Shown in pieces: positions 1 through 64,000 of a stretch of DNA of 64,000 bases. Source of the DNA: Alphaproteobacteria bacterium. Lineage in GTDB: Bacteria > Pseudomonadota > Alphaproteobacteria > UBA2136 > UBA6156. The DNA lies in NCBI GenBank assembly GCA_027485835.1, contig JAIXQG010000002.1:512232-576231 (forward strand), read 5' to 3'. Positions within the stretch are counted from its first letter, which is position 1, and every line of letters begins with the position of its first letter. Made by a program: the position numbers and the translations under genes. A model generated the notes under the pieces. It was not told the DNA's origin, searched no databases, and worked only from the letters and a program-made list of their open reading frames with translations.

Positions 1-457
1 CACCCTGCTGACCGTAGAGCCGCTCTGCATCTTCCCACATCTGGGAGAGGCTCTGACTTTTCTGAAGAGCACCTTGATAGGCTTTCACCCATTTCTTTGC
101 ATTCTCAGGCGTTGGATTCATATAGAATTCCACAAATTCCCGCGGGGGTTTGCCATAGTTCTCGAGATATTCATCAACTTTTTGCTGCTCGGTCTTTTCC
201 GCCGCTGGCACAATCAGCTGCGGCGCGCCTGATGCCTCAGGTTGAGCCTTCGGCGCGGGGTCGCATTTGCTCTCACCCACCGCATAAAAGTCGATGCACT
301 CCTTTTCTTGGGCATAACTATTCGCGGTAAAGAGAGGCAAAACCCCCAAAACACTACTTAATAGCAGCAAACACGACGCTTGAGCTCGCTTGTTGCTCAA
401 AAACCTTAGGGTTTGAACCTTGTTACTCGGAACATATTGACTCTTCATACTACTCAT
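1..457 (-). CDS. TraF-like exported protein, N-terminal part (runs off the left edge)
   Basis: Reading leftwards from an ATG at 457 gives about 152 residues with no stop before the window edge. The start has a basic stretch, a hydrophobic run and a likely signal-peptidase site after SYA-Q, so the protein should be exported. The mature part contains FYMNPTPENAKKW followed by a helical LQKSQSLSQMWEDAERLY segment. That resembles the pre-thioredoxin region of F-type conjugal transfer TraF proteins, from memory of the family and not from a search. TraF helps assemble the transfer pilus in the periplasm. The thioredoxin-like C-terminus would lie outside the window. In-frame ATGs at 487 and 448 are alternative starts; none has a strong ribosome-binding site. 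The family call is tentative, but an exported coding sequence is well supported. Confidence 0.5.
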   Translation of the reverse strand, partial: MSSMKSQYVPSNKVQTLRFLSNKRAQASCLLLLSSVLGVLPLFTANSYAQEKECIDFYAVGESKCDPAPKAQPEASGAPQLIVPAAEKTEQQKVDEYLENYGKPPREFVEFYMNPTPENAKKWVKAYQGALQKSQSLSQMWEDAERLYGQQG

Positions 458-461
458 CACC

Positions 462-477
462 CGTTGCACGTGAAACA
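462..477. promoter_or_regulatory. parS-like site
   Basis: The 16-mer CGTTGCACGTGAAACA matches the general parS consensus TGTTTCACGTGAAACA at 14 of 16 positions, including the whole right half and the central CACGTG. It sits just upstream of (or inside the first codons of) the TraF-like gene, about 5 kb from the proposed origin. ParB and ParA are encoded at 15-17 kb. Confidence 0.4.
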
Positions 478-715
478 CACTGGCCATACTAGCAGTTTGC
501 ACTGCCCACCTATTAACCACATATATGTCACAACTCATTTTTTATAGAACCTCTAAGTCTTTAGCACTCATGACAGCTACTAAGCCTGCAAAGGATACAC
601 CCAACCCCCTTAGGAGATGCGCGCATTGCAGTCTTCGGTGTAACGCCATGAGAGGAGGTTCCCTTTCTTTTCCTTCAGGATATGCTATCTATACTGAGAA
701 AAAAAGGAGACAACC

Positions 716-1015
716 ATGTACGCCCTCGCTTACCCCCTACTCGCTGCGGTCAATATTCTCGACTCGCTTTTGCTTATTTATATGTGTATTATCATTGCGG
801 TAGCTATCTTCAGCTGGGTCAATCCAGACCCCCTCAACCCCCTTGTTCGCATCCTGCGGAATGTGACGGAGCCTGTGTTAGAAAAGCTTCGCCCCTACGT
901 TCCTTTGATCGGTGGACTCGACCTAACCCCCGTTGTACTGATTGTGGCGATCGTGTTTGTACGTAACGGCATTCTGAAAGTTATCAGCACTTTTGCTGCC
1001 AGCCTCATTCATTAA
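716..1015 (+). CDS. YggT family membrane protein
   Basis: A 99-residue protein with two long hydrophobic segments (about residues 5-33 and 70-95) flanking a short polar loop with NPDPLNPLVRILRNVTEPVL. This loop is the typical YggT/YCF19 signature, where an N-P-L-V-R stretch precedes TEP(V/I)L and a basic residue. The start has a good ribosome-binding site (AAGGAG). Family members are small inner-membrane proteins linked in different organisms to cell division, osmotic balance or cytochrome assembly; the role here is not known. It stands alone with its own downstream terminator. Confidence 0.85.
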   Translation: MYALAYPLLAAVNILDSLLLIYMCIIIAVAIFSWVNPDPLNPLVRILRNVTEPVLEKLRPYVPLIGGLDLTPVVLIVAIVFVRNGILKVISTFAASLIH

Positions 1016-1038
1016 GAAATCCTCATATTATCAACAAG

Positions 1039-1058
1039 AAGCCCCGTTTGGGGCTTTT
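1039..1058 (+). terminator. Terminator after the yggT-like gene
   Basis: AAGCCCC and GGGGCTT pair around a short loop, followed by TTTTCTT. It ends the single-gene unit. Confidence 0.8.
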
Positions 1059-1201
1059 CTTGTCACGTTTGCTCATTATTAGAGAATTGATTTCATGAAT
1101 CTAAAGATTCTTTACATGCTTTTATTATCACAAATTGTGTTTTATATGCATCTTACTGATAACAGGCTTTGTGGGCTGTATGATAAAAAAAGCGACCTAT
1201 C

Positions 1202-1687
1202 TTAGGCCGCATTTTCAAGCGATTCTGGCAAGGGCGGTGTGTGACCCGCCATCTGTAACAGGGCCTGCAGGGCATCCCGAAGAGACGGATACATACCTTT
1301 AATAAGTACAGGTTCCTCGCTATGCGACGAAAGCTCGGCAATGTAACTGGCTTCTGCCAACGCTAATACGCTACCACCCGCATGAATAAGCGCACGGCCG
1401 CGCAGCTCGGCAAAGGTCTTGCCTTCCTCCTCACGGCGACGCATGGCTACGGAAAACTCTACTTCACGCTCGCCAGGCTTAGGTTGATAACCAAATGAAG
1501 CCAGAGACGTCTCCAATGAGGCATCCTGAATCCATCCTGCTACATCTATTTGTTTAGAAATTGAGACACTTTTAACAGACTGCCCCTTCTCATCAGACTT
1601 ATCAGCAACAGTCTTTTTTGTGCTTAGGCTCGCTTTAGTGGACACCCCTGCATTCTTACCCTTTGTCGATTGTTTCACAACCATCAT
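1202..1687 (-). CDS. Hypothetical protein with a disordered Lys/Ser-rich N-terminus
   Basis: A 161-residue protein I do not recognise. Residues 1-45 are low-complexity and rich in Lys, Ser and Thr. The rest looks folded, with alternating helices (EVEFSVAMRRREEEGKTFAELRGRALIHAGGSV split over residues 75-107) and a C-terminal helix before a Pro-rich tail. There is no signal peptide or membrane segment, so it is probably cytoplasmic. The start is supported by AAAGGA just upstream of two successive ATG codons. It faces the convergent yggT-like gene and is divergent from bcp. Confidence 0.6.
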   Translation of the reverse strand: MMVVKQSTKGKNAGVSTKASLSTKKTVADKSDEKGQSVKSVSISKQIDVAGWIQDASLETSLASFGYQPKPGEREVEFSVAMRRREEEGKTFAELRGRALIHAGGSVLALAEASYIAELSSHSEEPVLIKGMYPSLRDALQALLQMAGHTPPLPESLENAA

Positions 1688-1826
1688 TCATTCCTTTTTT
1701 GTGTGGCAACGCCCTCAAAGCATCCCTTTACAACCCTTTATACGCCAGCCAAACGCTTTTGGGATTGCCAGCGCCCATAACAATGCCTAGCATCTGCCCA
1801 CTGACAACAAAATGAAAGGCGCTACC

Positions 1827-2294
1827 ATGGAGAACGCTCCCCAACGATTGCCTACTGTCGAACTTCTCAATCAGGATGGCGCACCCATCCAGATCTCAGA
1901 AACGTTAGGTCAGTTTGTAGTTATTTACTTCTACCCAAAGGCCATGACCTCTGGCTGCACTGTGCAAGCATGTGCGATTCGGGATCAGTCAGACATTCTT
2001 AAGAAACTCAACGTCCGAACCTATGGCGTCAGCCCGGATGCCCCCAAGCAGCTTGCTAAGTTCAAGGAAAAAGAAGGGCTTAACTTCGACCTCCTGAGTG
2101 ATAGTGAGCAAATTCTCGCAAATCAGTTCCATTCGTGGGTTCAGAAGAGCATGTACGGGCGCTCTTATATGGGACTTTCGCGTGATATTTTCATTTACAC
2201 CCCCCAGGGGGAGCTCATAGCAGCTAAGAGAAAAATATCACCCAATGAGCATATAAATTTTGTCATAGACACCATAAACAATTATAAATCCTAA
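1827..2294 (+). CDS. bcp: Thiol peroxidase of the Bcp/PrxQ peroxiredoxin family
   Basis: This 155-residue enzyme reduces hydrogen peroxide and organic hydroperoxides using thioredoxin. It has the peroxidatic and resolving cysteines five residues apart in SGCTVQACAIRD (Cys44 and Cys49 from the start used here), the arrangement typical of two-Cys Bcp proteins. The usual Pro-Gly before the first Cys is Ser-Gly. Downstream YGVSPDAPKQLAKFKEKEGLNFDLLSD follows the family pattern, and an Arg near the C-terminal third (YMGLSRDIFIY) fits the active-site Arg. I chose the ATG at 1827, which has AAAGG seven bases upstream; the ATG at 1812 would add five residues but lacks such a site. It is monocistronic. 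Confidence 0.9.
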   Translation: MENAPQRLPTVELLNQDGAPIQISETLGQFVVIYFYPKAMTSGCTVQACAIRDQSDILKKLNVRTYGVSPDAPKQLAKFKEKEGLNFDLLSDSEQILANQFHSWVQKSMYGRSYMGLSRDIFIYTPQGELIAAKRKISPNEHINFVIDTINNYKS

Positions 2295-2435
2295 TATTTT
2301 AGATGTACTTTAATACATCACTTTGTTTCGATGTTTCACATCTATCATGTCACACCTAATCGCTAGACTTGCCACATATGACATCCTCCCCTAAAGGGTC
2401 TCCACAACACTCAGGCCGCTAAAAGGATATTTCCC

Positions 2436-3179
2436 ATGACTACACCCGCACCTCTTATCCGAGCCGATGGACGCAAGGCCAATGAACTCCGCGAAGTCCG
2501 GATCACAACCGGTTGCAACCCCTATGCGGAAGGCAGTTGCTTGATTCAATTTGGGCGTACGGAAGTGATTTGCACCGCCAGCATCCAGACCAAGGTCCCG
2601 CAATGGCTTAAAGGTAAAGGCCAGGGCTGGCTCACAGCCGAATACGGCATGCTGCCGCGCGCCACGGGAGAGCGCAAAGACCGCGAAGCGACACGTGGCA
2701 AACAGGACGGCCGAACCGTGGAAATCCAGCGCCTTATTGGGCGCTCCATGCGCAGTATTTGCAGACTTGCGGAGATGGACGGCCTTACCGTTTGGCTTGA
2801 TTGCGATGTACTTATTGCCGACGGTGGAACGCGCACAGCCGCCATTACAGGCAGTTATATAGCAACTGCGCTGGCCTTACGTGAATGTGGTGCGAAAAAG
2901 CTTCTGAAAGGCACCGTATTAAGAGAACCCGTCGCCGCGATCTCCTGTGGCCTTACTGAAGGCGGTGTCATTCTGGACATGGATTATGCCGAAGACAGCC
3001 AGACACTGGCAGATGCCAACTTTGTCATGTCCTCTAGCGGCGATTGGATTGAGGTGCAGGTTTCGGCTGAACAACGCCCTGTGAAGAACAGCGAAATGGA
3101 CGTGATGAAAGATTATGCTGCCCATGGCATACGTCAGCTCATCGAATTGCAACAGCAAGCCTTGTCGCTCACGGCGTAA
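2436..3179 (+). CDS. rph: Ribonuclease PH
   Basis: A 247-residue phosphorolytic 3'-5' exoribonuclease that trims tRNA 3' ends; it assembles as a hexamer in the cytoplasm. The phosphate-binding GGTRTA motif is at 130-135, and the catalytic aspartates are in ILDMDYAEDS (Asp181 and Asp183). The N-terminal IRADGRKANELREV is also characteristic. Length is normal for the family. The ATG at 2436 follows AAAGGA. The gene precedes rdgB and hemW, a grouping common in alphaproteobacteria, but a gap of about 120 bases separates it from rdgB. Confidence 0.97.
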   Translation: MTTPAPLIRADGRKANELREVRITTGCNPYAEGSCLIQFGRTEVICTASIQTKVPQWLKGKGQGWLTAEYGMLPRATGERKDREATRGKQDGRTVEIQRLIGRSMRSICRLAEMDGLTVWLDCDVLIADGGTRTAAITGSYIATALALRECGAKKLLKGTVLREPVAAISCGLTEGGVILDMDYAEDSQTLADANFVMSSSGDWIEVQVSAEQRPVKNSEMDVMKDYAAHGIRQLIELQQQALSLTA

Positions 3180-3297
3180 TTGACTGATTTTTAACTGGCT
3201 TAATTTCAGTAAATACCCACTCATTGCATAAAGCCCACACCACTCCAAAGAAGCGCTTTTACCCTCCGCTTCGCTCTTGACCTGAAAGATCGATTTT

Positions 3298-3909
3298 ATG
3301 AACCTTAATGCCCCGTATTTACATGAAAATCGCCCTCAGCGCGGCGCTACTTTGCTGATTGCGACTCACAATACCGGCAAAGCACGCGAAATCATTAATC
3401 TGCTATCGCCTCATGGATTTGTAATACGCACCCTTGCCGAGGAAGGACTACCGGCACCTGAGGAGACCGGCAGAACCTTTGAAGCCAATGCAGAACTGAA
3501 AGCACAGCACGGCCGCAGTGCGACTGGCTACTGGACTCTCGCTGACGACTCGGGTCTGGAAGTGCTTACGCTAAATGGCGCACCGGGAGTTGATACGGCC
3601 CACTATGGTGGATGGGAAAAACTGCTGGAAGAGTTGCGTAATACGCCAGAAGAGCAGCGCCAGGCACGTTTTGTATGTGCGCTGGCACTGCAATCGCCGG
3701 AGGAAAAAACATACTTCTTCCGAGGCCTGTGCAAGGGCTCTATCACACTCCAAAACCACGGAGATAAAGGCTTTGGTTACGACCCCGTTTTCCGCCCTGA
3801 AGGCCATGCGCTTACGTTTGCGGAAATGAGTGGTGAAGAAAAACAGAAGTACTCGCACCGCGGGGCAGCGCTCCGTGCGTTAGCCCAGTGGCTGGAGTTG
3901 GCTGAGTGA
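3298..3909 (+). CDS. rdgB: dITP/XTP pyrophosphatase (HAM1/RdgB)
   Basis: A 203-residue house-cleaning enzyme that hydrolyses non-canonical purine triphosphates (dITP, XTP) to monophosphates. The nucleotide-binding motif ATHNTGKARE is at 22-31, LADDSGLEVLTLNGAPGV carries the catalytic Asp, and KYSHRGAAL is the C-terminal signature. The first 15 residues exceed most homologues, so a later start cannot be excluded, but no better in-frame start exists before the conserved core. Its last four bases overlap the GTG start of hemW, indicating translational coupling. Confidence 0.95.
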   Translation: MNLNAPYLHENRPQRGATLLIATHNTGKAREIINLLSPHGFVIRTLAEEGLPAPEETGRTFEANAELKAQHGRSATGYWTLADDSGLEVLTLNGAPGVDTAHYGGWEKLLEELRNTPEEQRQARFVCALALQSPEEKTYFFRGLCKGSITLQNHGDKGFGYDPVFRPEGHALTFAEMSGEEKQKYSHRGAALRALAQWLELAE

Positions 3910-5153
3910 GCGACTTTGCTGTAACGGCACACACGCCACCTTCACCCCTTGCGGTCTATATTCACTGGCCATGGTGCAAGGCCAAGTGTCCTTATTGCGA
4001 CTTCAACAGCCATGCCAGCCAGCCACGCGAGCAGGACTACCTAAACGCGGTTTTAAATGAGTTTTCCCATTTTTGTGAATATGGGATCGCATCACCCCTC
4101 AAAACCACTCATTATCGCCCCACGCACAACGTCATTAGTAGTGTGTTTTTCGGTGGAGGCACGCCCAGCCTGATGGCTCCCAAAACCTTGGAAAAACTAA
4201 TCAATGGCGTGCGCGATATCGCCCCCTTTACGCCGGAAACTGAAGTTACTGTCGAATGTAACCCCACAAGCTTTGCTTCTCCACACGAGGCACGTTCGTT
4301 TTTTCAAGACCTTAAGCAGAGCGGCGTTACCCGTATCAGCATTGGACTTCAGGGCCTCAAGCCGGAGTGGCTGACATTTTTAGGGCGCGAGCACAGCGTA
4401 GAGGATGCTCTAGCAACGCTGGATGCGGCCCAGAGCGTATTCACTAACGTTAATGCGGACGTGATTTACGGTTTGCCGGGGCAAAACCTTGATGATTGGC
4501 GTAAACTATTGATCTATCTCGCAGAGCGCGATTTAAGTCACCTTTCCGCCTATCAGCTGACAATTGAACCGAATACAGCCTTTTACACACAGGTAAAACG
4601 CGGCGCGTGGGAGCCTTTAAATAGCGATCAAGAGTATGATTTCTTTCAGGAAACCCGCAGCGTGCTAGCAATTCACTCTTATACTAATTATGAGATCAGC
4701 AATTTTTGCAAACCCGGCATGGAATGTCGCCACAATCTGCACATCTGGCGCTATGGCGATTATGCCGGATTTGGACCGGGTGCACATGGTCGTCTCCACA
4801 CATCCCCCTGCGATGTTTTGGCCACACGTGTTTTGAAGCATCCCGACAGTTATTTCCGTGCGGCCGACGATATTTCACAGGTTTCCCACATCACTCGCCT
4901 CACCCCCACTGAAACGCTTCAGGAAGCTTTTTTTGCAGGTTTACGCCTTGCAGAGGGTGTGCATATGGAACAACTCCTAAAACAGACTCCAGCTTCGATT
5001 TATGAAGCGGCAATTAACACCGATGAAGTTGCCTTTTTGGTCGACAAGGGCTTGCTAAAACGTACACGCAGCCATCTTCAGCTTACCGAGACCGGATGGC
5101 CCCTCCTCAACAGCATTTTACAGCGGATTTTACGTCCGTTAGTCATCGCGTAA
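3906..5153 (+). CDS. hemW: HemW, radical-SAM heme chaperone
   Basis: This 415-residue protein is of the HemN/HemW radical-SAM family. The iron-sulfur CxxxCxxC motif is CKAKCPYC (Cys24, 28, 31), followed by FFGGGTPSL and RISIGLQG. The single CxxxCxxC followed by DF, rather than the CxxxCxxCxC of true HemN, favours HemW, which binds heme and helps insert it into respiratory enzymes. True oxygen-independent coproporphyrinogen oxidase activity is less likely. It starts with GTG overlapping the rdgB stop. The 700-base gap that follows holds the proposed origin. Confidence 0.93.
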   Translation: MSDFAVTAHTPPSPLAVYIHWPWCKAKCPYCDFNSHASQPREQDYLNAVLNEFSHFCEYGIASPLKTTHYRPTHNVISSVFFGGGTPSLMAPKTLEKLINGVRDIAPFTPETEVTVECNPTSFASPHEARSFFQDLKQSGVTRISIGLQGLKPEWLTFLGREHSVEDALATLDAAQSVFTNVNADVIYGLPGQNLDDWRKLLIYLAERDLSHLSAYQLTIEPNTAFYTQVKRGAWEPLNSDQEYDFFQETRSVLAIHSYTNYEISNFCKPGMECRHNLHIWRYGDYAGFGPGAHGRLHTSPCDVLATRVLKHPDSYFRAADDISQVSHITRLTPTETLQEAFFAGLRLAEGVHMEQLLKQTPASIYEAAINTDEVAFLVDKGLLKRTRSHLQLTETGWPLLNSILQRILRPLVIA

Positions 5154-5359
5154 GTCGTCGACAGGCCTTCTCCCTCACCCCCAACAGTGTATGCAAAATC
5201 GCCCAATGTGGTGCATATACGCCACACATGATGTATTGAAATGATGGAATTTTTCGGTTTTCCACAGGCGACGCCCCCTTCCTAACGATTTATGGTGCAG
5301 TGCACAACAACGTGAAGCTATCCCCTTTGAATTCTAAGGAATAACTTTTATGTAAATGC

Positions 5360-5368
5360 TTATTCACA
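5360..5368 (+). promoter_or_regulatory. DnaA box (perfect match)
   Basis: TTATTCACA matches the DnaA consensus TTATNCACA at every position. It lies in the middle of the gene-free gap where the strand skew flips, beside T-rich stretches at 5390-5440 that could serve as the unwinding element. Confidence 0.6.
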
Positions 5369-5643
5369 AATTGGACACGTGTGTGAGCGTACTTTTTCAA
5401 AAATCCGCCGTTTTGTGAAACGCCGTTTTTTACACTTTTTAATGCGATTTCGCCTGTTGCAAATGCTGCCGATAGGCCTTTTTCGATTCTGGTTGAATTT
5501 TAGGCACCCTTGACACGTTCCGCAACCTCTATTCCCTGCTTTGCTTATTTTCTATGCAACGCCCTGTGGAGTTGTGAAACTCGTTTTCCAGAGCCATCAT
5601 CTCCTTATGGTCATCTCCCACCCACAACATGTGGAATGAGGGT

Positions 5644-5660
5644 ATGTTTCACAGAAACAT
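5644..5660. promoter_or_regulatory. Inverted repeat resembling a parS half-site pair
   Basis: ATGTTTC and GAAACAT are perfect inverted arms around ACA. It resembles parS (TGTTTCACGTGAAACA) but is one base short in the centre, which would disturb the spacing of the two ParB half-sites. It could instead bind another origin regulator. Confidence 0.3.
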
Positions 5661-5794
5661 GCAACATGATTCACAATGTTCCACAAACACATTGCTTAGC
5701 AACACTCAAAACACAAGAGATCATTGATTTTATTGAATATCGATCCAATAGAATCCAAACGTGCGAGGCATAGAGACGTTCCGACAGAGAGCCT

Positions 5795-5822
5795 AAAAAA
5801 AACGCCCTGAGGCGATTTTTAG
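5795..5822 (-). terminator. Terminator after the BON lipoprotein gene
   Basis: CGCC and GGCG pair around CTGA, flanked by an A8 run on one side and ATTTTTAGG on the other. On the minus strand the hairpin is followed by eight T, ending the BON gene; it also bounds the origin region. Confidence 0.8.
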
Positions 5823-5856
5823 GTACTTATAGTAAGAACGTTACGCTCGCTTAATC

Positions 5857-6489
5857 TTAGGAGCGCGGCATAACATTTGCGCGGTCGTCATTACGATTCA
5901 CGCCCTTAACCACAAGATAATCATGCACTTGCTGGACGCCGCGCGTGGTGCGCAAAATGTGCAGTACGTGATCCTTTTCACCTTGGGTCAGGGCGTCGCC
6001 GAGAATGTAAACGTGGTTATTCACGACCGTAATGAGGTAGTTGAGAGGGTAGGCATCCTTTGCGCCTAGCAAGCGCGGCTGAATTTGCGCCGAGATCCAA
6101 GCATCCTTGGCTTTTTGACCTGCGGTGTAGGCACTCCCCACAAATAACTCGTTGTAAACCTTCTGAACGCCCACGGTGCGACGCGCCAAGTCCAGTACCT
6201 GGTCACCCTCGGCTTGGGTGGGCACAACACCGGTCAGCAGGACGTTGCCATAGAAAACATCGATGCCTACATCCAAAAAGTAATTACCACGCGCCTGCGC
6301 CAAGGCATCTTTCACACGGAGCTTCACTTCGGTATCGGCCGCTACCTGCTGGGTCGTGCGGTTTTGCAGGCCTACGTAGCCTGCGGTCGCGGCGCCACCT
6401 ATCAGTAACGGTGCCGCACAGCCTGCCAAAAGGGTAGATACCACCAACGTGGTGGCAAGCGCGGTAGAGCGGGGAAGAGACTTGAGCAT
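5857..6489 (-). CDS. BON-domain lipoprotein (DolP/YraP type)
   Basis: A 210-residue lipoprotein. The lipobox LLAGC places the acylated Cys at residue 24. Two BON domains follow (about 52-118 and 130-200), each with the alpha-beta pattern and a central G-x-V/I-x-L-x-G (NVLLTGVV; HVYILGDA). In E. coli the equivalent DolP sits at the outer membrane and supports envelope integrity. There the gene lies beside yraM(lpoA)-yraN, as here, which strengthens the assignment. It has its own terminator and reads toward the origin. Confidence 0.88.
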   Translation of the reverse strand: MLKSLPRSTALATTLVVSTLLAGCAAPLLIGGAATAGYVGLQNRTTQQVAADTEVKLRVKDALAQARGNYFLDVGIDVFYGNVLLTGVVPTQAEGDQVLDLARRTVGVQKVYNELFVGSAYTAGQKAKDAWISAQIQPRLLGAKDAYPLNYLITVVNNHVYILGDALTQGEKDHVLHILRTTRGVQQVHDYLVVKGVNRNDDRANVMPRS

Positions 6490-6586
6490 CGTGCAGACTT
6501 TCTTGTTGGCAGATGGTAGGAAAAGCGGAGGCTATCTGTCAACCACGGGCGCATACAAACGCGCGATTTTGTCTCCTTTCCGCAGC

Positions 6587-6970
6587 TTAGCCCTCTTGCA
6601 ACGGTATACGCTGCAAAAAAGGATAATGAGGGAAGAGCAGACAGACCTCCAGCCTTACGGTACAACTCTGGTAGCGCGCGGCGACGGATCTCGCCTGCCG
6701 GTGAAGACGCTGATACTGCACCGGTGTTAACGCCAGATGGGCCCGCTGCTGCGAACTCCGATATTTGACTTCCACCAACAGAATCAATGACCCGCGACGC
6801 AGGGTGAGATCGGTTTGGGCCAGATGTTGCGAGACCGAGAGCACGCTGTAGCCACGTATCAGATAGCTTACCAACGCTGCTTTTTCGGCCATCGCACCCC
6901 GTAGATGCGGGGGCAAGTGCTTGGCAAGGCGAGAGAGCAGGGGTAGGCTTGGGGTCATGAACCGTAGCAT
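6587..6970 (-). CDS. YraN family (UPF0102) nuclease-fold protein
   Basis: A 127-residue protein with the YraN core: AEKAALVSYLIRGYSVLS, then TDL and LVEVKYRSS, matching the family pattern of an (E/Q)xxA..YL..GY segment, a (G)EID motif and VEVK. That is a predicted PD-(D/E)xK-like nuclease fold of unknown substrate. The GEID motif is degraded here (AQTDL), so activity is uncertain. The ATG at 6970 has GAGG eight bases upstream; ATG 6958 is an alternative. The start overlaps the divergent lpoA-like start by about 14 bases, an unusually tight head-to-head arrangement. Confidence 0.75.
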   Translation of the reverse strand: MLRFMTPSLPLLSRLAKHLPPHLRGAMAEKAALVSYLIRGYSVLSVSQHLAQTDLTLRRGSLILLVEVKYRSSQQRAHLALTPVQYQRLHRQARSVAARYQSCTVRLEVCLLFPHYPFLQRIPLQEG

Positions 6971-8576
6971 AGCTCTTTCCTCTACCCTCATGGCAACTAC
7001 CTTTTTGGTAAGTTTGGGATTCACACCCCTTTCTGTGCACGCCCAAGCACCGATTGCGGGCCCCAGTCAACCCGTTATGGCCAGCGGTACGGGCAGTTTG
7101 GATGCCGCCGCACAGGCTTTGAGCGAGCGGCGCTGGCTCACCGCGGTGGAGCAGTATAAGGCTTTGGTAAATACCAATGATAACGTGGTGCGCGGTCAGG
7201 CCCGCTACGGCCTAGCGCTTGCCCTTAGCCAAATGGGCGAAGATGAGGAAGCATATAAGGTTTTGGATGGCACCCTGCGCGATGAAACGCCGTTGGGGCG
7301 TGCGGTAGGCGACCTGCGTGGCCGCTTGGCCTTGCAGCTGGCGGAACGGTTTTTGGCAGAAAAAGGCTATGGCGTGCCAAACCCATGGCTTAACAGTTAC
7401 GAGCGCCTGACCGACCAGCCGGACCGCGCACGCTACGAGCGACTGCGGGCGGCGAGCGATAGCTATCAGGGCCAGACCGCCAGCAGTGTGTTGCGCGTAG
7501 GGGTGATTTTGCCGCTGAGCGGAGAGCTTGGTACGGTGGGAAACAGTATTCTGCACGGGCTACAGGTTGGCTTACAGGAATTTGACGGGCGCCGCGGCAC
7601 ACGCCTGGAGCTGATTGTTCAGGATGCCAGCGACAACGCCACGACTGCCACGGCAGCCAAAGCCCTGCGAGACCAGAATGTGGACATTGTGGTGGGGCCG
7701 TTGCTGGCAAATGGGGTAGGGGAGGCGGCCGCAGCGTTTGATGGCGCGAACGTACCGATTTTAGCCCTCAGTAACGACAAAAGCGTGATGGGCAATGGTG
7801 TGTATGCACTGAATTATCTGCCAAGCGCCCAAGCCCGCTTGGCGGCCCGTGCGGCGGTACGTCAAGGGTATCGTCAGTTGGCTGTGCTGGCCCCTAGCAA
7901 CGATTATGGCACCGAGGCGCTGGAAGCGTTTGCCGATGAAGCCCGTCGCGAGGGCGCCACCGTGACCGGAACCGCTTTTTTTGACCCGAACGCAACCGAC
8001 ATTGGTGCGAGCATCCGCCAGCTAACCGGGGCGAATGCGACGTCGTCGACCTTGCCTTTCAATGCGTTGTTAGTTCCGGCGCCGGCGTCGAAGATGCCGT
8101 TGATCAAGGCCCAGCTGAGTTATTACGGCATCCAGAATGACAACGTGATGCTGCTCGGCACCGGTATTTGGCAAAACAATGACTTGCTGCGCTCGAATAG
8201 CGGTATGCGTGGCGCTGTGTTTGCCGCCGCACCGAAGGTCGCGCGTTTTGAGCAGAGCTATAAGGCGACGTTTGGCGAAGATGCGGCGCCTTTGGCGCTG
8301 ACTGGCTATGATACCGCACGGATTTTGGCCGACATTGCCGCCGAGAAGCAGCGCACGGGCAAGCCGGTGAAAGAGTTACTAACCCGCCCCGAAGGTTACT
8401 ATGGCAGCGGTGGCTATTTCCGCTTTACTGACAAAGGCTTGACCGAGCGCGGGCTGGATGTGGTAAAAATTAGTACACAGTTTGAGGTAATGAAACCTGC
8501 CCTGACTTTAGCGCCCCTGACTGTGCCGACCGAGCTCCGGCCGGATGGTGCGGCGGGCTGGCGCTGGCAGCGTTAG
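6957..8576 (+). CDS. Penicillin-binding protein activator, LpoA type
   Basis: About 539 residues. An N-terminal signal peptide ends near VHAQA. A helical TPR-like region (about 40-165) precedes a periplasmic binding-protein fold starting at VLRVGVILPLSGELGTVGNS. This two-part build is that of LpoA, the outer-membrane cofactor that stimulates PBP1A. E. coli LpoA is a lipoprotein; here I see no lipobox, so the protein may be soluble in the periplasm. The neighbouring YraN and BON genes mirror the E. coli yraM-yraN-yraP neighbourhood. ATG 6957 gives the best signal peptide; its ribosome-binding site is weak. The fold is well supported and the role is inferred. Confidence 0.82.
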   Translation: MNRSIALSSTLMATTFLVSLGFTPLSVHAQAPIAGPSQPVMASGTGSLDAAAQALSERRWLTAVEQYKALVNTNDNVVRGQARYGLALALSQMGEDEEAYKVLDGTLRDETPLGRAVGDLRGRLALQLAERFLAEKGYGVPNPWLNSYERLTDQPDRARYERLRAASDSYQGQTASSVLRVGVILPLSGELGTVGNSILHGLQVGLQEFDGRRGTRLELIVQDASDNATTATAAKALRDQNVDIVVGPLLANGVGEAAAAFDGANVPILALSNDKSVMGNGVYALNYLPSAQARLAARAAVRQGYRQLAVLAPSNDYGTEALEAFADEARREGATVTGTAFFDPNATDIGASIRQLTGANATSSTLPFNALLVPAPASKMPLIKAQLSYYGIQNDNVMLLGTGIWQNNDLLRSNSGMRGAVFAAAPKVARFEQSYKATFGEDAAPLALTGYDTARILADIAAEKQRTGKPVKELLTRPEGYYGSGGYFRFTDKGLTERGLDVVKISTQFEVMKPALTLAPLTVPTELRPDGAAGWRWQR

Positions 8577-8596
8577 GGGTTATCTCGAACACATCA

Positions 8597-8619
8597 AACC
8601 GGCTTATGGCCGGTTTTTT
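8597..8619 (+). terminator. Terminator after the lpoA-like gene
   Basis: CCGGC and GCCGG pair around TTATG and are followed by TTTTTT. It lies between the convergent lpoA-like and holA genes. Confidence 0.85.
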
Positions 8620-8626
8620 ATTGCGC

Positions 8627-9658
8627 TTAGGCGCTCAGGCCGAGAAGGGCGCGGGAAAAGACCAGCGTTGGGTCTATCAGCCCCGAGCGGGCTTGGGAGA
8701 GGGTTTCGGTCGCGTAGGCCGAGAGACCGGCGAGACGGGTGGCGGGATAAGCCTGCGCCTGCTTGAGAAACTCGTTCTGGACATTGCGCGGGGCGCGGAA
8801 TTTGCCGGTGACCTTGAGGATTTCGCCTTCCGGCTCGTTACGGGCCTTCATGGCCTGTGCGGTCTTCAGGCTTTGCAGGTGCTTGAGGGTGAGGCTGAAG
8901 GCCGAGGTCAGATCTTCGCCCTGATGGATCAGGTGCTGCAGCAGGCGGTCGGTTTCGGCGCGGTTACGCGTACCGACGGCCTCGGCGAGACGGAAGGCAT
9001 CGGCCGGAATGGCGCCGGAAAGACTGGACTGGACGTGGGCCACGGTTACCGGCTGCTCGTCGCCCGCGTAAATGATCAGCTTTTCCACCTCGCGGCGGGC
9101 CAGTTCGCGGTCGGCCCCTAAACCGCTGGCCATCAGCTGGAGTGCATCGGGTTCTATCGCCACTCCGGCGGCGTTAAATTCGTTTTTCAGGAATCCACCG
9201 ATATCCGCAGCGCTATCGACAAAAAAACGCACCGCAAGAGCTTTGGAATGCCCTTCAACCGCTTTGACGAGGGGAGAGGTCTTCTCCAAAGCGTGCGGTA
9301 CCGCCAGCACGATGGTGACCGCCTCGAGCGGAAACTCCAGCGCGGTTTTGACCGATTGGGTAAGGGCGCTGAGCGTGGCGGCCGATTCGTCGCCGGAAAT
9401 ACCCTGCACCCAGATCAGGCGGTGGGGGCTGGTAAAGCTCATGGTCTGGGCGCTGTCCGCCAAGCGCGACGGCGAGGCCAACAAGTCGGTAATTGTGATT
9501 TTCTCGGCCGCAAAGGGGTCGTTGAGGTCCACGCCAGTGGCGGCCATCACCTGCTGGGCGGCTTGACGCAGCGCACCGGCATCCTCACCCCACAGCAGCA
9601 CCAAGGGCGGTAAGGGCTTGAGGTTTTGCGCCAGCTGGTTGGGGTAGATACCGGGCAT
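8627..9658 (-). CDS. holA: DNA polymerase III subunit delta
   Basis: A 343-residue clamp-loader subunit that opens the beta sliding clamp. The N-terminal LVLLWGEDAGALRQAAQQV begins the AAA+-like domain, DPFAAEKIT follows, and the C-terminal helical collar contains AFSLTLKHLQSLKTAQ. Length and order fit HolA from alphaproteobacteria. It lies two bases downstream of lptE, and the leuS-lptE-holA order is typical of the group, so the three are probably one operon. Confidence 0.93.
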   Translation of the reverse strand: MPGIYPNQLAQNLKPLPPLVLLWGEDAGALRQAAQQVMAATGVDLNDPFAAEKITITDLLASPSRLADSAQTMSFTSPHRLIWVQGISGDESAATLSALTQSVKTALEFPLEAVTIVLAVPHALEKTSPLVKAVEGHSKALAVRFFVDSAADIGGFLKNEFNAAGVAIEPDALQLMASGLGADRELARREVEKLIIYAGDEQPVTVAHVQSSLSGAIPADAFRLAEAVGTRNRAETDRLLQHLIHQGEDLTSAFSLTLKHLQSLKTAQAMKARNEPEGEILKVTGKFRAPRNVQNEFLKQAQAYPATRLAGLSAYATETLSQARSGLIDPTLVFSRALLGLSA

Positions 9659-9660
9659 AA

Positions 9661-10239
9661 TTACTTGGTGGGCGTCGCACCGCCGATATCCGGACGGATG
9701 CTGTAGTAGAGATAGACACGACGGGAGATTTCGGCCGCCAGATTACGCGCGGCGGTGAGGCGGGCGTAGGTTTTGCCGGATTCCGTGCTGAACGGGGTAT
9801 CTTCCACGTTGTAAGGCGCGCTGGCGCTGAGTTCGGCCTTCAGCAGGCTTTTGCCATCGGCGTCGACCAGCTCCATCTTACCGCTCAGGGAAATTTCGGC
9901 ACGCGAGATGGCGGCGGAGCGCTGAACCGCCAAGGTATTGGTTTCCTCTGCCATGTTGACGGTCAGGGTGTCCATGGCGGCGCCGGTGTTGGGGAAGTTC
10001 AACTTCAGCTCTTGCGCCACGGTTTGGGCGGTGCGGCGCATACCGACGGTTTTGGTCTTGTTGGCCATGCGGGAATCCGGGTTGCGCTCGCCTTGCGCGA
10101 CAGAGACATCGCCCACCTGCACGCGGCCGGCGGCGGCCGAAGCACCTTCGCCCGGCGCATACAACGGTGTGTAACCGCAACTGGCCAAGGTGACAGTCGC
10201 AAACAGGGCGCCGGTGCGCAGGAGGGGAATGAGGTTCAT
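9661..10239 (-). CDS. lptE: LPS-assembly lipoprotein LptE
   Basis: A 192-residue outer-membrane lipoprotein with lipobox LASC (Cys21) followed by GYTPLYAP, a conserved start in alphaproteobacterial LptE. The partner LptD would form the LPS export barrel. Later RAEISLSGKMELVDADGKSLL and the Y-N-V-E-D-T-P-F-S-T segment match the family. I use the ATG at 10239, since the longer open frame upstream overlaps leuS and gives no signal sequence. It sits between leuS (61-base gap) and holA (2-base gap). Confidence 0.9.
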   Translation of the reverse strand: MNLIPLLRTGALFATVTLASCGYTPLYAPGEGASAAAGRVQVGDVSVAQGERNPDSRMANKTKTVGMRRTAQTVAQELKLNFPNTGAAMDTLTVNMAEETNTLAVQRSAAISRAEISLSGKMELVDADGKSLLKAELSASAPYNVEDTPFSTESGKTYARLTAARNLAAEISRRVYLYYSIRPDIGGATPTK

Positions 10240-10300
10240 GTCCGCGAGGATAGCGGGGTTGAGGAAACCCCGCAAGCCTTGCAAACGTATACTTTGAGCC

Positions 10301-12862
10301 TTACGGGCTGGCGGTGGCGATGTTGACCAGACGGCCAGGCACATAGACCTGTTTGGCGATGGTTTTACCTTCCAGCCACGGCTTGGCGTCGGCCGAGGCG
10401 TGGGCCGCGGCGAGGGCGTCGGCCTCCGACACATCGGCGGGAAGGACCACGCGGGCACGGAGCTTGCCGTCGACTTGCACAATGAGGGTAATTTCGTCAT
10501 CACGGGCGGCGTCTTCGCTGTAGGCGGGCCAGCTGGCTGCGTGCAGCGGTTGGGTGTGGCCTAGGAGTTGCCAGAGTTCTTCTGTGATGTGCGGTACGGC
10601 CGGGTTAAGCAGGCGCACCAGCGCCTCCACCCCTTGGCGGAACAGGGCGGGGGAGGCCTTGCCTTCGGCGGCGTACAGGCCATTCGCCAGTTCCATACAG
10701 GCGGCAACCATCGTGTTGTACTGGAAGCGTTCGATGTCGGACGTCACCTTGCGGATGGTCTGGTGGATTTTGCGGTTGAGCGCCTTGTCGGTGGCGTCGT
10801 CGCCGCTGCCGTTGGCGGCAACCGCCTTTTCTGTGAGGGTCCAAACACGGTTGAGGAAGCGCCATGCACCTTCGATCGCGGTTTCCGACCATTCCAGATC
10901 GCGCTCCGGCGGGGCGGTGAAGAGCATGTAGAGGCGGAGGGTATCGGCGCCGTACTTTTCGATCAGGGCGTCGGGGCTGTCGCCGTTGTTCTTGCTCTTA
11001 CTGATTTTCTCGGCCGGTTTGACGGTAATGGCTTCGCCGGTGGCTTTCTCGACCCATGTGCCATCGCGTTGCTCCACCTGCGACGGGTAGAGGTAGGTGC
11101 CGTCGGCCTTCTGGTAGCTGTTGCCGATGACCATGCCTTGGCAGAGCAGGGCCGAGAACGGCTCGGTGCAGCTGACGTAGCCGGTATCACGCAATGCCTT
11201 AGTGAAGAAGCGGGCGTAGAGGAGGTGGAGCACCGCGTGCTCGATACCGCCGATGTACTGGTCAACGCCGCCGCCCGTGGGCATCCAGTAGTCAAGCGCG
11301 GCTTTGTCGAGCGGTTGGTTCGCTTGCGGGCAGAGGTAACGCATGAAGTACCAGCTGCTGTCGGCGAAGGTGTCCATGGTGTCGGTCTCGCGTACCGCCA
11401 TGCCGTTACAGCTCGGGCAGGTGGTGTGCTTCCAGCTGGGATGTGTATCCAACGGGTTGCCGGAGCCGGTGATATCGACATCCTCCGGTAACTGCACGGG
11501 AAGTGATTCACGGGGAACAGGCACCACGCCGCAGGCTTCGCAGTGGATGAAGGGGATCGGGCAGCCCCAGTAACGTTGGCGGGAAATACCCCAGTCGCGC
11601 AGGCGCCATTGGGTCACGCCTTTGCCCCAGCCTTCGGATTCCGCCTTGGAAATGATGATAGCCTTTGCTTCGTCGACCTTCTGGCCGTTGATGAGCGGGC
11701 TGTTGATGTGGGCGCCGTCGCCGGTATACGGAAGATCCTGAGTGCTTTCAATGACCGGCACGATCGGGAGATTGTATTTCGTGGCAAACGCGAAGTCGCG
11801 CTCGTCGTGAGCCGGTACGGCCATCAGTGCACCCGTGCCGTAGGTGCTCAGCACGAAGTTGGCGATGAAGATGGGGAGTTCTTCGCCGGTGAGGGGGTGG
11901 ACGGCGGTGAAGGGGGTCTTGTAACCCTTCTTTTCGGCTTTATCGATGGTTTCTTGCGCCGTGCCGAGGGCAGCGGCTTCGGCGATGAATTCTTGCGCTT
12001 TAACGTCGTTTAAGGCCGTCTGGGCGGCAAGGGCGTGCTCCGGCGCAACGGCACAGAAGGTGGCGCCGTAGAGGGTGTCGGGACGGGTGGTGAAGACATC
12101 AAGGGTGTCGGGCAGGGTTGCGGCGCCGTGCTTGACGACGAAACTGAATTGCAGGCCCTGCGATTTACCAATCCAGTTTTCCTGCATGGTGCGCACGCGC
12201 TCCGGCCAGTTGGGCAGCTGATTCAGGTCGGCGAGGAGTTCGTCGGCGTACTGGGTGATTTTCAGCATCCATTGCGGCATGGAGCGGCGCTCGACCGGTG
12301 CGCCGGAGCGCCAGCCCTTGCCGTCGACCACTTGCTCGTTGGCAAGCACGGTCTGGTCGATGGGGTCCCAGTTGACGAAGGTTTCCTTGCGGTAGACAAG
12401 GCCTTTCTCGTACAGGCTAAGGAAGAGGCCTTGCTGGTGGCCGTAATACTCCGGCAGGCAGGTTGCCACCTCTTTGCTCCAGTCGTAGCTCCAGCCAAAC
12501 TGCTGCATGGTGCGCTTCATTTCGGCGATGTTGTTCAGCGTCCACGCCTTGGGATGGGTTTTGCGTTTGATGGCGGCGTTCTCGGCGGGCAGACCGAAGG
12601 CATCCCAGCCCATGGGGTGCATCACGTTAAAGCCAGTAGCGCGCTTGTAGCGGGCCAGTACGTCGCCCAGTGTGTAATTACGCACGTGACCCATGTGCAG
12701 CTGGCCGGAGGGATAGGGGAGCATTTCCAGCACGTAGTATTTGGGCTTGGAGGTATCGACCTCGGCGCGGAAAACGTTGGATTCGAACCAGTTTTTCTGC
12801 CATTTCGGTTCCAATTGAGAGGGTGTATACTTGCCGGTGGCGGCGGGAGCTGCTGTATTCAT
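10301..12862 (-). CDS. leuS: Leucyl-tRNA synthetase
   Basis: An 853-residue class I synthetase charging tRNA-Leu. The HIGH-type motif is HMGH (56-59) after MLPYPSGQL. The editing domain includes [12 protein letters not shown]. The KMSKS loop appears as KISKSKNN, a minor variant seen in other LeuRS. An anticodon-binding domain is at the C-terminus. ATG 12862 is preferred; a TTG at 12898 would add 12 residues but overlaps the palindromic repeat upstream. No good ribosome-binding site is visible for either start. Confidence 0.97.
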
Positions 12863-12891
12863 GGGCACATTTGTAGCAGGCCTTAAAGCCG

Positions 12892-13021
12892 TTTGCAAAT
12901 TCTACTAGTCAGGGCTGCAAAGGGGCTTTATCTGCGCTTCCGCTCCTCATGTACGTCTTTGTACACTGCGGTGCGGTTCTCGCTCAAACCCCTTTTCGCA
13001 CCTGCCTAGCGAATTTGCCAA
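12892..13021. repeat. Palindromic element, copy A (about 130 bases)
   Basis: The ends are inverted copies of each other (GCAAATTCTACTAGTCAGG on the left; the right end read in reverse is GCAAATTCGCTAGGCAGG). Pairing continues inward to a centre of GTAC-GTCTTT-GTAC at 12951-12964, so the element can fold into one long imperfect hairpin. A second copy lies at 57217-57343. Both are intergenic. No open reading frame is apparent inside. Confidence 0.65.
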
Positions 13022-13039
13022 AACGGCTTTGGCGATAAC

Positions 13040-13063
13040 AAAAGAGGCCCAAAGGCCTCTTTT
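13040..13063 (-). terminator. Terminator after the DUF3576 gene
   Basis: AAAAGAGGCC and GGCCTCTTTT are perfect 10-base arms around CAAA. The hairpin is symmetric, so it can act on both strands. Confidence 0.85.
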
Positions 13064-13075
13064 AGGAATTCGCGA

Positions 13076-13603
13076 CTATTTCGCGCGGGATTGGACCTTG
13101 ATGGCACGGGCCTTAGTGAGAATCGTGTCTTCCAGCGCTGTAACGGTGGCAGCAGCTACAGGCGCGTCGGCCCAGACGCCACCGGTACGCAGCTGCTTGA
13201 ACAGCGAGACTTTCAGCGCGTCGGCACGCAGGGTTTTGCCGAGAATCAGCACGTTGGCACGCACGCGCTCGTCCGGCTGGGCGGGGTTGCTGTACCAGTC
13301 GGTGGTAATCACGCCGCCGTTGCTGTCGGCCTGGGTGATGGGCATGAAGGCGACGCTTTCCAGTGCCGCACGCCACAGATAGATATTCACGCCAATGTTA
13401 CCGCCGGTTTCGGGGTTGTTCTTGTCGCGCTTGAAGCCTTCCAGAATGTTACCGGATTCTCCTGAAAACAGACCCGGACCTTCCGGCATATCGGTCGGGT
13501 TCACTTCCGGCGCTTCTATCTTGGCGCCTGCACAGGCGGCAAGCACGCTGGCACACACGGCGACTGCCATAAGACGTGACGAGACGGTGAGGATTCGGGA
13601 CAT
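13076..13603 (-). CDS. DUF3576 lipoprotein
   Basis: A 175-residue lipoprotein with lipobox VLAAC (Cys24). The mature part has NIYLWRAALESVAFMPITQAD, GGVITTDWYSNPAQPDERVRANV and LRADALKVSLFKQ. These are the conserved blocks of the DUF3576 family, found in alphaproteobacteria next to leuS. The function is unknown, and the lipid anchor implies an envelope role. ATG 13603 has AAAGGA upstream; an earlier in-frame start would spoil the signal sequence. It is transcribed alone. Confidence 0.9.
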   Translation of the reverse strand: MSRILTVSSRLMAVAVCASVLAACAGAKIEAPEVNPTDMPEGPGLFSGESGNILEGFKRDKNNPETGGNIGVNIYLWRAALESVAFMPITQADSNGGVITTDWYSNPAQPDERVRANVLILGKTLRADALKVSLFKQLRTGGVWADAPVAAATVTALEDTILTKARAIKVQSRAK

Positions 13604-13721
13604 TCGTATTCCTTTCTTGTTGGCGCGAGGGAGGCGCGTATAGGGCGGATGGTGGCGGGGCGCTAAACGTTTGTCAAGCCAGCGAGCATCGTTGCGCGGC
13701 ATGCGCATGAAAACCCCACAA

Positions 13722-13743
13722 AAAAGGCCCCGAAGGGCCTTTT
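13722..13743 (-). terminator. Terminator after the porin gene
   Basis: AAAAGGCCC and GGGCCTTTT pair around CGAA, with further A residues upstream that give a T-run on the minus strand. Confidence 0.85.
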
Positions 13744-13764
13744 ACGCAGGTTTTAACCGTTCGG

Positions 13765-14850
13765 TTAGAACTTGACGCGCATGTTAACACCGTACAGGTC
13801 GATGTCGGACGCGGAGGTGCTGGAAGCATCGGCTTCGAACTTGCGGTACAGACCGGCAACGCTTACGCCGTTACCCATGTTGTACTGGGCGCCGAGGCCG
13901 TAGGCATCGAGCTCGCTGTCGGTAAGCACACCGAAGTCCTTGCTCTTGCCGTAGTCGGCAGCCACTTCGTAGGAACCGAAGCTGTAACCAACCTTGGCGT
14001 ACCATGCGTCAGCATCAGAGCCGGTTTTCTTTTCTTCCAGGGTGTAACCGAGGGTAGCAGCCAGACCGGAGTCGTGGGCGGCGCTTGCGCTGGCAACGTA
14101 GGCCATGTCGCCGGCGGTGCTGGTGGTGGTTTCATCGTTGTTGAAACGTACACCGGCGGCACCCTTGACCTTCAGGCTGGCAACGGAACCATCGTAGAAG
14201 ACGGCGCCTTCGCTGTCGCCGCCCTGAGCTACGCTTGCGCGAGCTTGGAAGCCGTTAAAGATCGGGCTGTCGTAGCGAACGCTGTCGGCACGGCTTTGGG
14301 CGATGCCGCTGGTCAGAGTGGAGAGGGTGTCGGTCGAGCTACCAATGAAGGTGTCGTTGGTGCGACGCAGACGCAGGCCACCGCCGATTTGGGCGTAGTC
14401 GGCCGACATGACGTCTTGGGCACCGGCGAGGTCTTGGGTCAGTACGCCGTCGATCGCGGTGCTTTGCTGGCCAAGGTAGACACCACCGAAGTTGCCGGAC
14501 AGACCGACACGAGCCTGACGTTCACCAAAGCTGGTGCTGGTGGAGTTGGCCGGGGTAGTGGCGGTTGTGGTACCGTTAACGCTCGCTTGGGTGAAGCTGT
14601 TGGACGCGTTGGAAGCCATTTCGCCTTCGAACAGAACGCTGGCAGTCAGGCCGTTGTCAAGGGTTTGGGCACCCTTAACACCGAAGCGGGTGCTGCTCAG
14701 GCCGTTGTCGGTCACAACAACATCTGTGCCGCGGCCGTCGTTGTAGCCGAACAGGCCCTTGTTCACCTGGCCATACATTTCTACGTCTACCGCAGACGCG
14801 TGTGCGGCTACGAAGGCGAGAGCCGTCGTTGCCAGAAGGGTCTTTTTCAT
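13765..14850 (-). CDS. Outer-membrane porin (16-strand type)
   Basis: A 361-residue beta-barrel protein. The signal peptide MKKTLLATTALAFVAAHASA is followed by VDVEMYGQVNKGLFGYNDG, the usual first strand of general porins. Alternating hydrophobic and polar residues continue to a C-terminal VNMRVKF, whose last Phe is the Bam recognition signal. The GSNGGVYLG-like segment (NFGGVYLGQQSTA) is also typical of Gram-negative porins. It should form a trimeric diffusion channel for small solutes. It is monocistronic with a long upstream gap. Confidence 0.9.
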   Translation of the reverse strand: MKKTLLATTALAFVAAHASAVDVEMYGQVNKGLFGYNDGRGTDVVVTDNGLSSTRFGVKGAQTLDNGLTASVLFEGEMASNASNSFTQASVNGTTTATTPANSTSTSFGERQARVGLSGNFGGVYLGQQSTAIDGVLTQDLAGAQDVMSADYAQIGGGLRLRRTNDTFIGSSTDTLSTLTSGIAQSRADSVRYDSPIFNGFQARASVAQGGDSEGAVFYDGSVASLKVKGAAGVRFNNDETTTSTAGDMAYVASASAAHDSGLAATLGYTLEEKKTGSDADAWYAKVGYSFGSYEVAADYGKSKDFGVLTDSELDAYGLGAQYNMGNGVSVAGLYRKFEADASSTSASDIDLYGVNMRVKF

Positions 14851-15298
14851 TGCTATATCCCTATCTCTTTATTGCTATCGTTCCGTTCAAGCCGTTGGCC
14901 CGGCGGGTTGATAGATAGCCTGTACCTGACCCACCGAGGCGTCAACGCTCCACGGCTCAACTGCTTTGAGGGGTGTGACTTTTGAGACAAAGTGTATGCG
15001 CGTTATTTAGGCATATGCCACAAGACCTGCCCCCCGGCAGCCTCGCTTCGCATGCTAATGCTTGGGTACATAGTGTCAATGAGGCGATCCTTCGTAAGTG
15101 CCTGTCTTTCAAGCGCTTTGACCCATTATGTGCATACACTCATTCGCCGCCTTTTTGAAGGCTGTGGGAAAGGCCTTGTAAGTGGGCGTTTATGGATTTT
15201 GGGATTATTGTGTTTTTCGATTTTGCGCATGCAATATCGCATACAAGGCGCATACAAAGGCGGTTTAAAGGTGCCTTATTCGAGAGCATTCCTCACGT
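14851..15298. other. Long gene-free gap between porin and parB
   Basis: About 450 bases with no credible gene on either strand. It must hold the porin promoter and 5' leader. A short direct repeat (GCATACAAGGC / GCATACAAAGGC) sits near 15240-15262. I see no other clear structure; a regulatory RNA cannot be excluded. Confidence 0.4.
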
Positions 15299-15299
15299 A

Positions 15300-15328
15300 A
15301 ACGCCCTTATCTGTCCGACAAGGGCGTT
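15300..15328 (-). terminator. Probable terminator after parB
   Basis: AACGCCCTT and AAGGGCGTT pair around an 11-base loop. The T-run on the minus strand is short (TTT), so termination may be partial. Confidence 0.55.
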
Positions 15329-15375
15329 ATGTCAGTTGGCGCTTACTGAAGAGAGTAAGCACTTGAGATCATGGA

Positions 15376-16518
15376 CTAGATATCAATCCGGCCTTCGGTA
15401 TTCGCCTCGGCCATACGTGCCAACTGCTGCTGGGTACCGATGCGCTTGAGTAGGGAGGAGAGCTCTTCGACATTATCGAAGAAAATCCGCACCGAACCGC
15501 CACCTTTAGAATCCTTTTGACGGATGGCGACCTTGAGACCGACACGCTCCTGCATCAGGGTTTCCAAGGCGGAGATCTTGGGATCAGCAGGGCGACGGCC
15601 ACGGGCCGGTTGGTTGGGACGCACAAGATTGCGCACCAGATCTTCGGTTTCACGGACGCTGAGTTGGTTCTTGATCACGCGGTTAGCGGCGCGGAGCTGC
15701 AGCTCAGGGTCTTCCGCCAGTCCCAACAGGGCACGGGCGTGGCCCATGCTGAGCAGGCCGTTGTTGACGCATTCCTTGATTTTATCCGGCAGAGCCAGCA
15801 GGCGCAGCAGGTTGGTGATGTGGCTGCGGGATTTACCAGTCACGCGGGCCATATCTTCGTGGGTGTAGTTGAACTCCGCCACCAAACGCTGGTAACCGGC
15901 GGCTTCTTCCAGCGGATTGAGGTCGGCACGCTGGATGTTCTCCACCAACGCGACTTCCAGTGCGCGGCCGTCGTCGAGGTCGCGGATAATGACCGGAACG
16001 GTGGTAAGGCCCGCCGCCTTGGCAGCGCGCCAACGGCGTTCACCACCGATAATCTCGTACTGGCCCTGCATTTTGGCCGGACGTACCAACAGCGGTTGGA
16101 GAATGCCCTGCGCCTTAATAGAGGAGGTAAGAGCTTCCAGCATAGTGTCGTCGAACTGGCGGCGCGGCTGTACACTTGAGGGAATAAGCGCCGTAAGGGG
16201 CAGGGTGGTTTCGCCTTTCACCGGCTGGGCAGCGGCGGCACTGGCCGGTTGCGGAGCGATTGCGGCGGCAGCGGTGTCGTCCAACAGCGCGCCCAGACCA
16301 CGGCCCAAACCCTTCATAGGTTGGGGTGCAGCGGGTTTGGGAGCCTGTTGCGCCATGTTGGCCTGTGCTGCGGCTTGCGCGGCGGCAATAGCGGCCATAG
16401 CGCCAGCCTGTGCCTGCGGGTTAGCTACCACACCGGGCAGCGCCACCGATTGCAACGGGGAAGGGGTAGAGGACGCTTCGGTGGCGGTCGGAGCGGTGGT
16501 CGGTTTCATGTCAGTCAT
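15376..16518 (-). CDS. parB: Chromosome-partitioning protein ParB
   Basis: A 380-residue CTP-dependent DNA clamp that loads at parS. The usual N-terminal motif GLGRGLGALL is at 70-79, preceded by an Ala/Pro/Gln-rich extension of about 68 residues. The CTP-binding core has IIGGERRWRA (157-165) and VENIQRADLNPLEEA. A helix-turn-helix (DMARVTGKSRSHITNLLRLL) reads parS, and the C-terminal dimerisation domain ends the protein. The N-terminal GLGRGL motif recruits ParA. The start is supported by AAGGA. It lies 30 bases after parA on the same strand. Confidence 0.96.
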   Translation of the reverse strand: MTDMKPTTAPTATEASSTPSPLQSVALPGVVANPQAQAGAMAAIAAAQAAAQANMAQQAPKPAAPQPMKGLGRGLGALLDDTAAAAIAPQPASAAAAQPVKGETTLPLTALIPSSVQPRRQFDDTMLEALTSSIKAQGILQPLLVRPAKMQGQYEIIGGERRWRAAKAAGLTTVPVIIRDLDDGRALEVALVENIQRADLNPLEEAAGYQRLVAEFNYTHEDMARVTGKSRSHITNLLRLLALPDKIKECVNNGLLSMGHARALLGLAEDPELQLRAANRVIKNQLSVRETEDLVRNLVRPNQPARGRRPADPKISALETLMQERVGLKVAIRQKDSKGGGSVRIFFDNVEELSSLLKRIGTQQQLARMAEANTEGRIDI

Positions 16519-16548
16519 AGCGAATATCCTTCTTGTTGTTGCACGGGG

Positions 16549-17367
16549 TTACGCGGCTTGGGCCGGAGTAGGAGAGGCGGCTGTTTCCGGTGAAACAGGC
16601 ACGGTGAGACGTTGCATCAGTTCGGCCGCCAGACGGATGTAGGCTTGTGAGCCGGGTGATTTTACATCGTAGATAAGACCAGGGGCGCCATGGGAAGGAG
16701 CCTCGGAGAGACGGACGTTACGGGGAATGATGGTGTCGAAGACTTTGTCGCCAAGGTGTTCACGCACGTCATTCACAACCTGTTGGGCGAGATTATTGCG
16801 TTTGTCGAACATCGTCAGCAGCACGCCCATCAGTTCCAGTTGTGGATTGAGGTTGCGCTTGACCAGATCGATAGTCTTGAACAATTGGCTCAGACCTTCC
16901 ATCGCAAAGAACTCGCACTGGAGGGGAATCATCACATCGGTACTGGAGACCAGCGCGTTGATGGTGAGCAGGCCGAGAGAGGGAGGGCTATCGATAAAGA
17001 CATAATCGTACACATCATGCGCAGGCAGCAGGGCGTCTTTTAAACGGTTTTCGCGCGCCATGACGGGTACGAGTTCAACTTCGGCACCACTAAGGTGAAT
17101 AGTGCTTGGAACCAGCCAGAGACCCGGGACACTAGTGGAAATGGTAGATTGCGCGAGATCGGTTTCGCCCATCACCAAGCTATAGCTGCTGGCGGAGAGA
17201 TTGCGCTTATCGATACCAAAGCCGGTGGTGGTGTTACCCTGCGGATCAAAGTCGACCACCAGAACGCGGTTGCCGCAGGCGGCGAGGGCGGTGGCCAAGT
17301 TAATGGCGGTTGTGGTTTTACCCACGCCACCTTTCTGGTTACTTAAGGTAATTATGCGCGCTGCCAT
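16549..17367 (-). CDS. parA: Chromosome-partitioning ATPase ParA
   Basis: A 272-residue deviant Walker ATPase. KGGVGKTT with the signature first Lys is at 12-19, Walker A' is VLVVDFDPQGN (about 35-45), and Walker B is VFIDSPPSLG. Together with ParB it moves newly replicated origins apart. The C-terminal VPVSPETAASPTPAQAA is a low-complexity tail. The DNA encoding this tail contains a parS-like 16-mer. The gene follows rsmG after about 130 bases and precedes parB. Confidence 0.97.
   Translation of the reverse strand: MAARIITLSNQKGGVGKTTTAINLATALAACGNRVLVVDFDPQGNTTTGFGIDKRNLSASSYSLVMGETDLAQSTISTSVPGLWLVPSTIHLSGAEVELVPVMARENRLKDALLPAHDVYDYVFIDSPPSLGLLTINALVSSTDVMIPLQCEFFAMEGLSQLFKTIDLVKRNLNPQLELMGVLLTMFDKRNNLAQQVVNDVREHLGDKVFDTIIPRNVRLSEAPSHGAPGLIYDVKSPGSQAYIRLAAELMQRLTVPVSPETAASPTPAQAA
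16582..16597. promoter_or_regulatory. parS-like site within parA
   Basis: TGTTTCCGGTGAAACA matches TGTTTCACGTGAAACA at 14 of 16 positions, with both outer half-sites perfect and only the two central bases changed. It lies inside the 3' end of parA. Many bacteria carry parS within or next to parAB. Confidence 0.5.
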
Positions 17368-17467
17368 GGTTGTTTCCCCCCTGATTTTCCGTCATCGCCC
17401 GAGTTTGATACCCGGTCGCAGCGCTACCTGCACTACTTATTATGGATAGAGGAGGAGAAGGGCCCGG

Positions 17468-17483
17468 GGTTTCCCGTGGAACT
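17468..17483. promoter_or_regulatory. Degenerate parS-like site upstream of parA
   Basis: GGTTTCCCGTGGAACT matches the parS consensus at 12 of 16 positions and is itself close to palindromic (GTTTCC/GGAAC). It lies in the rsmG-parA gap. A further pair of TTTCAC/GTGAAA half-sites is in the end of rsmG near 17579-17595. Confidence 0.25.
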
Positions 17484-17498
17484 CGGTTCGAGTTTCAC

Positions 17499-18113
17499 TC
17501 AGACCCGTGTCAGTCGGACCACCCAACCTCGTCCACCATCTATGTCGGATACTCTACTCGGAAAACGCTCCTCTGTCAGGTGAAACAAAGTTTCACAAGT
17601 CTTTAATTCTGCGTCGAGTGCCTTCCCTTTAAGCAGCAACCATGAGCCTTGAGGTTTGAGGAGGGGGGAGGTGAGTGTGAAGATCGCCTGCATGTCGGCC
17701 CAGGCCCGACATGTGACGATATCATATTGATTTTGCAGCTTAGTTACGTCCGCCGCGTGGACTTTTACGTTGGTTAAACCGAGGGTATAGGCGGCCATAT
17801 GGAGGAAGGCGCACTTGCGCTGGTCTCGTTCGGCCAGCGTGAAACGATGGTGCGGTGCCAAAATGGCCAGTATAAGGCCCGGAAGGCCAGCACCAGAGCC
17901 AACATCCAGCACTTCGAGAGCGCCTTCGGCGGGTAGGTGGGGGACCAGTTGGGCGCTATCGACAATGTGACGTTTTTCGAGATCCGGCAGGGTCGAGGGA
18001 GCGACTAGATTGATCTTGGGATTCCACTGGCGCAGCAACTGGGCATAGCCTTGTAATTGCTGGATTTCTGCCGTTTTCAAACTGCGTCCAAGCGCTTGTT
18101 CCACATGTTCCAT
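17499..18113 (-). CDS. rsmG: 16S rRNA m7G527 methyltransferase RsmG (GidB)
   Basis: A 204-residue SAM-dependent methyltransferase that modifies G527 of 16S rRNA. The SAM motif LDVGSGAGLPGL is at about 69-80 after KINLVAPSTLPDLEKRHIVDS, both diagnostic of GidB. It starts three bases after the mnmG stop. The mnmG-rsmG-parA-parB order is the classic near-origin cluster. Confidence 0.96.
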   Translation of the reverse strand: MEHVEQALGRSLKTAEIQQLQGYAQLLRQWNPKINLVAPSTLPDLEKRHIVDSAQLVPHLPAEGALEVLDVGSGAGLPGLILAILAPHHRFTLAERDQRKCAFLHMAAYTLGLTNVKVHAADVTKLQNQYDIVTCRAWADMQAIFTLTSPLLKPQGSWLLLKGKALDAELKTCETLFHLTEERFPSRVSDIDGGRGWVVRLTRV

Positions 18114-18116
18114 AGT

Positions 18117-20021
<1,905 letters not shown>

Positions 20022-20117
20022 GCCTCTGGCATAGGCATGTTGGGCCGATTCGTCAAGTTCCACCTGAAACGTATATTTGAATTTATAGGTGTTTTACGAA
20101 TTGTGTATGCCGTGCGA

Positions 20118-20140
20118 AAGGCCCGCGCGAGGCGGGCCTT
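20118..20140 (-). terminator. Hairpin between the small secreted-protein gene and mnmG
   Basis: AAGGCCCGC and GCGGGCCTT pair around GCGAG. The T-rich tail on the minus strand is short. Confidence 0.6.
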
Positions 20141-20161
20141 CCTTCATCACTAGGGATTATA

Positions 20162-20443
20162 TCAGTATCCCATATTCTCAATCGTATCTTCGATTTCCTT
20201 GCAATAATTGGCGATACGATCAGGGTCTTCTGCCGCAGTTCCGAAATAGAGCGTACCAATCCAGGCCCGCTTCAGTCTGTTTACCTTGTAATAATTCTGC
20301 TCCAGACGCTGGGCAGAACGTTCGTCGACAGAGGGGCAGTGGTGGCTGATGACATTCGCTGTGAGTGATTCCTGAGCCGAAGCGGCATAGGAGACACTCG
20401 GAATGCCTGCCAGCAAAAGTATTCCAAGCATCGCCGTTTTCAT
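20162..20443 (-). CDS. Small secreted protein, unknown
   Basis: A 93-residue protein with a clear signal peptide (MKTAMLGILLLAGIPSVSYA, cut before A-S-A-Q). The mature part of about 73 residues has two cysteines (HHCPS and NYCKEI) that could form a disulfide, and conserved-looking aromatic residues. I do not recognise the family. AAGGAG nine bases before ATG 20443 supports the start. It is a separate unit with its own downstream hairpin. Confidence 0.7.
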   Translation of the reverse strand: MKTAMLGILLLAGIPSVSYAASAQESLTANVISHHCPSVDERSAQRLEQNYYKVNRLKRAWIGTLYFGTAAEDPDRIANYCKEIEDTIENMGY

Positions 20444-20565
20444 GGCGAACTCCTTTTTATCTGAAACGATGACGGGGATGTTGCTCACCGAAAGAGTTTA
20501 AAAACAATCGGCTAGCTACCTTAAGGGTAGGGCGGGAAAAGGGTTACCGCAAGCGCAGCGGCGGA

Positions 20566-22164
20566 TTAGAGCGTCCAGCGGGCTTCGTAGCGGTCGGGGA
20601 GGTCGTTGGCGAGAAGGATGACGTCGGTGGGTTGGCCGTTGGTTTGCAGCCAAAGCTTAGCTTCGGCAAGGGTGGCGAAGGTGTGGAGCTCGGTGGTTTT
20701 GGCGGCTTGCACAAAGGTGGGGATACGCTGCGGCTGAATAACGAGGATGATGTCGGCGTGAGTAGCCGCCAGTTGACCCAGTTTGGCATGAGCCTCGGCG
20801 TGGGCGGTGCCGAGCTCTACCAGCCCCGGGGTGACCAGTATACGACGGCGCGGAGAGGTGGGGTCGGCATGGGCCAGCAGGGTCAGGGTTTCTAGTGCCG
20901 TGCTAACGCCTTGAGGGTTCGCGTTATAGGCATCATCAATAAGCGTTTGCGTGCCTATTTGCTGGACAGACAAGCGGTGAGGGGCAGCTTGCGCGGTGGT
21001 AAGGGCGGCGGCAATCGCTTTGGGTTTGAGGCCGAGTTCGGCCGCCAGCGCGAAGGCCACAGCGATGTTACCGGCTTGGACGCTGCCGAAGAGAGGTGTT
21101 TGAATGCGGGTGGACTCGCCGTTACGCGTAAGGGTAAGGGCCAAGCCCTTGGGGGTTTGGGAGATTTCGGAAAGGCGTGTATCGCCATCGCGGAGGAAGT
21201 CCGGCCGCGTGGAGACAAGGCGGTAGGCTGTAGGGTTTTGGGAGACGCGCGGTTGCCAAAGGGGGTCGGGGATGCCGTCGACATTCAGGATACACTTGCC
21301 GCCGCGGGCGAGAGTGGCTTCGGCCAACTCGAATTTGGCTTGGGCAACGGTCTCCAGCGACTTAAAGCGTTCATAGTGAGCTTCGCCGACGGCGGTGATG
21401 CACGAGATATCCGGTGGGGCCAGTTTGCACAGGCCAGCGATGCTGCCGGGGCCGTAGGCGCCCATTTCTGCCAAAAAATACTGATGGTTGGGCTGGAGTT
21501 GCTCGCGCACGATGCGCGCGATGCCGAGAGGTGTATTCACGCTGCCGGGGGTGGCAAGGGTGGGGGCGCTAGCTGAGAGAATGTGATTGAGGAGATATTT
21601 GGTGCTGGTTTTACCGAAGGAGCCCGTGAGGCCGATGGTGGTGGGCTTCAGGCGGGCGAGGAGGGTATGGGCTTCGGTGGTATACGTTTTGTTCTGCCAG
21701 GTTTGGATGGGGCGGAGCAGCGTGTTAGCGGCCATCAGGTACAGCGGCAGGGTTTGGATATGGGCGGCGAGCAGCAGAACTTGTAGCCACGCGGGTAGGG
21801 GGGCAGTGGCAAGGGCGATGAAAACCGGCAGATTCAGTACGGCGGCGGCGAACCAGATATGACGGGCCCGTTGGGTGAGAACCAGCGCTTTTTTGGCGGT
21901 GGTAGTGGGGTCGGGCTCGTTACGGGCTTTGTGAATCAGCCAGAGAATGGCGGTGAGTGTCGGCGCCGCCGCTTGCAAAAACCCAAACGGCGAGGCGATG
22001 AGGAGGCCGAGAGTTGTGTACCGATCGTAGGCGCGTTTGTCTTTCCACCATTGCACCAAACGGGGGTTGTCGTATTCCTCCTGCTGAAACGGGTGGAGGT
22101 AAGTGCGCAAGCGCAGGGTGGTGAAGTAAGAGGTGCTGGCGGCGAAGGCGAGGGAGAGAAACAT
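20566..22164 (-). CDS. Membrane-anchored MurF-type Mur ligase
   Basis: A 532-residue protein with two parts. Residues 1-150 contain several membrane segments (about 48-66, 68-78, 103-122, 126-147). From about 175 on it is a Mur ligase: ATP loop GLTGSFGKTSTK (178-189), TPGSVNTPLGIA, a central HYERFKSLE region and IDDAYNANPQGV, the MurF-type C-terminal signature. MurF adds D-Ala-D-Ala to the UDP-MurNAc-tripeptide. Canonical MurF proteins are soluble and encoded in the division/cell-wall cluster, so this is probably a paralogue. It follows the hydrolase gene by three bases. Confidence 0.75.
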   Translation of the reverse strand: MFLSLAFAASTSYFTTLRLRTYLHPFQQEEYDNPRLVQWWKDKRAYDRYTTLGLLIASPFGFLQAAAPTLTAILWLIHKARNEPDPTTTAKKALVLTQRARHIWFAAAVLNLPVFIALATAPLPAWLQVLLLAAHIQTLPLYLMAANTLLRPIQTWQNKTYTTEAHTLLARLKPTTIGLTGSFGKTSTKYLLNHILSASAPTLATPGSVNTPLGIARIVREQLQPNHQYFLAEMGAYGPGSIAGLCKLAPPDISCITAVGEAHYERFKSLETVAQAKFELAEATLARGGKCILNVDGIPDPLWQPRVSQNPTAYRLVSTRPDFLRDGDTRLSEISQTPKGLALTLTRNGESTRIQTPLFGSVQAGNIAVAFALAAELGLKPKAIAAALTTAQAAPHRLSVQQIGTQTLIDDAYNANPQGVSTALETLTLLAHADPTSPRRRILVTPGLVELGTAHAEAHAKLGQLAATHADIILVIQPQRIPTFVQAAKTTELHTFATLAEAKLWLQTNGQPTDVILLANDLPDRYEARWTL

Positions 22165-22167
22165 GGT

Positions 22168-22959
22168 TTACTTGCCCAAGGTTGAGATGAAATCGCGGAT
22201 GAGCGGTGCCACCACGTGGCGGCCGCCCGCGAGCAGCGAGTAGTGAGTTTGGTGCGGCAGCAGCTTGAGCTGGGCTTGCGGGAGCAGGCTGAGGAACTTG
22301 TGGCCTACCGACGGTGGGGTTTCGGTGTCGGATTCTCCATAGATAAGAAGAGTGGGTAGCATGACAGAGGTGGCGAGGGCGGTGACGTTATCGTTCACCA
22401 CCGCCACGAAGGTGGGGCGGAGAGCTTCCGAGACATTTTTATAATCGGTGCTGCCGAACTTCTGGCGGAGGGTGGTGAGCAGGCCTTCTCCCAGCACGGG
22501 CTTGAGGGCTTTGGCCAGTTTGATGGCAGTGCGGATGAAGCGGCGGCGGCTTCTTTCCTTAGCGGATAAAGCGCGCGGTACACCGGCACCGGCGAGGGAG
22601 ACGAGGCCCATCAGGCTTGGTGTGCGCTGGTGCGCCATATGGATGGCGACGCGGAAGCCCAGGCTGTGGCCTAAGATGACGGTGGGGCAGGCAGGTTGGG
22701 TGGCAAGCCACGCGGCGACCAGTTTGGCGTATTTGGCGGGGTCGTAGGGTTCTGGCGGGTTGGGCGCTTCGCCATGGCCGGGGAGGTCGAGAATCCAGCT
22801 TTCGCCCAGCACCGACAGGCTTTCCGCCAGCGGGCGCAATGCTTCCCGCGATTGACCCCAGCCGTGCAACCAGACGAGGCGAAGCGGCCCTGCGGCTTCG
22901 GTCAAGGGCTCGGCACGGAGTGTGGCGGCGTTATGCTCGAAGCGGGTGGACTGGGGCAT
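22168..22959 (-). CDS. Alpha/beta hydrolase
   Basis: A 263-residue alpha/beta-hydrolase fold. The oxyanion region is LVWLHGWGQS, the nucleophile elbow GHSLG (Ser99) is followed by FRVAIHMA, the acid lies in GESDTETPP and the catalytic His in PHQTHYSLL. It has no signal peptide, so it is cytoplasmic. The substrate cannot be read from the sequence. ATG 22959 avoids overlap with the divergent ddl promoter. It is the first gene of a two-gene unit with the MurF-like ligase, which hints at a link to cell-wall precursors. Confidence 0.85.
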   Translation of the reverse strand: MPQSTRFEHNAATLRAEPLTEAAGPLRLVWLHGWGQSREALRPLAESLSVLGESWILDLPGHGEAPNPPEPYDPAKYAKLVAAWLATQPACPTVILGHSLGFRVAIHMAHQRTPSLMGLVSLAGAGVPRALSAKERSRRRFIRTAIKLAKALKPVLGEGLLTTLRQKFGSTDYKNVSEALRPTFVAVVNDNVTALATSVMLPTLLIYGESDTETPPSVGHKFLSLLPQAQLKLLPHQTHYSLLAGGRHVVAPLIRDFISTLGK

Positions 22960-23082
22960 GTGTGTGGGTTTTCGTATCGCGATTCCTTTTCTTGGTACGG
23001 GATTGGGCGGAATTTGGCAAAGGCTGTTGTGGCGTGGGCGGATTTGGGTAGGATGGGGGTGACGCAGGGAGGATACATATTG

Positions 23083-24282
23083 ATGAGTGAAAAAATCAAA
23101 GTTGCCGTGGTTTTTGGCGGTTTGAGCAGCGAACACGATGTGAGCGTGCTGACAGGACTGGAAGTGCTGGAAGCGCTAAACCCCGCAAAGTATGAAGGTT
23201 TTCCGGTGTATGTGGGCCTTGATGGCCAGTGGTGGGTGGGTGACGCTTTGCGCAACCGCGCGAATTATATTCCCGATGCCGCCACCAAGCGCAGCCTAAC
23301 GCGCGTGAGCCTGAACGTGGGGGCGGCTTATGAGGGTGGACGCTGGCTGCTGCGCGAAGTGGGGGGCGGCGGTTTACTAAGTAAGCCCAAGACCTTTGCC
23401 TTTGACATGCTGATACCCGCGCTGCACGGCACGTGGGGCGAAGACGGTACGCTGCAAGGCGTGCTGGCGGCGGAGAAAATACCCTTTGCGGGTGGCGGCG
23501 TGGATGCGATGGCGCTGACGATTCATAAAATGTGGACTTTGGGCGCGGCAAACCAAGCTGGCCTGCCAACACCGCCAACGATGTTTGTGAGTAAGCAGGA
23601 TGACCTGGACGACAAGCTGGACAGCTGGCGCGGCGATTACCCCGTGTTTGTGAAGCCGAATTACCTTGGCAGCAGCATTGGCGCACGCGTGGCGAAGACG
23701 CCGGATGACGCGCGTGCGGCGCTGACCGAGGTGTTCCGGCTGGACCACGCCGCGCTGGTGCAGCGGTGCATCCCTAACCTGATTGAATATAACGTGGCGG
23801 TGCGGCGCCGCGCCGATGGCACGGTGGTGACCAGTGCGATTGAGCGGCCGCTTAGAAAAGACGAAAGCTATACGTTTAAGGACAAGTACCTGAGCGGGGA
23901 TATGGCGAGCAAGCTTTCCGGCGGCAGCAATCCGGGCTTAGTAAACGCCACCCGCGTGATTAACCCGCCGGAGCTGGAAGACGGCCGTGCGGCGCAGGTG
24001 CGGGCGTGGGCGGTGGCGTTGTTTGAAGCGCTGGATTTGGCCGGTGCGCCGCGCTTGGACTTTTTGTGTAATGAGCAGACCGGCGAGATCTGGTTCAACG
24101 AAGTGAACCCGCTGCCCGGCAGCTTCGGTTACTTTTTGTGGGAAGCGGCGACGCCAAGTGTGGGCTACAGCGAGTTGCTGGACGACATGCTGGTGGAAGC
24201 CCGCGCCCGCGTGCGCAACCGCGTGCGGGTGATTGACCCGGTGGCGAATGGGGGCGCGATCTTCCCCAAGCGCGGGGTGTAA
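23083..24282 (+). CDS. ddl: D-alanine-D-alanine ligase family protein
   Basis: A 399-residue ATP-grasp ligase, longer than the usual 300-370. The N-terminal VVFGGLSSEHDVSVLTG carries the Glu (17) that activates the first D-Ala. ALHGTWGEDGTLQG is at 113-126. The omega loop KDKYLSGD keeps the Lys-Tyr pair (268-269), equivalent to Lys215-Tyr216 of DdlB. VanA-type D-Ala-D-Lac ligases have His there, so a D-Ala-D-Ala product is predicted. NEVNPLPGSFGYFLW binds Mg-ATP. AGGGAGG precedes ATG 23083. It is divergent from the hydrolase-MurF pair. Confidence 0.88.
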   Translation: MSEKIKVAVVFGGLSSEHDVSVLTGLEVLEALNPAKYEGFPVYVGLDGQWWVGDALRNRANYIPDAATKRSLTRVSLNVGAAYEGGRWLLREVGGGGLLSKPKTFAFDMLIPALHGTWGEDGTLQGVLAAEKIPFAGGGVDAMALTIHKMWTLGAANQAGLPTPPTMFVSKQDDLDDKLDSWRGDYPVFVKPNYLGSSIGARVAKTPDDARAALTEVFRLDHAALVQRCIPNLIEYNVAVRRRADGTVVTSAIERPLRKDESYTFKDKYLSGDMASKLSGGSNPGLVNATRVINPPELEDGRAAQVRAWAVALFEALDLAGAPRLDFLCNEQTGEIWFNEVNPLPGSFGYFLWEAATPSVGYSELLDDMLVEARARVRNRVRVIDPVANGGAIFPKRGV

Positions 24283-24302
24283 GCGCTTACCCTACGGATG
24301 CG

Positions 24303-24339
24303 CAAACGCCTCCGGATTGCTCCGGCGGCGTTTGTTTTT
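24303..24339 (+). terminator. Terminator after ddl
   Basis: CAAACGCC and GGCGTTTG form the outer stem, CCGG/CCGG the inner one, with TTTTT after. It lies between convergent genes. Confidence 0.9.
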
Positions 24340-24342
24340 CGA

Positions 24343-24669
24343 TCAATGTGAGGCGATGCAGCGTTGTTCGCCCTGCTTGAGGCGAAGCTCGATCCGATGG
24401 GCTAGGTCCTTCCATCTGTCGGAATCCAAGCGAAGAACCCGTATTAGGTAGGATACGTCTGCGGACTCGAAGCCGCGGGGAGAATAACCCTCGCGGTAGA
24501 GTTCGACGATTATGTCCAAGCGGAGGCGTTCGTGCAGCCGAGTAGAACAGAGCAAGTTTGGCTTGGGACCCAGTGCTTGGTCTGCGATGGTAGCTGACTG
24601 GTAGGCGGAGGAGGGGCTGGTGGCCAGAGACAGGCAACCGGCGAAGAATAAGAGTGGAATCAGGCGCAT
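24343..24669 (-). CDS. Small exported protein, unknown
   Basis: A 108-residue protein with an N-terminal export signal. The stretch LFFAGC could be a lipobox (Cys12), or the peptide may be cut after SSA. The mature region is helical and charged (RLHERLRLDIIVELYREGY; a later DSDRWKDLAHRIELRLKQGEQ) with two further cysteines. The family is unknown to me. The upstream GGGGAAG is a fair ribosome-binding site. It converges on ddl and shares its terminator region. Confidence 0.6.
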   Translation of the reverse strand: MRLIPLLFFAGCLSLATSPSSAYQSATIADQALGPKPNLLCSTRLHERLRLDIIVELYREGYSPRGFESADVSYLIRVLRLDSDRWKDLAHRIELRLKQGEQRCIASH

Positions 24670-24760
24670 CTCGGTCTTCCCCGTAAATTGAGAGTGCACG
24701 CGTTACAAATGCTTAAGAACACTTACAGTCTGCGCTTGGGGGTGGGGGTTGTAAAGCGCT

Positions 24761-24795
24761 AAAAAACCGATGGCCGCCACGAGGGCGGCCATCGG
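24761..24795 (-). terminator. Strong terminator after the 77-residue orphan gene
   Basis: CCGATGGCCGCC and GGCGGCCATCGG are perfect 12-base arms around ACGAG, with a T6 run on the minus strand. Confidence 0.92.
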
Positions 24796-24802
24796 CAGAC
24801 GA

Positions 24803-25036
24803 TCAGTAGGTGGCTTCGGCCATCATGCAGGAGGGCAGTATGCCGAGATAGTGGTTGACGACCTCGCGCAGGGGCAGACGGCTCAATGGCCGAGGCCCGC
24901 GCGGTGCTTCGGATGCTTCCATCTTGAAGCTTTTCGACGGGGATCGCTCTGGCTTTACCAAGGGAGGTGGAAAGGCCATCGAGGCGATACCGGCTTCGAC
25001 GTCGTACGCAGGGGTGGGGGCAGGTTGGTCGGCCAT
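24803..25036 (-). CDS. Small Pro-rich protein, unknown
   Basis: A 77-residue acidic/proline-rich protein starting MADQPAPTPAYDVEAG and ending in a short helix (LREVVNHYLGILPSCMMAEATY). There is no signal peptide or membrane segment. The strong ribosome-binding site (AAGGAG, eight bases before ATG 25036) and the terminator just after the stop argue that it is real. It is not a known family and reads divergently from the next small gene. Confidence 0.6.
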   Translation of the reverse strand: MADQPAPTPAYDVEAGIASMAFPPPLVKPERSPSKSFKMEASEAPRGPRPLSRLPLREVVNHYLGILPSCMMAEATY

Positions 25037-25229
25037 GAGAGTTACTCCTTTTCTCGGTGGCGCGGTAGAAACTTGTATGTTGATGGGGAGGCTACGGGGT
25101 TTTGGGAAGAGATACAAGTATTAATGAACGGTTGCGCTTGCTTTTTCAGGCGATTACGTGCATAGGTTGCGTACGGGGATGTGTACAACACAGGACTGCA
25201 TGAAGCAGTTCTCTCAGGAGTATCTCGTA

Positions 25230-25517
25230 GTGAATCGCTTTTTTGACCCTTTCTGGGCGGGTTCGCCTGACCAGACGATAAACCCTTCACCGCAGCCGGA
25301 GACGGCTGTCCGTCCACCCCTTACCCCGCCGCGGATGCGGCTGCCTGACCTGAAAACGCCCGATGACGACGGCCTGACCGAACCGGTACGGCTGGCGCGT
25401 GATGCGGAGCGCCGGATGATCGCGCTGGGCTTGCTCGATGACGAGCCTGCCGAGCGCAGGCAACGCGTGTACCGGCCTGCCAATGACCGTTATGCGGCGC
25501 GGCGGCGGTGTGCGTAA
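25230..25517 (+). CDS. Small Arg/Pro-rich protein, unknown
   Basis: A 95-residue protein beginning at GTG with AGGAG nine bases upstream; the longer in-frame starts lack such a site. It is rich in Pro and Arg, largely disordered in appearance (residues 10-50), with a helical middle (PVRLARDAERRMIALGLLDDE) and a basic tail ending RRRCA. I recognise no family. A strong terminator follows. Base composition resembles the neighbours. Confidence 0.5.
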   Translation: MNRFFDPFWAGSPDQTINPSPQPETAVRPPLTPPRMRLPDLKTPDDDGLTEPVRLARDAERRMIALGLLDDEPAERRQRVYRPANDRYAARRRCA

Positions 25518-25535
25518 ACGAATGGGCTTTGCCCG

Positions 25536-25564
25536 AACTCCTCCCGTTAGGGGGGAGTTTTTTT
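25536..25564 (+). terminator. Terminator before the AT-rich protease gene
   Basis: AACTCC pairs with GGAGTT, with an inner CCC/GGG pairing, followed by seven T. Confidence 0.88.
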
Positions 25565-25642
25565 GTTAAGTATTTATTCTAAAGAGCCTTATTGCATCTA
25601 TTTTATAATTTTGTAATTATATTAAAAATGAAAGTTGAGTAA

Positions 25643-26593
25643 ATGACAGAGCCTAACAATTCTAAAACTTCAGAAACTAAAGCTGCAAAAACAGTTAAGG
25701 CTACTGAGAAAGTTTATGACTTATCAAATGTGGGAGATATGTTTGAAGTTATTCAACTTGATAGCGATAAAATTAAAGAAGAAATATTTGCTACTCACTT
25801 ACGAAAATTGGCTGATCAATATCAGGTGAGTGACTATGAAATAGTATTCCTATTTGATGATTTTTATTCAATCTCGTCTAATCATTCGAATAGAATTTAT
25901 AATGCAATATCTAATTTGAAAAAAGATAAGAATATTTTACTCATTTTAGTTAGTGATGGAGGTAAAATTGAGCCTGCCTATCTCATTAGCAAGACTTGTA
26001 CTCGTCTTAAAAAAGATAAGTTCGCTGTATCAATACCACGTAGGGCAAAATCTGCGGCCACGCTTATTGCTTTAGGTGCTGATGAAATTCATATGGGGAT
26101 GCTAAGTGAGTTAGGGCCTATTGATCCGCAACTAAAGGGTTTGCCTGCTTTGGGGGTTAGTAATGCACTAGAAAGACTGGCAGGTTTAACATCCCAATAT
26201 CCTGCTGCAGGAGAAATGTTTTCGAAATATTTAACCGCCAATCTTAATCTTCACGAATTAGGATATTTCGAGCGTATAAATGAATCTGCAGCTCAATATG
26301 CCGAACGTTTACTTAAAGGAAAAGCTTTACCTTCCAGTTATAACCCTCATACTTTGGCAAATCATTTTACAAACCATTATAAAGATCATTCATTTGTAAT
26401 TGACTCAGAAGAAGCGCTGAGCCTACTTGGAGAAGCAGTCGTACGAGAAAATGAAAATGAGTATCTTTTCGGGGATGCTGTCTATAAATTTTTAGATTTC
26501 GCTAATTTTGCGAGTGATATTCTGACTAATAAAACAATAACCTATGTAGGTAGTATTAGTGATGGTTTGAGTTTTCACTCAAAAAAGAAATAA
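25643..26593 (+). CDS. ClpP-fold serine protease, SDH/SppA-like, likely acquired
   Basis: A 316-residue protein of the serine dehydrogenase proteinase (SDH_sah) group within the ClpP/crotonase fold. LVSDGGKIEPAYLISK (103-117) fits the oxyanion loop, RRAKSAATLIALGADEI (133-149) carries the probable nucleophile Ser137, and SELGPIDPQ (155-163) is the family signature. The first 25 residues are polar and disordered; there is no signal peptide, so it is cytoplasmic. It is much more AT-rich than its surroundings (16 of 60 bases are G or C in 26341-26400) and favours A/T-ending codons, suggesting recent transfer. It has its own terminator. The substrate is unknown. Confidence 0.8.
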   Translation: MTEPNNSKTSETKAAKTVKATEKVYDLSNVGDMFEVIQLDSDKIKEEIFATHLRKLADQYQVSDYEIVFLFDDFYSISSNHSNRIYNAISNLKKDKNILLILVSDGGKIEPAYLISKTCTRLKKDKFAVSIPRRAKSAATLIALGADEIHMGMLSELGPIDPQLKGLPALGVSNALERLAGLTSQYPAAGEMFSKYLTANLNLHELGYFERINESAAQYAERLLKGKALPSSYNPHTLANHFTNHYKDHSFVIDSEEALSLLGEAVVRENENEYLFGDAVYKFLDFANFASDILTNKTITYVGSISDGLSFHSKKK

Positions 26594-26615
26594 AAAGGGC
26601 TTTTCAGCCCTTTTT
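26592..26615 (+). terminator. Terminator after the AT-rich protease gene
   Basis: AAAAAGGGCT and AGCCCTTTTT pair around TTTC. The symmetric hairpin can also serve convergent lepA. Confidence 0.9.
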
Positions 26616-26618
26616 AAA

Positions 26619-28445
<1,827 letters not shown>

Positions 28446-28474
28446 AAGCTGCTGTTTAGCAGAGTTTTGGACAA

Positions 28475-28504
28475 AAATGAAGCGCCATCCGCAGGGGATG
28501 GCGC
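28475..28504 (-). terminator. Terminator between a small gene and lepA
   Basis: GCGCCATCC and GGATGGCGC pair around GCAGG, with a T5 run on the minus strand. It separates the 63-residue gene from lepA. Confidence 0.8.
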
Positions 28505-28527
28505 CGGTATTGCTGCGTAAGGGGATT

Positions 28528-28719
28528 TCAGTCGCGTGTTCCGCCACGGATGTATTCTTCGCTGGCGTCAGGAAGCTCTCTGTCTTCCGTGGCGGGCGTA
28601 CGAAAATGGCGCGGTACGGCGACAGGCGATACGCGTTGGCCTCCCGTCATACGTTGAACCACAGTGGCTGCAGTTCCCGTATGGGATGTTTGGGCAAGCG
28701 CCTTAACTTGATCGTTCAT
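28528..28719 (-). CDS. Small protein, unknown
   Basis: A 63-residue polar protein without signal peptide or membrane segment (begins [15 protein letters not shown]). A strong ribosome-binding site (GAGGAAG) precedes ATG 28719 and a clear terminator follows the stop. That is the reason to accept it, although I recognise no family. Confidence 0.5.
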
Positions 28720-28971
28720 GGAATTCTTCCTCGTATTTTTTTAAAAAGGGTGGGCCGGGGTGAACCGGTGATAGGGTGGTCCTCGTGAAGCCCAGTTGGA
28801 GCGGGCTTTGTCTGGGCCAGACATGAGCCGGAGCGGGCGTTCTGGCAAGAGGGAAGCGGTTTGCCTGTAAGGAAGGGGCAAGTTTTGGCGGCTATGCTTG
28901 GGTGTGGGAATATGGCCTTAGAAATGGGCGGGTGTGTGGCGTAGCGGAGCCGCTTTTGGTATGACTTTCCT

Positions 28972-30513
28972 ATGGTTGCTCATGTTCAAACCCTCGCGCT
29001 GCAAGGCCTGCATGGTCTGCCTGTTCAAGTCGAAGTTCAGGTAAGCGGCGGTTTGCAGGGCATTTATATCATCGGGCTGCCGAGCAATGCGGTGAAGGAA
29101 AGCCGTGACCGCGTGCGCGGGGCCTTCCACGCCCTTGGCATTGCGATACCGGATAAACGTGTGACGGTGAATTTAAGCCCCGCCGATGTGACCAAGGATG
29201 GCAGCCACTATGACCTGCCGATTGCCTTAGGCTTGCTGGTGGCGTTTGGCGTAGTGCCAGATGATGCCGCCCATGGTGTGGTGGCGATGGGGGAATTGGG
29301 ACTGGATGGCAGCCTGAAGCCGGTGGCAGGATGTTTACCGGCCGCGCTGCATGCCGCCAGCCATGGCGCGCGGGTGATGCTGGTGCCTGCGATGAACGGG
29401 CCCGAGGCGGCATGGGCGGGGCAGACCTCCAGCCTAAGCGGTGGCATGGCGGTGTATGGGGTGGAGAGCCTGTATGCGCTGATACGCCATTTGCGCGGCG
29501 AAGAGCTGATGGCGCCGGTGGTCGCGGGCACCCGCACCAACAAGGCTTTGGCGGTGGGCGATTTGGCGGATATACGCGGGCAGGAAGGCGCCAAGCGTGC
29601 GGCCGAGATTGCGGCAGCGGGTGGCCACCACCTGCTGATGAGCGGGCCGCCCGGTAGCGGCAAAAGCATGCTGGCGGCGCGGATGCCGGGGCTGATGCCG
29701 CCGCTGACGCCGCAGGAGGCGCTGGAAGTGAGTATGATCCATAGCGTGGCCGGTACATTAGGGGCCGAGACCGAGGGTGGCTTAGTAACCCAACGGCCTT
29801 TTAGAGACCCGCACCACAGTGCCAGCAGCGTGGCGCTGACCGGTGGGGGATTGAAGGCCAAGCCGGGTGAGATGAGTCTGTCGCATCGGGGCGTGTTGTT
29901 TTTGGACGAGTTGCCGGAGTTCCCGCGTACGGTGTTGGAAACCCTGCGTCAGCCGTTGGAAACCGGCTCGATTACGATTAGCCGTGCCAGTGCGCATGTG
30001 ACGTATCCGGCCCGCTTCCAGTTGATTGCGGCGATGAACCCATGCGCGTGTGGGTATTTGGGGGACCCACAGAAGGGTTGCAAGAAGCAACCGAGTTGTG
30101 GGGCGGATTATACCAGTCGTCTCAGCGGACCGTTGCTCGACCGTTTTGATTTGCGGGTGAGTGTGCCGGCCGTGAAGGTCAGTGATTTGAGTTTGCCGCC
30201 CGCGAAAGAAACCACGGCGGATGTGGCGGCGCGCGTGGCGCGGGCGCGGGAGATACAGACGCGCCGCTTTGCGACACTGGAGGGTAAAATCCTCACCTGC
30301 AATGCCGAAATGAGCGGGAGCTTGCTGGACCAGTTTTGTCCGTTGACCGACGAAGGTAAGCGGCTGATGACGACGGCGGCCGAGAAAATGGGACTTTCCG
30401 CCCGTGGCTACCACCGCGTGCTGCGTGTGGCGCGCACCTTGGCCGACCTTGCCGGTGAGGAACAGATAGGCAAACCCCATCTGGCCGAGGCGTTGGCGTA
30501 TCGGGTTTTGTGA
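28972..30513 (+). CDS. YifB/ComM family Mg-chelatase-like AAA+ ATPase
   Basis: A 513-residue protein with an N-terminal Lon-like domain (about 1-180), an AAA+ core with Walker A GPPGSGKS (225-232) and Walker B VLFLDELPEF, and a C-terminal Mg-chelatase domain. NPCACGYLGDPQKGC with later cysteines is the typical Zn-like motif. ComM is a hexameric helicase that aids branch migration during natural transformation; YifB members are found widely even without known competence. It is followed by the SH3 gene 14 bases downstream. Confidence 0.93.
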   Translation: MVAHVQTLALQGLHGLPVQVEVQVSGGLQGIYIIGLPSNAVKESRDRVRGAFHALGIAIPDKRVTVNLSPADVTKDGSHYDLPIALGLLVAFGVVPDDAAHGVVAMGELGLDGSLKPVAGCLPAALHAASHGARVMLVPAMNGPEAAWAGQTSSLSGGMAVYGVESLYALIRHLRGEELMAPVVAGTRTNKALAVGDLADIRGQEGAKRAAEIAAAGGHHLLMSGPPGSGKSMLAARMPGLMPPLTPQEALEVSMIHSVAGTLGAETEGGLVTQRPFRDPHHSASSVALTGGGLKAKPGEMSLSHRGVLFLDELPEFPRTVLETLRQPLETGSITISRASAHVTYPARFQLIAAMNPCACGYLGDPQKGCKKQPSCGADYTSRLSGPLLDRFDLRVSVPAVKVSDLSLPPAKETTADVAARVARAREIQTRRFATLEGKILTCNAEMSGSLLDQFCPLTDEGKRLMTTAAEKMGLSARGYHRVLRVARTLADLAGEEQIGKPHLAEALAYRVL

Positions 30514-30527
30514 GGTAGGGTGGCGAC

Positions 30528-31019
30528 ATGATGATGCGAGTGATGGCTTCTGTTTGTGTGGTGTTTTCGGCCAGCGTGGCCTTCGGGCAAGAGCCTGTGG
30601 CGGCCGCCACTTCGCCGTTCCCGTGGTATGGCAGCCTGAAAAAAAACGAAGTGAACGTACGCAGCGGACCGGGCAACCAGTATCCGATTTTATGGGTGTA
30701 TCAGCGTGCTGGTTACCCGGTGGAAGTGATGGCCCGTTACGACAATTATTACAAACTGCGCGATGTGGAAGGCGAGGAAGGCTGGGTGTATCTGGGGATG
30801 GTCAGCCGCAAGCCAACCGCGCTGGTAGGTGGTAAAACACCTGCCAACTTAAGCCGTAGCAGCAGCCTTGGCAGCCCGCTGGTGGCGCGTTTAGCCCCGG
30901 GTGTGGTAGTGGAACTGGAAAGCTGTGAAGACGTAGCCGAGGTTGGCACTTTGTGCAAGGTGGAAGCGCCCGGTGCCTCTGGTTGGATTAACAAGCGCAA
31001 CCTTGAAATGGTGAAATAA
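30528..31019 (+). CDS. Secreted SH3-domain protein
   Basis: A 163-residue exported protein with a signal peptide ending at AFG-Q. Two bacterial SH3-like modules follow: KKNEVNVRSGPGNQYPILWVYQ with a later EGWVYLGMVS, and LARLAPGVVVEL with ASGWINKRNL. This matches the SH3_4 family common in alphaproteobacteria; such domains usually bind peptidoglycan or peptides. There are three candidate ATGs in a row at 30528 with AGGTAGGG upstream. It is probably cotranscribed with the ComM-like gene. Confidence 0.85.
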   Translation: MMMRVMASVCVVFSASVAFGQEPVAAATSPFPWYGSLKKNEVNVRSGPGNQYPILWVYQRAGYPVEVMARYDNYYKLRDVEGEEGWVYLGMVSRKPTALVGGKTPANLSRSSSLGSPLVARLAPGVVVELESCEDVAEVGTLCKVEAPGASGWINKRNLEMVK

Positions 31020-31043
31020 GATTTACATAACCACAGGACTTAA

Positions 31044-31065
31044 AAACCCCCTTGAATGGGGGTTT
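31044..31065 (+). terminator. Terminator after the SH3 gene
   Basis: AAACCCCC and GGGGGTTT pair around TTGAAT. A TTTTT run follows a few bases later. Confidence 0.8.
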
Positions 31066-31072
31066 GGTGTTT

Positions 31073-31339
31073 TTAGAACTGGGGCAGGCCGTTATCGAAC
31101 CGGTTAAGGCCTTGTTCGCTCTCCGGCGGTTGGCAGGCGGCCGAACAGAACGGACAGGTACAACTGAAACGGTTGGCGAGGTCGGGGCTGATTTTGGCGA
31201 CCGTTTCGGCAAACGGGGCCGAGGTTTGCATCAGGTGCAAAAACAGCAGGAAGCTGCCCGCTGTGCCTACCAAGGCGCTCAGCATCAACCACGGGCCCCG
31301 GTGGCGGCGAAAGGTGGATGCGGCGGCCCAGTTGCTCAT
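31073..31339 (-). CDS. Small single-span membrane protein downstream of hemE
   Basis: An 88-residue protein with a basic start (STFRRHRGPW), one membrane helix (about residues 18-37, LMLSALVGTAGSFLLFLHLM) and a polar tail containing a cysteine cluster (CTCPFCSAAC). The clustered cysteines could bind a metal or heme. It starts five bases after the hemE stop, so it is translated from the hemE message. I do not recognise the family; the position suggests, but does not show, a link with heme synthesis. Confidence 0.6.
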   Translation of the reverse strand: MSNWAAASTFRRHRGPWLMLSALVGTAGSFLLFLHLMQTSAPFAETVAKISPDLANRFSCTCPFCSAACQPPESEQGLNRFDNGLPQF

Positions 31340-31344
31340 GAGGA

Positions 31345-32415
31345 TCAGGCTACCGAACCTTGTGGGTTTTGCCAAGCCTTCACTGTTTCGACAATACGTT
31401 GGACGTTCTCGGGGCGGGTTTGCGGTGTCAGGCCGTGGCCCAAGTTCACAACATAGCCCGGGTGAATGGCTGCGGTGTTCAGCATGGTAGTGAGCGCCTG
31501 TTGCAGCGGGATGCCCGGGCCTTCGGTGAGAAGGGGATCGAGATTACCCTGAATGGCTACTTGCGGTTGGAGATGTTGGACGGCCCAAGCCAGATTGGCA
31601 TCGGTACCCAAGGACAGGCCGTTAAAGGTGTTGGCGGATTTCTCGGTGAGCGCCTTAAGCTGGTTTTGATTGGCGCCGCGCGGGAAGAGGATCACCGGTG
31701 TGGCGGGATGAGTGGCGTGCACGTTACGGCCGATGGTGAGTAACGGGCCTTCCACGGCGATTTCCCACAGGTAGCTGGGGCAGGCGAGGGCCCAGCTTTC
31801 GAACACCTGTACCGCATTGGCGCCGGCGTTGATTTGCTGGCGCAGATAGGTGGTGCAGGCCTCGGTGAGCAGATTGAGTAGCGCTTTGAAGGTTTGGGGG
31901 TCTTCTTCCGCCATTTTAAGCGTGTTCGGGATCCCTTCCGAGGGTTTTTTGTCCATCATGTAGCAGGCGAGGGTAAAGGGGCCGCCGCTGAAGCCAATGA
32001 CGGCTTTGTCGTCGGGCAGGGCGGCACGCACTTGACGCACGGTTTGGCTGACGGGGTCGAGCACGGTCGGGATGGCGGCCAGATGCAGCTGCATATCGGC
32101 AAGCTGGCTGGCGCTGTGGAAGGTTTCGACACGCGGGCCGTGGCCTTTGGTAAAGGCAACCTCTAACCCCAAGGCGTGGGGAATCGTCAGAATATCGGCA
32201 AAGATGATGGCGGCATCGAGATCGAAGCGCGCGACCGGTTGAATGGTCACTTCGGTGGCGGCGTCTGGGGTTAAGCAGAACTCGATAAAGTCGGTAAAGT
32301 GGGCACGGATGGCTTGGTATTCCGGCAAATAACGGCCGGCCTGACGCATCAGCCACACAGGAGGGCGGTTGACCGGTTGGCGTTGAAGGGCCTGTACAAG
32401 AAGAGGAGTCGTCAT
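31345..32415 (-). CDS. hemE: Uroporphyrinogen decarboxylase
   Basis: A 356-residue enzyme converting uroporphyrinogen III to coproporphyrinogen III. The N-terminal PPVWLMRQAGRYLPEYQ is the family's first signature (Arg/Asp substrate contacts), IIFADILTIPHALG and ISFSGGPF-type IGFSGGPFTLA follow, and the C-terminal VVNLGHGLTPQTRPENV is conserved. ATG 32415 (MTTPLLVQALQ) fits homologues. In Caulobacter and Rickettsia hemE borders the origin; here it lies about 26 kb away from the skew switch. Confidence 0.97.
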   Translation of the reverse strand: MTTPLLVQALQRQPVNRPPVWLMRQAGRYLPEYQAIRAHFTDFIEFCLTPDAATEVTIQPVARFDLDAAIIFADILTIPHALGLEVAFTKGHGPRVETFHSASQLADMQLHLAAIPTVLDPVSQTVRQVRAALPDDKAVIGFSGGPFTLACYMMDKKPSEGIPNTLKMAEEDPQTFKALLNLLTEACTTYLRQQINAGANAVQVFESWALACPSYLWEIAVEGPLLTIGRNVHATHPATPVILFPRGANQNQLKALTEKSANTFNGLSLGTDANLAWAVQHLQPQVAIQGNLDPLLTEGPGIPLQQALTTMLNTAAIHPGYVVNLGHGLTPQTRPENVQRIVETVKAWQNPQGSVA

Positions 32416-32794
32416 AGGCCGCACCCTAATCTTAAACGGTCCAAAAACCAAGTGTCGTCTCGGACATCGGACCGGTTTGTGTAAGGGACAAGAAAAAAGA
32501 AAAAGAGAGTTTTAAAAAAAGAGAAAGAAAGGGGTCATGTTCTTGTGCTGTGGGATATGGGGGTAAGTTGGGAAAGGACTTATTCTACGCATTGTTAGGG
32601 CAATAGGATTGATGTGGGAAAGGGGGAGGGAGAGGGGAGGGAATAGGGGTGTTTTATCCCGAGGGTAAGGCGAAGGAAGAGGGGTTGTTGGTAACGGAGT
32701 GAAATGGGGGGAGGTTATACCGGAGTTGGGGAGGGTTATCCGCAGGGGGTTGGGGACAAGGGTGTCAGGTGATTGAAAGAACGTAGAATGTGAC
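32416..32794. other. G-rich, strand-asymmetric gap upstream of hemE
   Basis: About 380 gene-free bases with a marked purine excess on the + strand. It holds an A/G-only stretch near 32490-32530, two GGGGAGGG octamers (32623-32630 and 32634-32641) that fit the FtsK-orienting KOPS pattern GGGNAGGG, and weak DnaA-like boxes: TTATCCGCA (32736-32744), TTATCCCGA (32654-32662) and TTATTCTAC (32580-32588). Because the skew does not change sign here, I do not call it the main origin. It must also hold the hemE promoter. Confidence 0.45.
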
Positions 32795-33358
32795 TTAACG
32801 CTGCGGACGTTTGAGATAGACGTAGAGCGCACCGCTGCCACCTTCTTGCGGAAGAGCGGTATGAAAGGCCAGTACTTTGGGGTGTGACGCAAGCCATGTG
32901 CCGATTTGGAACTTGATAACGCCCATATTACGTGCTGGCCCGTAACCCGTGCCTTTGCCATGGATGACCATGACGGTACGGTGGTCGTTCTCCACGCAGG
33001 CGTGGAGAAAATCGACCAGTTCCAACCATGCATCACCTTCACCATGGCCGTGGAGGTCGAGGATGGCGGTGGGGCGCAGTTTACCGGCGGCGAGTTGTTT
33101 AAACAGGCCTGGTTCCATATGCGGGGCGTGGCCGGAGATCAGGTCTACTGTATTACTCAAGACCGGAAAGGCGGGAGCGTCGTTCCAGCCCATGATGATT
33201 TTGGGTTTGTAGGGAAGTTCGGGGATATCGGGATTGGTGGGTTTTGGCATTTTGGGCAAAGCCGGTGTGGCGGGGCCTTTGGCACCGAGGGGTTTGATAT
33301 CCGCAATTTCATTCAGCCAGTCGAGGTCGGTACCGGCGGGAGGCTTGCGTTGGGTCAT
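32795..33358 (-). CDS. Smr/MutS2-type domain protein
   Basis: A 187-residue protein with a disordered N-terminal half and a C-terminal Smr domain. AILDLHGHGEGDAW is the LDxHG motif, VMVIHGKGTGYG the HGxG motif, and GGSGALYVYL closes the domain. Smr domains nick DNA or RNA. This stand-alone form is common in alphaproteobacteria. Its ATG overlaps the stop of the HemY-like gene by four bases, so it is the last gene of the hemD-mic60-hemY-smr run. Confidence 0.88.
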   Translation of the reverse strand: MTQRKPPAGTDLDWLNEIADIKPLGAKGPATPALPKMPKPTNPDIPELPYKPKIIMGWNDAPAFPVLSNTVDLISGHAPHMEPGLFKQLAAGKLRPTAILDLHGHGEGDAWLELVDFLHACVENDHRTVMVIHGKGTGYGPARNMGVIKFQIGTWLASHPKVLAFHTALPQEGGSGALYVYLKRPQR

Positions 33359-34143
33359 TGGGGCAGATCTTCTGAAGGTGTTGCAAGCCAGGCTTCGAAG
33401 TCTTTCACCCAGCGGCTCTCGAGAATCGGGCGGGCGGTCAGCGCATCGGGCCCTTGCAGGATCTGGCCGACCAGTTTGGTATTAGCGGCGCCGAGGTCGT
33501 CTTTGAGGAGTGGCAGCAAAGTGCTGGCTTGAGGGTCTCCGGTATTGGTGAGGGCTTTGAATTGCAGGACGCGAAGGGGTTGGTGGTGGGGTGCATAGCG
33601 ACGGCCGAGGGCGCTGATACGGGCGACTTCCGACCAGTCGGCCTGATGGGCAGCGGCGCGGGCACCCGCCCATGCGGCGAGGACGGCGGTGGAGGGGTTG
33701 GCGAGATGTGTTTCGAGCTTGTCGGGCATCGTTGCGGTATCGAGGTTGGTGCGCAGGCGCAGGAGGTCGGCCAGCAGGGCGTGGATTTCAGTATCCGGTG
33801 TGAAGCTGCTGAGGCGTTTGATGGCTTCGGCAGAGTCTTCCAGCAGGTAGGTACTGTACGCCTCTATGAGATGTTGCCCGGCCTTGCGGTTGCGGATGTG
33901 CAGAAGTTTGCTAGGTAGGCGCAAGAACCAACCGGTGAGGCGACCCAGATAGAAGGTGAGCACGAGCACCGCCAGCACCAGCATGATGGCGACCGGTACC
34001 GAAGTGTTAAGCACGGTGCCGCCGAGTGTGAGCGTGACCGGTAAAGGTGCCGTGCCCCACAGCGCCAGCAGCCATGCGGTGGTGAGCAAGAGTGCGAGGA
34101 CGATGAGGGCGGTGAGGGCGGACTTCATGTAGCGATTAATCAT
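33355..34143 (-). CDS. HemY-like TPR membrane protein (short form)
   Basis: A 262-residue protein with two N-terminal membrane helices (about 8-30 and 48-68), then RLPSKLLHIRNRKAGQHLIEAYSTYLLED and TPR-like helices. This is the architecture of the HemY_N/TPR protein found after hemD in proteobacteria. It is not the protoporphyrinogen oxidase of the same name. It is shorter than usual (around 400), so the C-terminal TPR region is reduced. It overlaps the Mic60-like stop; ATG 34128 is an alternative start. Confidence 0.65.
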   Translation of the reverse strand: MINRYMKSALTALIVLALLLTTAWLLALWGTAPLPVTLTLGGTVLNTSVPVAIMLVLAVLVLTFYLGRLTGWFLRLPSKLLHIRNRKAGQHLIEAYSTYLLEDSAEAIKRLSSFTPDTEIHALLADLLRLRTNLDTATMPDKLETHLANPSTAVLAAWAGARAAAHQADWSEVARISALGRRYAPHHQPLRVLQFKALTNTGDPQASTLLPLLKDDLGAANTKLVGQILQGPDALTARPILESRWVKDFEAWLATPSEDLPQ

Positions 34144-34981
34144 CCTGCTTCAGCAGATAGGTGTTGGTGTAGGTGGTGATGAGATTGGTGAGCTTGCCGC
34201 TTTGGTTGAGGTAGTTGCGGGTGAGGATGCGCAGGCCCTCGAGGCGTGGGTCGGCTTCTAATGGCGAGCTTTCCAGATTTGCCATAGCGTCGGTCACGGC
34301 ACCGCGCACCAGTTGTTGCTGGACCGTGTTGATGGCGGTCACCCAGCGGTTTTGAGTGGCGGGGGTTTCGGAGATCGTGACGATTTTTTCCAGTTGTTTG
34401 CGGAACCAGGATTTTTGCTCTTCGGCTTGAACGTCGGTTTGCGGGAGGTTTTCCGGCGGGGCAAGTGTGACGAGATGGGAGGTTTCTAGTAGAAGCACTT
34501 GCAACGTAACCGGCCCTTCGCGTGGGGTGGAGCTACGCAAGGCGTTGGCGGCAGAGGCGAGGGCGGGTTGGCCGGTTTCGTTCGCCAACTGTGCGGCGGC
34601 GGTAGCCAATTGACGTGGCAGCGGGCCGCCGTTGGGCCACGCGTTGAGTAGCAGGCTTAAGGTGGTGCCGAGGCGGGCGGCGGTGGGGTCGAACACTGCG
34701 TTTTTGGCGGGCGCTATCTGGGTTTCCGGCGCTTGCGGCAGGGTAATGCTGGTGGTGCTTGGCAGAGGGGTGTCGGATGAGGTGACGGGGGTGCCTAAGC
34801 CATCCTGATTGGGTAGAACGTTGATTTTGCTGCTGGAGGTGGGCGGCAGGGGCAGGCCTGCCGCGACGTTGACCGGTGTGCCGGTGGTGCTTTGTTGCTG
34901 GTACAGGTAATACACCAAGCCTCCGCCGCTGACCGTGAGGAGGGCGAGTGTGGGGACAAGCAGGCGGGAGGGGAGTTTCAT
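34136..34981 (-). CDS. Mic60/mitofilin-like membrane protein
   Basis: A 281-residue protein with one N-terminal membrane anchor (LLVPTLALLTVSGGGLVYYLY, split at residue 22), a Pro/Ser-rich linker to about 95, and a helical C-terminal half ending LRILTRNYLNQSGKLTNLITTY. Position between hemD and hemY is where alphaproteobacteria encode the Mic60 homologue that shapes intracytoplasmic membranes. The long coiled coil of typical Mic60 is missing, so I rely mainly on synteny and topology. Confidence 0.5.
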   Translation of the reverse strand: MKLPSRLLVPTLALLTVSGGGLVYYLYQQQSTTGTPVNVAAGLPLPPTSSSKINVLPNQDGLGTPVTSSDTPLPSTTSITLPQAPETQIAPAKNAVFDPTAARLGTTLSLLLNAWPNGGPLPRQLATAAAQLANETGQPALASAANALRSSTPREGPVTLQVLLLETSHLVTLAPPENLPQTDVQAEEQKSWFRKQLEKIVTISETPATQNRWVTAINTVQQQLVRGAVTDAMANLESSPLEADPRLEGLRILTRNYLNQSGKLTNLITTYTNTYLLKQDD

Positions 34982-34988
34982 GGTGGAC

Positions 34989-35717
34989 CTAGCTGGGCGT
35001 TTCTTGTTGTTGGGTTTCTTCCAGAAGGGTGATGACACCTTCCAGGGAGGGGCGCGTGGCGATACGGACATGGGGCCAGTGTTGGATGGCTTCGGTCGCA
35101 ACCGCTTCGCTGAGGCACAGGGCCGTGCCACTGAGAGGTATGTTGGCCTGTTTCAGCAGGTTTGCCAAGTGGCGTGCACTGCCTGCGGAAAACAGCAGTG
35201 TGAAGGCGGGGAAACCTTTTTCGGCAAGGGTTTGGGTGACATCCGCGGGGAGAGTTTCGATATGATGGGTATGATAGGCGGGCAGCGGGAACACGGTGTG
35301 ACCGGCTTCGGTCAGAAGGCTGTGCCATTCCATGCCAGCGTGGTCTCCGTGCAGGTGGGCGAAGGTGTGGAGCAGGGTTTCCTGTTGGAGAATATCCTGC
35401 GCCATGGTGTGGCCGTTGTCGGAGCCTATCAGTACCACGTTGGCACCCAGAGCGCGGGCTGCATCGGCCGTGGTGGGGCCGACGGCAAAGACCGGGAGGG
35501 TGGTGATTTCGGGCTTGCCTTCTAAACTAGGGCAGCCGAGGGGGCTGGTGAGAATAAGGGCGGTGGTTGCGGGTGGAATGCTGACGGGGAGCGTTTCCGG
35601 CTCGGCGAGGGTGAAGCTGAGGATGGTTTCGGGTGAGATTCCGGCGTCGTGGAGGGCCTGCAGGCTGCGTTGCATGTGCGGGCGCGGGCGAGCGAGAAGG
35701 ATTGTGGGCCGAATCAT
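34989..35717 (-). CDS. hemD: Uroporphyrinogen-III synthase
   Basis: A 242-residue enzyme that cyclises hydroxymethylbilane to uroporphyrinogen III. The sequence is poorly conserved across the family, but the pattern fits: N-terminal ILLARPRP, ALILTSPLGC, FAVGPTTADAARALGA, then LPAYHTHHIETLP and FTLLFSAGSARHLANLL, with ALCLSEAVATEA near the end. AGGGTG precedes ATG 35717. It leads the hemD-mic60-hemY-smr run and is divergent from mnmE. hemC, whose product it uses, is 16 kb away. Confidence 0.88.
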   Translation of the reverse strand: MIRPTILLARPRPHMQRSLQALHDAGISPETILSFTLAEPETLPVSIPPATTALILTSPLGCPSLEGKPEITTLPVFAVGPTTADAARALGANVVLIGSDNGHTMAQDILQQETLLHTFAHLHGDHAGMEWHSLLTEAGHTVFPLPAYHTHHIETLPADVTQTLAEKGFPAFTLLFSAGSARHLANLLKQANIPLSGTALCLSEAVATEAIQHWPHVRIATRPSLEGVITLLEETQQQETPS

Positions 35718-35763
35718 GGGCTTCACCCTAGCGGATTTTGCGGATTTGGGACAGTATGCGCGC

Positions 35764-37167
35764 ATGAATACCGCGCACGCCTTCAGCTTCGATTACGTTT
35801 TGGGAGATACCATTGTGGCTTTGGCCACCGCGCCGGTGGCGGCGGGGGTGGCGGTGATACGTATTTCCGGCCCGCGGGCGTGGGAAGTAGGTGCCAGTGT
35901 GTGTGCGGCATTAGAGGGAGCTGCGCCGCGCAAGGTGGTGTTTGGCAAGTTTATTTTGGGGCGTGAAGAGCTGGATGAAGGTTTGGCGGTGGGGTTTCGG
36001 GCGCCTGCCAGCTTTACCGGTGAGGATGTGGTGGAATTGCAGGGCCATGGTGGCCGTGCGGTGGTGCAAGCCGTGCTGGACGCAATTTTGGCGCATGGCG
36101 TGCGCATGGCGTTGCCGGGTGAGTTTTCGCGTCGGGCCGTATTGAACGGCAAGATGGATTTGACGGCGGCGGAAGGGCTGGCCGACCTGATTGCGGCGCA
36201 GACCGAGGTGCAGCGCAAGCAGGCTTTGCGTCAGTTGGATGGGGCTTTAGGTGAGCGGTTTGAAGGCTGGCGCAAGGGTGTGATGAACTTGCTGGCGCAG
36301 GTGGAGGCGGCGATTGATTTTCCGGATGAAGAGCTGGATGTGCTGGCGGCACCAGCGCTGACCAAGAATATGCACAGCCTGATGGCCGATTTGACGGCGG
36401 CGCTGGGTGAGCAAGCTGGGGCGCGTGTGCGTGATGGGATTGCGTTGGCGATTGTGGGGCGGCCGAATGCGGGAAAGAGCACGTTGCTTAATTTGCTTTC
36501 TGGCCGCGATGTGGCGATTGTTTCCGACATTGCCGGGACGACGCGCGATGTGGTGACCAGTGTGCTGGATATTGGCGGTTTTCCGGTAACTTTGGCCGAT
36601 ACGGCGGGGATGCGTGAGACGCGGGATGTGATTGAGGCGGAAGGGGTGCGCAGGGCCCGCAAGCAGGCCGAGCGGGCTGATTTGTTGCTGGTGGTGGTGG
36701 ATAGCACGCTGGGTGAGGAAATCGCGGCGGATATGGCGGAGTTGATGGTTCCGGAACGGACGCTGGTGGTGATGAGCAAGGCTGATAAGGTGGACGGGGA
36801 TTTTCCGGCCAAGGTGAAGGTGGGCGAGGAGTGGTATCCGGTTATCGCGGCGAATTTGACAGAGCAGGAAGCCTTGAAGCGCGTGATGCCGGTGTTGACG
36901 CGGATGGTGGCTGAGGTGGGGGGTGAAGCGACCGAGAGTGCGCTACTCACGCGGCAGCGGCATAAGGCGGCGGTGGAGTTAGCGTTGCAGGCGTTGGGGC
37001 ATGCGCTAGCAGTAATGGCGCGTGCGGGTGAAGGTGATGGCAGTGTCGCCGAGCTGGCGGCGCAGGATTTGCGCGATGCGGCGAGTGCGATTGGGTCGGT
37101 GACGGGACGGACCTCCAGCGAGGATGTGCTGGATGTGGTGTTTAGTACGTTTTGTATTGGGAAATAG
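35764..37167 (+). CDS. mnmE: tRNA modification GTPase MnmE (TrmE)
   Basis: A 467-residue GTPase partner of MnmG. The N-terminal folate-binding domain has DTIVALATAPVAAGVAVIRISGP. The G domain is inserted in the helical domain, with GRPNAGKSTLLN (G1), DIAGTTRDVV (G2), DTAGMRET (G3) and SKADKV (G4). It ends FCIGK, with the catalytic-type Cys of the C-terminal motif. ATG 35764 matches homologues; the frame is open further upstream but overlaps hemD. polA follows 12 bases after the stop. Confidence 0.97.
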   Translation: MNTAHAFSFDYVLGDTIVALATAPVAAGVAVIRISGPRAWEVGASVCAALEGAAPRKVVFGKFILGREELDEGLAVGFRAPASFTGEDVVELQGHGGRAVVQAVLDAILAHGVRMALPGEFSRRAVLNGKMDLTAAEGLADLIAAQTEVQRKQALRQLDGALGERFEGWRKGVMNLLAQVEAAIDFPDEELDVLAAPALTKNMHSLMADLTAALGEQAGARVRDGIALAIVGRPNAGKSTLLNLLSGRDVAIVSDIAGTTRDVVTSVLDIGGFPVTLADTAGMRETRDVIEAEGVRRARKQAERADLLLVVVDSTLGEEIAADMAELMVPERTLVVMSKADKVDGDFPAKVKVGEEWYPVIAANLTEQEALKRVMPVLTRMVAEVGGEATESALLTRQRHKAAVELALQALGHALAVMARAGEGDGSVAELAAQDLRDAASAIGSVTGRTSSEDVLDVVFSTFCIGK

Positions 37168-37179
37168 GGGTTTTTGAGT

Positions 37180-40023
37180 ATGGGCAAGCATTTGGTGATT
37201 ATTGATGGCATGGGCTTCGTGTTCCGGGCCTACCATGCCGTGCGCGGGAATTTGAGCCGCAGCAGTGACGGCATGCCCACGAATGCGTTGTTTGGCGTGG
37301 CGCAGATGTTGGTGAAGGTGGTGGAAGACTTGAAGCCGGACATGTGTGTGGTGGCGCTGGATGCCAAGGGGGGCAACTGGCGCCACCAGCTCTACCCGAC
37401 CTATAAAGCCAACCGGAAAGCGCCGGATGAGGCCCTGGCGGTGCAGTTGCCGCATGTACGACCACTGGTGGAGGCGTTTGGCCTGCCGGTGGTGTGTGAG
37501 GTGGGGTTTGAGGCGGATGATATCATCGCGACGATGGTGAAGCACCGCAAGGACCGTTACGGCGCCGACAAAGTAACGATTGTGACTAGCGACAAGGACT
37601 TGCTGCAGTTGGTGGGTGATGGGGTGGTGTTGCTGGATACCTTGCGCGACAAGACCAGTGGGCCAGAAGAGGCGGTGGAGAAATTTGGGGTAGGGCCCGA
37701 GCTGATTGCCGATGTGCAGGGGTTGATGGGCGATAGCGTGGATAATATCCCCGGTGTGCCCGGTGTGGGGCCGAAGACGGCGGGGGAGTTGGTATCTCAG
37801 TTAGGGAGTTTAGAGGCTATTTATGGCGATTTGAGCAAGGTGGCGCGCGAGACCCTGCGCGCTAAGTTGGCGGAGAACCGTGACAATGCGTTTTTGAGCC
37901 GGGATTTGGCGCGTTTGAAGGACGATGTGACGTGGGCGGAGACGGATTTGACGTTTCATCCTGCTTTGCATAAGGCGGCGGATTATCTGCGCGATGAGCT
38001 GGAGTTTAGGACATTAGCGAACCGTTTGGAGAAACGCGAAGGTAAGGCGACTGGTAAGCCGGATGACCGGCAGACGGTGTGGCGCCCTGTGGAAAAAGCC
38101 GCGTCCGTTGAAGGTGCTGCGGCGTGGGGCGATTACGAATGTGTGGCCACACGGGAACGTTGGGAGTGGTGGCTGGCGGAGGCGCGTCGCGTGGGTACGC
38201 TGGCGCTGGATACCGAGACCACCGGCCTTGACCCCTACACGGCGGAATTGGTGGGGCTGTGTTTAAGCGTGGGTGCGGGCAAGGCGTGCTACGTGCCGGT
38301 GAAGATGCAGGCCAAGGCGTTGGACATGCTCGATATGTTTGCAGCGCAGGAAGCAAGCGGACCGCATGGGGTGGAAGGCTTGGATGTGCTGGCCGATATG
38401 AAGGCGTTACTGGCCGACCCTGCCGTGCGCAAAGTAGGGCATAACCTGAAGTATGATTGGTTAGTATTGGCGCGGGCGCTGGGCGTGACGCCGGAGAATA
38501 CCGATGAGACGTTGCAGAAACTGATTGTGAATTATGATGATACGATGCTGATGTCGGCCTGTGTGGATGGTGGGCGTTGGGGCCATGGCATGGATGATCT
38601 GGTGACACGGCATTTGGGGCATACGATGATTGCGTTTAAGGACGTGGCGGGGACTGGCAAGGCCATGGTGACCTTTGACAAGGTTCCGTTGGAGCAGGCG
38701 GTGGCGTATGCGGCGGAGGATGCTGATGCGACGTGGCGGTTGTGGGAGTTATTTGCGGCGCGGTTGGAGGCGGAAAACGCTGATGCCGAACGTGGCGTGA
38801 AAGTGGTGTATGAGCAGGTGGAGCGTCCGTTACTGCCCGTGCTGGTGGCGATGGAGGCGCGCGGTGTGTGCGTAGACAAGGCTGAGTTAGAGCGCCTGAG
38901 TGCCGATTTTGGCGGGCGGATGGGCCTGTTTGAAGCCAAGATTTGGGAGTTGGCGGGGCACGAGTTTAACGTGCAGAGCACGCAGCAATTGGCGGTGGTG
39001 CTGTTTGACGAGTTGGGTGCGGGCTCGGAGAAGTTGAGAAAGAAGCGCAGTACGGCGGTGGATGTGCTGGAAGAGATTGCGGCGGAAGAGGGCACCAAGG
39101 GCGCTTTGGTGGCGCAGATTGTGGGGGAATACCGCCAACTGGCCAAGCTCAAGAGCACCTATGCCGATGCGCTGGTGCGGCAGGTGTTGCCGCTGACCGG
39201 CCGTGTGCACACCAGTTACCAGCAGATGGGTGCGGCGACGGGGCGGTTTTCCAGCAGCGACCCGAATTTGCAGAATATTCCGATACGGACCGAGGAGGGG
39301 CGCAAAATACGCCATGCGTTTGTGCCGCGCGAGGGCTGGGTGATGGTGAGTGCCGACTACAGCCAGATTGAGCTAAGGTTGCTGGCGCATTTTAGTGGCT
39401 CCGAGCCGTTGCGGCAGGCGTTTAGGGAGGGTTTTGACATTCACGCCTATACCGCCGGTTTGGTGCGGGGGATACCGGTGGAGCAGGTGACCAAGGAACA
39501 GCGGCGCGCGGCGAAGTTCATTAACTTTGGCTTGGTATATGGCATGGGCGCGCGCAGCCTTGCAGGCCAGATTGGGTGCTCAACCTCTGAGGCGCAGGAA
39601 TGGATTGAGGCGTATTTCAAGCGCTACGATGGTGTGCGCGATTATATGGAGCATAACAAACAGTTTGCGCGTGAGCGCGGTTATGTGGAAACCCTGTATG
39701 GGCGGCGCGTGTGGTTGCCGGAGATACAGTCGGTGAACGGTGGTTTGCGGGCTGGTGCCGAACGGGCAGCGATTAACGCGCCTTTGCAGGGCAGTAATGC
39801 CGATGTGATTAAGCTGGCGATGCCGCAGGTGGAAGCCGCGTTGCAGGGCAAGCAGGCCTCGCTTCTGATGCAGGTGCATGACGAATTGGTGTTGGAATGC
39901 GCGCCGGAGGCGGTGGAGGAAGTGAAGGCGATGCTGCCGGTGGTGATGGGTGGGGTTGTGGAGTTGGCGGTGCCGCTGGCAGTGGAGGCGGGGGTGGGGG
40001 CTAATTGGGAGGCGGCGCATTAA
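37180..40023 (+). CDS. polA: DNA polymerase I
   Basis: A 947-residue three-domain polymerase. The N-terminal 5' nuclease has IIDGMGFVFRAYHA and the DSVDNIPGVPGVGPKTA helix-hairpin-helix. The 3'-5' exonuclease keeps LALDTETTGLDPY (Asp and Glu metal ligands) and GHNLKYDW, so proofreading should be active. The polymerase domain has VSADYSQIELRLLAHFSG (motif A), KFINFGLVYGMGARSLA (motif B) and QVHDELVLE (motif C). AGGGG precedes ATG 37180. It is probably cotranscribed with mnmE and ends at a strong hairpin. Confidence 0.98.
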   Translation: MGKHLVIIDGMGFVFRAYHAVRGNLSRSSDGMPTNALFGVAQMLVKVVEDLKPDMCVVALDAKGGNWRHQLYPTYKANRKAPDEALAVQLPHVRPLVEAFGLPVVCEVGFEADDIIATMVKHRKDRYGADKVTIVTSDKDLLQLVGDGVVLLDTLRDKTSGPEEAVEKFGVGPELIADVQGLMGDSVDNIPGVPGVGPKTAGELVSQLGSLEAIYGDLSKVARETLRAKLAENRDNAFLSRDLARLKDDVTWAETDLTFHPALHKAADYLRDELEFRTLANRLEKREGKATGKPDDRQTVWRPVEKAASVEGAAAWGDYECVATRERWEWWLAEARRVGTLALDTETTGLDPYTAELVGLCLSVGAGKACYVPVKMQAKALDMLDMFAAQEASGPHGVEGLDVLADMKALLADPAVRKVGHNLKYDWLVLARALGVTPENTDETLQKLIVNYDDTMLMSACVDGGRWGHGMDDLVTRHLGHTMIAFKDVAGTGKAMVTFDKVPLEQAVAYAAEDADATWRLWELFAARLEAENADAERGVKVVYEQVERPLLPVLVAMEARGVCVDKAELERLSADFGGRMGLFEAKIWELAGHEFNVQSTQQLAVVLFDELGAGSEKLRKKRSTAVDVLEEIAAEEGTKGALVAQIVGEYRQLAKLKSTYADALVRQVLPLTGRVHTSYQQMGAATGRFSSSDPNLQNIPIRTEEGRKIRHAFVPREGWVMVSADYSQIELRLLAHFSGSEPLRQAFREGFDIHAYTAGLVRGIPVEQVTKEQRRAAKFINFGLVYGMGARSLAGQIGCSTSEAQEWIEAYFKRYDGVRDYMEHNKQFARERGYVETLYGRRVWLPEIQSVNGGLRAGAERAAINAPLQGSNADVIKLAMPQVEAALQGKQASLLMQVHDELVLECAPEAVEEVKAMLPVVMGGVVELAVPLAVEAGVGANWEAAH

Positions 40024-40025
40024 AT

Positions 40026-40056
40026 AACGAAGCCCGGTATCGTGCCGGGCTTCGTT
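40026..40056 (+). terminator. Terminator after polA (hairpin family member 1)
   Basis: AACGAAGCCCGG and CCGGGCTTCGTT are perfect 12-base arms around TATCGTG. The core AAGCCCGG/CCGGGCTT recurs at 40805 and 41192. It lies between convergent genes. Confidence 0.85.
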
Positions 40057-40072
40057 AGTTCGATTAACATGA

Positions 40073-40720
40073 TTACCAGCTCAGAGTGATTCCTGGACGG
40101 GATTCTATGCGAGTCGTCGTATATTCCTTTTCATTGTACCCACTTGAAGAGAACGATGTGTAGCTTTCGGGGAATTCATGTGGCTCGGGGCTGACATGGA
40201 TGTGCAATTTACTCAAGATGGGCTTGAGAGTTTCGATCGTTCTCTCTATCGCCTGCTCCCGTTCGTATTCATTGCTCAAAAAACCGTTTCGGTCTCTCCT
40301 GTCCTTGCGGATGTACCCCAACTTTAGAAAGCGATCCTCGAAGAATTCCGTCGCATCCCATTTGGTGAGCGAGGTGTTCTGAATAACAGCCTTTTTGAGA
40401 ACAGTTTTCAGCTCCTCGATAAAGTCAGGTTGAGAGACATACCTCTCAATTTCCATCAAAAGATGGACGCGCTGAATGAGGCGTGTCTTCTCAGCTGCAT
40501 GACGTTGTCGATTCTGCTGCTGTTCGGCCTCTAGTTCAGTGCGTTGTTGTGCGACATTAGCGTCGACGGCCGTTCTGTGAAGTTCGGCGGCGAAAGAGGA
40601 TTCTGGCGGCAAGGGCCGCTGTTGCAGCGTAGGTGCCACGGGAATAGGAGCGGTTTGAGATGTAGGAGTTGTGGGAGTTACGGTTGCAGAAGGTTTTTTA
40701 CCAAAAAGCCAACGAAGCAT
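40073..40720 (-). CDS. Hypothetical protein with coiled-coil region
   Basis: A 215-residue protein beginning MLRWLFGKKPSATVTP, with a Pro/Thr-rich linker to about 45. A charged, Gln-rich helical region (about 50-100) looks like a coiled coil, and a folded C-terminal part follows (ATEFFEDRFLKLGYIRKDRR, then HIHVSPEPHEFPESY). The start is amphipathic rather than a true signal peptide. AAAGGA supports ATG 40720. I recognise no family. It is the last of three separately terminated minus-strand genes. Confidence 0.6.
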   Translation of the reverse strand: MLRWLFGKKPSATVTPTTPTSQTAPIPVAPTLQQRPLPPESSFAAELHRTAVDANVAQQRTELEAEQQQNRQRHAAEKTRLIQRVHLLMEIERYVSQPDFIEELKTVLKKAVIQNTSLTKWDATEFFEDRFLKLGYIRKDRRDRNGFLSNEYEREQAIERTIETLKPILSKLHIHVSPEPHEFPESYTSFSSSGYNEKEYTTTRIESRPGITLSW

Positions 40721-40804
40721 GTGCGTATTCCTTTCTAAATGGACCTGAAGGTGGTTTTATGTATACTTTATTAGCGGGTCTCGCAAGGGTTTTGCGAAAT
40801 AAGG

Positions 40805-40831
40805 AAGCCCGGCGTGATGCCGGGCTTTTTT
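40805..40831 (-). terminator. Terminator hairpin family member 2
   Basis: AAGCCCGGC and GCCGGGCTT are 9-base arms around GTGAT, flanked by TTTTTT on the + side and TTCCTTATT on the minus side. It follows the 96-residue membrane-protein gene. Confidence 0.75.
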
Positions 40832-40840
40832 AGTCGAATG

Positions 40841-41131
40841 CTATCCTGTGGATCGGGGGTTTTGTTGGCGGTAATCGCGCCAACGGGTCCAGTCTCGGTG
40901 CAGCAGCATGCCGATGACGATGATCGGCATCAGGATAGAACCGGCTGATGCATAGTTTTTTTTCATCAGGGCACCAAAGATGCCGATGCCGAGCATAAGG
41001 AGGACGCAGATGTAAAGACGGATGCTGCTGCTGAAGGGTTCGGCAGGGCCGGTGTGCGCTGCAGGTAAGGGCGGATTTAGCGGAAAGGACCTGCGCGGCA
41101 TGCGTGGGAGTTTACGGACGGAACGGGGCAT
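40841..41131 (-). CDS. Small membrane protein, unknown
   Basis: A 96-residue protein with a basic, Pro-rich N-terminus (MPRSVRKLPRMPRRSFP) and two hydrophobic segments (about 38-55 and 62-76, LMLGIGIFGAL and ILMPIIVIGMLL). The termini are probably cytoplasmic. AAAAGGAG is an excellent ribosome-binding site for ATG 41131. The family is not recognised. Confidence 0.65.
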   Translation of the reverse strand: MPRSVRKLPRMPRRSFPLNPPLPAAHTGPAEPFSSSIRLYICVLLMLGIGIFGALMKKNYASAGSILMPIIVIGMLLHRDWTRWRDYRQQNPRSTG

Positions 41132-41191
41132 GGGTGGCTCCTTTTGAGCGAGGGCAATGAGGTATGTATAAGATGTTTTTACACAATAAGG

Positions 41192-41216
41192 AAGCCCGGC
41201 ATCATGCCGGGCTTTT
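41192..41216 (-). terminator. Terminator hairpin family member 3
   Basis: AAGCCCGGC and GCCGGGCTT around ATCAT, nearly identical to member 2 including the TTCCTTATT that follows on the minus strand. A second small palindrome, TTCGACA/TGTCGAA, adjoins it at 41221-41237. Confidence 0.75.
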
Positions 41217-41247
41217 CTTCTTCGACATCATGTCGAAGGTTTCGTTA

Positions 41248-41475
41248 TCAGTCTTTGCAGATCCATTTGGCGAACAGCAGAACGACGCCAAATAATCCGC
41301 CAAGCATAGCACCGGCATAGCTCCAGAATTGCAGGTTCGTCAGATTTACCTCTTTTTCGAGTCCGCCCATTCCGTGAAGAAAGGCGAAAAGCGATATAAA
41401 GGCGTAAACCCAAACTATCAGGTTTCTGGGGCGGGTGTTGTGCTTGTTGTAGGCACGAGCAAGTACGCGAGACAT
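41248..41475 (-). CDS. Small two-span membrane protein, unknown
   Basis: A 75-residue protein with two hydrophobic helices (LIVWVYAFISLFAFL at about 20-34 and YAGAMLGGLFGVVLLFA at about 52-68). It starts at ATG 41475, where GGAG lies eight bases upstream; the ATG two codons earlier is too close to it. I recognise no family. Confidence 0.6.
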   Translation of the reverse strand: MSRVLARAYNKHNTRPRNLIVWVYAFISLFAFLHGMGGLEKEVNLTNLQFWSYAGAMLGGLFGVVLLFAKWICKD

Positions 41476-41736
41476 GAACATTACTCCAAGGGTTACAAAA
41501 ATAAAAAGGACATGCCCGACGGGCCATGCCCGTTGGGCAGATCGTTCGCATGTTGATCTGCGGATTTGTATGGGGTTCCATAAGAAAATCGCTGACAGGG
41601 CGTGGGAACGTCTTGACGGCGTTAGTGGGATTGGTTAGAGGTTGGGTGTGAAGCAGTTTTGCTGAGCATCTCCCCACCTAAACCAAGTCTTCATACTTTG
41701 TTTTCCGTAGTAGCATAAGTCAGGTCATTATTCCTC

Positions 41737-43320
41737 ATGGACGATGTAAAGAGCCAAGGCCGTCGCGTGTATCGCCCGACCGGCGGTAGTTTGAGTGTAA
41801 AGCCAAGCGGTGAAGCCACCGGCACCTTGGGCGTGCGCGCCAAGGCCGATGAGGTATTAGATACCGTAGCTGCGGTAGTGGAAGGTATGGAGGCACCTGC
41901 CGCTGAGAGCCGCGAGCCCCGCGAAAACCGTGAGTTTAAAGACCGTGGCGAGCGCAATGACCGGAATGGTCGCGGCCGTCCGCGTCGGGATGACCGCACC
42001 GGTGGTGGCCAGATGGGTGATGAGCTGCGTGAGCCGCGTGCGCCGCGTGAAGGGGGTGCCAGCATGGAAATTACCCACCTGCAGCAGATCCGTGACCTTT
42101 CCAATGAAGACGTGTTCCAGTTGGCGGAAGAAGCGGGTGTGAAGGACCCGGCGAATTTGCGCCGTCATGAGCTGATGTTCCGCATTGTGGAACGCCAAGA
42201 CCGCAGCATTGTGGTGCGCGGTGAGGGTTGTTTGGACATTGTGCCGGATGGCTTTGGCTTTTTGCGTGCAAAAGAAAATAACTATACCGGTACGCCCGAA
42301 GACATTTACGTCAGCCCGAGCTTGATCCGCCGGATGGGCCTGCGCAACGGCGATATGATTACCGGTACGGTGCGTCACCCCAACCCCGGTGAGCGTTACT
42401 TTGCACTGGTGGCGATTGAAACCCTGCAGGGCATGAAGCCGGACCAAGTGCGTCACCGCCCGAACTTTGACAAGCTGACACCCCTGTACCCGACCGAAAA
42501 GTTTACCTTGGAAGATGCCAACAGCAAGGACCGCACCGGTCAGGTGATTGACTTGGTGGCGCCGATCGGGAAGGGCCAGCGCTGCATGCTGGTAGCGCCG
42601 CCCAAAGCCGGTAAGACCATGATGATGAAGGCGATTGCCCACGCAATTGAAGAAAAACACCCTGAAGTGACCCTGATGGTGCTGCTGGTGGACGAGCGCC
42701 CCGAGGAAGTGACGGATATGGAGCGCAGTGTGAAGGGTGAAGTGATTTCCTCGACCTTTGACGAGCCCGCCAGCCGCCACGTGCAGGTATCGGAAATGGT
42801 GATTGAAAAAGCCAAGCGTTTGGTGGAGTTGGGGCAGGATGTGGTGATTCTGCTCGACAGCTTGACCCGCTTGGCGCGTGCCTATAACACCGTTGTGCCC
42901 AGTTCTGGGAAGGTTTTGACCGGTGGTGTGGATGCGAATGCGTTGCAGAAGCCGAAGCGCTTCTTTGGTGCGGCCCGTAAGATCGAGCAGGGCGGCAGCC
43001 TGACGATTATTGCCACCGCGCTGATTGATACCGGTAGCCGTATGGACGAAGTGATTTTTGAAGAGTTCAAGGGCACCGGTAACTCGGAAATCACGCTCGA
43101 CCGCAAGCTGGTGGAAAAGCGGACGTATCCGGCGATTGATATTTCGAAGAGCGGGACACGTCACGAAGAGATGTTGTTTAGCGAAGACCAGTTGCAGAAG
43201 GTTTGGATTCTGCGCCGTATTCTGCAGCCGATGGGCATTGTGGAGAGCATGGAATTCCTGCTCGACAAGATGAAGCGCGCGAAGACCAATGCCGACTTTT
43301 TCCGGTCGATGAACCAGTAG
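41737..43320 (+). CDS. rho: Transcription termination factor Rho, with N-terminal extension
   Basis: The canonical Rho begins near [16 protein letters not shown] (42064) and runs about 418 residues. It has the RNA-binding primary site ([14 protein letters not shown]), Walker [26 protein letters not shown] (Walker B/catalytic Glu), [13 protein letters not shown] (the Q/R-loop region) and the C-terminal [13 protein letters not shown]. In frame upstream is a 109-residue extension rich in Arg, Asp, Glu and Gly ([20 protein letters not shown]), likely disordered and RNA-binding. ATG 41737 lacks a clear ribosome-binding site and ATG 42064 has AAGGGGG, so the start is open. Confidence 0.95.
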
Positions 43321-43359
43321 TCGGGCGCACCGGACGGGCGATCTGGCACTTTTTTCCCA

Positions 43360-43408
43360 AAAATCGGGCGGCTTATGTAGTCGTTTCTACACCGCGCCAC
43401 CCGATTTT
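43360..43408. repeat. Palindromic hairpin downstream of rho (possible element copy C)
   Basis: AAAATCGGG and CCCGATTTT form the outer arms and TGTAG-TCGTTT-CTACA the centre. The centre closely resembles those of the palindromic elements at 12951 and 57271 (TGTAC-nnnTTT-GTACA type), suggesting a shortened relative. Confidence 0.4.
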
Positions 43409-43456
43409 CGTGAAGAAAAGCACCAGCTCATCCCGCCGGATGCACCCGATATGCAG

Positions 43457-43482
43457 CCGCCTCGATTAGGGCGGTTTTTTTT
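43457..43482 (+). terminator. Terminator after rho
   Basis: CCGCCT pairs with AGGGCGG (one bulge), followed by eight T. Confidence 0.75.
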
Positions 43483-43485
43483 AGA

Positions 43486-43752
43486 TTAAGCGGTTGTAGG
43501 GACGGCGCTGGTTTCCGTCGTGCGCTGTTTGGCGAGATTGGTCCAGTGCTGGAAGCCCTTTAGGGACATGGCAATAAGAATGGCGTTAAAGGCAACCAAA
43601 CCATATTGATGCGCCATGAGTGCGACTAATAGTCCCGCGCTGCAGGCGAAGATGCTCGTGACAAAGGCCATCCGGTTTTGATGGATGGTAAGGTATTTGG
43701 TGGCGAGGCCTAATGCGAGAAGCACCCAGTCGAGGCCGTAGTAGTCGAACAT
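43486..43752 (-). CDS. Small multi-span membrane protein, unknown
   Basis: An 88-residue protein with three hydrophobic segments (about 5-19, 28-46 and 49-66) and a polar tail. AAGGGA precedes ATG 43752 (MFDYYGLDWVLLALG). The segment pattern loosely recalls PnuC/YgjV-type small permeases, but I cannot assign it. It converges on rho. Confidence 0.6.
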   Translation of the reverse strand: MFDYYGLDWVLLALGLATKYLTIHQNRMAFVTSIFACSAGLLVALMAHQYGLVAFNAILIAMSLKGFQHWTNLAKQRTTETSAVPTTA

Positions 43753-43868
43753 ATCGTTATCCCTTTTGCTAAGAGTGTATGGAGGATTAGCAAAATCTGG
43801 CTGACAGGACTGTACGGAGATGGGGCAGAGAGGTGGCGGAGGACACGCGGGTAGGGTACGGTGGGGGT

Positions 43869-44651
43869 ATGAGCAAAGTATCTCCGGAAAAACTGGTTTT
43901 TTGTATGAAATGGGGCACGCGCTATGGCCCTGAGTATGTGAACCGGCTGTGGCGCGGCGTGCGCAAGCACACACGTGGTGAGGTACGGTTGGTGTGCTTT
44001 ACCGACGATGTGACGGGAATTGACCCCGCGGTGGATTGTCGGCCGTTGCCGCCGTTCCCCGGTGTGCCGGAGCACCTGAGTGTGAAGCCGTGGAAAAAGC
44101 TGAGCTTGTGGAAGCAGGACTTGGCGGCGGATTTAAATGGCCGCGACGCGCTGTTTTTGGATGTGGACTTGGTGCTGACCGGCAGCCTTGATGCGTTTTG
44201 GGAGTATGAGCCCGGTATGTACTGCGTGTGGGAGAATCCGACGAAAGAGGGCAAGACCACACCGAATGGCCAGCCGATTGGGAATACCAGCGTGTTCCGG
44301 TTTACCGTAGGGGCCTACCCCGAGATTTACGACCGGTTTGTGGCTGACCCTGAAGGTTTGTATAAGAATGAGTTCCGGATTGAGCAGGAGTTTATTTCCG
44401 CGACCCTAGGCGAAAAGGGTGTGCAGCGCTTTTGGCCGAAGGGCTGGTGTTGCAGCTTTAAGGAAGACTTGCTGCCGAGCTGGCCGCAGCGCTGGTGGAA
44501 GGATGTGCCGCTGCCACGCGAATGCCGTATTGCCGTGTTCCATGGCAAGCCTGACCCCGATGAGGCGATGGAGGGCAAGTGGCCGGCGAAGGGGTGGAAG
44601 AAGGTGTATAAGCACGTAAGGCCGGTGCAGTGGGTGCGGGAGAATTGGTAA
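43869..44651 (+). CDS. Putative glycosyltransferase
   Basis: A 260-residue cytoplasmic protein. ALFLDVDLVLTGSLD (about 95-109) has a DVD motif placed as in GT-A enzymes that bind a nucleotide sugar through a metal. KPWKKLSLWKQDL upstream and IAVFHGKPDPDEA near the end fit the pattern seen in GT8-like and related uncharacterised transferases, where His near the C-terminus also contacts the metal. The acceptor is unknown. It is rich in Trp. The start at 43869 is preceded by GGTGGGGGT. It stands alone. Confidence 0.65.
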   Translation: MSKVSPEKLVFCMKWGTRYGPEYVNRLWRGVRKHTRGEVRLVCFTDDVTGIDPAVDCRPLPPFPGVPEHLSVKPWKKLSLWKQDLAADLNGRDALFLDVDLVLTGSLDAFWEYEPGMYCVWENPTKEGKTTPNGQPIGNTSVFRFTVGAYPEIYDRFVADPEGLYKNEFRIEQEFISATLGEKGVQRFWPKGWCCSFKEDLLPSWPQRWWKDVPLPRECRIAVFHGKPDPDEAMEGKWPAKGWKKVYKHVRPVQWVRENW

Positions 44652-44659
44652 GGGAGAAG

Positions 44660-44680
44660 GGCGCTATGGGCGCCTTTTTT
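44660..44680 (+). terminator. Terminator after the glycosyltransferase gene
   Basis: GGCGC and GCGCC pair around a 5-base loop, followed by TTTTTT. Confidence 0.85.
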
Positions 44681-44774
44681 GTGTATGCGGTTGTGTGGGG
44701 TTGGGATGTGGGGTAGGGTTTGGTCATCTTAACTGGTGCCTGTTTATGTCCCTGTCTTCAGAAGGAGAGCTATC

Positions 44775-45500
44775 ATGGGGAATACATATGAAATCATGCC
44801 CACGGACGGAAATTTCCGTACCACGTGGGAGTTTACAGCTCTCCGCTTGAATTCCTCGCATGGATTCACTTGCGAAGAGGATTCGTTAGAGAGTTTTCTG
44901 ATGGCGGTCGCTCTGCATAACGGGGTGTGGCGCCTGAAGGATGGTCGTTTCGGTATCTGTGTGACCGTGATGTGTCAGGAAAAACCGAACGTCTTGCTCG
45001 ACCGGTTGTTTGTGGTAGACGACCTGTTTTTACCCCGACAGGCGCGTTTTTTGCCGATGGTGTTTTCCAAAACCCGGAAACTGGCAGATGGCGTGCCCTT
45101 ACCGCGGATTGCCCGAAGCTATCTCTCGGCGGCGTCGTTTGTTCATGCCTATGGGACAAAGGTGTTTTCCGAGAAAAGGGGCGAGTGGGAGGCTCAAGCC
45201 TATAGGCCTGAGGAAATCGTGAGGGCCCTGCGCGTACGACTGATGGATTACGAAACCCCGTGGAAAGGTTATTTGCACGTGCGGAGCTTGTCGATTGTCG
45301 ATGAGGCGACTTCCGGACTTTCTGATGAGATCTTTCTCGGGGAAATGTGGAAGTTTATGGATGACAGCGCGGTGTATATCACCCCAACGGGTATGAAAAC
45401 GGAGGACGAGTTTCGGACTTACGTTGTTCATGATCTGAAGACTCCGCAATATGATACCGACTTTCAGGAGCATATGCTGGTTTCGACTACGATCAATTAA
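44775..45500 (+). CDS. Hypothetical protein
   Basis: A 241-residue soluble protein without a signal peptide or recognised domain. It has mixed alpha/beta character, for example GRFGICVTVMCQ, RLFVVDDLFLP and GYLHVRSLSIVDEATSG. AAGGAG eight bases before ATG 44775 fixes the start; a longer frame upstream lacks one. It is followed by a near-perfect palindromic terminator. Composition matches the neighbours. Confidence 0.65.
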   Translation: MGNTYEIMPTDGNFRTTWEFTALRLNSSHGFTCEEDSLESFLMAVALHNGVWRLKDGRFGICVTVMCQEKPNVLLDRLFVVDDLFLPRQARFLPMVFSKTRKLADGVPLPRIARSYLSAASFVHAYGTKVFSEKRGEWEAQAYRPEEIVRALRVRLMDYETPWKGYLHVRSLSIVDEATSGLSDEIFLGEMWKFMDDSAVYITPTGMKTEDEFRTYVVHDLKTPQYDTDFQEHMLVSTTIN

Positions 45501-45508
45501 CCTTCTGC

Positions 45509-45534
45509 AAACGGCGCCCTAGGGCGCCGTTTTT
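45509..45534. terminator. Bidirectional terminator
   Basis: A perfect 24-base palindrome (AAACGGCGCCCT and its complement) with T5 on the + side. It serves the hypothetical gene and probably also the convergent HIT gene. Confidence 0.85.
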
Positions 45535-45552
45535 GCGTTTTGGTGATGGGGT

Positions 45553-45912
45553 TTAAAACCCGGGGAGGCTTGCGGGGCCAGAGAGGATGTGCAGGTGGAG
45601 GTGGGGGACTTCTTGCCCCGCGCCTTTGCCGGCGTTGGTGATGAGGCGGTAGCCTTGCTCCTTCAGGCCGAGCTGGGTGGCGATTACGTTGGCGGTGACC
45701 ATCAGTTGGCCGAGGAGGGCTTGGTCGCCGTCTTGGGCGTCTTGCAGGCCCTCGAGGTGCGTTTTCGGGATGACTAGTACGTGGACGGGAGCTTTGGGGG
45801 CGATGTCGTGGAAGGCGAGGAATTGATCGTCTTCGTACACCTTGTTGCAGGGGATTTCGCCGCGGAGAATTTTGCCGAAGATGGTGGGGTTGGAGTCGAA
45901 GGAGTGTCTCAT
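45553..45912 (-). CDS. HIT (HINT-like) nucleotide hydrolase
   Basis: A 119-residue histidine-triad protein. IFGKILRGEIPCNKVYEDD starts the fold, FHDIAPKAPVHVLVIPK is the central strand, and HLHLHIL is the catalytic triad motif with the nucleophilic middle His. HINT proteins hydrolyse phosphoramidate bonds on adenosine monophosphate. Length is normal. It is separate from mltA, with a terminator between them. Confidence 0.95.
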   Translation of the reverse strand: MRHSFDSNPTIFGKILRGEIPCNKVYEDDQFLAFHDIAPKAPVHVLVIPKTHLEGLQDAQDGDQALLGQLMVTANVIATQLGLKEQGYRLITNAGKGAGQEVPHLHLHILSGPASLPGF

Positions 45913-45940
45913 GCTGTGATTGTAATCGGGGTAGGCGTAA

Positions 45941-45966
45941 AAAGAAAGGCCTCGGGAGAGGCCTTT
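45941..45966 (-). terminator. Terminator after mltA
   Basis: AAAGGCCTC and GAGGCCTTT pair around GGGA, with a T-rich tail on the minus strand. Confidence 0.85.
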
Positions 45967-45969
45967 TGC

Positions 45970-47115
45970 TTAGTTGGCTTTGCCAGCGGCGGGTTCGATT
46001 TCGGCCAGTTCGTTGGCGGCGGCTTTTTGGCCGACGTTTTCTTTTGGCACCATCACCCACAGTTGGCCGGGGGCGTTTTGGTCGCCGGCGCGGTCTCCGG
46101 CCAGCGGGCCGTGGCCGAAGTAGATATCGCCGCGGTTGGCGCCTTTGATGGCCGAGCCAACGTCTTGGGCGAACATGATGCGGTCCCATGGGGCGGCGTC
46201 GAAGGTGTTCTTGGACTTGATGAACAGCGGCACACCTAATGGCATATGGGCGCGGTCTACCGCCATGCTACGACCAGCGGTGAGGGCGACACCGTAGGCG
46301 CCGGGGGCTTCTTCCTTTGTTTCTTGGAAGAAGATAAAGCTGGGGTTGCTGTTGAGAACCTCTTGGGCTTGGTCCGGGTTGGCCGCCAGCCAGGCTTTGA
46401 TTTTAGGAGCGGTGATATCACCCTTGAGTGCGCCCATGTCTTTCAGCGTTTTGCCGATGGCGACATAGGGGTGGCCGTTTTTGCCAGCGAAACCGACGTG
46501 GACGACATCGCCGTTTTCCAGCTCCACCGTGCCGGAACCCTGAATGTGCAGGAAGAAGGCGTCGACCGGGTCTTTCAGCCAGACGATGACCTTATAGTCC
46601 TTCAGGTTGGCCATGATGTCGGCGCGGGTACGGTAAGGGTTGCGGCAGGATCCGTCCGGCAGTTTGCGGCCGGTGGCGCCGTTGCAGAGGGTGAGGTCGG
46701 ACGGGCGTGCCAGCAGCGGGGTTTGGTAGGCGCCGTGACGTTTGCGCGAGCCTTCTAATACCGGCTTGTAGTAACCGGTGAATTTACCTTCGCCACCGCC
46801 GAGTTTAACCTTGGTGAGGCGGGTTTCGAGGTAGTCCTCTAAGAGATTCGGTTTTTTGGCGAGGCCTTCGCGGCAGATTGACTGCCACTGGCTGGCCTTA
46901 CCGAAGACGGGATTGGCGTGGAGTTGCTTGGAGGGAGTGAGACGGTTGAGCTTGGAGCAGCTGGCCTCGAACGCCTTGTAGAGCGCGATATCATCGGCGC
47001 CGAAGGGCGGGTAATCCCATGTTTTGTGGACTTCATCGGCATTGGTAGGGCCGAACAAACCGAAGAATACGGCGACAAGAATGAGGCAGAGCCTGAGCTG
47101 TGGGGATGTGTGCAT
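45970..47115 (-). CDS. mltA: Membrane-bound lytic murein transglycosylase A family protein
   Basis: A 381-residue exported lytic transglycosylase that cleaves the MurNAc-GlcNAc bond to give anhydro ends. A signal peptide ends near TNA-D; I see no lipobox. The MltA domain has GKFTGYYKPVLEGSR and FFLHIQGSGTVEL. The C-terminal 3D domain, RIMFAQDVGSAIKGANRGDIYFG, carries the catalytic Asp (AQD). ATG 47115 gives the best signal peptide but no clear ribosome-binding site. About 100 bases upstream is a CtrA-type motif. Confidence 0.9.
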   Translation of the reverse strand: MHTSPQLRLCLILVAVFFGLFGPTNADEVHKTWDYPPFGADDIALYKAFEASCSKLNRLTPSKQLHANPVFGKASQWQSICREGLAKKPNLLEDYLETRLTKVKLGGGEGKFTGYYKPVLEGSRKRHGAYQTPLLARPSDLTLCNGATGRKLPDGSCRNPYRTRADIMANLKDYKVIVWLKDPVDAFFLHIQGSGTVELENGDVVHVGFAGKNGHPYVAIGKTLKDMGALKGDITAPKIKAWLAANPDQAQEVLNSNPSFIFFQETKEEAPGAYGVALTAGRSMAVDRAHMPLGVPLFIKSKNTFDAAPWDRIMFAQDVGSAIKGANRGDIYFGHGPLAGDRAGDQNAPGQLWVMVPKENVGQKAAANELAEIEPAAGKAN

Positions 47116-47217
47116 GAGTGTGAGCTGAGTTTTGACGAGTGTCTGGATGGGTGGTGATATAAACCAGCCCACCTGAGATGGGAAGTGTTAATACGGTCAA
47201 AGAGTGTGGTTTTTGGG

Positions 47218-47232
47218 TTAATTTTAAGTTAA
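47218..47232. promoter_or_regulatory. CtrA-type box (TTAA-N7-TTAA) upstream of mltA
   Basis: TTAATTTTAAGTTAA fits the CtrA consensus TTAA-N7-TTAA exactly. It lies in an AT-rich spacer of about 120 bases with nested inverted repeats (TTAAGTT 47224-47230 with AACTTAA 47253-47259), roughly 100 bases before the mltA start. Confidence 0.35.
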
Positions 47233-47294
47233 AATATTGAATTTTATGTTATAACTTAAGTCTAAAATTTAAGCTAACCGTAAGATTTAACGGT

Positions 47295-48350
47295 TCATTG
47301 GACAGATTTGGCCATGTCTTCCAGCGGCCAGCGCGGAAGCACGCGGGTGGAGAGCGAGCCGGTTTCTAAGCCGTGTTGGGCGCGGAGGCCCGCGGCGTAG
47401 GCGATCATCGCGGCGTTGTCGGTACAGAGAATGAGCGGTGGTGCGGTGAAGGTGGTACAAGCCTGCTCGCAGACCTGCACAAGAGCGGCGCGGATGGCTT
47501 TGTTGGCCGCTACACCGCCAGCTACCACCACATGGCGGCTGCCGGTGGTTTGAATGGCGGCGGCGGTTTTACGGGCGAGCAGGGTGGCGACGGTGTGTTG
47601 GAAACTGGCGGCGAGGTCGGCGGGGTTTACGTCTGGGTGTTTGGTGAGATACTCGCGCACCGCGGTTTTGAGTCCGGAGAAGGAGAAGCCGAGAGGGTTT
47701 TCGGTTTTGGGGTGCGGGAGTTGGATGGCGGAGGCGTTACCGGTCGCGGCGAGTTTCTCGATCGCGGGGCCTGCCGGGTGCGGCAGGTTGAGGAGTTTGC
47801 CGACTTTGTCGAAGGCTTCGCCGACGGCGTCATCCTGCGTGCTGCCGAGCGTGGTGTAATGGCCGGGTTTTGCGACTTGGATCAGCTGGGTATGGCCGCC
47901 GGTAACGAGGAGGAGGAGGTAGGGCTCTTGGTTATCAAGGAACGATTGTGCCAGAGGCGCGCTGTTTTCGGCGAGCAAGGGTGAGAGGGCGTGGCCCTCG
48001 ATATGGTTGGTGGCAAGGAAGGGTTTACCTAAGCCCACGGCCAACGTTTTGGCAAAGGTAGCACCAACCACCAGTGCGGTAGTGAGGCCCGGGCCGACGG
48101 TCGCGGCGATGGCATCGACGTTGTTCCATGTGACACCAGCTTGGTGAAGGGTGTGTTCCGACAGATAGGGTAGGCGCTCTAAGTGTGCGCGGGAGGCGAG
48201 CTCGGGCACCACGCCGCCGTAGGGGGCGTGCTCGGCGTACTGGGAATAAATGCTTTGGGCGAGGATGCGGCGCGTGGAAACGTCGACGAGGGCGGTGGCG
48301 GTTTCGTCGCAGGAGGTTTCGATCGCAAAGACGAGGCGGGGCTGGCTCAT
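47295..48350 (-). CDS. tsaD: tRNA t6A37 threonylcarbamoyltransferase TsaD
   Basis: A 351-residue ASKHA-fold enzyme that transfers threonylcarbamoyl to A37 of ANN-decoding tRNAs. The start RLVFAIETSCDETATALVD is diagnostic. NHIEGHALSPL holds the two metal-binding His residues, LLVTGGHTQLIQV and GEAFDKVGKLLNLPHPAGP follow, and the C-terminal VVAGGVAANKAIR binds nucleotide. A longer frame upstream would overlap the TraU-like gene region. It is divergent from that gene, with about 130 bases between. Confidence 0.97.
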   Translation of the reverse strand: MSQPRLVFAIETSCDETATALVDVSTRRILAQSIYSQYAEHAPYGGVVPELASRAHLERLPYLSEHTLHQAGVTWNNVDAIAATVGPGLTTALVVGATFAKTLAVGLGKPFLATNHIEGHALSPLLAENSAPLAQSFLDNQEPYLLLLVTGGHTQLIQVAKPGHYTTLGSTQDDAVGEAFDKVGKLLNLPHPAGPAIEKLAATGNASAIQLPHPKTENPLGFSFSGLKTAVREYLTKHPDVNPADLAASFQHTVATLLARKTAAAIQTTGSRHVVVAGGVAANKAIRAALVQVCEQACTTFTAPPLILCTDNAAMIAYAAGLRAQHGLETGSLSTRVLPRWPLEDMAKSVQ

Positions 48351-48478
48351 AGCGTTGGTATACGGTGTTTGGGGGTGTTTGGCCAGTGGGGAGCGGGTGG
48401 CGAGTGTTGGTTTTTGGGCGCAGCACGTCAGGGCGAATTGCAAAAAGGCTTGTCATGGCCCGCTATAAGGGCATCATC

Positions 48479-49756
48479 ATGGGTATGAAATTACGAATTG
48501 GGCCGGTTGGCTGTATGCGAAGCCTCTTGTTGGGCGTGATAGTGGCGTGTGGCCTTGTTGTGAGCGGATATGCCGGCACAGGTGATGATGTGATGCTGGA
48601 TAGTGGTGGCAAGAATTCTACGGTGAGTTTGCCGGGGGTGACGATGACGCCGTTTAAGACGACCGAGTCGATGGGCAAGGGTCCGGAATGTATGAAATAC
48701 GATATTAAATCAGGTGGTATTTGTTGTGCCTGGTGTATTTGTAAAGGCCGACCGTGTTGTTGCCCAGGATATGAAGGCTCTGTGCACCGTATTAGTTATT
48801 GGGAGCCAACTGAAATTATTGAAGTAAGCTGCCGCACCGGTTACAGCATGGTGGCGCCGGGGGGGGTTCCTTCTCGTTTGGCCAAATATACCGAAGGTGG
48901 TGGTGATGCGGTACGGATGCCCCAGTCGTGTGTCGGTTTTTCTAAGCCGGGCAACCAAAAATGGTTTTTTGAAGCGCGGACGTGGACGATTAATGGCTAC
49001 AAAGACAAATTACGCCATAAAGCTATGGGAGCTAATAACGGTGAGCGGGCGCGGCAATGCAGTTTGAACCGTGGCGATGATTTGCCGTGGGGAGGCTTGC
49101 CCGGCAACATTTATTGGGGATATGGCGTAAAGTGGTTGCAGTTTGAGCGTGGGCCGGCGACCGGACCGGATGGCTCGTGGGAAGGGTATATTTCCGATAG
49201 TGACCCGAATTGGGCGAATGAGAAAAGCGGACAGGCGGGTAGCACGACCCTGAGCAATTGCACGCCTGGCACGAATGATATGCAAAACTGCTGGGGACCG
49301 GTGACCGAGAACGGTTGGGTGACCCATAGTAACCCCAAAGTGGCGGCGGCTTTGGTAGCATGGCGTGCGCATAGCAAGGCTTTAAAGAATAAAAGAGTAG
49401 CTCCGCCAGCCAAGAAGGCGGGATCTCTCAACGGATATTTCATGATGATGGAGTACCCATATGTAGGCTATGCGGGTGCACATGCTGCCAGTATGGGAAT
49501 GGACAATGCGAGCAAGACCAGTTCCGCCTGTTTTAACCCAGGTGATGCCGGACCGACCTGGTATGGTGGTTTGACGCCTACCGTTACCCAGCAGACCGTG
49601 ACAGGATTGACACCGGGTTCGACGGCCACAGTGGCGGAAATGAACCCCGGCGTGTATGTGTTTACCATTTGGGCGCATACGAGCTGCACGCGGTATAGGT
49701 TCCCCGCGGCGGACCCCACGCCGATTTGCCACTACCGGACCAGTGACCCGCGCTAA
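48479..49756 (+). CDS. TraU-like exported protein (F-type transfer), orphan
   Basis: A 425-residue exported protein. The signal peptide (LLLGVIVACGLVVSGYA) is followed by a cysteine-rich segment CCAWCICKGRPCCCPGYEG and ISYWEPTEIIEVSCRTGY. That resembles the CxCPGR...WEP..I(V)E(V)..(T)P block of TraU proteins of F-type conjugation systems. TraU lies in the periplasm and helps DNA transfer. More cysteines occur through to the end (SNCTPG, MQNCWGP, SACFNPGD), consistent with disulfides. ATG 48479 has AAGGG upstream. No other transfer genes surround it. The family call comes from memory only. Confidence 0.55.
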   Translation: MGMKLRIGPVGCMRSLLLGVIVACGLVVSGYAGTGDDVMLDSGGKNSTVSLPGVTMTPFKTTESMGKGPECMKYDIKSGGICCAWCICKGRPCCCPGYEGSVHRISYWEPTEIIEVSCRTGYSMVAPGGVPSRLAKYTEGGGDAVRMPQSCVGFSKPGNQKWFFEARTWTINGYKDKLRHKAMGANNGERARQCSLNRGDDLPWGGLPGNIYWGYGVKWLQFERGPATGPDGSWEGYISDSDPNWANEKSGQAGSTTLSNCTPGTNDMQNCWGPVTENGWVTHSNPKVAAALVAWRAHSKALKNKRVAPPAKKAGSLNGYFMMMEYPYVGYAGAHAASMGMDNASKTSSACFNPGDAGPTWYGGLTPTVTQQTVTGLTPGSTATVAEMNPGVYVFTIWAHTSCTRYRFPAADPTPICHYRTSDPR

Positions 49757-49775
49757 TCGAGAAGGGTAACCCTGC

Positions 49776-50594
49776 CTAGCTACATTGGCAGCTGGGGCAC
49801 CAGAAGGTGTTGCGCTGGTTGACGACTTGGGCGGTTATAGGGGTTTGGCAGACCAAGCAGGGTTGGCCTTTGCGGCCGTAGACGGCGAAGTTATGTTGGA
49901 AGTAGCCGAGCTGGCCCTCGGAGTGCGAAAAATCGCGGAGCGAGGAGCCGCCTGCGGCGATGGCATCGGTCAGGGTTTGCTGGATGCAGGACACCAGTAT
50001 GCTGCACTGTTTTTTGGTGAGCGAGTTGGCGGATTTTAAGGGATGGAGTTTGGCGCGGAAGAGGCTTTCCGACGCGTAGATGTTACCGACACCGGCGACG
50101 AGTTTGCCGTCCATGATCGCCGTTTTGATGGGAATGGATTTGCCGTGCAGGGCGGTGTGCAGATAGGTGGCGTTGAAAGCCTCGGTGAGGGGTTCGGGGC
50201 CGATGTCCTTTAGCAGCGGGTGGTCAGGAAGATCGTTTGTGGGGGTAAGGAGGACGAGACCGAAGCGGCGGGGGTCGTGAAAGCGGACTTGCTGACCTTT
50301 TGCGGTGGTGAGCAAGATGTGGTCGTGCTTGAGGATGGGACTGGCGGCGGTGGTGAGGGTAAGGCGGCCGGACATGCCAAGGTGGAGGATGAGGGACTGG
50401 CCGGTGTCGTTGTCGGCGAGAATGTATTTGTTGCGGCGGCGGAAGTTGATGAAAGTGCGGCCTTCGAATTCCGACGCCTTGGGGGTGGGGAGGCGCAGAG
50501 TGGGCACGCGGACTTCGGCTGACGTGATGCGTTGGCCTTCCAGTACCGGTTGGACGCCGTGGAGAGTGGTTTCGACTTCAGGGAGTTCGGGCAT
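49776..50594 (-). CDS. mutM: Formamidopyrimidine-DNA glycosylase
   Basis: A 272-residue bifunctional repair enzyme that removes 8-oxoguanine and nicks the backbone. The mature N-terminus PELPEVETT provides the Pro nucleophile and Glu. RRNKYIL holds the conserved Lys. MDGKLVAGVGNIYASESL is the helix-two-turn-helix, and the C-terminal zinc finger has CLVCQTPI and CPSC. It follows mtgA by about a dozen bases and is the last gene of the hemJ-mtgA-mutM unit. Confidence 0.97.
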   Translation of the reverse strand: MPELPEVETTLHGVQPVLEGQRITSAEVRVPTLRLPTPKASEFEGRTFINFRRRNKYILADNDTGQSLILHLGMSGRLTLTTAASPILKHDHILLTTAKGQQVRFHDPRRFGLVLLTPTNDLPDHPLLKDIGPEPLTEAFNATYLHTALHGKSIPIKTAIMDGKLVAGVGNIYASESLFRAKLHPLKSANSLTKKQCSILVSCIQQTLTDAIAAGGSSLRDFSHSEGQLGYFQHNFAVYGRKGQPCLVCQTPITAQVVNQRNTFWCPSCQCS

Positions 50595-50606
50595 GGTAAG
50601 AGGCTA

Positions 50607-51341
50607 TTATTTGGTGCAGTACAGGTAGGTGGGGCCAAGCTGATTGGTGCGGCGAAGGATTTGGCGGGTGCGGGCCGAAACGTAGGGCCCCGGCTTTTTG
50701 GCCGACCACTTGAGGGGAAGCGGCAGGATGGCGGCGAGGCGGGCGGATTGTTCGCGCGTCAGGCGTTTGGCGGAGGTGTTGAAGTGGTATTGGGCGGCGG
50801 CTTGGGCACCGTAGATGCCGGGGCCCCATTCGGCGATGTTGAGATAGACCTCGAGGATACGTTGTTTGGGCCACATGCTTTCCAGCAATGCTGTGAGGGG
50901 GATTTCCAATGCCTTGCGCCACGCGGCGCGGACGGGAAGCAGGTACAGGTTTTTGGCGACCTGCATGCTGATGGTGCTGCCGCCTTTGCTGGCGTTACCT
51001 TCCTGCCATTGTTCGATTGCCTTATTCAGGTAGCGCCAGTCGAAGCCCTTGTGGGAGCAGAAGATGTTGTCTTCTGCCGCGACCACCGCGTGGCGGAGGT
51101 GGGGGGAGATTTGGTTAAGGGGTACCCAGTCCTTTTGGTAGCCGTAGCCTTGCACGAGGCGCTGGAGCATCAGCGGTGTGAGTGGGACGGGTGCAAAGCG
51201 GAACACCACCGCCATGGCGATGGGGGTGATGAGAAGTAGGAGAGTGATGATGCCGAGGCGGGTGAGGATGCGGCGGCCACGGCTGCGTTTCTCCCGTGCG
51301 GGAGAATGACGGCGGCGGGGGCTGCGTTGGATGAAGCGCAT
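50607..51341 (-). CDS. mtgA: Monofunctional peptidoglycan glycosyltransferase
   Basis: A 244-residue GT51 enzyme that polymerises lipid II without crosslinking. A basic N-terminus and one membrane helix (about 27-48) precede the domain. Catalytic motifs: AAEDNIFCSHKGFDW (EDxxFxxHxG with the key Glu), KGGSTISMQVAKNLYL and RKALEIPLTALLES. ILEVYLNIAEWGPGIYG completes the signature. It is three bases downstream of hemJ. Confidence 0.95.
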   Translation of the reverse strand: MRFIQRSPRRRHSPAREKRSRGRRILTRLGIITLLLLITPIAMAVVFRFAPVPLTPLMLQRLVQGYGYQKDWVPLNQISPHLRHAVVAAEDNIFCSHKGFDWRYLNKAIEQWQEGNASKGGSTISMQVAKNLYLLPVRAAWRKALEIPLTALLESMWPKQRILEVYLNIAEWGPGIYGAQAAAQYHFNTSAKRLTREQSARLAAILPLPLKWSAKKPGPYVSARTRQILRRTNQLGPTYLYCTK

Positions 51342-51344
51342 AGC

Positions 51345-51767
51345 TTAGAATGGTTTTACCACGGCCAAAATCACGATGGCGAGAAGGAGCAGGGTAGGAG
51401 CCTCGTTGTACATCCGGAAAAAGCGGCCGGATTTGGTGTTATGGCCGTGTTTCAGCTGCAGGCGGAAGTGCTCCAGTGACGCGTGGTAGCCGATGAGTAA
51501 AAGTACGAGGGTGAGTTTGGCGTGGAGCCAGCCCATCTGCAGAAGCTCGGGGACCATCAGGATCAGGATAAGCCCGAAAATAGCGGTGCTGATGGCGGCG
51601 GGGAGCATGATGTAGCGGGCGAGTTTGTATTCCATGATGGTGAGGACGGGGGCGGCCTCGGGATGCTCGACATGGTAGACAAACAGGCGCGGCAGGTAGA
51701 AGAGCCCCGCAAACCACGCCACCATGCTGATGATGTGGAGGGCTTTGAACAGCAGGTAGAGATCCAT
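51345..51767 (-). CDS. hemJ: Protoporphyrinogen IX oxidase HemJ (UPF0093)
   Basis: A 140-residue integral membrane protein with four hydrophobic helices. MDLYLLFKALHIISMVAWFAG carries the conserved His of the first helix. IMLPAAISTAIFGLILIL and LHAKLTLVLLLIGYH follow, and FRMYNEAPTLLLLAIVILAVVKPF closes the family pattern (RxxNExPT). HemJ converts protoporphyrinogen to protoporphyrin and is typical of alphaproteobacteria. The frame stays open upstream through antisense hemC, but ATG 51767 matches homologues. It is divergent from hemC, so two heme genes share a control region. Confidence 0.93.
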   Translation of the reverse strand: MDLYLLFKALHIISMVAWFAGLFYLPRLFVYHVEHPEAAPVLTIMEYKLARYIMLPAAISTAIFGLILILMVPELLQMGWLHAKLTLVLLLIGYHASLEHFRLQLKHGHNTKSGRFFRMYNEAPTLLLLAIVILAVVKPF

Positions 51768-51944
51768 GAGCCGCACGATACGATGGGAATGGCGGATGGG
51801 AAAGAGGCAGAATTGTCGGAAGTCAAAAACCTGACGGAAATGAATGGATGTCTGGATGATTTTTGGGCTGTGAGACATGAAAAGGTTGTGGCGTGGCGCG
51901 TTTGGGGTTATGAAGCCGAAAGTTTTACAGAAAGGCTCCCGCAG

Positions 51945-52874
51945 ATGGCCCGTACGTTCCGCATCGCGACCCGCAAAAGCAAGATGGCCATGGCCCAGAC
52001 CAACCGGATTATCGGTTTGCTGAAGGCTGTGGCGCCTGAACATGACTTCGTGGCCCACGAGGTGGTGAGCGATGGCTGCTATGAGCGTTTCAAGGGCGAT
52101 TTGCAGACCATTGGTGGCAAAGGCGCGTTTGTGAAGGCCTTGGAACACGCGATGTTGACCGGTGAGGCCGATATGGCCATGCACAGCCTGAAGGACGTGC
52201 CCGGTGACGTGCCGCTGCCGGAAGGTTTGTGCCTGCCGTGTGTACTCCAACGCGATGATTTGCGCGATGCTGCGGTGTGCCGCACGGGCGAGAGCCTTGT
52301 GTCGCTTAAGCCGGGCTCGAAAGTCGGTACCAGCAGCGTGCGCCGTGCCGCCCAGCTGAAGATGAACTTCCCGCATCTTGAGATTGTGCCGTTGCGTGGT
52401 AACGCCGATACCCGTGTAGCGAAAGTCGACAGTGGGGAAGTGGATGCGGCGATTCTGGCGTTGGCGGGACTCCGCCGTATTGGTTTGGAAGGCCGCGTGT
52501 GCGACGTGTTTGAACCCGATGTGATGCTGCCGGCGATCGGGCAGGGTGTGGTGTGTGTGGAAGCCCGCGATGACGACCCCGAGCTGCTGGCGTTGCTGGC
52601 GAAGATTAATCACCCCGACACTATGGCCTGTATTACCGCCGAACGTGCCATGTTGATGAAATTGCAGGGTAACTGCCATACGCCGATTGCGGGCTACTGT
52701 GAGATTACCGGTAACCGTAACTTGCGCCTGATTGCAATGGTTTCCAGTGTAGATGGCACCGAAGCGCTGCGTGCCCGCCATAAGATGACGTATGACGAAG
52801 CGGTGCAGTTGGGTGAGACCGTGGCCGATGAGTTGCTGGCACAGGGTGCGGCGCGTCTGTTAGGCAACGCCTAG
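51945..52874 (+). CDS. hemC: Hydroxymethylbilane synthase (porphobilinogen deaminase)
   Basis: A 309-residue enzyme that joins four porphobilinogens. FRIATRKSKMAMAQT starts it, GGKGAFVKALEHAML and MHSLKDVP form the active site, and GTSSVRRAAQLK and PLRGNADTRVAKVD bind the substrate carboxylates. Cys in LQGNCHTPIAGY attaches the dipyrromethane cofactor. AAAGG supports ATG 51945. It is divergent from hemJ and, unusually, not adjacent to hemD. Confidence 0.97.
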   Translation: MARTFRIATRKSKMAMAQTNRIIGLLKAVAPEHDFVAHEVVSDGCYERFKGDLQTIGGKGAFVKALEHAMLTGEADMAMHSLKDVPGDVPLPEGLCLPCVLQRDDLRDAAVCRTGESLVSLKPGSKVGTSSVRRAAQLKMNFPHLEIVPLRGNADTRVAKVDSGEVDAAILALAGLRRIGLEGRVCDVFEPDVMLPAIGQGVVCVEARDDDPELLALLAKINHPDTMACITAERAMLMKLQGNCHTPIAGYCEITGNRNLRLIAMVSSVDGTEALRARHKMTYDEAVQLGETVADELLAQGAARLLGNA

Positions 52875-53016
52875 CCGTTAAAAACAGCGTTTACGAAGCG
52901 AGATAAAGCTACCGATACCGCTTGAGCGGTGGCGGGGGCTTGTGGACTGTGGTTTAATGGCCCACATTAGACGTAACCGAGGGTGGCATGGCCCCCTGAA
53001 ACGAACGGAATTCCGC

Positions 53017-53667
53017 ATGATCGACCTGATTGTCATTGCCCTTGTAGCCGCAATTGTGGTGAGCCGCTTCACCAAATTTAAGTTACCCAAAGACCCCCGC
53101 GATGCCGCGCAGCGCCGCAACGATTTGGAGCGCCTGCGCCGTAAGCCGCTGATGCGCGATGATGCACCTAGCAATGTGGTGGATATTACTGCGCAAACCG
53201 AAGCCCGTAAGGCCGAGACTGCCAAGGCGGCAGCCCAGCCGAGCCGTGAGGCGGTGAAGCACCTGAGCGGGTTGGCCAAGATCAAGGCGCTGGACCCGAG
53301 TTTCCGTGACGAGGACTTTTTGGAAGGTGCCAAAGCGGCCTATAGCTTTTACTACCAAAGCTGGAATGCCAAGGATGAGGAGGCGCTGGCCAACCTGTGT
53401 GCGCCGGGGATGTATGATCGTGTGGTGGTGGACCTCAACAGTGATGACTGGCAAGAGGTGCATGTCGATGATGTGCGTGATGCCGAAATCGTGAGTGCGC
53501 GGGTACATGGAAAAACCGCGGTGATTGAAGTGCAGTTTGACAGTGTGGAGCGTGAGGGCGAGGGCACGCCGCGGACGATGCGTCGGCGGTGGGTGTTGGC
53601 GCGACCGCTGGGCAGTGAAGACCCGAACTGGGAATTGGAAAGAATGACGACGGGAGCCGATGCCTAA
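53017..53667 (+). CDS. Tim44-like domain protein
   Basis: A 216-residue protein with an N-terminal membrane helix (IDLIVIALVAAIVVSRF), then a basic linker (DAAQRRNDLERLRRKP) and a C-terminal Tim44 domain from about 85. FLEGAKAAYSFYYQSWNAKDEEALANLCAPGMYD is typical of the fold. Alphaproteobacterial homologues resemble the mitochondrial import motor subunit but work in an unknown envelope process. In many relatives it sits beside mltA; here it is about 6 kb away. The TAA of this gene overlaps the gpsA ATG by one base. Confidence 0.9.
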   Translation: MIDLIVIALVAAIVVSRFTKFKLPKDPRDAAQRRNDLERLRRKPLMRDDAPSNVVDITAQTEARKAETAKAAAQPSREAVKHLSGLAKIKALDPSFRDEDFLEGAKAAYSFYYQSWNAKDEEALANLCAPGMYDRVVVDLNSDDWQEVHVDDVRDAEIVSARVHGKTAVIEVQFDSVEREGEGTPRTMRRRWVLARPLGSEDPNWELERMTTGADA

Positions 53668-54701
53668 TGGACGACTTTGTACCAAGCCGCAGTAGCGTGA
53701 AGTCGTCGAAGTGGGCGGTGTTGGGGGCTGGTGCGTGGGGCACCGCGCTGGCCAACTGCCTGAGCCTGAGTGGCCAGAACGTACTGATTTGGGACCGCGA
53801 CCCGGGTGTGGTGGACGATATCAACAAATTCCAACAAAACCGCAAGCGTTACCCCGACCTTGCCGTGCACCGCGGGTTGCGGGCGACGGGTAGTTTGGAA
53901 GAAGCCGCCAAGCACGCCGAGCTGATTCTGGTGGCGTTGCCGAGCGAGGCGAATATGGTGATTGCGACCCAGCTTTCGGATTTGCTCACCGAGAACCACG
54001 GTTTGGTGATGACGTCGAAGGGATTCCGCGAAAGCGATGGCGCGTTACTGAGTGACGTATGGCGCGAAATGGCACCGCAGCTGGGCCCTGTGGCGGTATT
54101 GACCGGCCCGACCTTTGCGCGCGAGCTGATGGAGCAGAAAATGACCGCGATGCTGGTGGCGTGCCATAACGAGGCCTTCCGTGCCACCGTGGCCGATGGC
54201 TTTGACCTGCCGTTCATGCGCATTTACGAGAACAACGATATTATCGGTGCCCAAGTGGGTGGTGCGATTAAGAACGTTTTAGCGGTGGCGGCGGGGATTC
54301 TGGATGGCCTGCAACTGGGCCACAACGCCCGTGCGGCGGTAATGACTCGCGGCCTTGGCGAAATGGCGCGCTACGCCAAGGCGATGGGTGGCAAGGAACA
54401 GACGATTTGGGGGCTGGCCGGTATGGGTGACCTGTTGCTGACCGCCACCAGCGCCTTAAGCCGCAACTACCGGTTTGGCCAGCTGGTGGGTAAAGGGGTG
54501 TCGATCCATGAAGCGCGCCTGCGTGTGGGGACCGTGGAAGGGATTCTGGCGGCCCGTATTGTGACCGTGCAGGCACAGGCCCACGGGTTGGATTTGGCGA
54601 TTGTGAGTGCGGTGGATGGCATCCTTCATGGGGATGTAACCCCCATACAGGCCGCGGAATATCTGATGCATCGGCCGCGTGCGCCGGAATTTGACGAGTA
54701 G
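53667..54701 (+). CDS. gpsA: Glycerol-3-phosphate dehydrogenase [NAD(P)+]
   Basis: A 344-residue enzyme reducing dihydroxyacetone phosphate to sn-glycerol 3-phosphate for phospholipids. The NAD(P) loop is VLGAGAWGTALA (18-29), LTGPTFARELM and VGGAIKNVLAVAAGILDGL carry the catalytic Lys, and TRGLGEMAR and GLAGMGDLLLTATS complete the family signature. The first 14 residues exceed most homologues. It is translationally coupled to the Tim44-like gene. Confidence 0.97.
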   Translation: MDDFVPSRSSVKSSKWAVLGAGAWGTALANCLSLSGQNVLIWDRDPGVVDDINKFQQNRKRYPDLAVHRGLRATGSLEEAAKHAELILVALPSEANMVIATQLSDLLTENHGLVMTSKGFRESDGALLSDVWREMAPQLGPVAVLTGPTFARELMEQKMTAMLVACHNEAFRATVADGFDLPFMRIYENNDIIGAQVGGAIKNVLAVAAGILDGLQLGHNARAAVMTRGLGEMARYAKAMGGKEQTIWGLAGMGDLLLTATSALSRNYRFGQLVGKGVSIHEARLRVGTVEGILAARIVTVQAQAHGLDLAIVSAVDGILHGDVTPIQAAEYLMHRPRAPEFDE

Positions 54702-54723
54702 CCCTAGCTTGCAACCTGCGTGA

Positions 54724-54746
54724 GGGTGGCTTGCTGCCACCCTTTT
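54724..54746 (+). terminator. Terminator after gpsA
   Basis: GGGTGGC and GCCACCC pair around TTGCT, followed by TTTT. Confidence 0.75.
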
Positions 54747-54765
54747 GCTGTGGTTTTGTAGCGCT

Positions 54766-55731
54766 ATGACGCGCTGGCGCCCTCTTTTGCTGACTTTTGC
54801 TGTTGCTACCTGTGCGGCGGCATCTTCAGGCTGGGCGCAGATGAGCATGCCGACGCCCGGGTTGCCGTTTAAGGCCCAAATGCCGGTGATGCCGCAGGAT
54901 GATGTTCTGCCCGCCACCTTGGATACCCTATACCAGTACCGCGAAGACATTGACCAAGTGTTGGTGGTGGTGGAAATGGGGCAGGGTGCGGATAACCCGC
55001 AATGGCTGATGAGCACGACCCAGCGCGATGTGTTGCTGGACAGCCTGTTACAGTTTATGCCCGAAAAGCCGCAGCCGGAAGACTTGCTGTGGCCCAAGCT
55101 CAAGAAGATGGACCCGAAGTACAAGGGTTTCCGGATTGTGATGCGCACGGTTTGGGGGCGGAACATTGCGCCGATGACGATTTTTGAAGGCAAGGTGAGT
55201 GCCGAGAACGGCGCGACGCTGGCGGCCGATTACGGGCGGCGGATGGAATACTGGATGTTCGGTACTAGCCGTGTGCGTCGTGACCAGATGGTGGGCGCCA
55301 GTGTGCTGCCGGTGATTACCTTTGAGCAATGCCGTTTGCTGGGCCAGCCGATTGTTTACACCCGCCCGCGCCAGTGCCTGCTACCGGATAACAACCTGTT
55401 GCTGGAGACGAGCGAGATGCCGACGTTGCAGTCGGCGCGCATCACGACCTTTGACGAGTGTTTGGTGAATGGTAAGGCGTTGATCTATACTTTCCCGCGC
55501 CGGTGTGTGGCCGCGGGTGGACGCGTATTTACCGAGCCGCCACGTGTGTATGAAATGGGGGGAGCACCGGTTGCCGACGTACCGGTGGGCTTGCAGATGG
55601 GGATGGGGACTTCGGCCACCGACCCGACCCGCCAGATGCAGCTACAAGCCAAGTTGCGCGGTGACCTTGTGCCGAGCCTGCCGAGCAGCAGTTTGGCGGT
55701 GAGCGGGACCGGCACGCCGGTGTCTCAGTAA
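54766..55731 (+). CDS. Exported protein with duplicated Cys motif
   Basis: A 321-residue exported protein with a signal peptide ending at GWAQ. The region after it is helical with conserved-looking Trp (NPQWLMSTTQRDVLLDSLLQ). Then come two tandem copies of a 30-residue unit: TFEQCRLLGQPIVYTRPRQC and TFDECLVNGKALIYTFPRRC. The pattern FxxC...G.xxxYxxPRxC is found in many small secreted proteobacterial proteins and probably makes one disulfide per unit. The tail is disordered. The function is unknown. The next gene follows 10 bases later. Confidence 0.7.
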   Translation: MTRWRPLLLTFAVATCAAASSGWAQMSMPTPGLPFKAQMPVMPQDDVLPATLDTLYQYREDIDQVLVVVEMGQGADNPQWLMSTTQRDVLLDSLLQFMPEKPQPEDLLWPKLKKMDPKYKGFRIVMRTVWGRNIAPMTIFEGKVSAENGATLAADYGRRMEYWMFGTSRVRRDQMVGASVLPVITFEQCRLLGQPIVYTRPRQCLLPDNNLLLETSEMPTLQSARITTFDECLVNGKALIYTFPRRCVAAGGRVFTEPPRVYEMGGAPVADVPVGLQMGMGTSATDPTRQMQLQAKLRGDLVPSLPSSSLAVSGTGTPVSQ

Positions 55732-55741
55732 GAGGTATTCC

Positions 55742-56176
55742 ATGGCCTATTGGTTGTTAAAGAGCGAGCCGTTCAAGTACAGCTGGCAGCAGTTGGTGAA
55801 GGATAAAACTACCAAGTGGGACGGTGTGCGTAACTACCTAGCCCGCAATAACCTGCAGGCGATGCAGGTGGGCGATGAGGCGCTGTTTTACCATTCCAAT
55901 GAGGGATTGGCCTGCGTTGGCATTGCGACGATTGTGAAGACCGCTGAGCCGGATGTGACGGTAGGGCCTGACAAGCTGAACAAGGATGGCAGCAACCCGT
56001 GGGTGGTGGTGACGGTGGCACCGGTGCGGGCGTTTCAGAAACCCGTGACGCTGGAAGCGGTGAAGGCCAACCCCAAGCTGAAGGATATGGCGCTGGTGAC
56101 GAGCATGCGGTTGAGTGTGCAGCCTGTGACCAAGGCGGAGTGGGATGAGATTTTAGGGATGGCGGGGGAGAGGTAA
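55742..56176 (+). CDS. EVE-domain protein
   Basis: A 144-residue protein comprising one EVE (PUA-like) domain. WLLKSEPFKYSWQQL at the start, then WDGVRNYLARNNLQAM, GDEALFYHSNEG and PWVVVTVAPVRAF are the defining blocks of the bacterial thymocyte nuclear protein family. EVE domains bind modified bases in nucleic acids. The conserved Trp and Arg-Asn residues of the pocket are present. It is probably cotranscribed with the preceding secreted-protein gene. Confidence 0.93.
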   Translation: MAYWLLKSEPFKYSWQQLVKDKTTKWDGVRNYLARNNLQAMQVGDEALFYHSNEGLACVGIATIVKTAEPDVTVGPDKLNKDGSNPWVVVTVAPVRAFQKPVTLEAVKANPKLKDMALVTSMRLSVQPVTKAEWDEILGMAGER

Positions 56177-56287
56177 GGCCTTTTGCCAAGCTATGCTTGG
56201 CGGGTCTCCGTTCCTCCCTTCGGAACTGCTCCCTGCTGCGCAGTGAGCTTATGTTCCTCTCGGGTGCTCTGGGATTGCTTTTAGTAC

Positions 56288-56313
56288 GAAGGGAGGGGCG
56301 AACCCCTCCCTTC
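56288..56313 (-). terminator. UUCG-capped hairpin
   Basis: GAAGGGAGGGG and CCCCTCCCTTC are perfect 11-base arms. On the minus strand the loop is TTCG, the especially stable tetraloop. It lies second in line after the yccA-like stop. Confidence 0.6.
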
Positions 56314-56320
56314 AAAACCC

Positions 56321-56350
56321 ACCCCCGCACTCCGTGGAGAATGCGGGGGT
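56321..56350 (-). terminator. Terminator after the BI-1 gene
   Basis: ACCCCCGCA and TGCGGGGGT pair around a 12-base loop that can itself pair; the minus-strand tail is GGGTTTTG. Confidence 0.7.
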
Positions 56351-56374
56351 GCTTTTCATGCACGTTCTTTAGAA

Positions 56375-57079
56375 CTAGCGGCGGTCGCCCATGAGGTGCA
56401 GCAGGCTCGTGAACATGTTGATGAAGTTGATGTACAAGCTGGTGGCCTGCAGGATGGACAGACGCGAGCGGGTCAGCTCGTCGCTGCCGTAGGCGGCGAA
56501 GTTCTCGCGGATGGAGTTCACTTCCCACGCGGTGAGACCGGCAAACAGCGGGATGGCGATGATGTTGAGCACCATAGCCATCGGGCCCATGTTGATGCCG
56601 AACAGGCTGAGGACCAGACCGATCAGGCTGGCACCGACCAGACCCCAGACACCCATGATGAGGAAGGTACCCCAGCTGGAGAGGCTCTTTTTGGTGAAGT
56701 AGCCGTAGGCGGCGGTACCGGCGAACATCACGCTGGCAGTGAAGAACGCGGTGGCGATGGAGCTACCGGTGTAAACCAGTGCCAGCGGCGCGAGGCTGAA
56801 ACCCATCAAGGCCGAAAAACCGGCGAAGACGGCGAGACCACCGGCCGGTTGCAGGCGGAAGATGATGCTTTGCAGCATGAAGGCGGCGCCTAAGATGGCG
56901 ATCAGCCAGACGATTTGGCCTTTCACGGCAATTTGCATGATTGCCGGGTTGGTGGTGGCGAGGTAGGCGACGAGGCCGGAGACGCCAACGCCCCCTGCCA
57001 TATAGTTAAATACTTGCGACATGTGCGCGGATAGGGCGCTATCGCGGCCTGTAGTGCGGCTTAAAATGGGACTGGCCAT
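56375..57079 (-). CDS. Bax inhibitor-1/YccA family membrane protein
   Basis: A 234-residue protein with seven hydrophobic segments. It starts near FNYMAGGVGVSGLVAYLA and includes ALMGFSLAPLALVYTGSSIATAFFTASVMFAG (in two helices) and FGINMGPMAMVLNIIAIPLFAGLTAWE. The C-terminal ATSLYINFINMFTSLLHLMGDRR is the family signature. Members bind the FtsH protease or leak calcium/protons. ATG 57079 has AAGGAG upstream; the longer frame is not supported. Confidence 0.93.
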   Translation of the reverse strand: MASPILSRTTGRDSALSAHMSQVFNYMAGGVGVSGLVAYLATTNPAIMQIAVKGQIVWLIAILGAAFMLQSIIFRLQPAGGLAVFAGFSALMGFSLAPLALVYTGSSIATAFFTASVMFAGTAAYGYFTKKSLSSWGTFLIMGVWGLVGASLIGLVLSLFGINMGPMAMVLNIIAIPLFAGLTAWEVNSIRENFAAYGSDELTRSRLSILQATSLYINFINMFTSLLHLMGDRR

Positions 57080-57216
57080 TGTTTGGTCTTTCTCCTTGGT
57101 TTTACCGGTTCCTGTCACTCTTATGGTTGTTGTGACAAATGGAACTGTTGGGCTCATCATAAAAGGTTGAGTTGGGGGGTCAAGTAAAACACGACATCGC
57201 GTATTATCTTATTCAC

Positions 57217-57343
57217 CGAATTCTACTGGCAGCGGCGCTTTTTCCGCTTTGCTTGATGCTGCGCTCCGCATGTACTGGTTTGTACACTTACGGTGCTCGC
57301 ATCTGCACAAATCGCAAAAATCTCTCGCTACCAGCGAATTCCG
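57217..57343. repeat. Palindromic element, copy B (about 127 bases)
   Basis: The ends are inverted: CGAATTCTACTGGCAGCG on the left; the right end read in reverse is CGGAATTCGCTGGTAGCG. Pairing continues inward to TGTAC-TGGTTT-GTACA at 57271-57285. Centre and arms share long blocks with copy A at 12892-13021, for example the CATGTAC...TTTGTACAC core and the CAGCGAATT/TAGCGAATT end. It is intergenic, between the BI-1 gene start and the end of the phosphohexomutase gene. Confidence 0.65.
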
Positions 57344-57410
57344 AGGCCGAAACAAACGCCCGCCTTGCGGCGGGCGGACGACCAGTTGAACAACTTTAAC
57401 GGGGTTTTGC

Positions 57411-58793
57411 CTAGTGGCCGCCGGCGATGTGGGCGCCGTTGGACTCGATGAGGTGAGTGAGGGAGTCGAGTTGGGCTTGCAGGGCGCTGGCGCTGCGGGC
57501 TTCCACGTTGAGGCGCAGCAGCGGCTCGGTGTTGCTGGCACGGATGTTGGCACGCCAGTCGGGCATCGCGACGCTGACGCCGTCGACATTCGTTACTTCG
57601 CCGTCGGTGGGCAGGGCGGCCTTGATCATCTCGAGGAAGTCCTTGGCCGGAACCGGAGTTTGGAAGTTGATTTCTTCCGAGGCCGGGGTGGTCAGCGCGC
57701 GGTCGGTGATGGCTTGGGCCAGCGTTTGGTTCTTTTGGCCGAGGTATTGCAGCGTGAGCAGCCACGGCAGCATGCCGGTGTCGCAGAAGAAGAAGTCGCG
57801 GAAGTAGAAGTGACCGGAGACCTCACCTGCAAACGGTGCGTTGTGCTGGCGCATGGCGGGCTTGATGTTGCTGTGGCCGACCTTGGCGATGACGGGGGTA
57901 CCGCCTGCGGCGCGTACGCTGGTTTCGGTATCCCAGTACAGGCGGGGGTCGTGGACAATCGTGCTGCCGGGGTATTTGGCCAGCATGCTCTGGGCCAGAA
58001 GGCCGGAGAGGTAGTAGTTGCTGACGAAGGCGCCGGTGTTGTCGTAGAGGAAGCAGCGGTCGAAGTCTCCATCCCACGCGATGCCCAATGCGGCGCCGTG
58101 TTCCTTTACGGCTTCGATCGTGCTGACACGGTTTTCCGGCAGCAGCGGGTTGGGGATGCCGTTAGGGAAGGTGCCATCCGGCGCATGGTGCAGGCGGATG
58201 ACGTTGAGTTGCGGCAGGTGCTTGAGAATCGCGTCGGCGGTGGGGCCAGCGGCGCCGTTACCGGCGTTGACGACGATGGTTTGGGCCGGAATGCTGTCGA
58301 TATCGATGAATTGCAGCAAGTGCTTCACGTAGTCGTCGCGGAAGGAGACGGTGGGGACTTCCGGGAAGGTGTCCGGTGCGCCACTGCTCATATTGGCGCG
58401 GGTGAACTCTTCGACCGGGCCGAGGTCGTCGGTGGGGCTGAAGGGCAGGCCGCCGCGTTTGACGAACTTCATGCCGTTGTATTCCATCGGGTTGTGGCTG
58501 GCGGTCACCATGATGCCGATATCGGCGTTACCGGCGCCAGCGGCGTGGTAGACTTCTTCGGTACCGCAGAGGCCCAAGGAGCGGCATTGCACACCTTCGG
58601 CCGCAAGGCCGGCGGCGACGGCACGGAGGAGGTCCGGCGAGCTCAGGCGGCTGTCCATACCCAGAATCGCGGTTTTGGCACCAGTGGTGCCAGCGAGGCC
58701 GCGGCCGATGTGGTAGGCCATGGTCGGGTTGAGTTCGGTCGGCATTTTGCCGCGGATGTCGTAGGCCTTAAAGGCAGAGAGTTTGGTTTCCAT
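57411..58793 (-). CDS. Phosphomannomutase/phosphoglucomutase
   Basis: A 460-residue alpha-D-phosphohexomutase (ManB/AlgC type) interconverting 6- and 1-phosphates of mannose or glucose for sugar-nucleotide synthesis. FKAYDIRGKMP is the N-terminal signature. Catalytic phosphoserine in TASHNPMEYNGMK, Mg loop DGDFDRC, sugar-binding GEVSGHFYF and phosphate-binding RASNTEPLLR are all present in order. AGGGG precedes ATG 58793. GEVSGHxxF rather than a glucosamine signature argues against GlmM. Confidence 0.94.
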   Translation of the reverse strand: METKLSAFKAYDIRGKMPTELNPTMAYHIGRGLAGTTGAKTAILGMDSRLSSPDLLRAVAAGLAAEGVQCRSLGLCGTEEVYHAAGAGNADIGIMVTASHNPMEYNGMKFVKRGGLPFSPTDDLGPVEEFTRANMSSGAPDTFPEVPTVSFRDDYVKHLLQFIDIDSIPAQTIVVNAGNGAAGPTADAILKHLPQLNVIRLHHAPDGTFPNGIPNPLLPENRVSTIEAVKEHGAALGIAWDGDFDRCFLYDNTGAFVSNYYLSGLLAQSMLAKYPGSTIVHDPRLYWDTETSVRAAGGTPVIAKVGHSNIKPAMRQHNAPFAGEVSGHFYFRDFFFCDTGMLPWLLTLQYLGQKNQTLAQAITDRALTTPASEEINFQTPVPAKDFLEMIKAALPTDGEVTNVDGVSVAMPDWRANIRASNTEPLLRLNVEARSASALQAQLDSLTHLIESNGAHIAGGH

Positions 58794-58884
58794 GACCCCT
58801 GTATTAAGGGGGCTTGTGGGAATTTGCAAGGGCTGCGCCTTACAATTTGAATACAATATTTACATAAGACCGGTTTTGAAGGGA

Positions 58885-58910
58885 AAAACGCCTCTGGAGA
58901 GGCCCTTTTT
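58885..58910 (-). terminator. Terminator after the putative anti-sigma gene
   Basis: GCCTC and GAGGC pair around TGGA with A5 and T5 on the two sides, a bidirectional layout. Confidence 0.75.
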
Positions 58911-58930
58911 CAGGATAAGGCCGAGAGGCT

Positions 58931-59251
58931 TTAGGCGCCGAGGCTGTCGTAGAGGATCATATCGCTGAGCTCGGGGCTTGAGGTGGCATCGAGCGATGCG
59001 GTGACCGTGCTGGTGGTGTCGTTCGGTGCCAGCATGAAGGCTAATACGACCGTAGCGGCCATAGCGGCCAGGCCGCCGCTGTAGGCCATGTTTTGGAACG
59101 CGTTACGGCGCGGGAAGGCGATGACCTTGCCGGTTGGGGCGGTGGGTTGCTCTTGCGTATGGCTGATGGCGATATCGATCATCGCCTCGAGTTTGGCGGA
59201 GCTGAGCGCTTGGAAGGTGGCTTCGGGCAGGAGAGGGGCTTGCGGTTTCAT
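58931..59251 (-). CDS. Putative membrane anti-sigma factor
   Basis: A 106-residue protein with a cytoplasmic N-terminal half (helical, ATFQALSSAKLEAMIDIAIS), one membrane helix (about 57-74, YSGGLAAMAATVVLAFML) and a short outer tail. The gene starts 16 bases after the ECF sigma gene, which is where anti-sigma factors are encoded. No zinc-binding HxxxCxxC motif is present, so it would not be a classical ZAS protein. The role rests on context. Confidence 0.55.
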   Translation of the reverse strand: MKPQAPLLPEATFQALSSAKLEAMIDIAISHTQEQPTAPTGKVIAFPRRNAFQNMAYSGGLAAMAATVVLAFMLAPNDTTSTVTASLDATSSPELSDMILYDSLGA

Positions 59252-59267
59252 GATTCGGTCTCCGTGG

Positions 59268-59837
59268 TTAATGAACAGTGGGGCTTAAGTGGGCGGGAAG
59301 AAGCTCGGCCAGCGATTTACGGGCGCGGACGAGCAGACTTTCCACCGCTTTCTCGGTGGTGCCGAGCGCCGTGGCGATGTCTTGCGCGCGGTACTCGTGG
59401 AAGTAGGCGAGTGTGACGGCCTGTTGTTGGCGCTCCGGCAACTGGGCCATGGCGCCGAGCAGCAGGGTGCGCGTCTGCTTTTGCACAATGCCATCGGTGA
59501 CCGTTTCCGGTTCTGGTATCTCCATCGCGGTGTCATCCAGCGACGTGGTGGCGTGGCTGCGGCGGTGGTGATCCATAGCGATGGTATAAACCAAACGGCT
59601 GGCAAAGGCCGAAACCGAGCCGCCGGATTGCCACTTGGGCGCTTGTTGCCAGAGCTTGATCAGGGCTTCCTGCGTAATATCCTCGGCCTGTGCGGCGTTA
59701 CCGCCGACCAGCCGTGCCGCCAGCCCGTGCATGCGGGGGCCCAAGCTTCTGGCCAGCTGGCGGAAGGCGCTTTGGCTTCCGCCTGCGGTTTGCTCCATCA
59801 GCGCCGTGAGTTCGGCGTTCTTATCGTGGGTGTTCAT
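59268..59837 (-). CDS. ECF-type RNA polymerase sigma factor
   Basis: A 189-residue group IV sigma factor. Region 2 (about 18-90) has QAEDITQEALIKLWQQAPKW, the core-binding and -10 reading part. Region 4 (about 125-180) has LPERQQQAVTLAYFHEYRAQDIATALGTTEKAVESLLVRARKSL (read in two blocks), the -35 reading helix-turn-helix. It lies between an EF-hand protein gene (upstream) and the putative anti-sigma gene. The pattern suggests an envelope or ion stress response. Confidence 0.93.
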   Translation of the reverse strand: MNTHDKNAELTALMEQTAGGSQSAFRQLARSLGPRMHGLAARLVGGNAAQAEDITQEALIKLWQQAPKWQSGGSVSAFASRLVYTIAMDHHRRSHATTSLDDTAMEIPEPETVTDGIVQKQTRTLLLGAMAQLPERQQQAVTLAYFHEYRAQDIATALGTTEKAVESLLVRARKSLAELLPAHLSPTVH

Positions 59838-59855
59838 GGGAGCTATGGATTTTGC

Positions 59856-60263
59856 TTATTTGGCAGCGTCCGGTGCGGCATTGGCGGCAGCGCGTTCGGC
59901 TTCAAAGCGGGCCTTCATCTTCTCCTTCATCAGTTTGCGGCCCTGCTCCATTTCGTCGCGGGTCAGCTTGCCGTCCTTGTCGGTGTCGGCGGTGGTGAAG
60001 AATTCGTCCATGCGGGCGGTTTGCTTGGCGATCATTTCGTCTTTGGTAACGAAACCGTCCTTGTTAGCGTCGCCCATGGCGAAGAAGTCGGGGCGTTTGC
60101 GGTCTTTGTCGCCGTGCGGTCCGTGCCCGTCGAAGCCGCGCTCATACCCGGGGCGGTCGTGGTGACGCGGACCCTTGTGCAGCACGCCTTGCAGGGCGAG
60201 GCCGAGGGTGGTGGAGGCAAAGAGGATGCTGGTGGCCAGCAGGAACATTTCGCGGTTGGTCAT
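59856..60263 (-). CDS. Membrane-anchored EF-hand protein
   Basis: A 135-residue protein with an N-terminal hydrophobic segment (MFLLATSILFASTTLGLAL), a His/Asp/Gly-rich stretch (about 30-55) and two EF-hand loops: DANKDGFVTKDE and DTDKDGKLTRDE. Both have the Asp/Asn and Glu positions for calcium. The C-terminus is Ala/Lys-rich. It is probably periplasmic. ATG 60263 has GGAG upstream; ATGs at 60293 and 60290 are possible. The stop lies 18 bases before the sigma gene start. Confidence 0.8.
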   Translation of the reverse strand: MTNREMFLLATSILFASTTLGLALQGVLHKGPRHHDRPGYERGFDGHGPHGDKDRKRPDFFAMGDANKDGFVTKDEMIAKQTARMDEFFTTADTDKDGKLTRDEMEQGRKLMKEKMKARFEAERAAANAAPDAAK

Positions 60264-60385
60264 GGTAGGGGTTACTCCGTTTCGTTTCATCATGAGGCGG
60301 TTTTTGGTGCCTTGTCACTGTCTTAAACGGGGTGGGGGAGGTTTTCCCTGCGGTGTTAGTGATTTTTTGTGGGGAGATAAGAGAA

Positions 60386-60461
60386 TGGTGCTGGAGAAGT
60401 GACTCGAACACTCGACCTACGCATTACGAATGCGCCGCTCTACCAACTGAGCTACACCAGC
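60386..60461 (-). tRNA. tRNA-Thr (anticodon CGT)
   Basis: On the minus strand the acceptor GCTGGTG pairs with CTCCAGC (one T-T mismatch). The D arm is GCTC-AGTTGGTA-GAGC. The anticodon arm GCGCA/TGCGT holds the loop TTCGTAA, giving anticodon CGT, which reads ACG (Thr). The T arm has TTCGAGT. The discriminator A and an encoded CCA end the gene at 60386. Total 76 bases. Confidence 0.93.
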
Positions 60462-60798
60462 ACTGGCTGCGGTTTTAGGGGAGGGGGCGGGCAACGTCAA
60501 GACATGTGTGCCGTTTTTGGCAGTTGGAGGAAGTCTGTGCCTTTCAAATTAGCAGATATGAGTAAGTGCTTACTTAAATGTGGCTTGTGTGCGACAGGGG
60601 GTGCTGAAAGCTTGGGCAGGACAGGCTTTGCGAGGCCCGTACCCATGGCCTTGGCACCCCTTTTGCGGCCATACTGGTAGGTGAGAACGAGCCCGCTGGT
60701 GACAGGGGCTTTGTGGAAACCCCTTTGCTATCTGGCAGGTTGGTATCGCTGCAGGATACACGCCGTACAGATGTGGGAAATGCAGGAGATTTTGATTT
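60462..60798. other. Gene-free gap between tRNA-Thr and ftsK
   Basis: About 337 bases without a credible gene. It should contain the ftsK promoter (reading right) and the tRNA promoter (reading left). I see no strong hairpin or repeat. Confidence 0.4.
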
Positions 60799-63192
60799 AT
60801 GGCCGCACCGTCCAACCGTTCGTCTAGCCGCCCCAGCAATGCGTTGGGGCGTGGTTCGGTCCGTGCACCGCAGGGCGCGCGCCAAGCCGTGCGCCGCAGC
60901 CTGATTGCCGAGCGTTTTGCCGAAGGTGTGGGTGTGTTGCTGGTGGTGGGGGCGGCGTACCTGCTGCTGTCGCTGGTGACCTTTGCACCGACGGACCCGA
61001 GTTTCAGTTACTCCGGCCCCGGTGGCGCGGTACTGAACTGGGGTGGCAAGGTGGGGGCTTACCTTTCTGACGTGTTACTGACGACGTTTGGCCTTGGCGC
61101 GTTTGTGTGGGTAGGCTGGTTGTGCTTCCATGCCTACAATTTACTGACCCACCGCGAGGACAGCCCGAGCTTTAGCCTGCAGATTGTGACCTTGCCAATG
61201 ATGCTGCTGAGCCTTGGCGTGTTGCTATACGTGTTTGACCCCCTGCCGGGCTGGCCGAACATGCAGCGCGGTATTGCCGATGTGGCGGAAGTGGGTGCGG
61301 CGGGCATTGGTGGTGGCGGGTTATTGGGGAAATTGATGTCGAGCCTTGTGCTGCCGTTGCTGGGGACCGTGGGCGGTACCATGCTTATGGGGGCCGTGTT
61401 AGCGCTGAGTATTTTGTGGTTCACCGGTTGGACTTTGGCCGATGTGCGCGCGACCTGTGTGTGGCTGTACAAGGTGGGCTGTATTCTGGGCACTCAATTG
61501 ATGCGCTGGGCGGCCCGCCTGCGTGCGGCCGTGCCGGAGCAGTTTGATTTGCCGCTAAGCCACCCCGTGCCGAAGCGTCCGCGCCCTGTGGTGGTGCGCG
61601 ATGAGGACGCGCCGCGCCCCGCCCGCCGCGAGCATGCGGTGGTACAGGCCAGCTTGCCGCTGGCTGAAGATGGCGACTTTAGCCTGCCGCCCCTCGACCT
61701 ATTGAACCCGCCGAAACCCCGCAAAGGTGGTGAGAGCGAGCAGGCGCTGGAGCAAAATGCGCGCCGGATTGAAGCGGAACTGCGCAACTTTAACGTGGAA
61801 GGCACCGTGACGAACATCCGCCCCGGGCCGGTGATTACCATTTACGAGCTGGAGCCTGCCGCCGGTGTGAAGACCAGCCAGATTTTGAACCTGCAGGATG
61901 ACCTTGCGCGGGCGATGAGCGCGCTGAGTATCCGCATCACCACCATTCCGGGCAAGAACGTGCTGGGGATTGAAGTGCCGAACCGCGAACGTCAGTTCCT
62001 TGGCCTGAAAGAGTTGCTGGATACTGATGAATTTGAACACGATGCCGGTGGCCTTGTGGTGGCACTGGGTGTGGATACGACCGGCCAGCCGGTGTATGCC
62101 GACATCGCCAAGATGCCGCACAGCCTGATTGCGGGGACGACGGGTTCGGGGAAATCGGTGGCGATCAATGCGTTTATCTTGAGCCTGCTGTACCGCCTGA
62201 CGCCGGACCAGCTGCGCTTTGTGATGATCGACCCGAAGATGCTGGAGTTGAGCATTTACAATGATATTCCGCACTTGCTGACCCCTGTGATTACTGACCC
62301 GAACAAGGCTGCGGCGGCGTTGAACTGGGTGGTGAAGGAAATGGAAAACCGCTACCGGTTGATGAGCGAGATTGGTGTGAAGAACATCATTGGTTTTAAT
62401 GAAAAGTTTGCGACCATGCAGGCCGAAGGCAAGGTGCCGACTAAGCTGGTGCAGGTGGGTTTTGACCTGAACACCGGCCAGCCGCGCCATGAAGAGCAGC
62501 CGCTGGCGACCAAGCCGATGCCCTACATTGTAGTGGTGATTGACGAGCTGGCCGACCTGATGATGGTTGCCGGTAAGGCCGTGGAATTTAGCATTGCACG
62601 TTTGACCCAGATGGCGCGGGCGAGTGGGATTCACCTACTGGTGGCCACCCAGCGCCCGAGCGTGGACGTTGTGACCGGGCTTATTAAAGCCAATATCCCG
62701 ACGCGTATTTCGTTCAGTGTGGCCAGTAAGATTGACAGCCGCACGGTGCTGGACAGCATGGGTGCCGAAGCCTTGCTGGGCAAGGGGGACATGCTGCACT
62801 TGGCAAATGGTTCCAATAACCTGCAACGCTGCCATGGCGCCTTTGTGAGTGAGGATGAGTGTACTAAGGTGGCGCAATACCTGAAGAGCCAGGCCGAGCC
62901 GAGCTACGTGGAAGACGTGTTCAAGGCCGGTGCCGCACTGGTGCCCGGTAGCAAGGAAGCCAAGGCTGCGGCCGCTGCGGGCGACGAGGGTGAGGATGGC
63001 GAAGAAGGCGATCTGTATGGTCAGGCCGTGGATATTATCTCCCGCGAGAACAAGGCCAGCACCAGCTTTTTGCAGCGCAGCCTGAAGATTGGTTATAACC
63101 GTGCCGCGGACCTGATTGACCGGATGGAGAGTGAGGGGTTGATTTCGGCGCCGAATCATGTTGGTAAACGAGAAGTCTTGGCACGTCGTTGA
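60799..63192 (+). CDS. ftsK: DNA translocase FtsK
   Basis: A 797-residue divisome protein that pumps DNA at the septum. Four membrane helices occupy about residues 40-220. A short Arg/Pro-rich linker follows, then the alpha-beta motor with Walker A GTTGSGKSVAIN and Walker B YIVVVIDELADLMM. The C-terminal gamma winged helix (STSFLQRSLKIGYNRAADLIDRM) reads KOPS. An acidic linker (DEGEDGEEGD) precedes gamma. AGGAG supports ATG 60799. The linker is much shorter than in E. coli, as usual in alphaproteobacteria. Confidence 0.97.
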   Translation: MAAPSNRSSSRPSNALGRGSVRAPQGARQAVRRSLIAERFAEGVGVLLVVGAAYLLLSLVTFAPTDPSFSYSGPGGAVLNWGGKVGAYLSDVLLTTFGLGAFVWVGWLCFHAYNLLTHREDSPSFSLQIVTLPMMLLSLGVLLYVFDPLPGWPNMQRGIADVAEVGAAGIGGGGLLGKLMSSLVLPLLGTVGGTMLMGAVLALSILWFTGWTLADVRATCVWLYKVGCILGTQLMRWAARLRAAVPEQFDLPLSHPVPKRPRPVVVRDEDAPRPARREHAVVQASLPLAEDGDFSLPPLDLLNPPKPRKGGESEQALEQNARRIEAELRNFNVEGTVTNIRPGPVITIYELEPAAGVKTSQILNLQDDLARAMSALSIRITTIPGKNVLGIEVPNRERQFLGLKELLDTDEFEHDAGGLVVALGVDTTGQPVYADIAKMPHSLIAGTTGSGKSVAINAFILSLLYRLTPDQLRFVMIDPKMLELSIYNDIPHLLTPVITDPNKAAAALNWVVKEMENRYRLMSEIGVKNIIGFNEKFATMQAEGKVPTKLVQVGFDLNTGQPRHEEQPLATKPMPYIVVVIDELADLMMVAGKAVEFSIARLTQMARASGIHLLVATQRPSVDVVTGLIKANIPTRISFSVASKIDSRTVLDSMGAEALLGKGDMLHLANGSNNLQRCHGAFVSEDECTKVAQYLKSQAEPSYVEDVFKAGAALVPGSKEAKAAAAAGDEGEDGEEGDLYGQAVDIISRENKASTSFLQRSLKIGYNRAADLIDRMESEGLISAPNHVGKREVLARR

Positions 63193-63214
63193 TGTGAACA
63201 TCTCTCATACAACA

Positions 63215-63245
63215 AAACCCTGCTGATGAGGCAGGGTTTGTCATT
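63215..63245 (+). terminator. Terminator after ftsK
   Basis: AAACCCTGC and GCAGGGTTT are perfect arms around TGATGAG, with TTTT a few bases beyond. Confidence 0.8.
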
Positions 63246-63265
63246 TTATTGAGTGGGCCAAGGGC

Positions 63266-63697
63266 TTAGGTGGTGGAGGCCTTTTGACCCTTGAAAGCCG
63301 CGTAATCGATACGGGGATTCCAGTCGAGCGCGGCGTCTGGGCCGGTACGTTGCAGGGAGACGTGCATGTCTTCGCCCTTGTTACGGATGTTGTCGAAGAA
63401 CAGCCATGTGCCACGGTTGGGCGTGAGAAACAGGAAATCGGTTGTCTTCAGGCTTGGCTTGCGACTGGCGGTTTCCTCGCTGCGCAGGAACTTGTAGAGT
63501 TCGCAGGCTACGCTCACATCGTCGTTGATTTCCTCGTCGGCGATAATCAGTGCATAGTTGAACTGCAGGACCAGATCTTGGGCCTGACTAAGGCTTTGAC
63601 AGAAGGTAGTGATACCGCCTGTTTGCGGATAGGATTCCTTGAGGCGTTCCGGATACGTCGGCTCGTGGTGACGGTTTTGCGTGAAGATCAGAATCAT
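63266..63697 (-). CDS. Hypothetical protein, possible degenerate receiver-like fold
   Basis: A 143-residue soluble protein. MILIFTQNRHHEP begins a strand. YALIIADEEINDDVSVACELYKFLRSEE followed by TDFLFLTPNRG recalls the central strand and helix of a response-regulator receiver, with Asp in IIAD. Clear phosphorylation-site geometry and the late Lys are not evident, so the match may be fortuitous. TAAGG precedes ATG 63697. The neighbours give no clue. Confidence 0.55.
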   Translation of the reverse strand: MILIFTQNRHHEPTYPERLKESYPQTGGITTFCQSLSQAQDLVLQFNYALIIADEEINDDVSVACELYKFLRSEETASRKPSLKTTDFLFLTPNRGTWLFFDNIRNKGEDMHVSLQRTGPDAALDWNPRIDYAAFKGQKASTT

Positions 63698-63875
63698 GAT
63701 CTTGATACCTTATGGAAGAGGGACGGGAGGGGTGGCGCGGGCAATTGCCCTAGTTTGGTGTGTCGCACGTTGGCACAAAACGGGGGGCGGATCAATTCTT
63801 GCTTTTGTATTTTGTATGCATTAGTAAGGTGGGTGGAAGAGCCTGATGGTCAGGCTTGGATTTTGGGGGATACCC

Positions 63876-64000
63876 ATGGCACGTTTTAATACGAAGGATG
63901 TTACCCGTTTAGGGTGGCTGATTTTGCAAAAGTCGAGCCGTTCTAATCAGCACGGTTGGCCCGAGGAAGACCGTTGCGAACTGGCGATTGCCGCCGGCAG
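63876..64000 (+). CDS. N-terminal fragment of an unknown protein (runs off the right edge)
   Basis: An open frame of 41 codons from ATG 63876, with GGGGGA seven bases upstream, reaches the window end. It begins MARFNTKDVTRLGWLILQKS and continues with polar residues including one Cys. It is too short to assign. Confidence 0.5.
   Translation, partial: MARFNTKDVTRLGWLILQKSSRSNQHGWPEEDRCELAIAAG

Follow-up and report, generated by a model that had tools for sequence, protein, structure and literature searches.

On balance, we favor the view that the long palindrome at positions 12892-13021 of the window (the whole 64,000-nucleotide stretch analyzed here, C2:512232-576231 of its own genome) is one copy, hereafter copy A, of a long-established family of structured mobile elements that are non-autonomous and ~130-155 bp long. 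This family, from an uncultured alphaproteobacterial order (genus UBA6156 and relatives), would be handled as a folded single strand, with its orientation set by the polarity of the chromosome. The genus itself, g__UBA6156, is listed as Alphaproteobacteria (PMC12616128). The segment is a single long imperfect palindrome. Its apical core CATGTACGTCTTTGTACAC (12948..12966, + strand; in outline CATGTAC-GTC-TTTGTACAC) comprises the apical stem TGTAC/GTACA, a loop and an asymmetric 3' side. The RNA fold energies of copy A are -53.9 kcal/mol for the + strand and -61.3 kcal/mol for the - strand. Allowing up to three mismatches, the core pattern has two matches in the window (12948 and 57269), with 0 expected (100 shuffles). 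In the palindrome scan, copy A scores 28 over 146 bp, and no palindrome scoring at least 17 was found in 233 kb of shuffled sequence. Fold, core and scan thus agree with the initial annotation, which had described the whole segment as a long imperfect palindrome with this type of center. Its estimate of ~130 bases was too short: set against the empty site of a sister species (G002), copy A extends over ~12881-13032, ~152 bp (on + as judged from its CATGTAC..TTTGTACAC core, with foldability kept on -). The ends carry a perfect 10-bp outer inverted repeat, formed by the left arm AAAGCCGTTT of the outermost stem (12885..12894, +), whose sequence differs among copies, and the right arm AAACGGCTTT (13021..13030, +).

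Copy A is an insertion between leuS (10301..12862, -), which lies outside the element, and a DUF3576 gene (13076..13708, -), since the corresponding spacer of G002 is only 65 bp long and lacks it, reading TAGCAGG-AGTTGGATGATAAAAAAAGAGGCC against TAGCAGG-[152 bp]-CGATAACAAAAGAGGCC in the window. In G004, from another genus, the leuS/DUF3576 spacer likewise lacks copy A, and a role as leuS leader or attenuator was rejected given its absence before leuS in both genomes. The hairpin AAAAGAGGCC..GGCCTCTTTT (13040..13064), which resembles a bidirectional terminator and separates copy A from the DUF3576 gene, is still present at the empty site, and is therefore not part of the element. We identified a second full/empty pair (L117 versus L136), so that empty sites in relatives are now documented at two places. 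The suggestion that the palindrome could be a MITE is borne out to this extent: it is multi-copy, non-coding, intergenic, and present or absent at orthologous sites, and the family therefore behaves like a non-autonomous mobile element.

Two further copies lie in the window. Copy B, with a class I stem, occupies 57211..57352 (+) between a Bax1-I-type gene and a phosphoglucomutase/phosphomannomutase gene, both on the - strand. The third, more diverged, occupies 43316..43458 (+), directly behind the rho gene (41737-43320); G002 has an element at this same position, and in G007 one follows the homologous gene. It had been proposed that both the architecture and much of the sequence of copy A recur 44 kb away. 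The architecture does recur, together with a 35-base core (83%), but the stem sequences are not shared. Genome-wide, what had been announced as a family from two copies amounts to ~26 copies in the genome of the window (G000), all on +, when core patterns, covariance model and palindrome scan are combined over a genome sampled in stretches and, like all genomes used here, available as a draft assembly. The core pattern alone has seven matches in this genome, 7:0 in favor of the + strand, with no match there for its reversed control, and a second core-pattern search gave 15:0 on +. A covariance model built from 13 copies matches in 10 of 11 family genomes, and one built from 76 copies in all 18 order genomes (strongly in families f1, f3, f4 and f5, weakly in f2 and f6), the E-values of both models being rough. 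A palindrome scan blind to orientation and core returned 29 long palindromes from 545 kb of G000, most of them with the apex RTGTAC-loop-GTACAC in the same orientation, on several unrelated stem classes. No Rfam covariance model matched over the element at gathering score, and no similar DNA was found in E. coli genomes and phages; we regard the element as a previously unlisted mobile hairpin family. Several contigs of G004 (L142, L155, L153, L154) end inside near-identical copies, as if palindromes break assemblies, and copy numbers from drafts may thus be too low.

The unit of this family is a long hairpin of ~130-155 bp, with a conserved apical stem and conserved internal loops, and with helices that change by compensatory changes. 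Class I stems start with GAATTCTACTG and end with CAGCGAATTC, and class II stems read GCGCGGGCTAAAAC ... GTTTGTAGCCTCGCGC; copy A represents a third subclass with an extra outer stem of free sequence. Across 76 copies, 37 of 40 pairs covary, with both sides changed and pairing kept. The number of double-change cells is 482, versus 117 in shuffles (0 of 500 shuffles reached 482), and the signal is lost when the partner is slid by one base. The apical stem itself covaries (CATGTAC/GTACAC, CACGTAC/GTACGC, CACATAC/GTATGC). Moreover, loop length differs among copies, as fits a hairpin better than a protein footprint with two sites on double-stranded DNA.

Only one strand of this hairpin, the C-rich complement of the core strand, is kept foldable. 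With copies written core-forward, isolated mismatches are A.C in 55 cases versus G.T in 5. Counted by distinct sequence context they are 38 A.C versus 5 G.T, and 77 Y.Y versus 5 R.R; these counts come from related copies and overstate independence, as collapsing by context removes part of the kinship only. On the complementary strand the same mismatches become G.T wobbles and purine mismatches. The C-rich strand folds more stably than its complement in 97 of 98 copies under DNA parameters, and in 91 of 98 under RNA parameters. Selection seems to act on how the C-rich strand folds, because a mutation pressure enriching G and T on the + strand predicts the opposite mismatches. The fold would form either as DNA or as RNA.

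Copies mostly begin right behind the stop codons of co-directional genes. Of the 50 copies with a + gene on their left, 41 start no more than ~25 nt from its stop codon, and only 7 of 32 convergent copies are that close to the right-hand stop codon, with genes around copies defined as simple longest-ORF calls. Two G004 copies (L141 ~6700 and L144 ~8770), inspected by eye in reverse-strand reading, start directly after a tRNA-like CCACCA 3' end. Tandem gene contexts are balanced (15 >E> versus 14 <E<, and 18 versus 21 in a second count).

Part of this pattern would suit a small structured RNA, or an element of mRNA 3' ends or leaders, for which the C-rich strand would be transcribed and the hairpin would be the product (e.g., a stability or RNase III element or, for copy A, a leuS leader). 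The wobbles and purine-purine mismatches on the C-rich strand, the very strong covariation and the many copies abutting stop codons all speak for it. However, given the balanced tandem contexts, the folding strand is sense to its neighbors in only about half of the cases, and the strand that abuts stop codons as a 3' UTR is the less foldable one. No promoter enrichment was found on either flank of the copies, no Rfam family matches, and copy A is missing before leuS in G002 and G004. Context balance and missing promoters count against RNA genes, and we consider this explanation unlikely. Integron-type attC sites offer another precedent for a bottom strand that folds and sits just after a gene's stop codon: they are sequence-variable imperfect palindromes of constant structure, and their recombination is specific for the bottom strand (PMC3053210). 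Yet the R''/R' boxes RYYYAAC/GTTRRRY occur in only 1 of 98 copies on either strand (shuffled mean 0.1), and the copies are dispersed singly among housekeeping genes, without cassette arrays, which makes an attC identity extremely improbable.

The family turns over slowly, since some copies are found at the same place across species or genera, for example behind rho or behind the L128/L116 gene. At three orthologous sites, G000 and G002 each carry an element that follows the same stop codon and points the same way, with a class I stem in one species and a class II stem in the other; further orthologous sites carry the same stem class in diverged or degenerate form. Copies therefore not only arise at new sites and degenerate or vanish, but are also swapped at a fixed site for copies with another stem. 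This exchange bears on the possibility that we are dealing with an ordinary MITE that has its autonomous partner among known DDE or HUH transposons, and whose orientation would be a by-product of survival, since hairpins folding better on the lagging-strand template would be deleted. Copy number, intergenic location, empty sites and outer inverted repeats are all those of a MITE, but class replacement at fixed sites is unusual for such elements. Moreover, the outermost stem differs from copy to copy, leaving no conserved terminal inverted repeat sequence, no target-site duplication is visible at the two full/empty pairs, whose flanks have diverged, and Y1 transposases are missing. We therefore hold an ordinary MITE to be doubtful.

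The same features separate the family, here read as non-autonomous structured mobile elements, from other bacterial palindromes. Like ERIC/IRU, Correia and RUP elements (PMC10969869), it consists of imperfect palindromes of ~130 bp (ERIC, 127 bp) that are intergenic, reach tens of copies, and are present or absent between relatives. Unlike ERIC and MITE-like palindromes, it is strand-locked, with one strand kept foldable and with compensatory helices around a conserved apex; it also has no fixed terminal inverted repeat sequence, and no target-site duplication was visible in the diverged flanks of the two full/empty pairs. Rickettsia palindromic elements (RPE; named in PMC10969869) are likewise palindromes of ~150 bp in Alphaproteobacteria, but lie in frame inside genes, whereas our element is intergenic.

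The closest mechanistic likeness is to REP/REPIN-TnpA_REP (RAYT) and IS200/IS605 systems, with which the element shares a hairpin, a one-sided bulge near the tip and a single-strand logic (PMC3116915, PMC6006769). Strand-polarized insertion is known for IS608 and ISDra2 (PMC3116915, PMC6006769). Nevertheless, the REP-type hairpin that the initial annotation had put forward as the other option is not supported. The element (130-152 bp, 152 bp for copy A) is 4-7 times longer than REP or REPIN hairpins, which measure 20-40 bp and carry a tetranucleotide tag at their base, and its folding strand is the complement of the G-rich strand, unlike in REP and IS200/IS605. The search for a transposase with matching ends covered the Y1 family (PF01797), to which TnpA_REP belongs, and found none in any of the 11 family genomes, with the positive controls, including Caulobacter and E. 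coli, detected. Membership in REP/RAYT and IS200/IS605 was rejected on these grounds.

We observed a strict orientation of the element along the chromosome. All copies found in G000 lie on one strand, the G-rich one, and every covariance-model copy and every apex-bearing palindrome of the scan is on +. Across genomes, the strand whose local GC skew is positive carries 79 of 85 copies: 58 of 58 in genera g1 and g3, and 21 of 27 in g4, the six exceptions all belonging to G009, where the skew is near zero. The direction of neighboring genes does not explain this orientation, given the balance of tandem contexts. In G012 the copies are all + among the matches listed. In G013 (family f4), both orientations occur within contigs (C2, C3, C11, C17), so that the order as a whole does not share the strand lock; in contigs C2 and C17 the orientation switches once along the contig, among the matches listed. 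The orientation rule holds for the family of the window and probably for f3, and does not hold for the whole order.

Skew was quantified at four-fold sites in sampled rather than continuous stretches, one of which (L137, C2:920001-935000) consists of N only. In G000 it is ~+0.35 on the arm formed by C2:528-1022 kb and C1:0-226 kb and ~+0.1 to +0.2 on the other arm, stepping at parB (C2:527.6 kb) and at the dif site (C1:226633), and it is clearly negative in none of the sampled stretches. The sign of the skew is also kept across parB and across dif in G002 and G004. Three species of two genera are thus without sign change, and in G000 only the size of the skew steps at parB and dif (L217, L306-L309, L293-L298, L299-L305). 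A recent inversion of one arm in G000 was rejected as the cause of the one-signed skew, because G002 and G004 are likewise without reversal. A pure fork-orientation rule was rejected as well: copies on the left arm (C2:91936, 278789, 376010 and 525188 in G000; C6:120282 and 237057 in G004) are oriented like those on the right arm, although bidirectional replication from parB to dif would give them the opposite fork direction.

The agreement between orientation and skew could also reflect selection on a chromosome-organizing DNA site, a polarized mark for replication, segregation or repair with a logic like that of KOPS or Chi. In its favor, all copies of G000 and all of g1 and g3 follow the G-rich strand, and the family is old and order-wide. 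However, copies are few and uneven (17 on the strong-skew arm versus 4 on the other in genome-wide searches), their sites differ between sister species, and their orientations are mixed in G013; we therefore judge this explanation very unlikely. For the mobile element that we favor, a putative enzyme supplied in trans would recognize the element as a folded single strand, and may read the apical hairpin, including the bulge on one of its sides. The orientation lock could then arise in two ways: insertion may use DNA that is single-stranded on one strand only, or insertions in the opposite orientation may expose the better-folding strand at the fork and be lost. Short palindromic repeats abound in bacteria, but we know of no other family that keeps to a single chromosome strand and in which selection is seen on the folding of one strand only. 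Such a family would serve as a natural recorder of the strand that is exposed or single-stranded, and points to a putative enzyme acting on folded single strands.

A one-signed skew is the pattern that a chromosome copied mostly one way would show. It is conceivable, though we give it a rather low probability, that the chromosomes of this family have a strand polarity without reversal at parB/oriC or dif, as would a main chromosome copied largely in one direction, and that the hairpins are single-strand mobile elements of a new mobility class whose orientation records that polarity. The experimental demonstration of one-directional replication reportedly concerns chromids. A survey of complete genomes predicted unidirectional patterns for only 77 of 16,103 large replicons (PMC7858055). 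Strand-locked elements, together with a skew that keeps its sign at both oriC and dif in three species, make one-directional replication of a main chromosome testable.

The 20-base core GCTCCTCATGTAC-NNN-TTTGTACA is also found in ~19 copies of an AT-rich repeat in a metagenome-assembled genome (JAUPUP, bin.56; L047-L069). These repeats were rejected as relatives, since their stems differ and they divide about evenly with respect to skew, and we treat the shared core as a chance match of one repeat family because, by our own arithmetic, ~0.5 chance hits are expected for such a pattern in 257 Gb. Finally, G004 contains a recently amplified subtype of the element (L145, L149, L153, L154, L159), which has a second hairpin, CCAGGGGGAGAACC..GGTTCTCCCCCTGG, and more shared sequence on its right side, and one copy of which carries a 33-base insertion.
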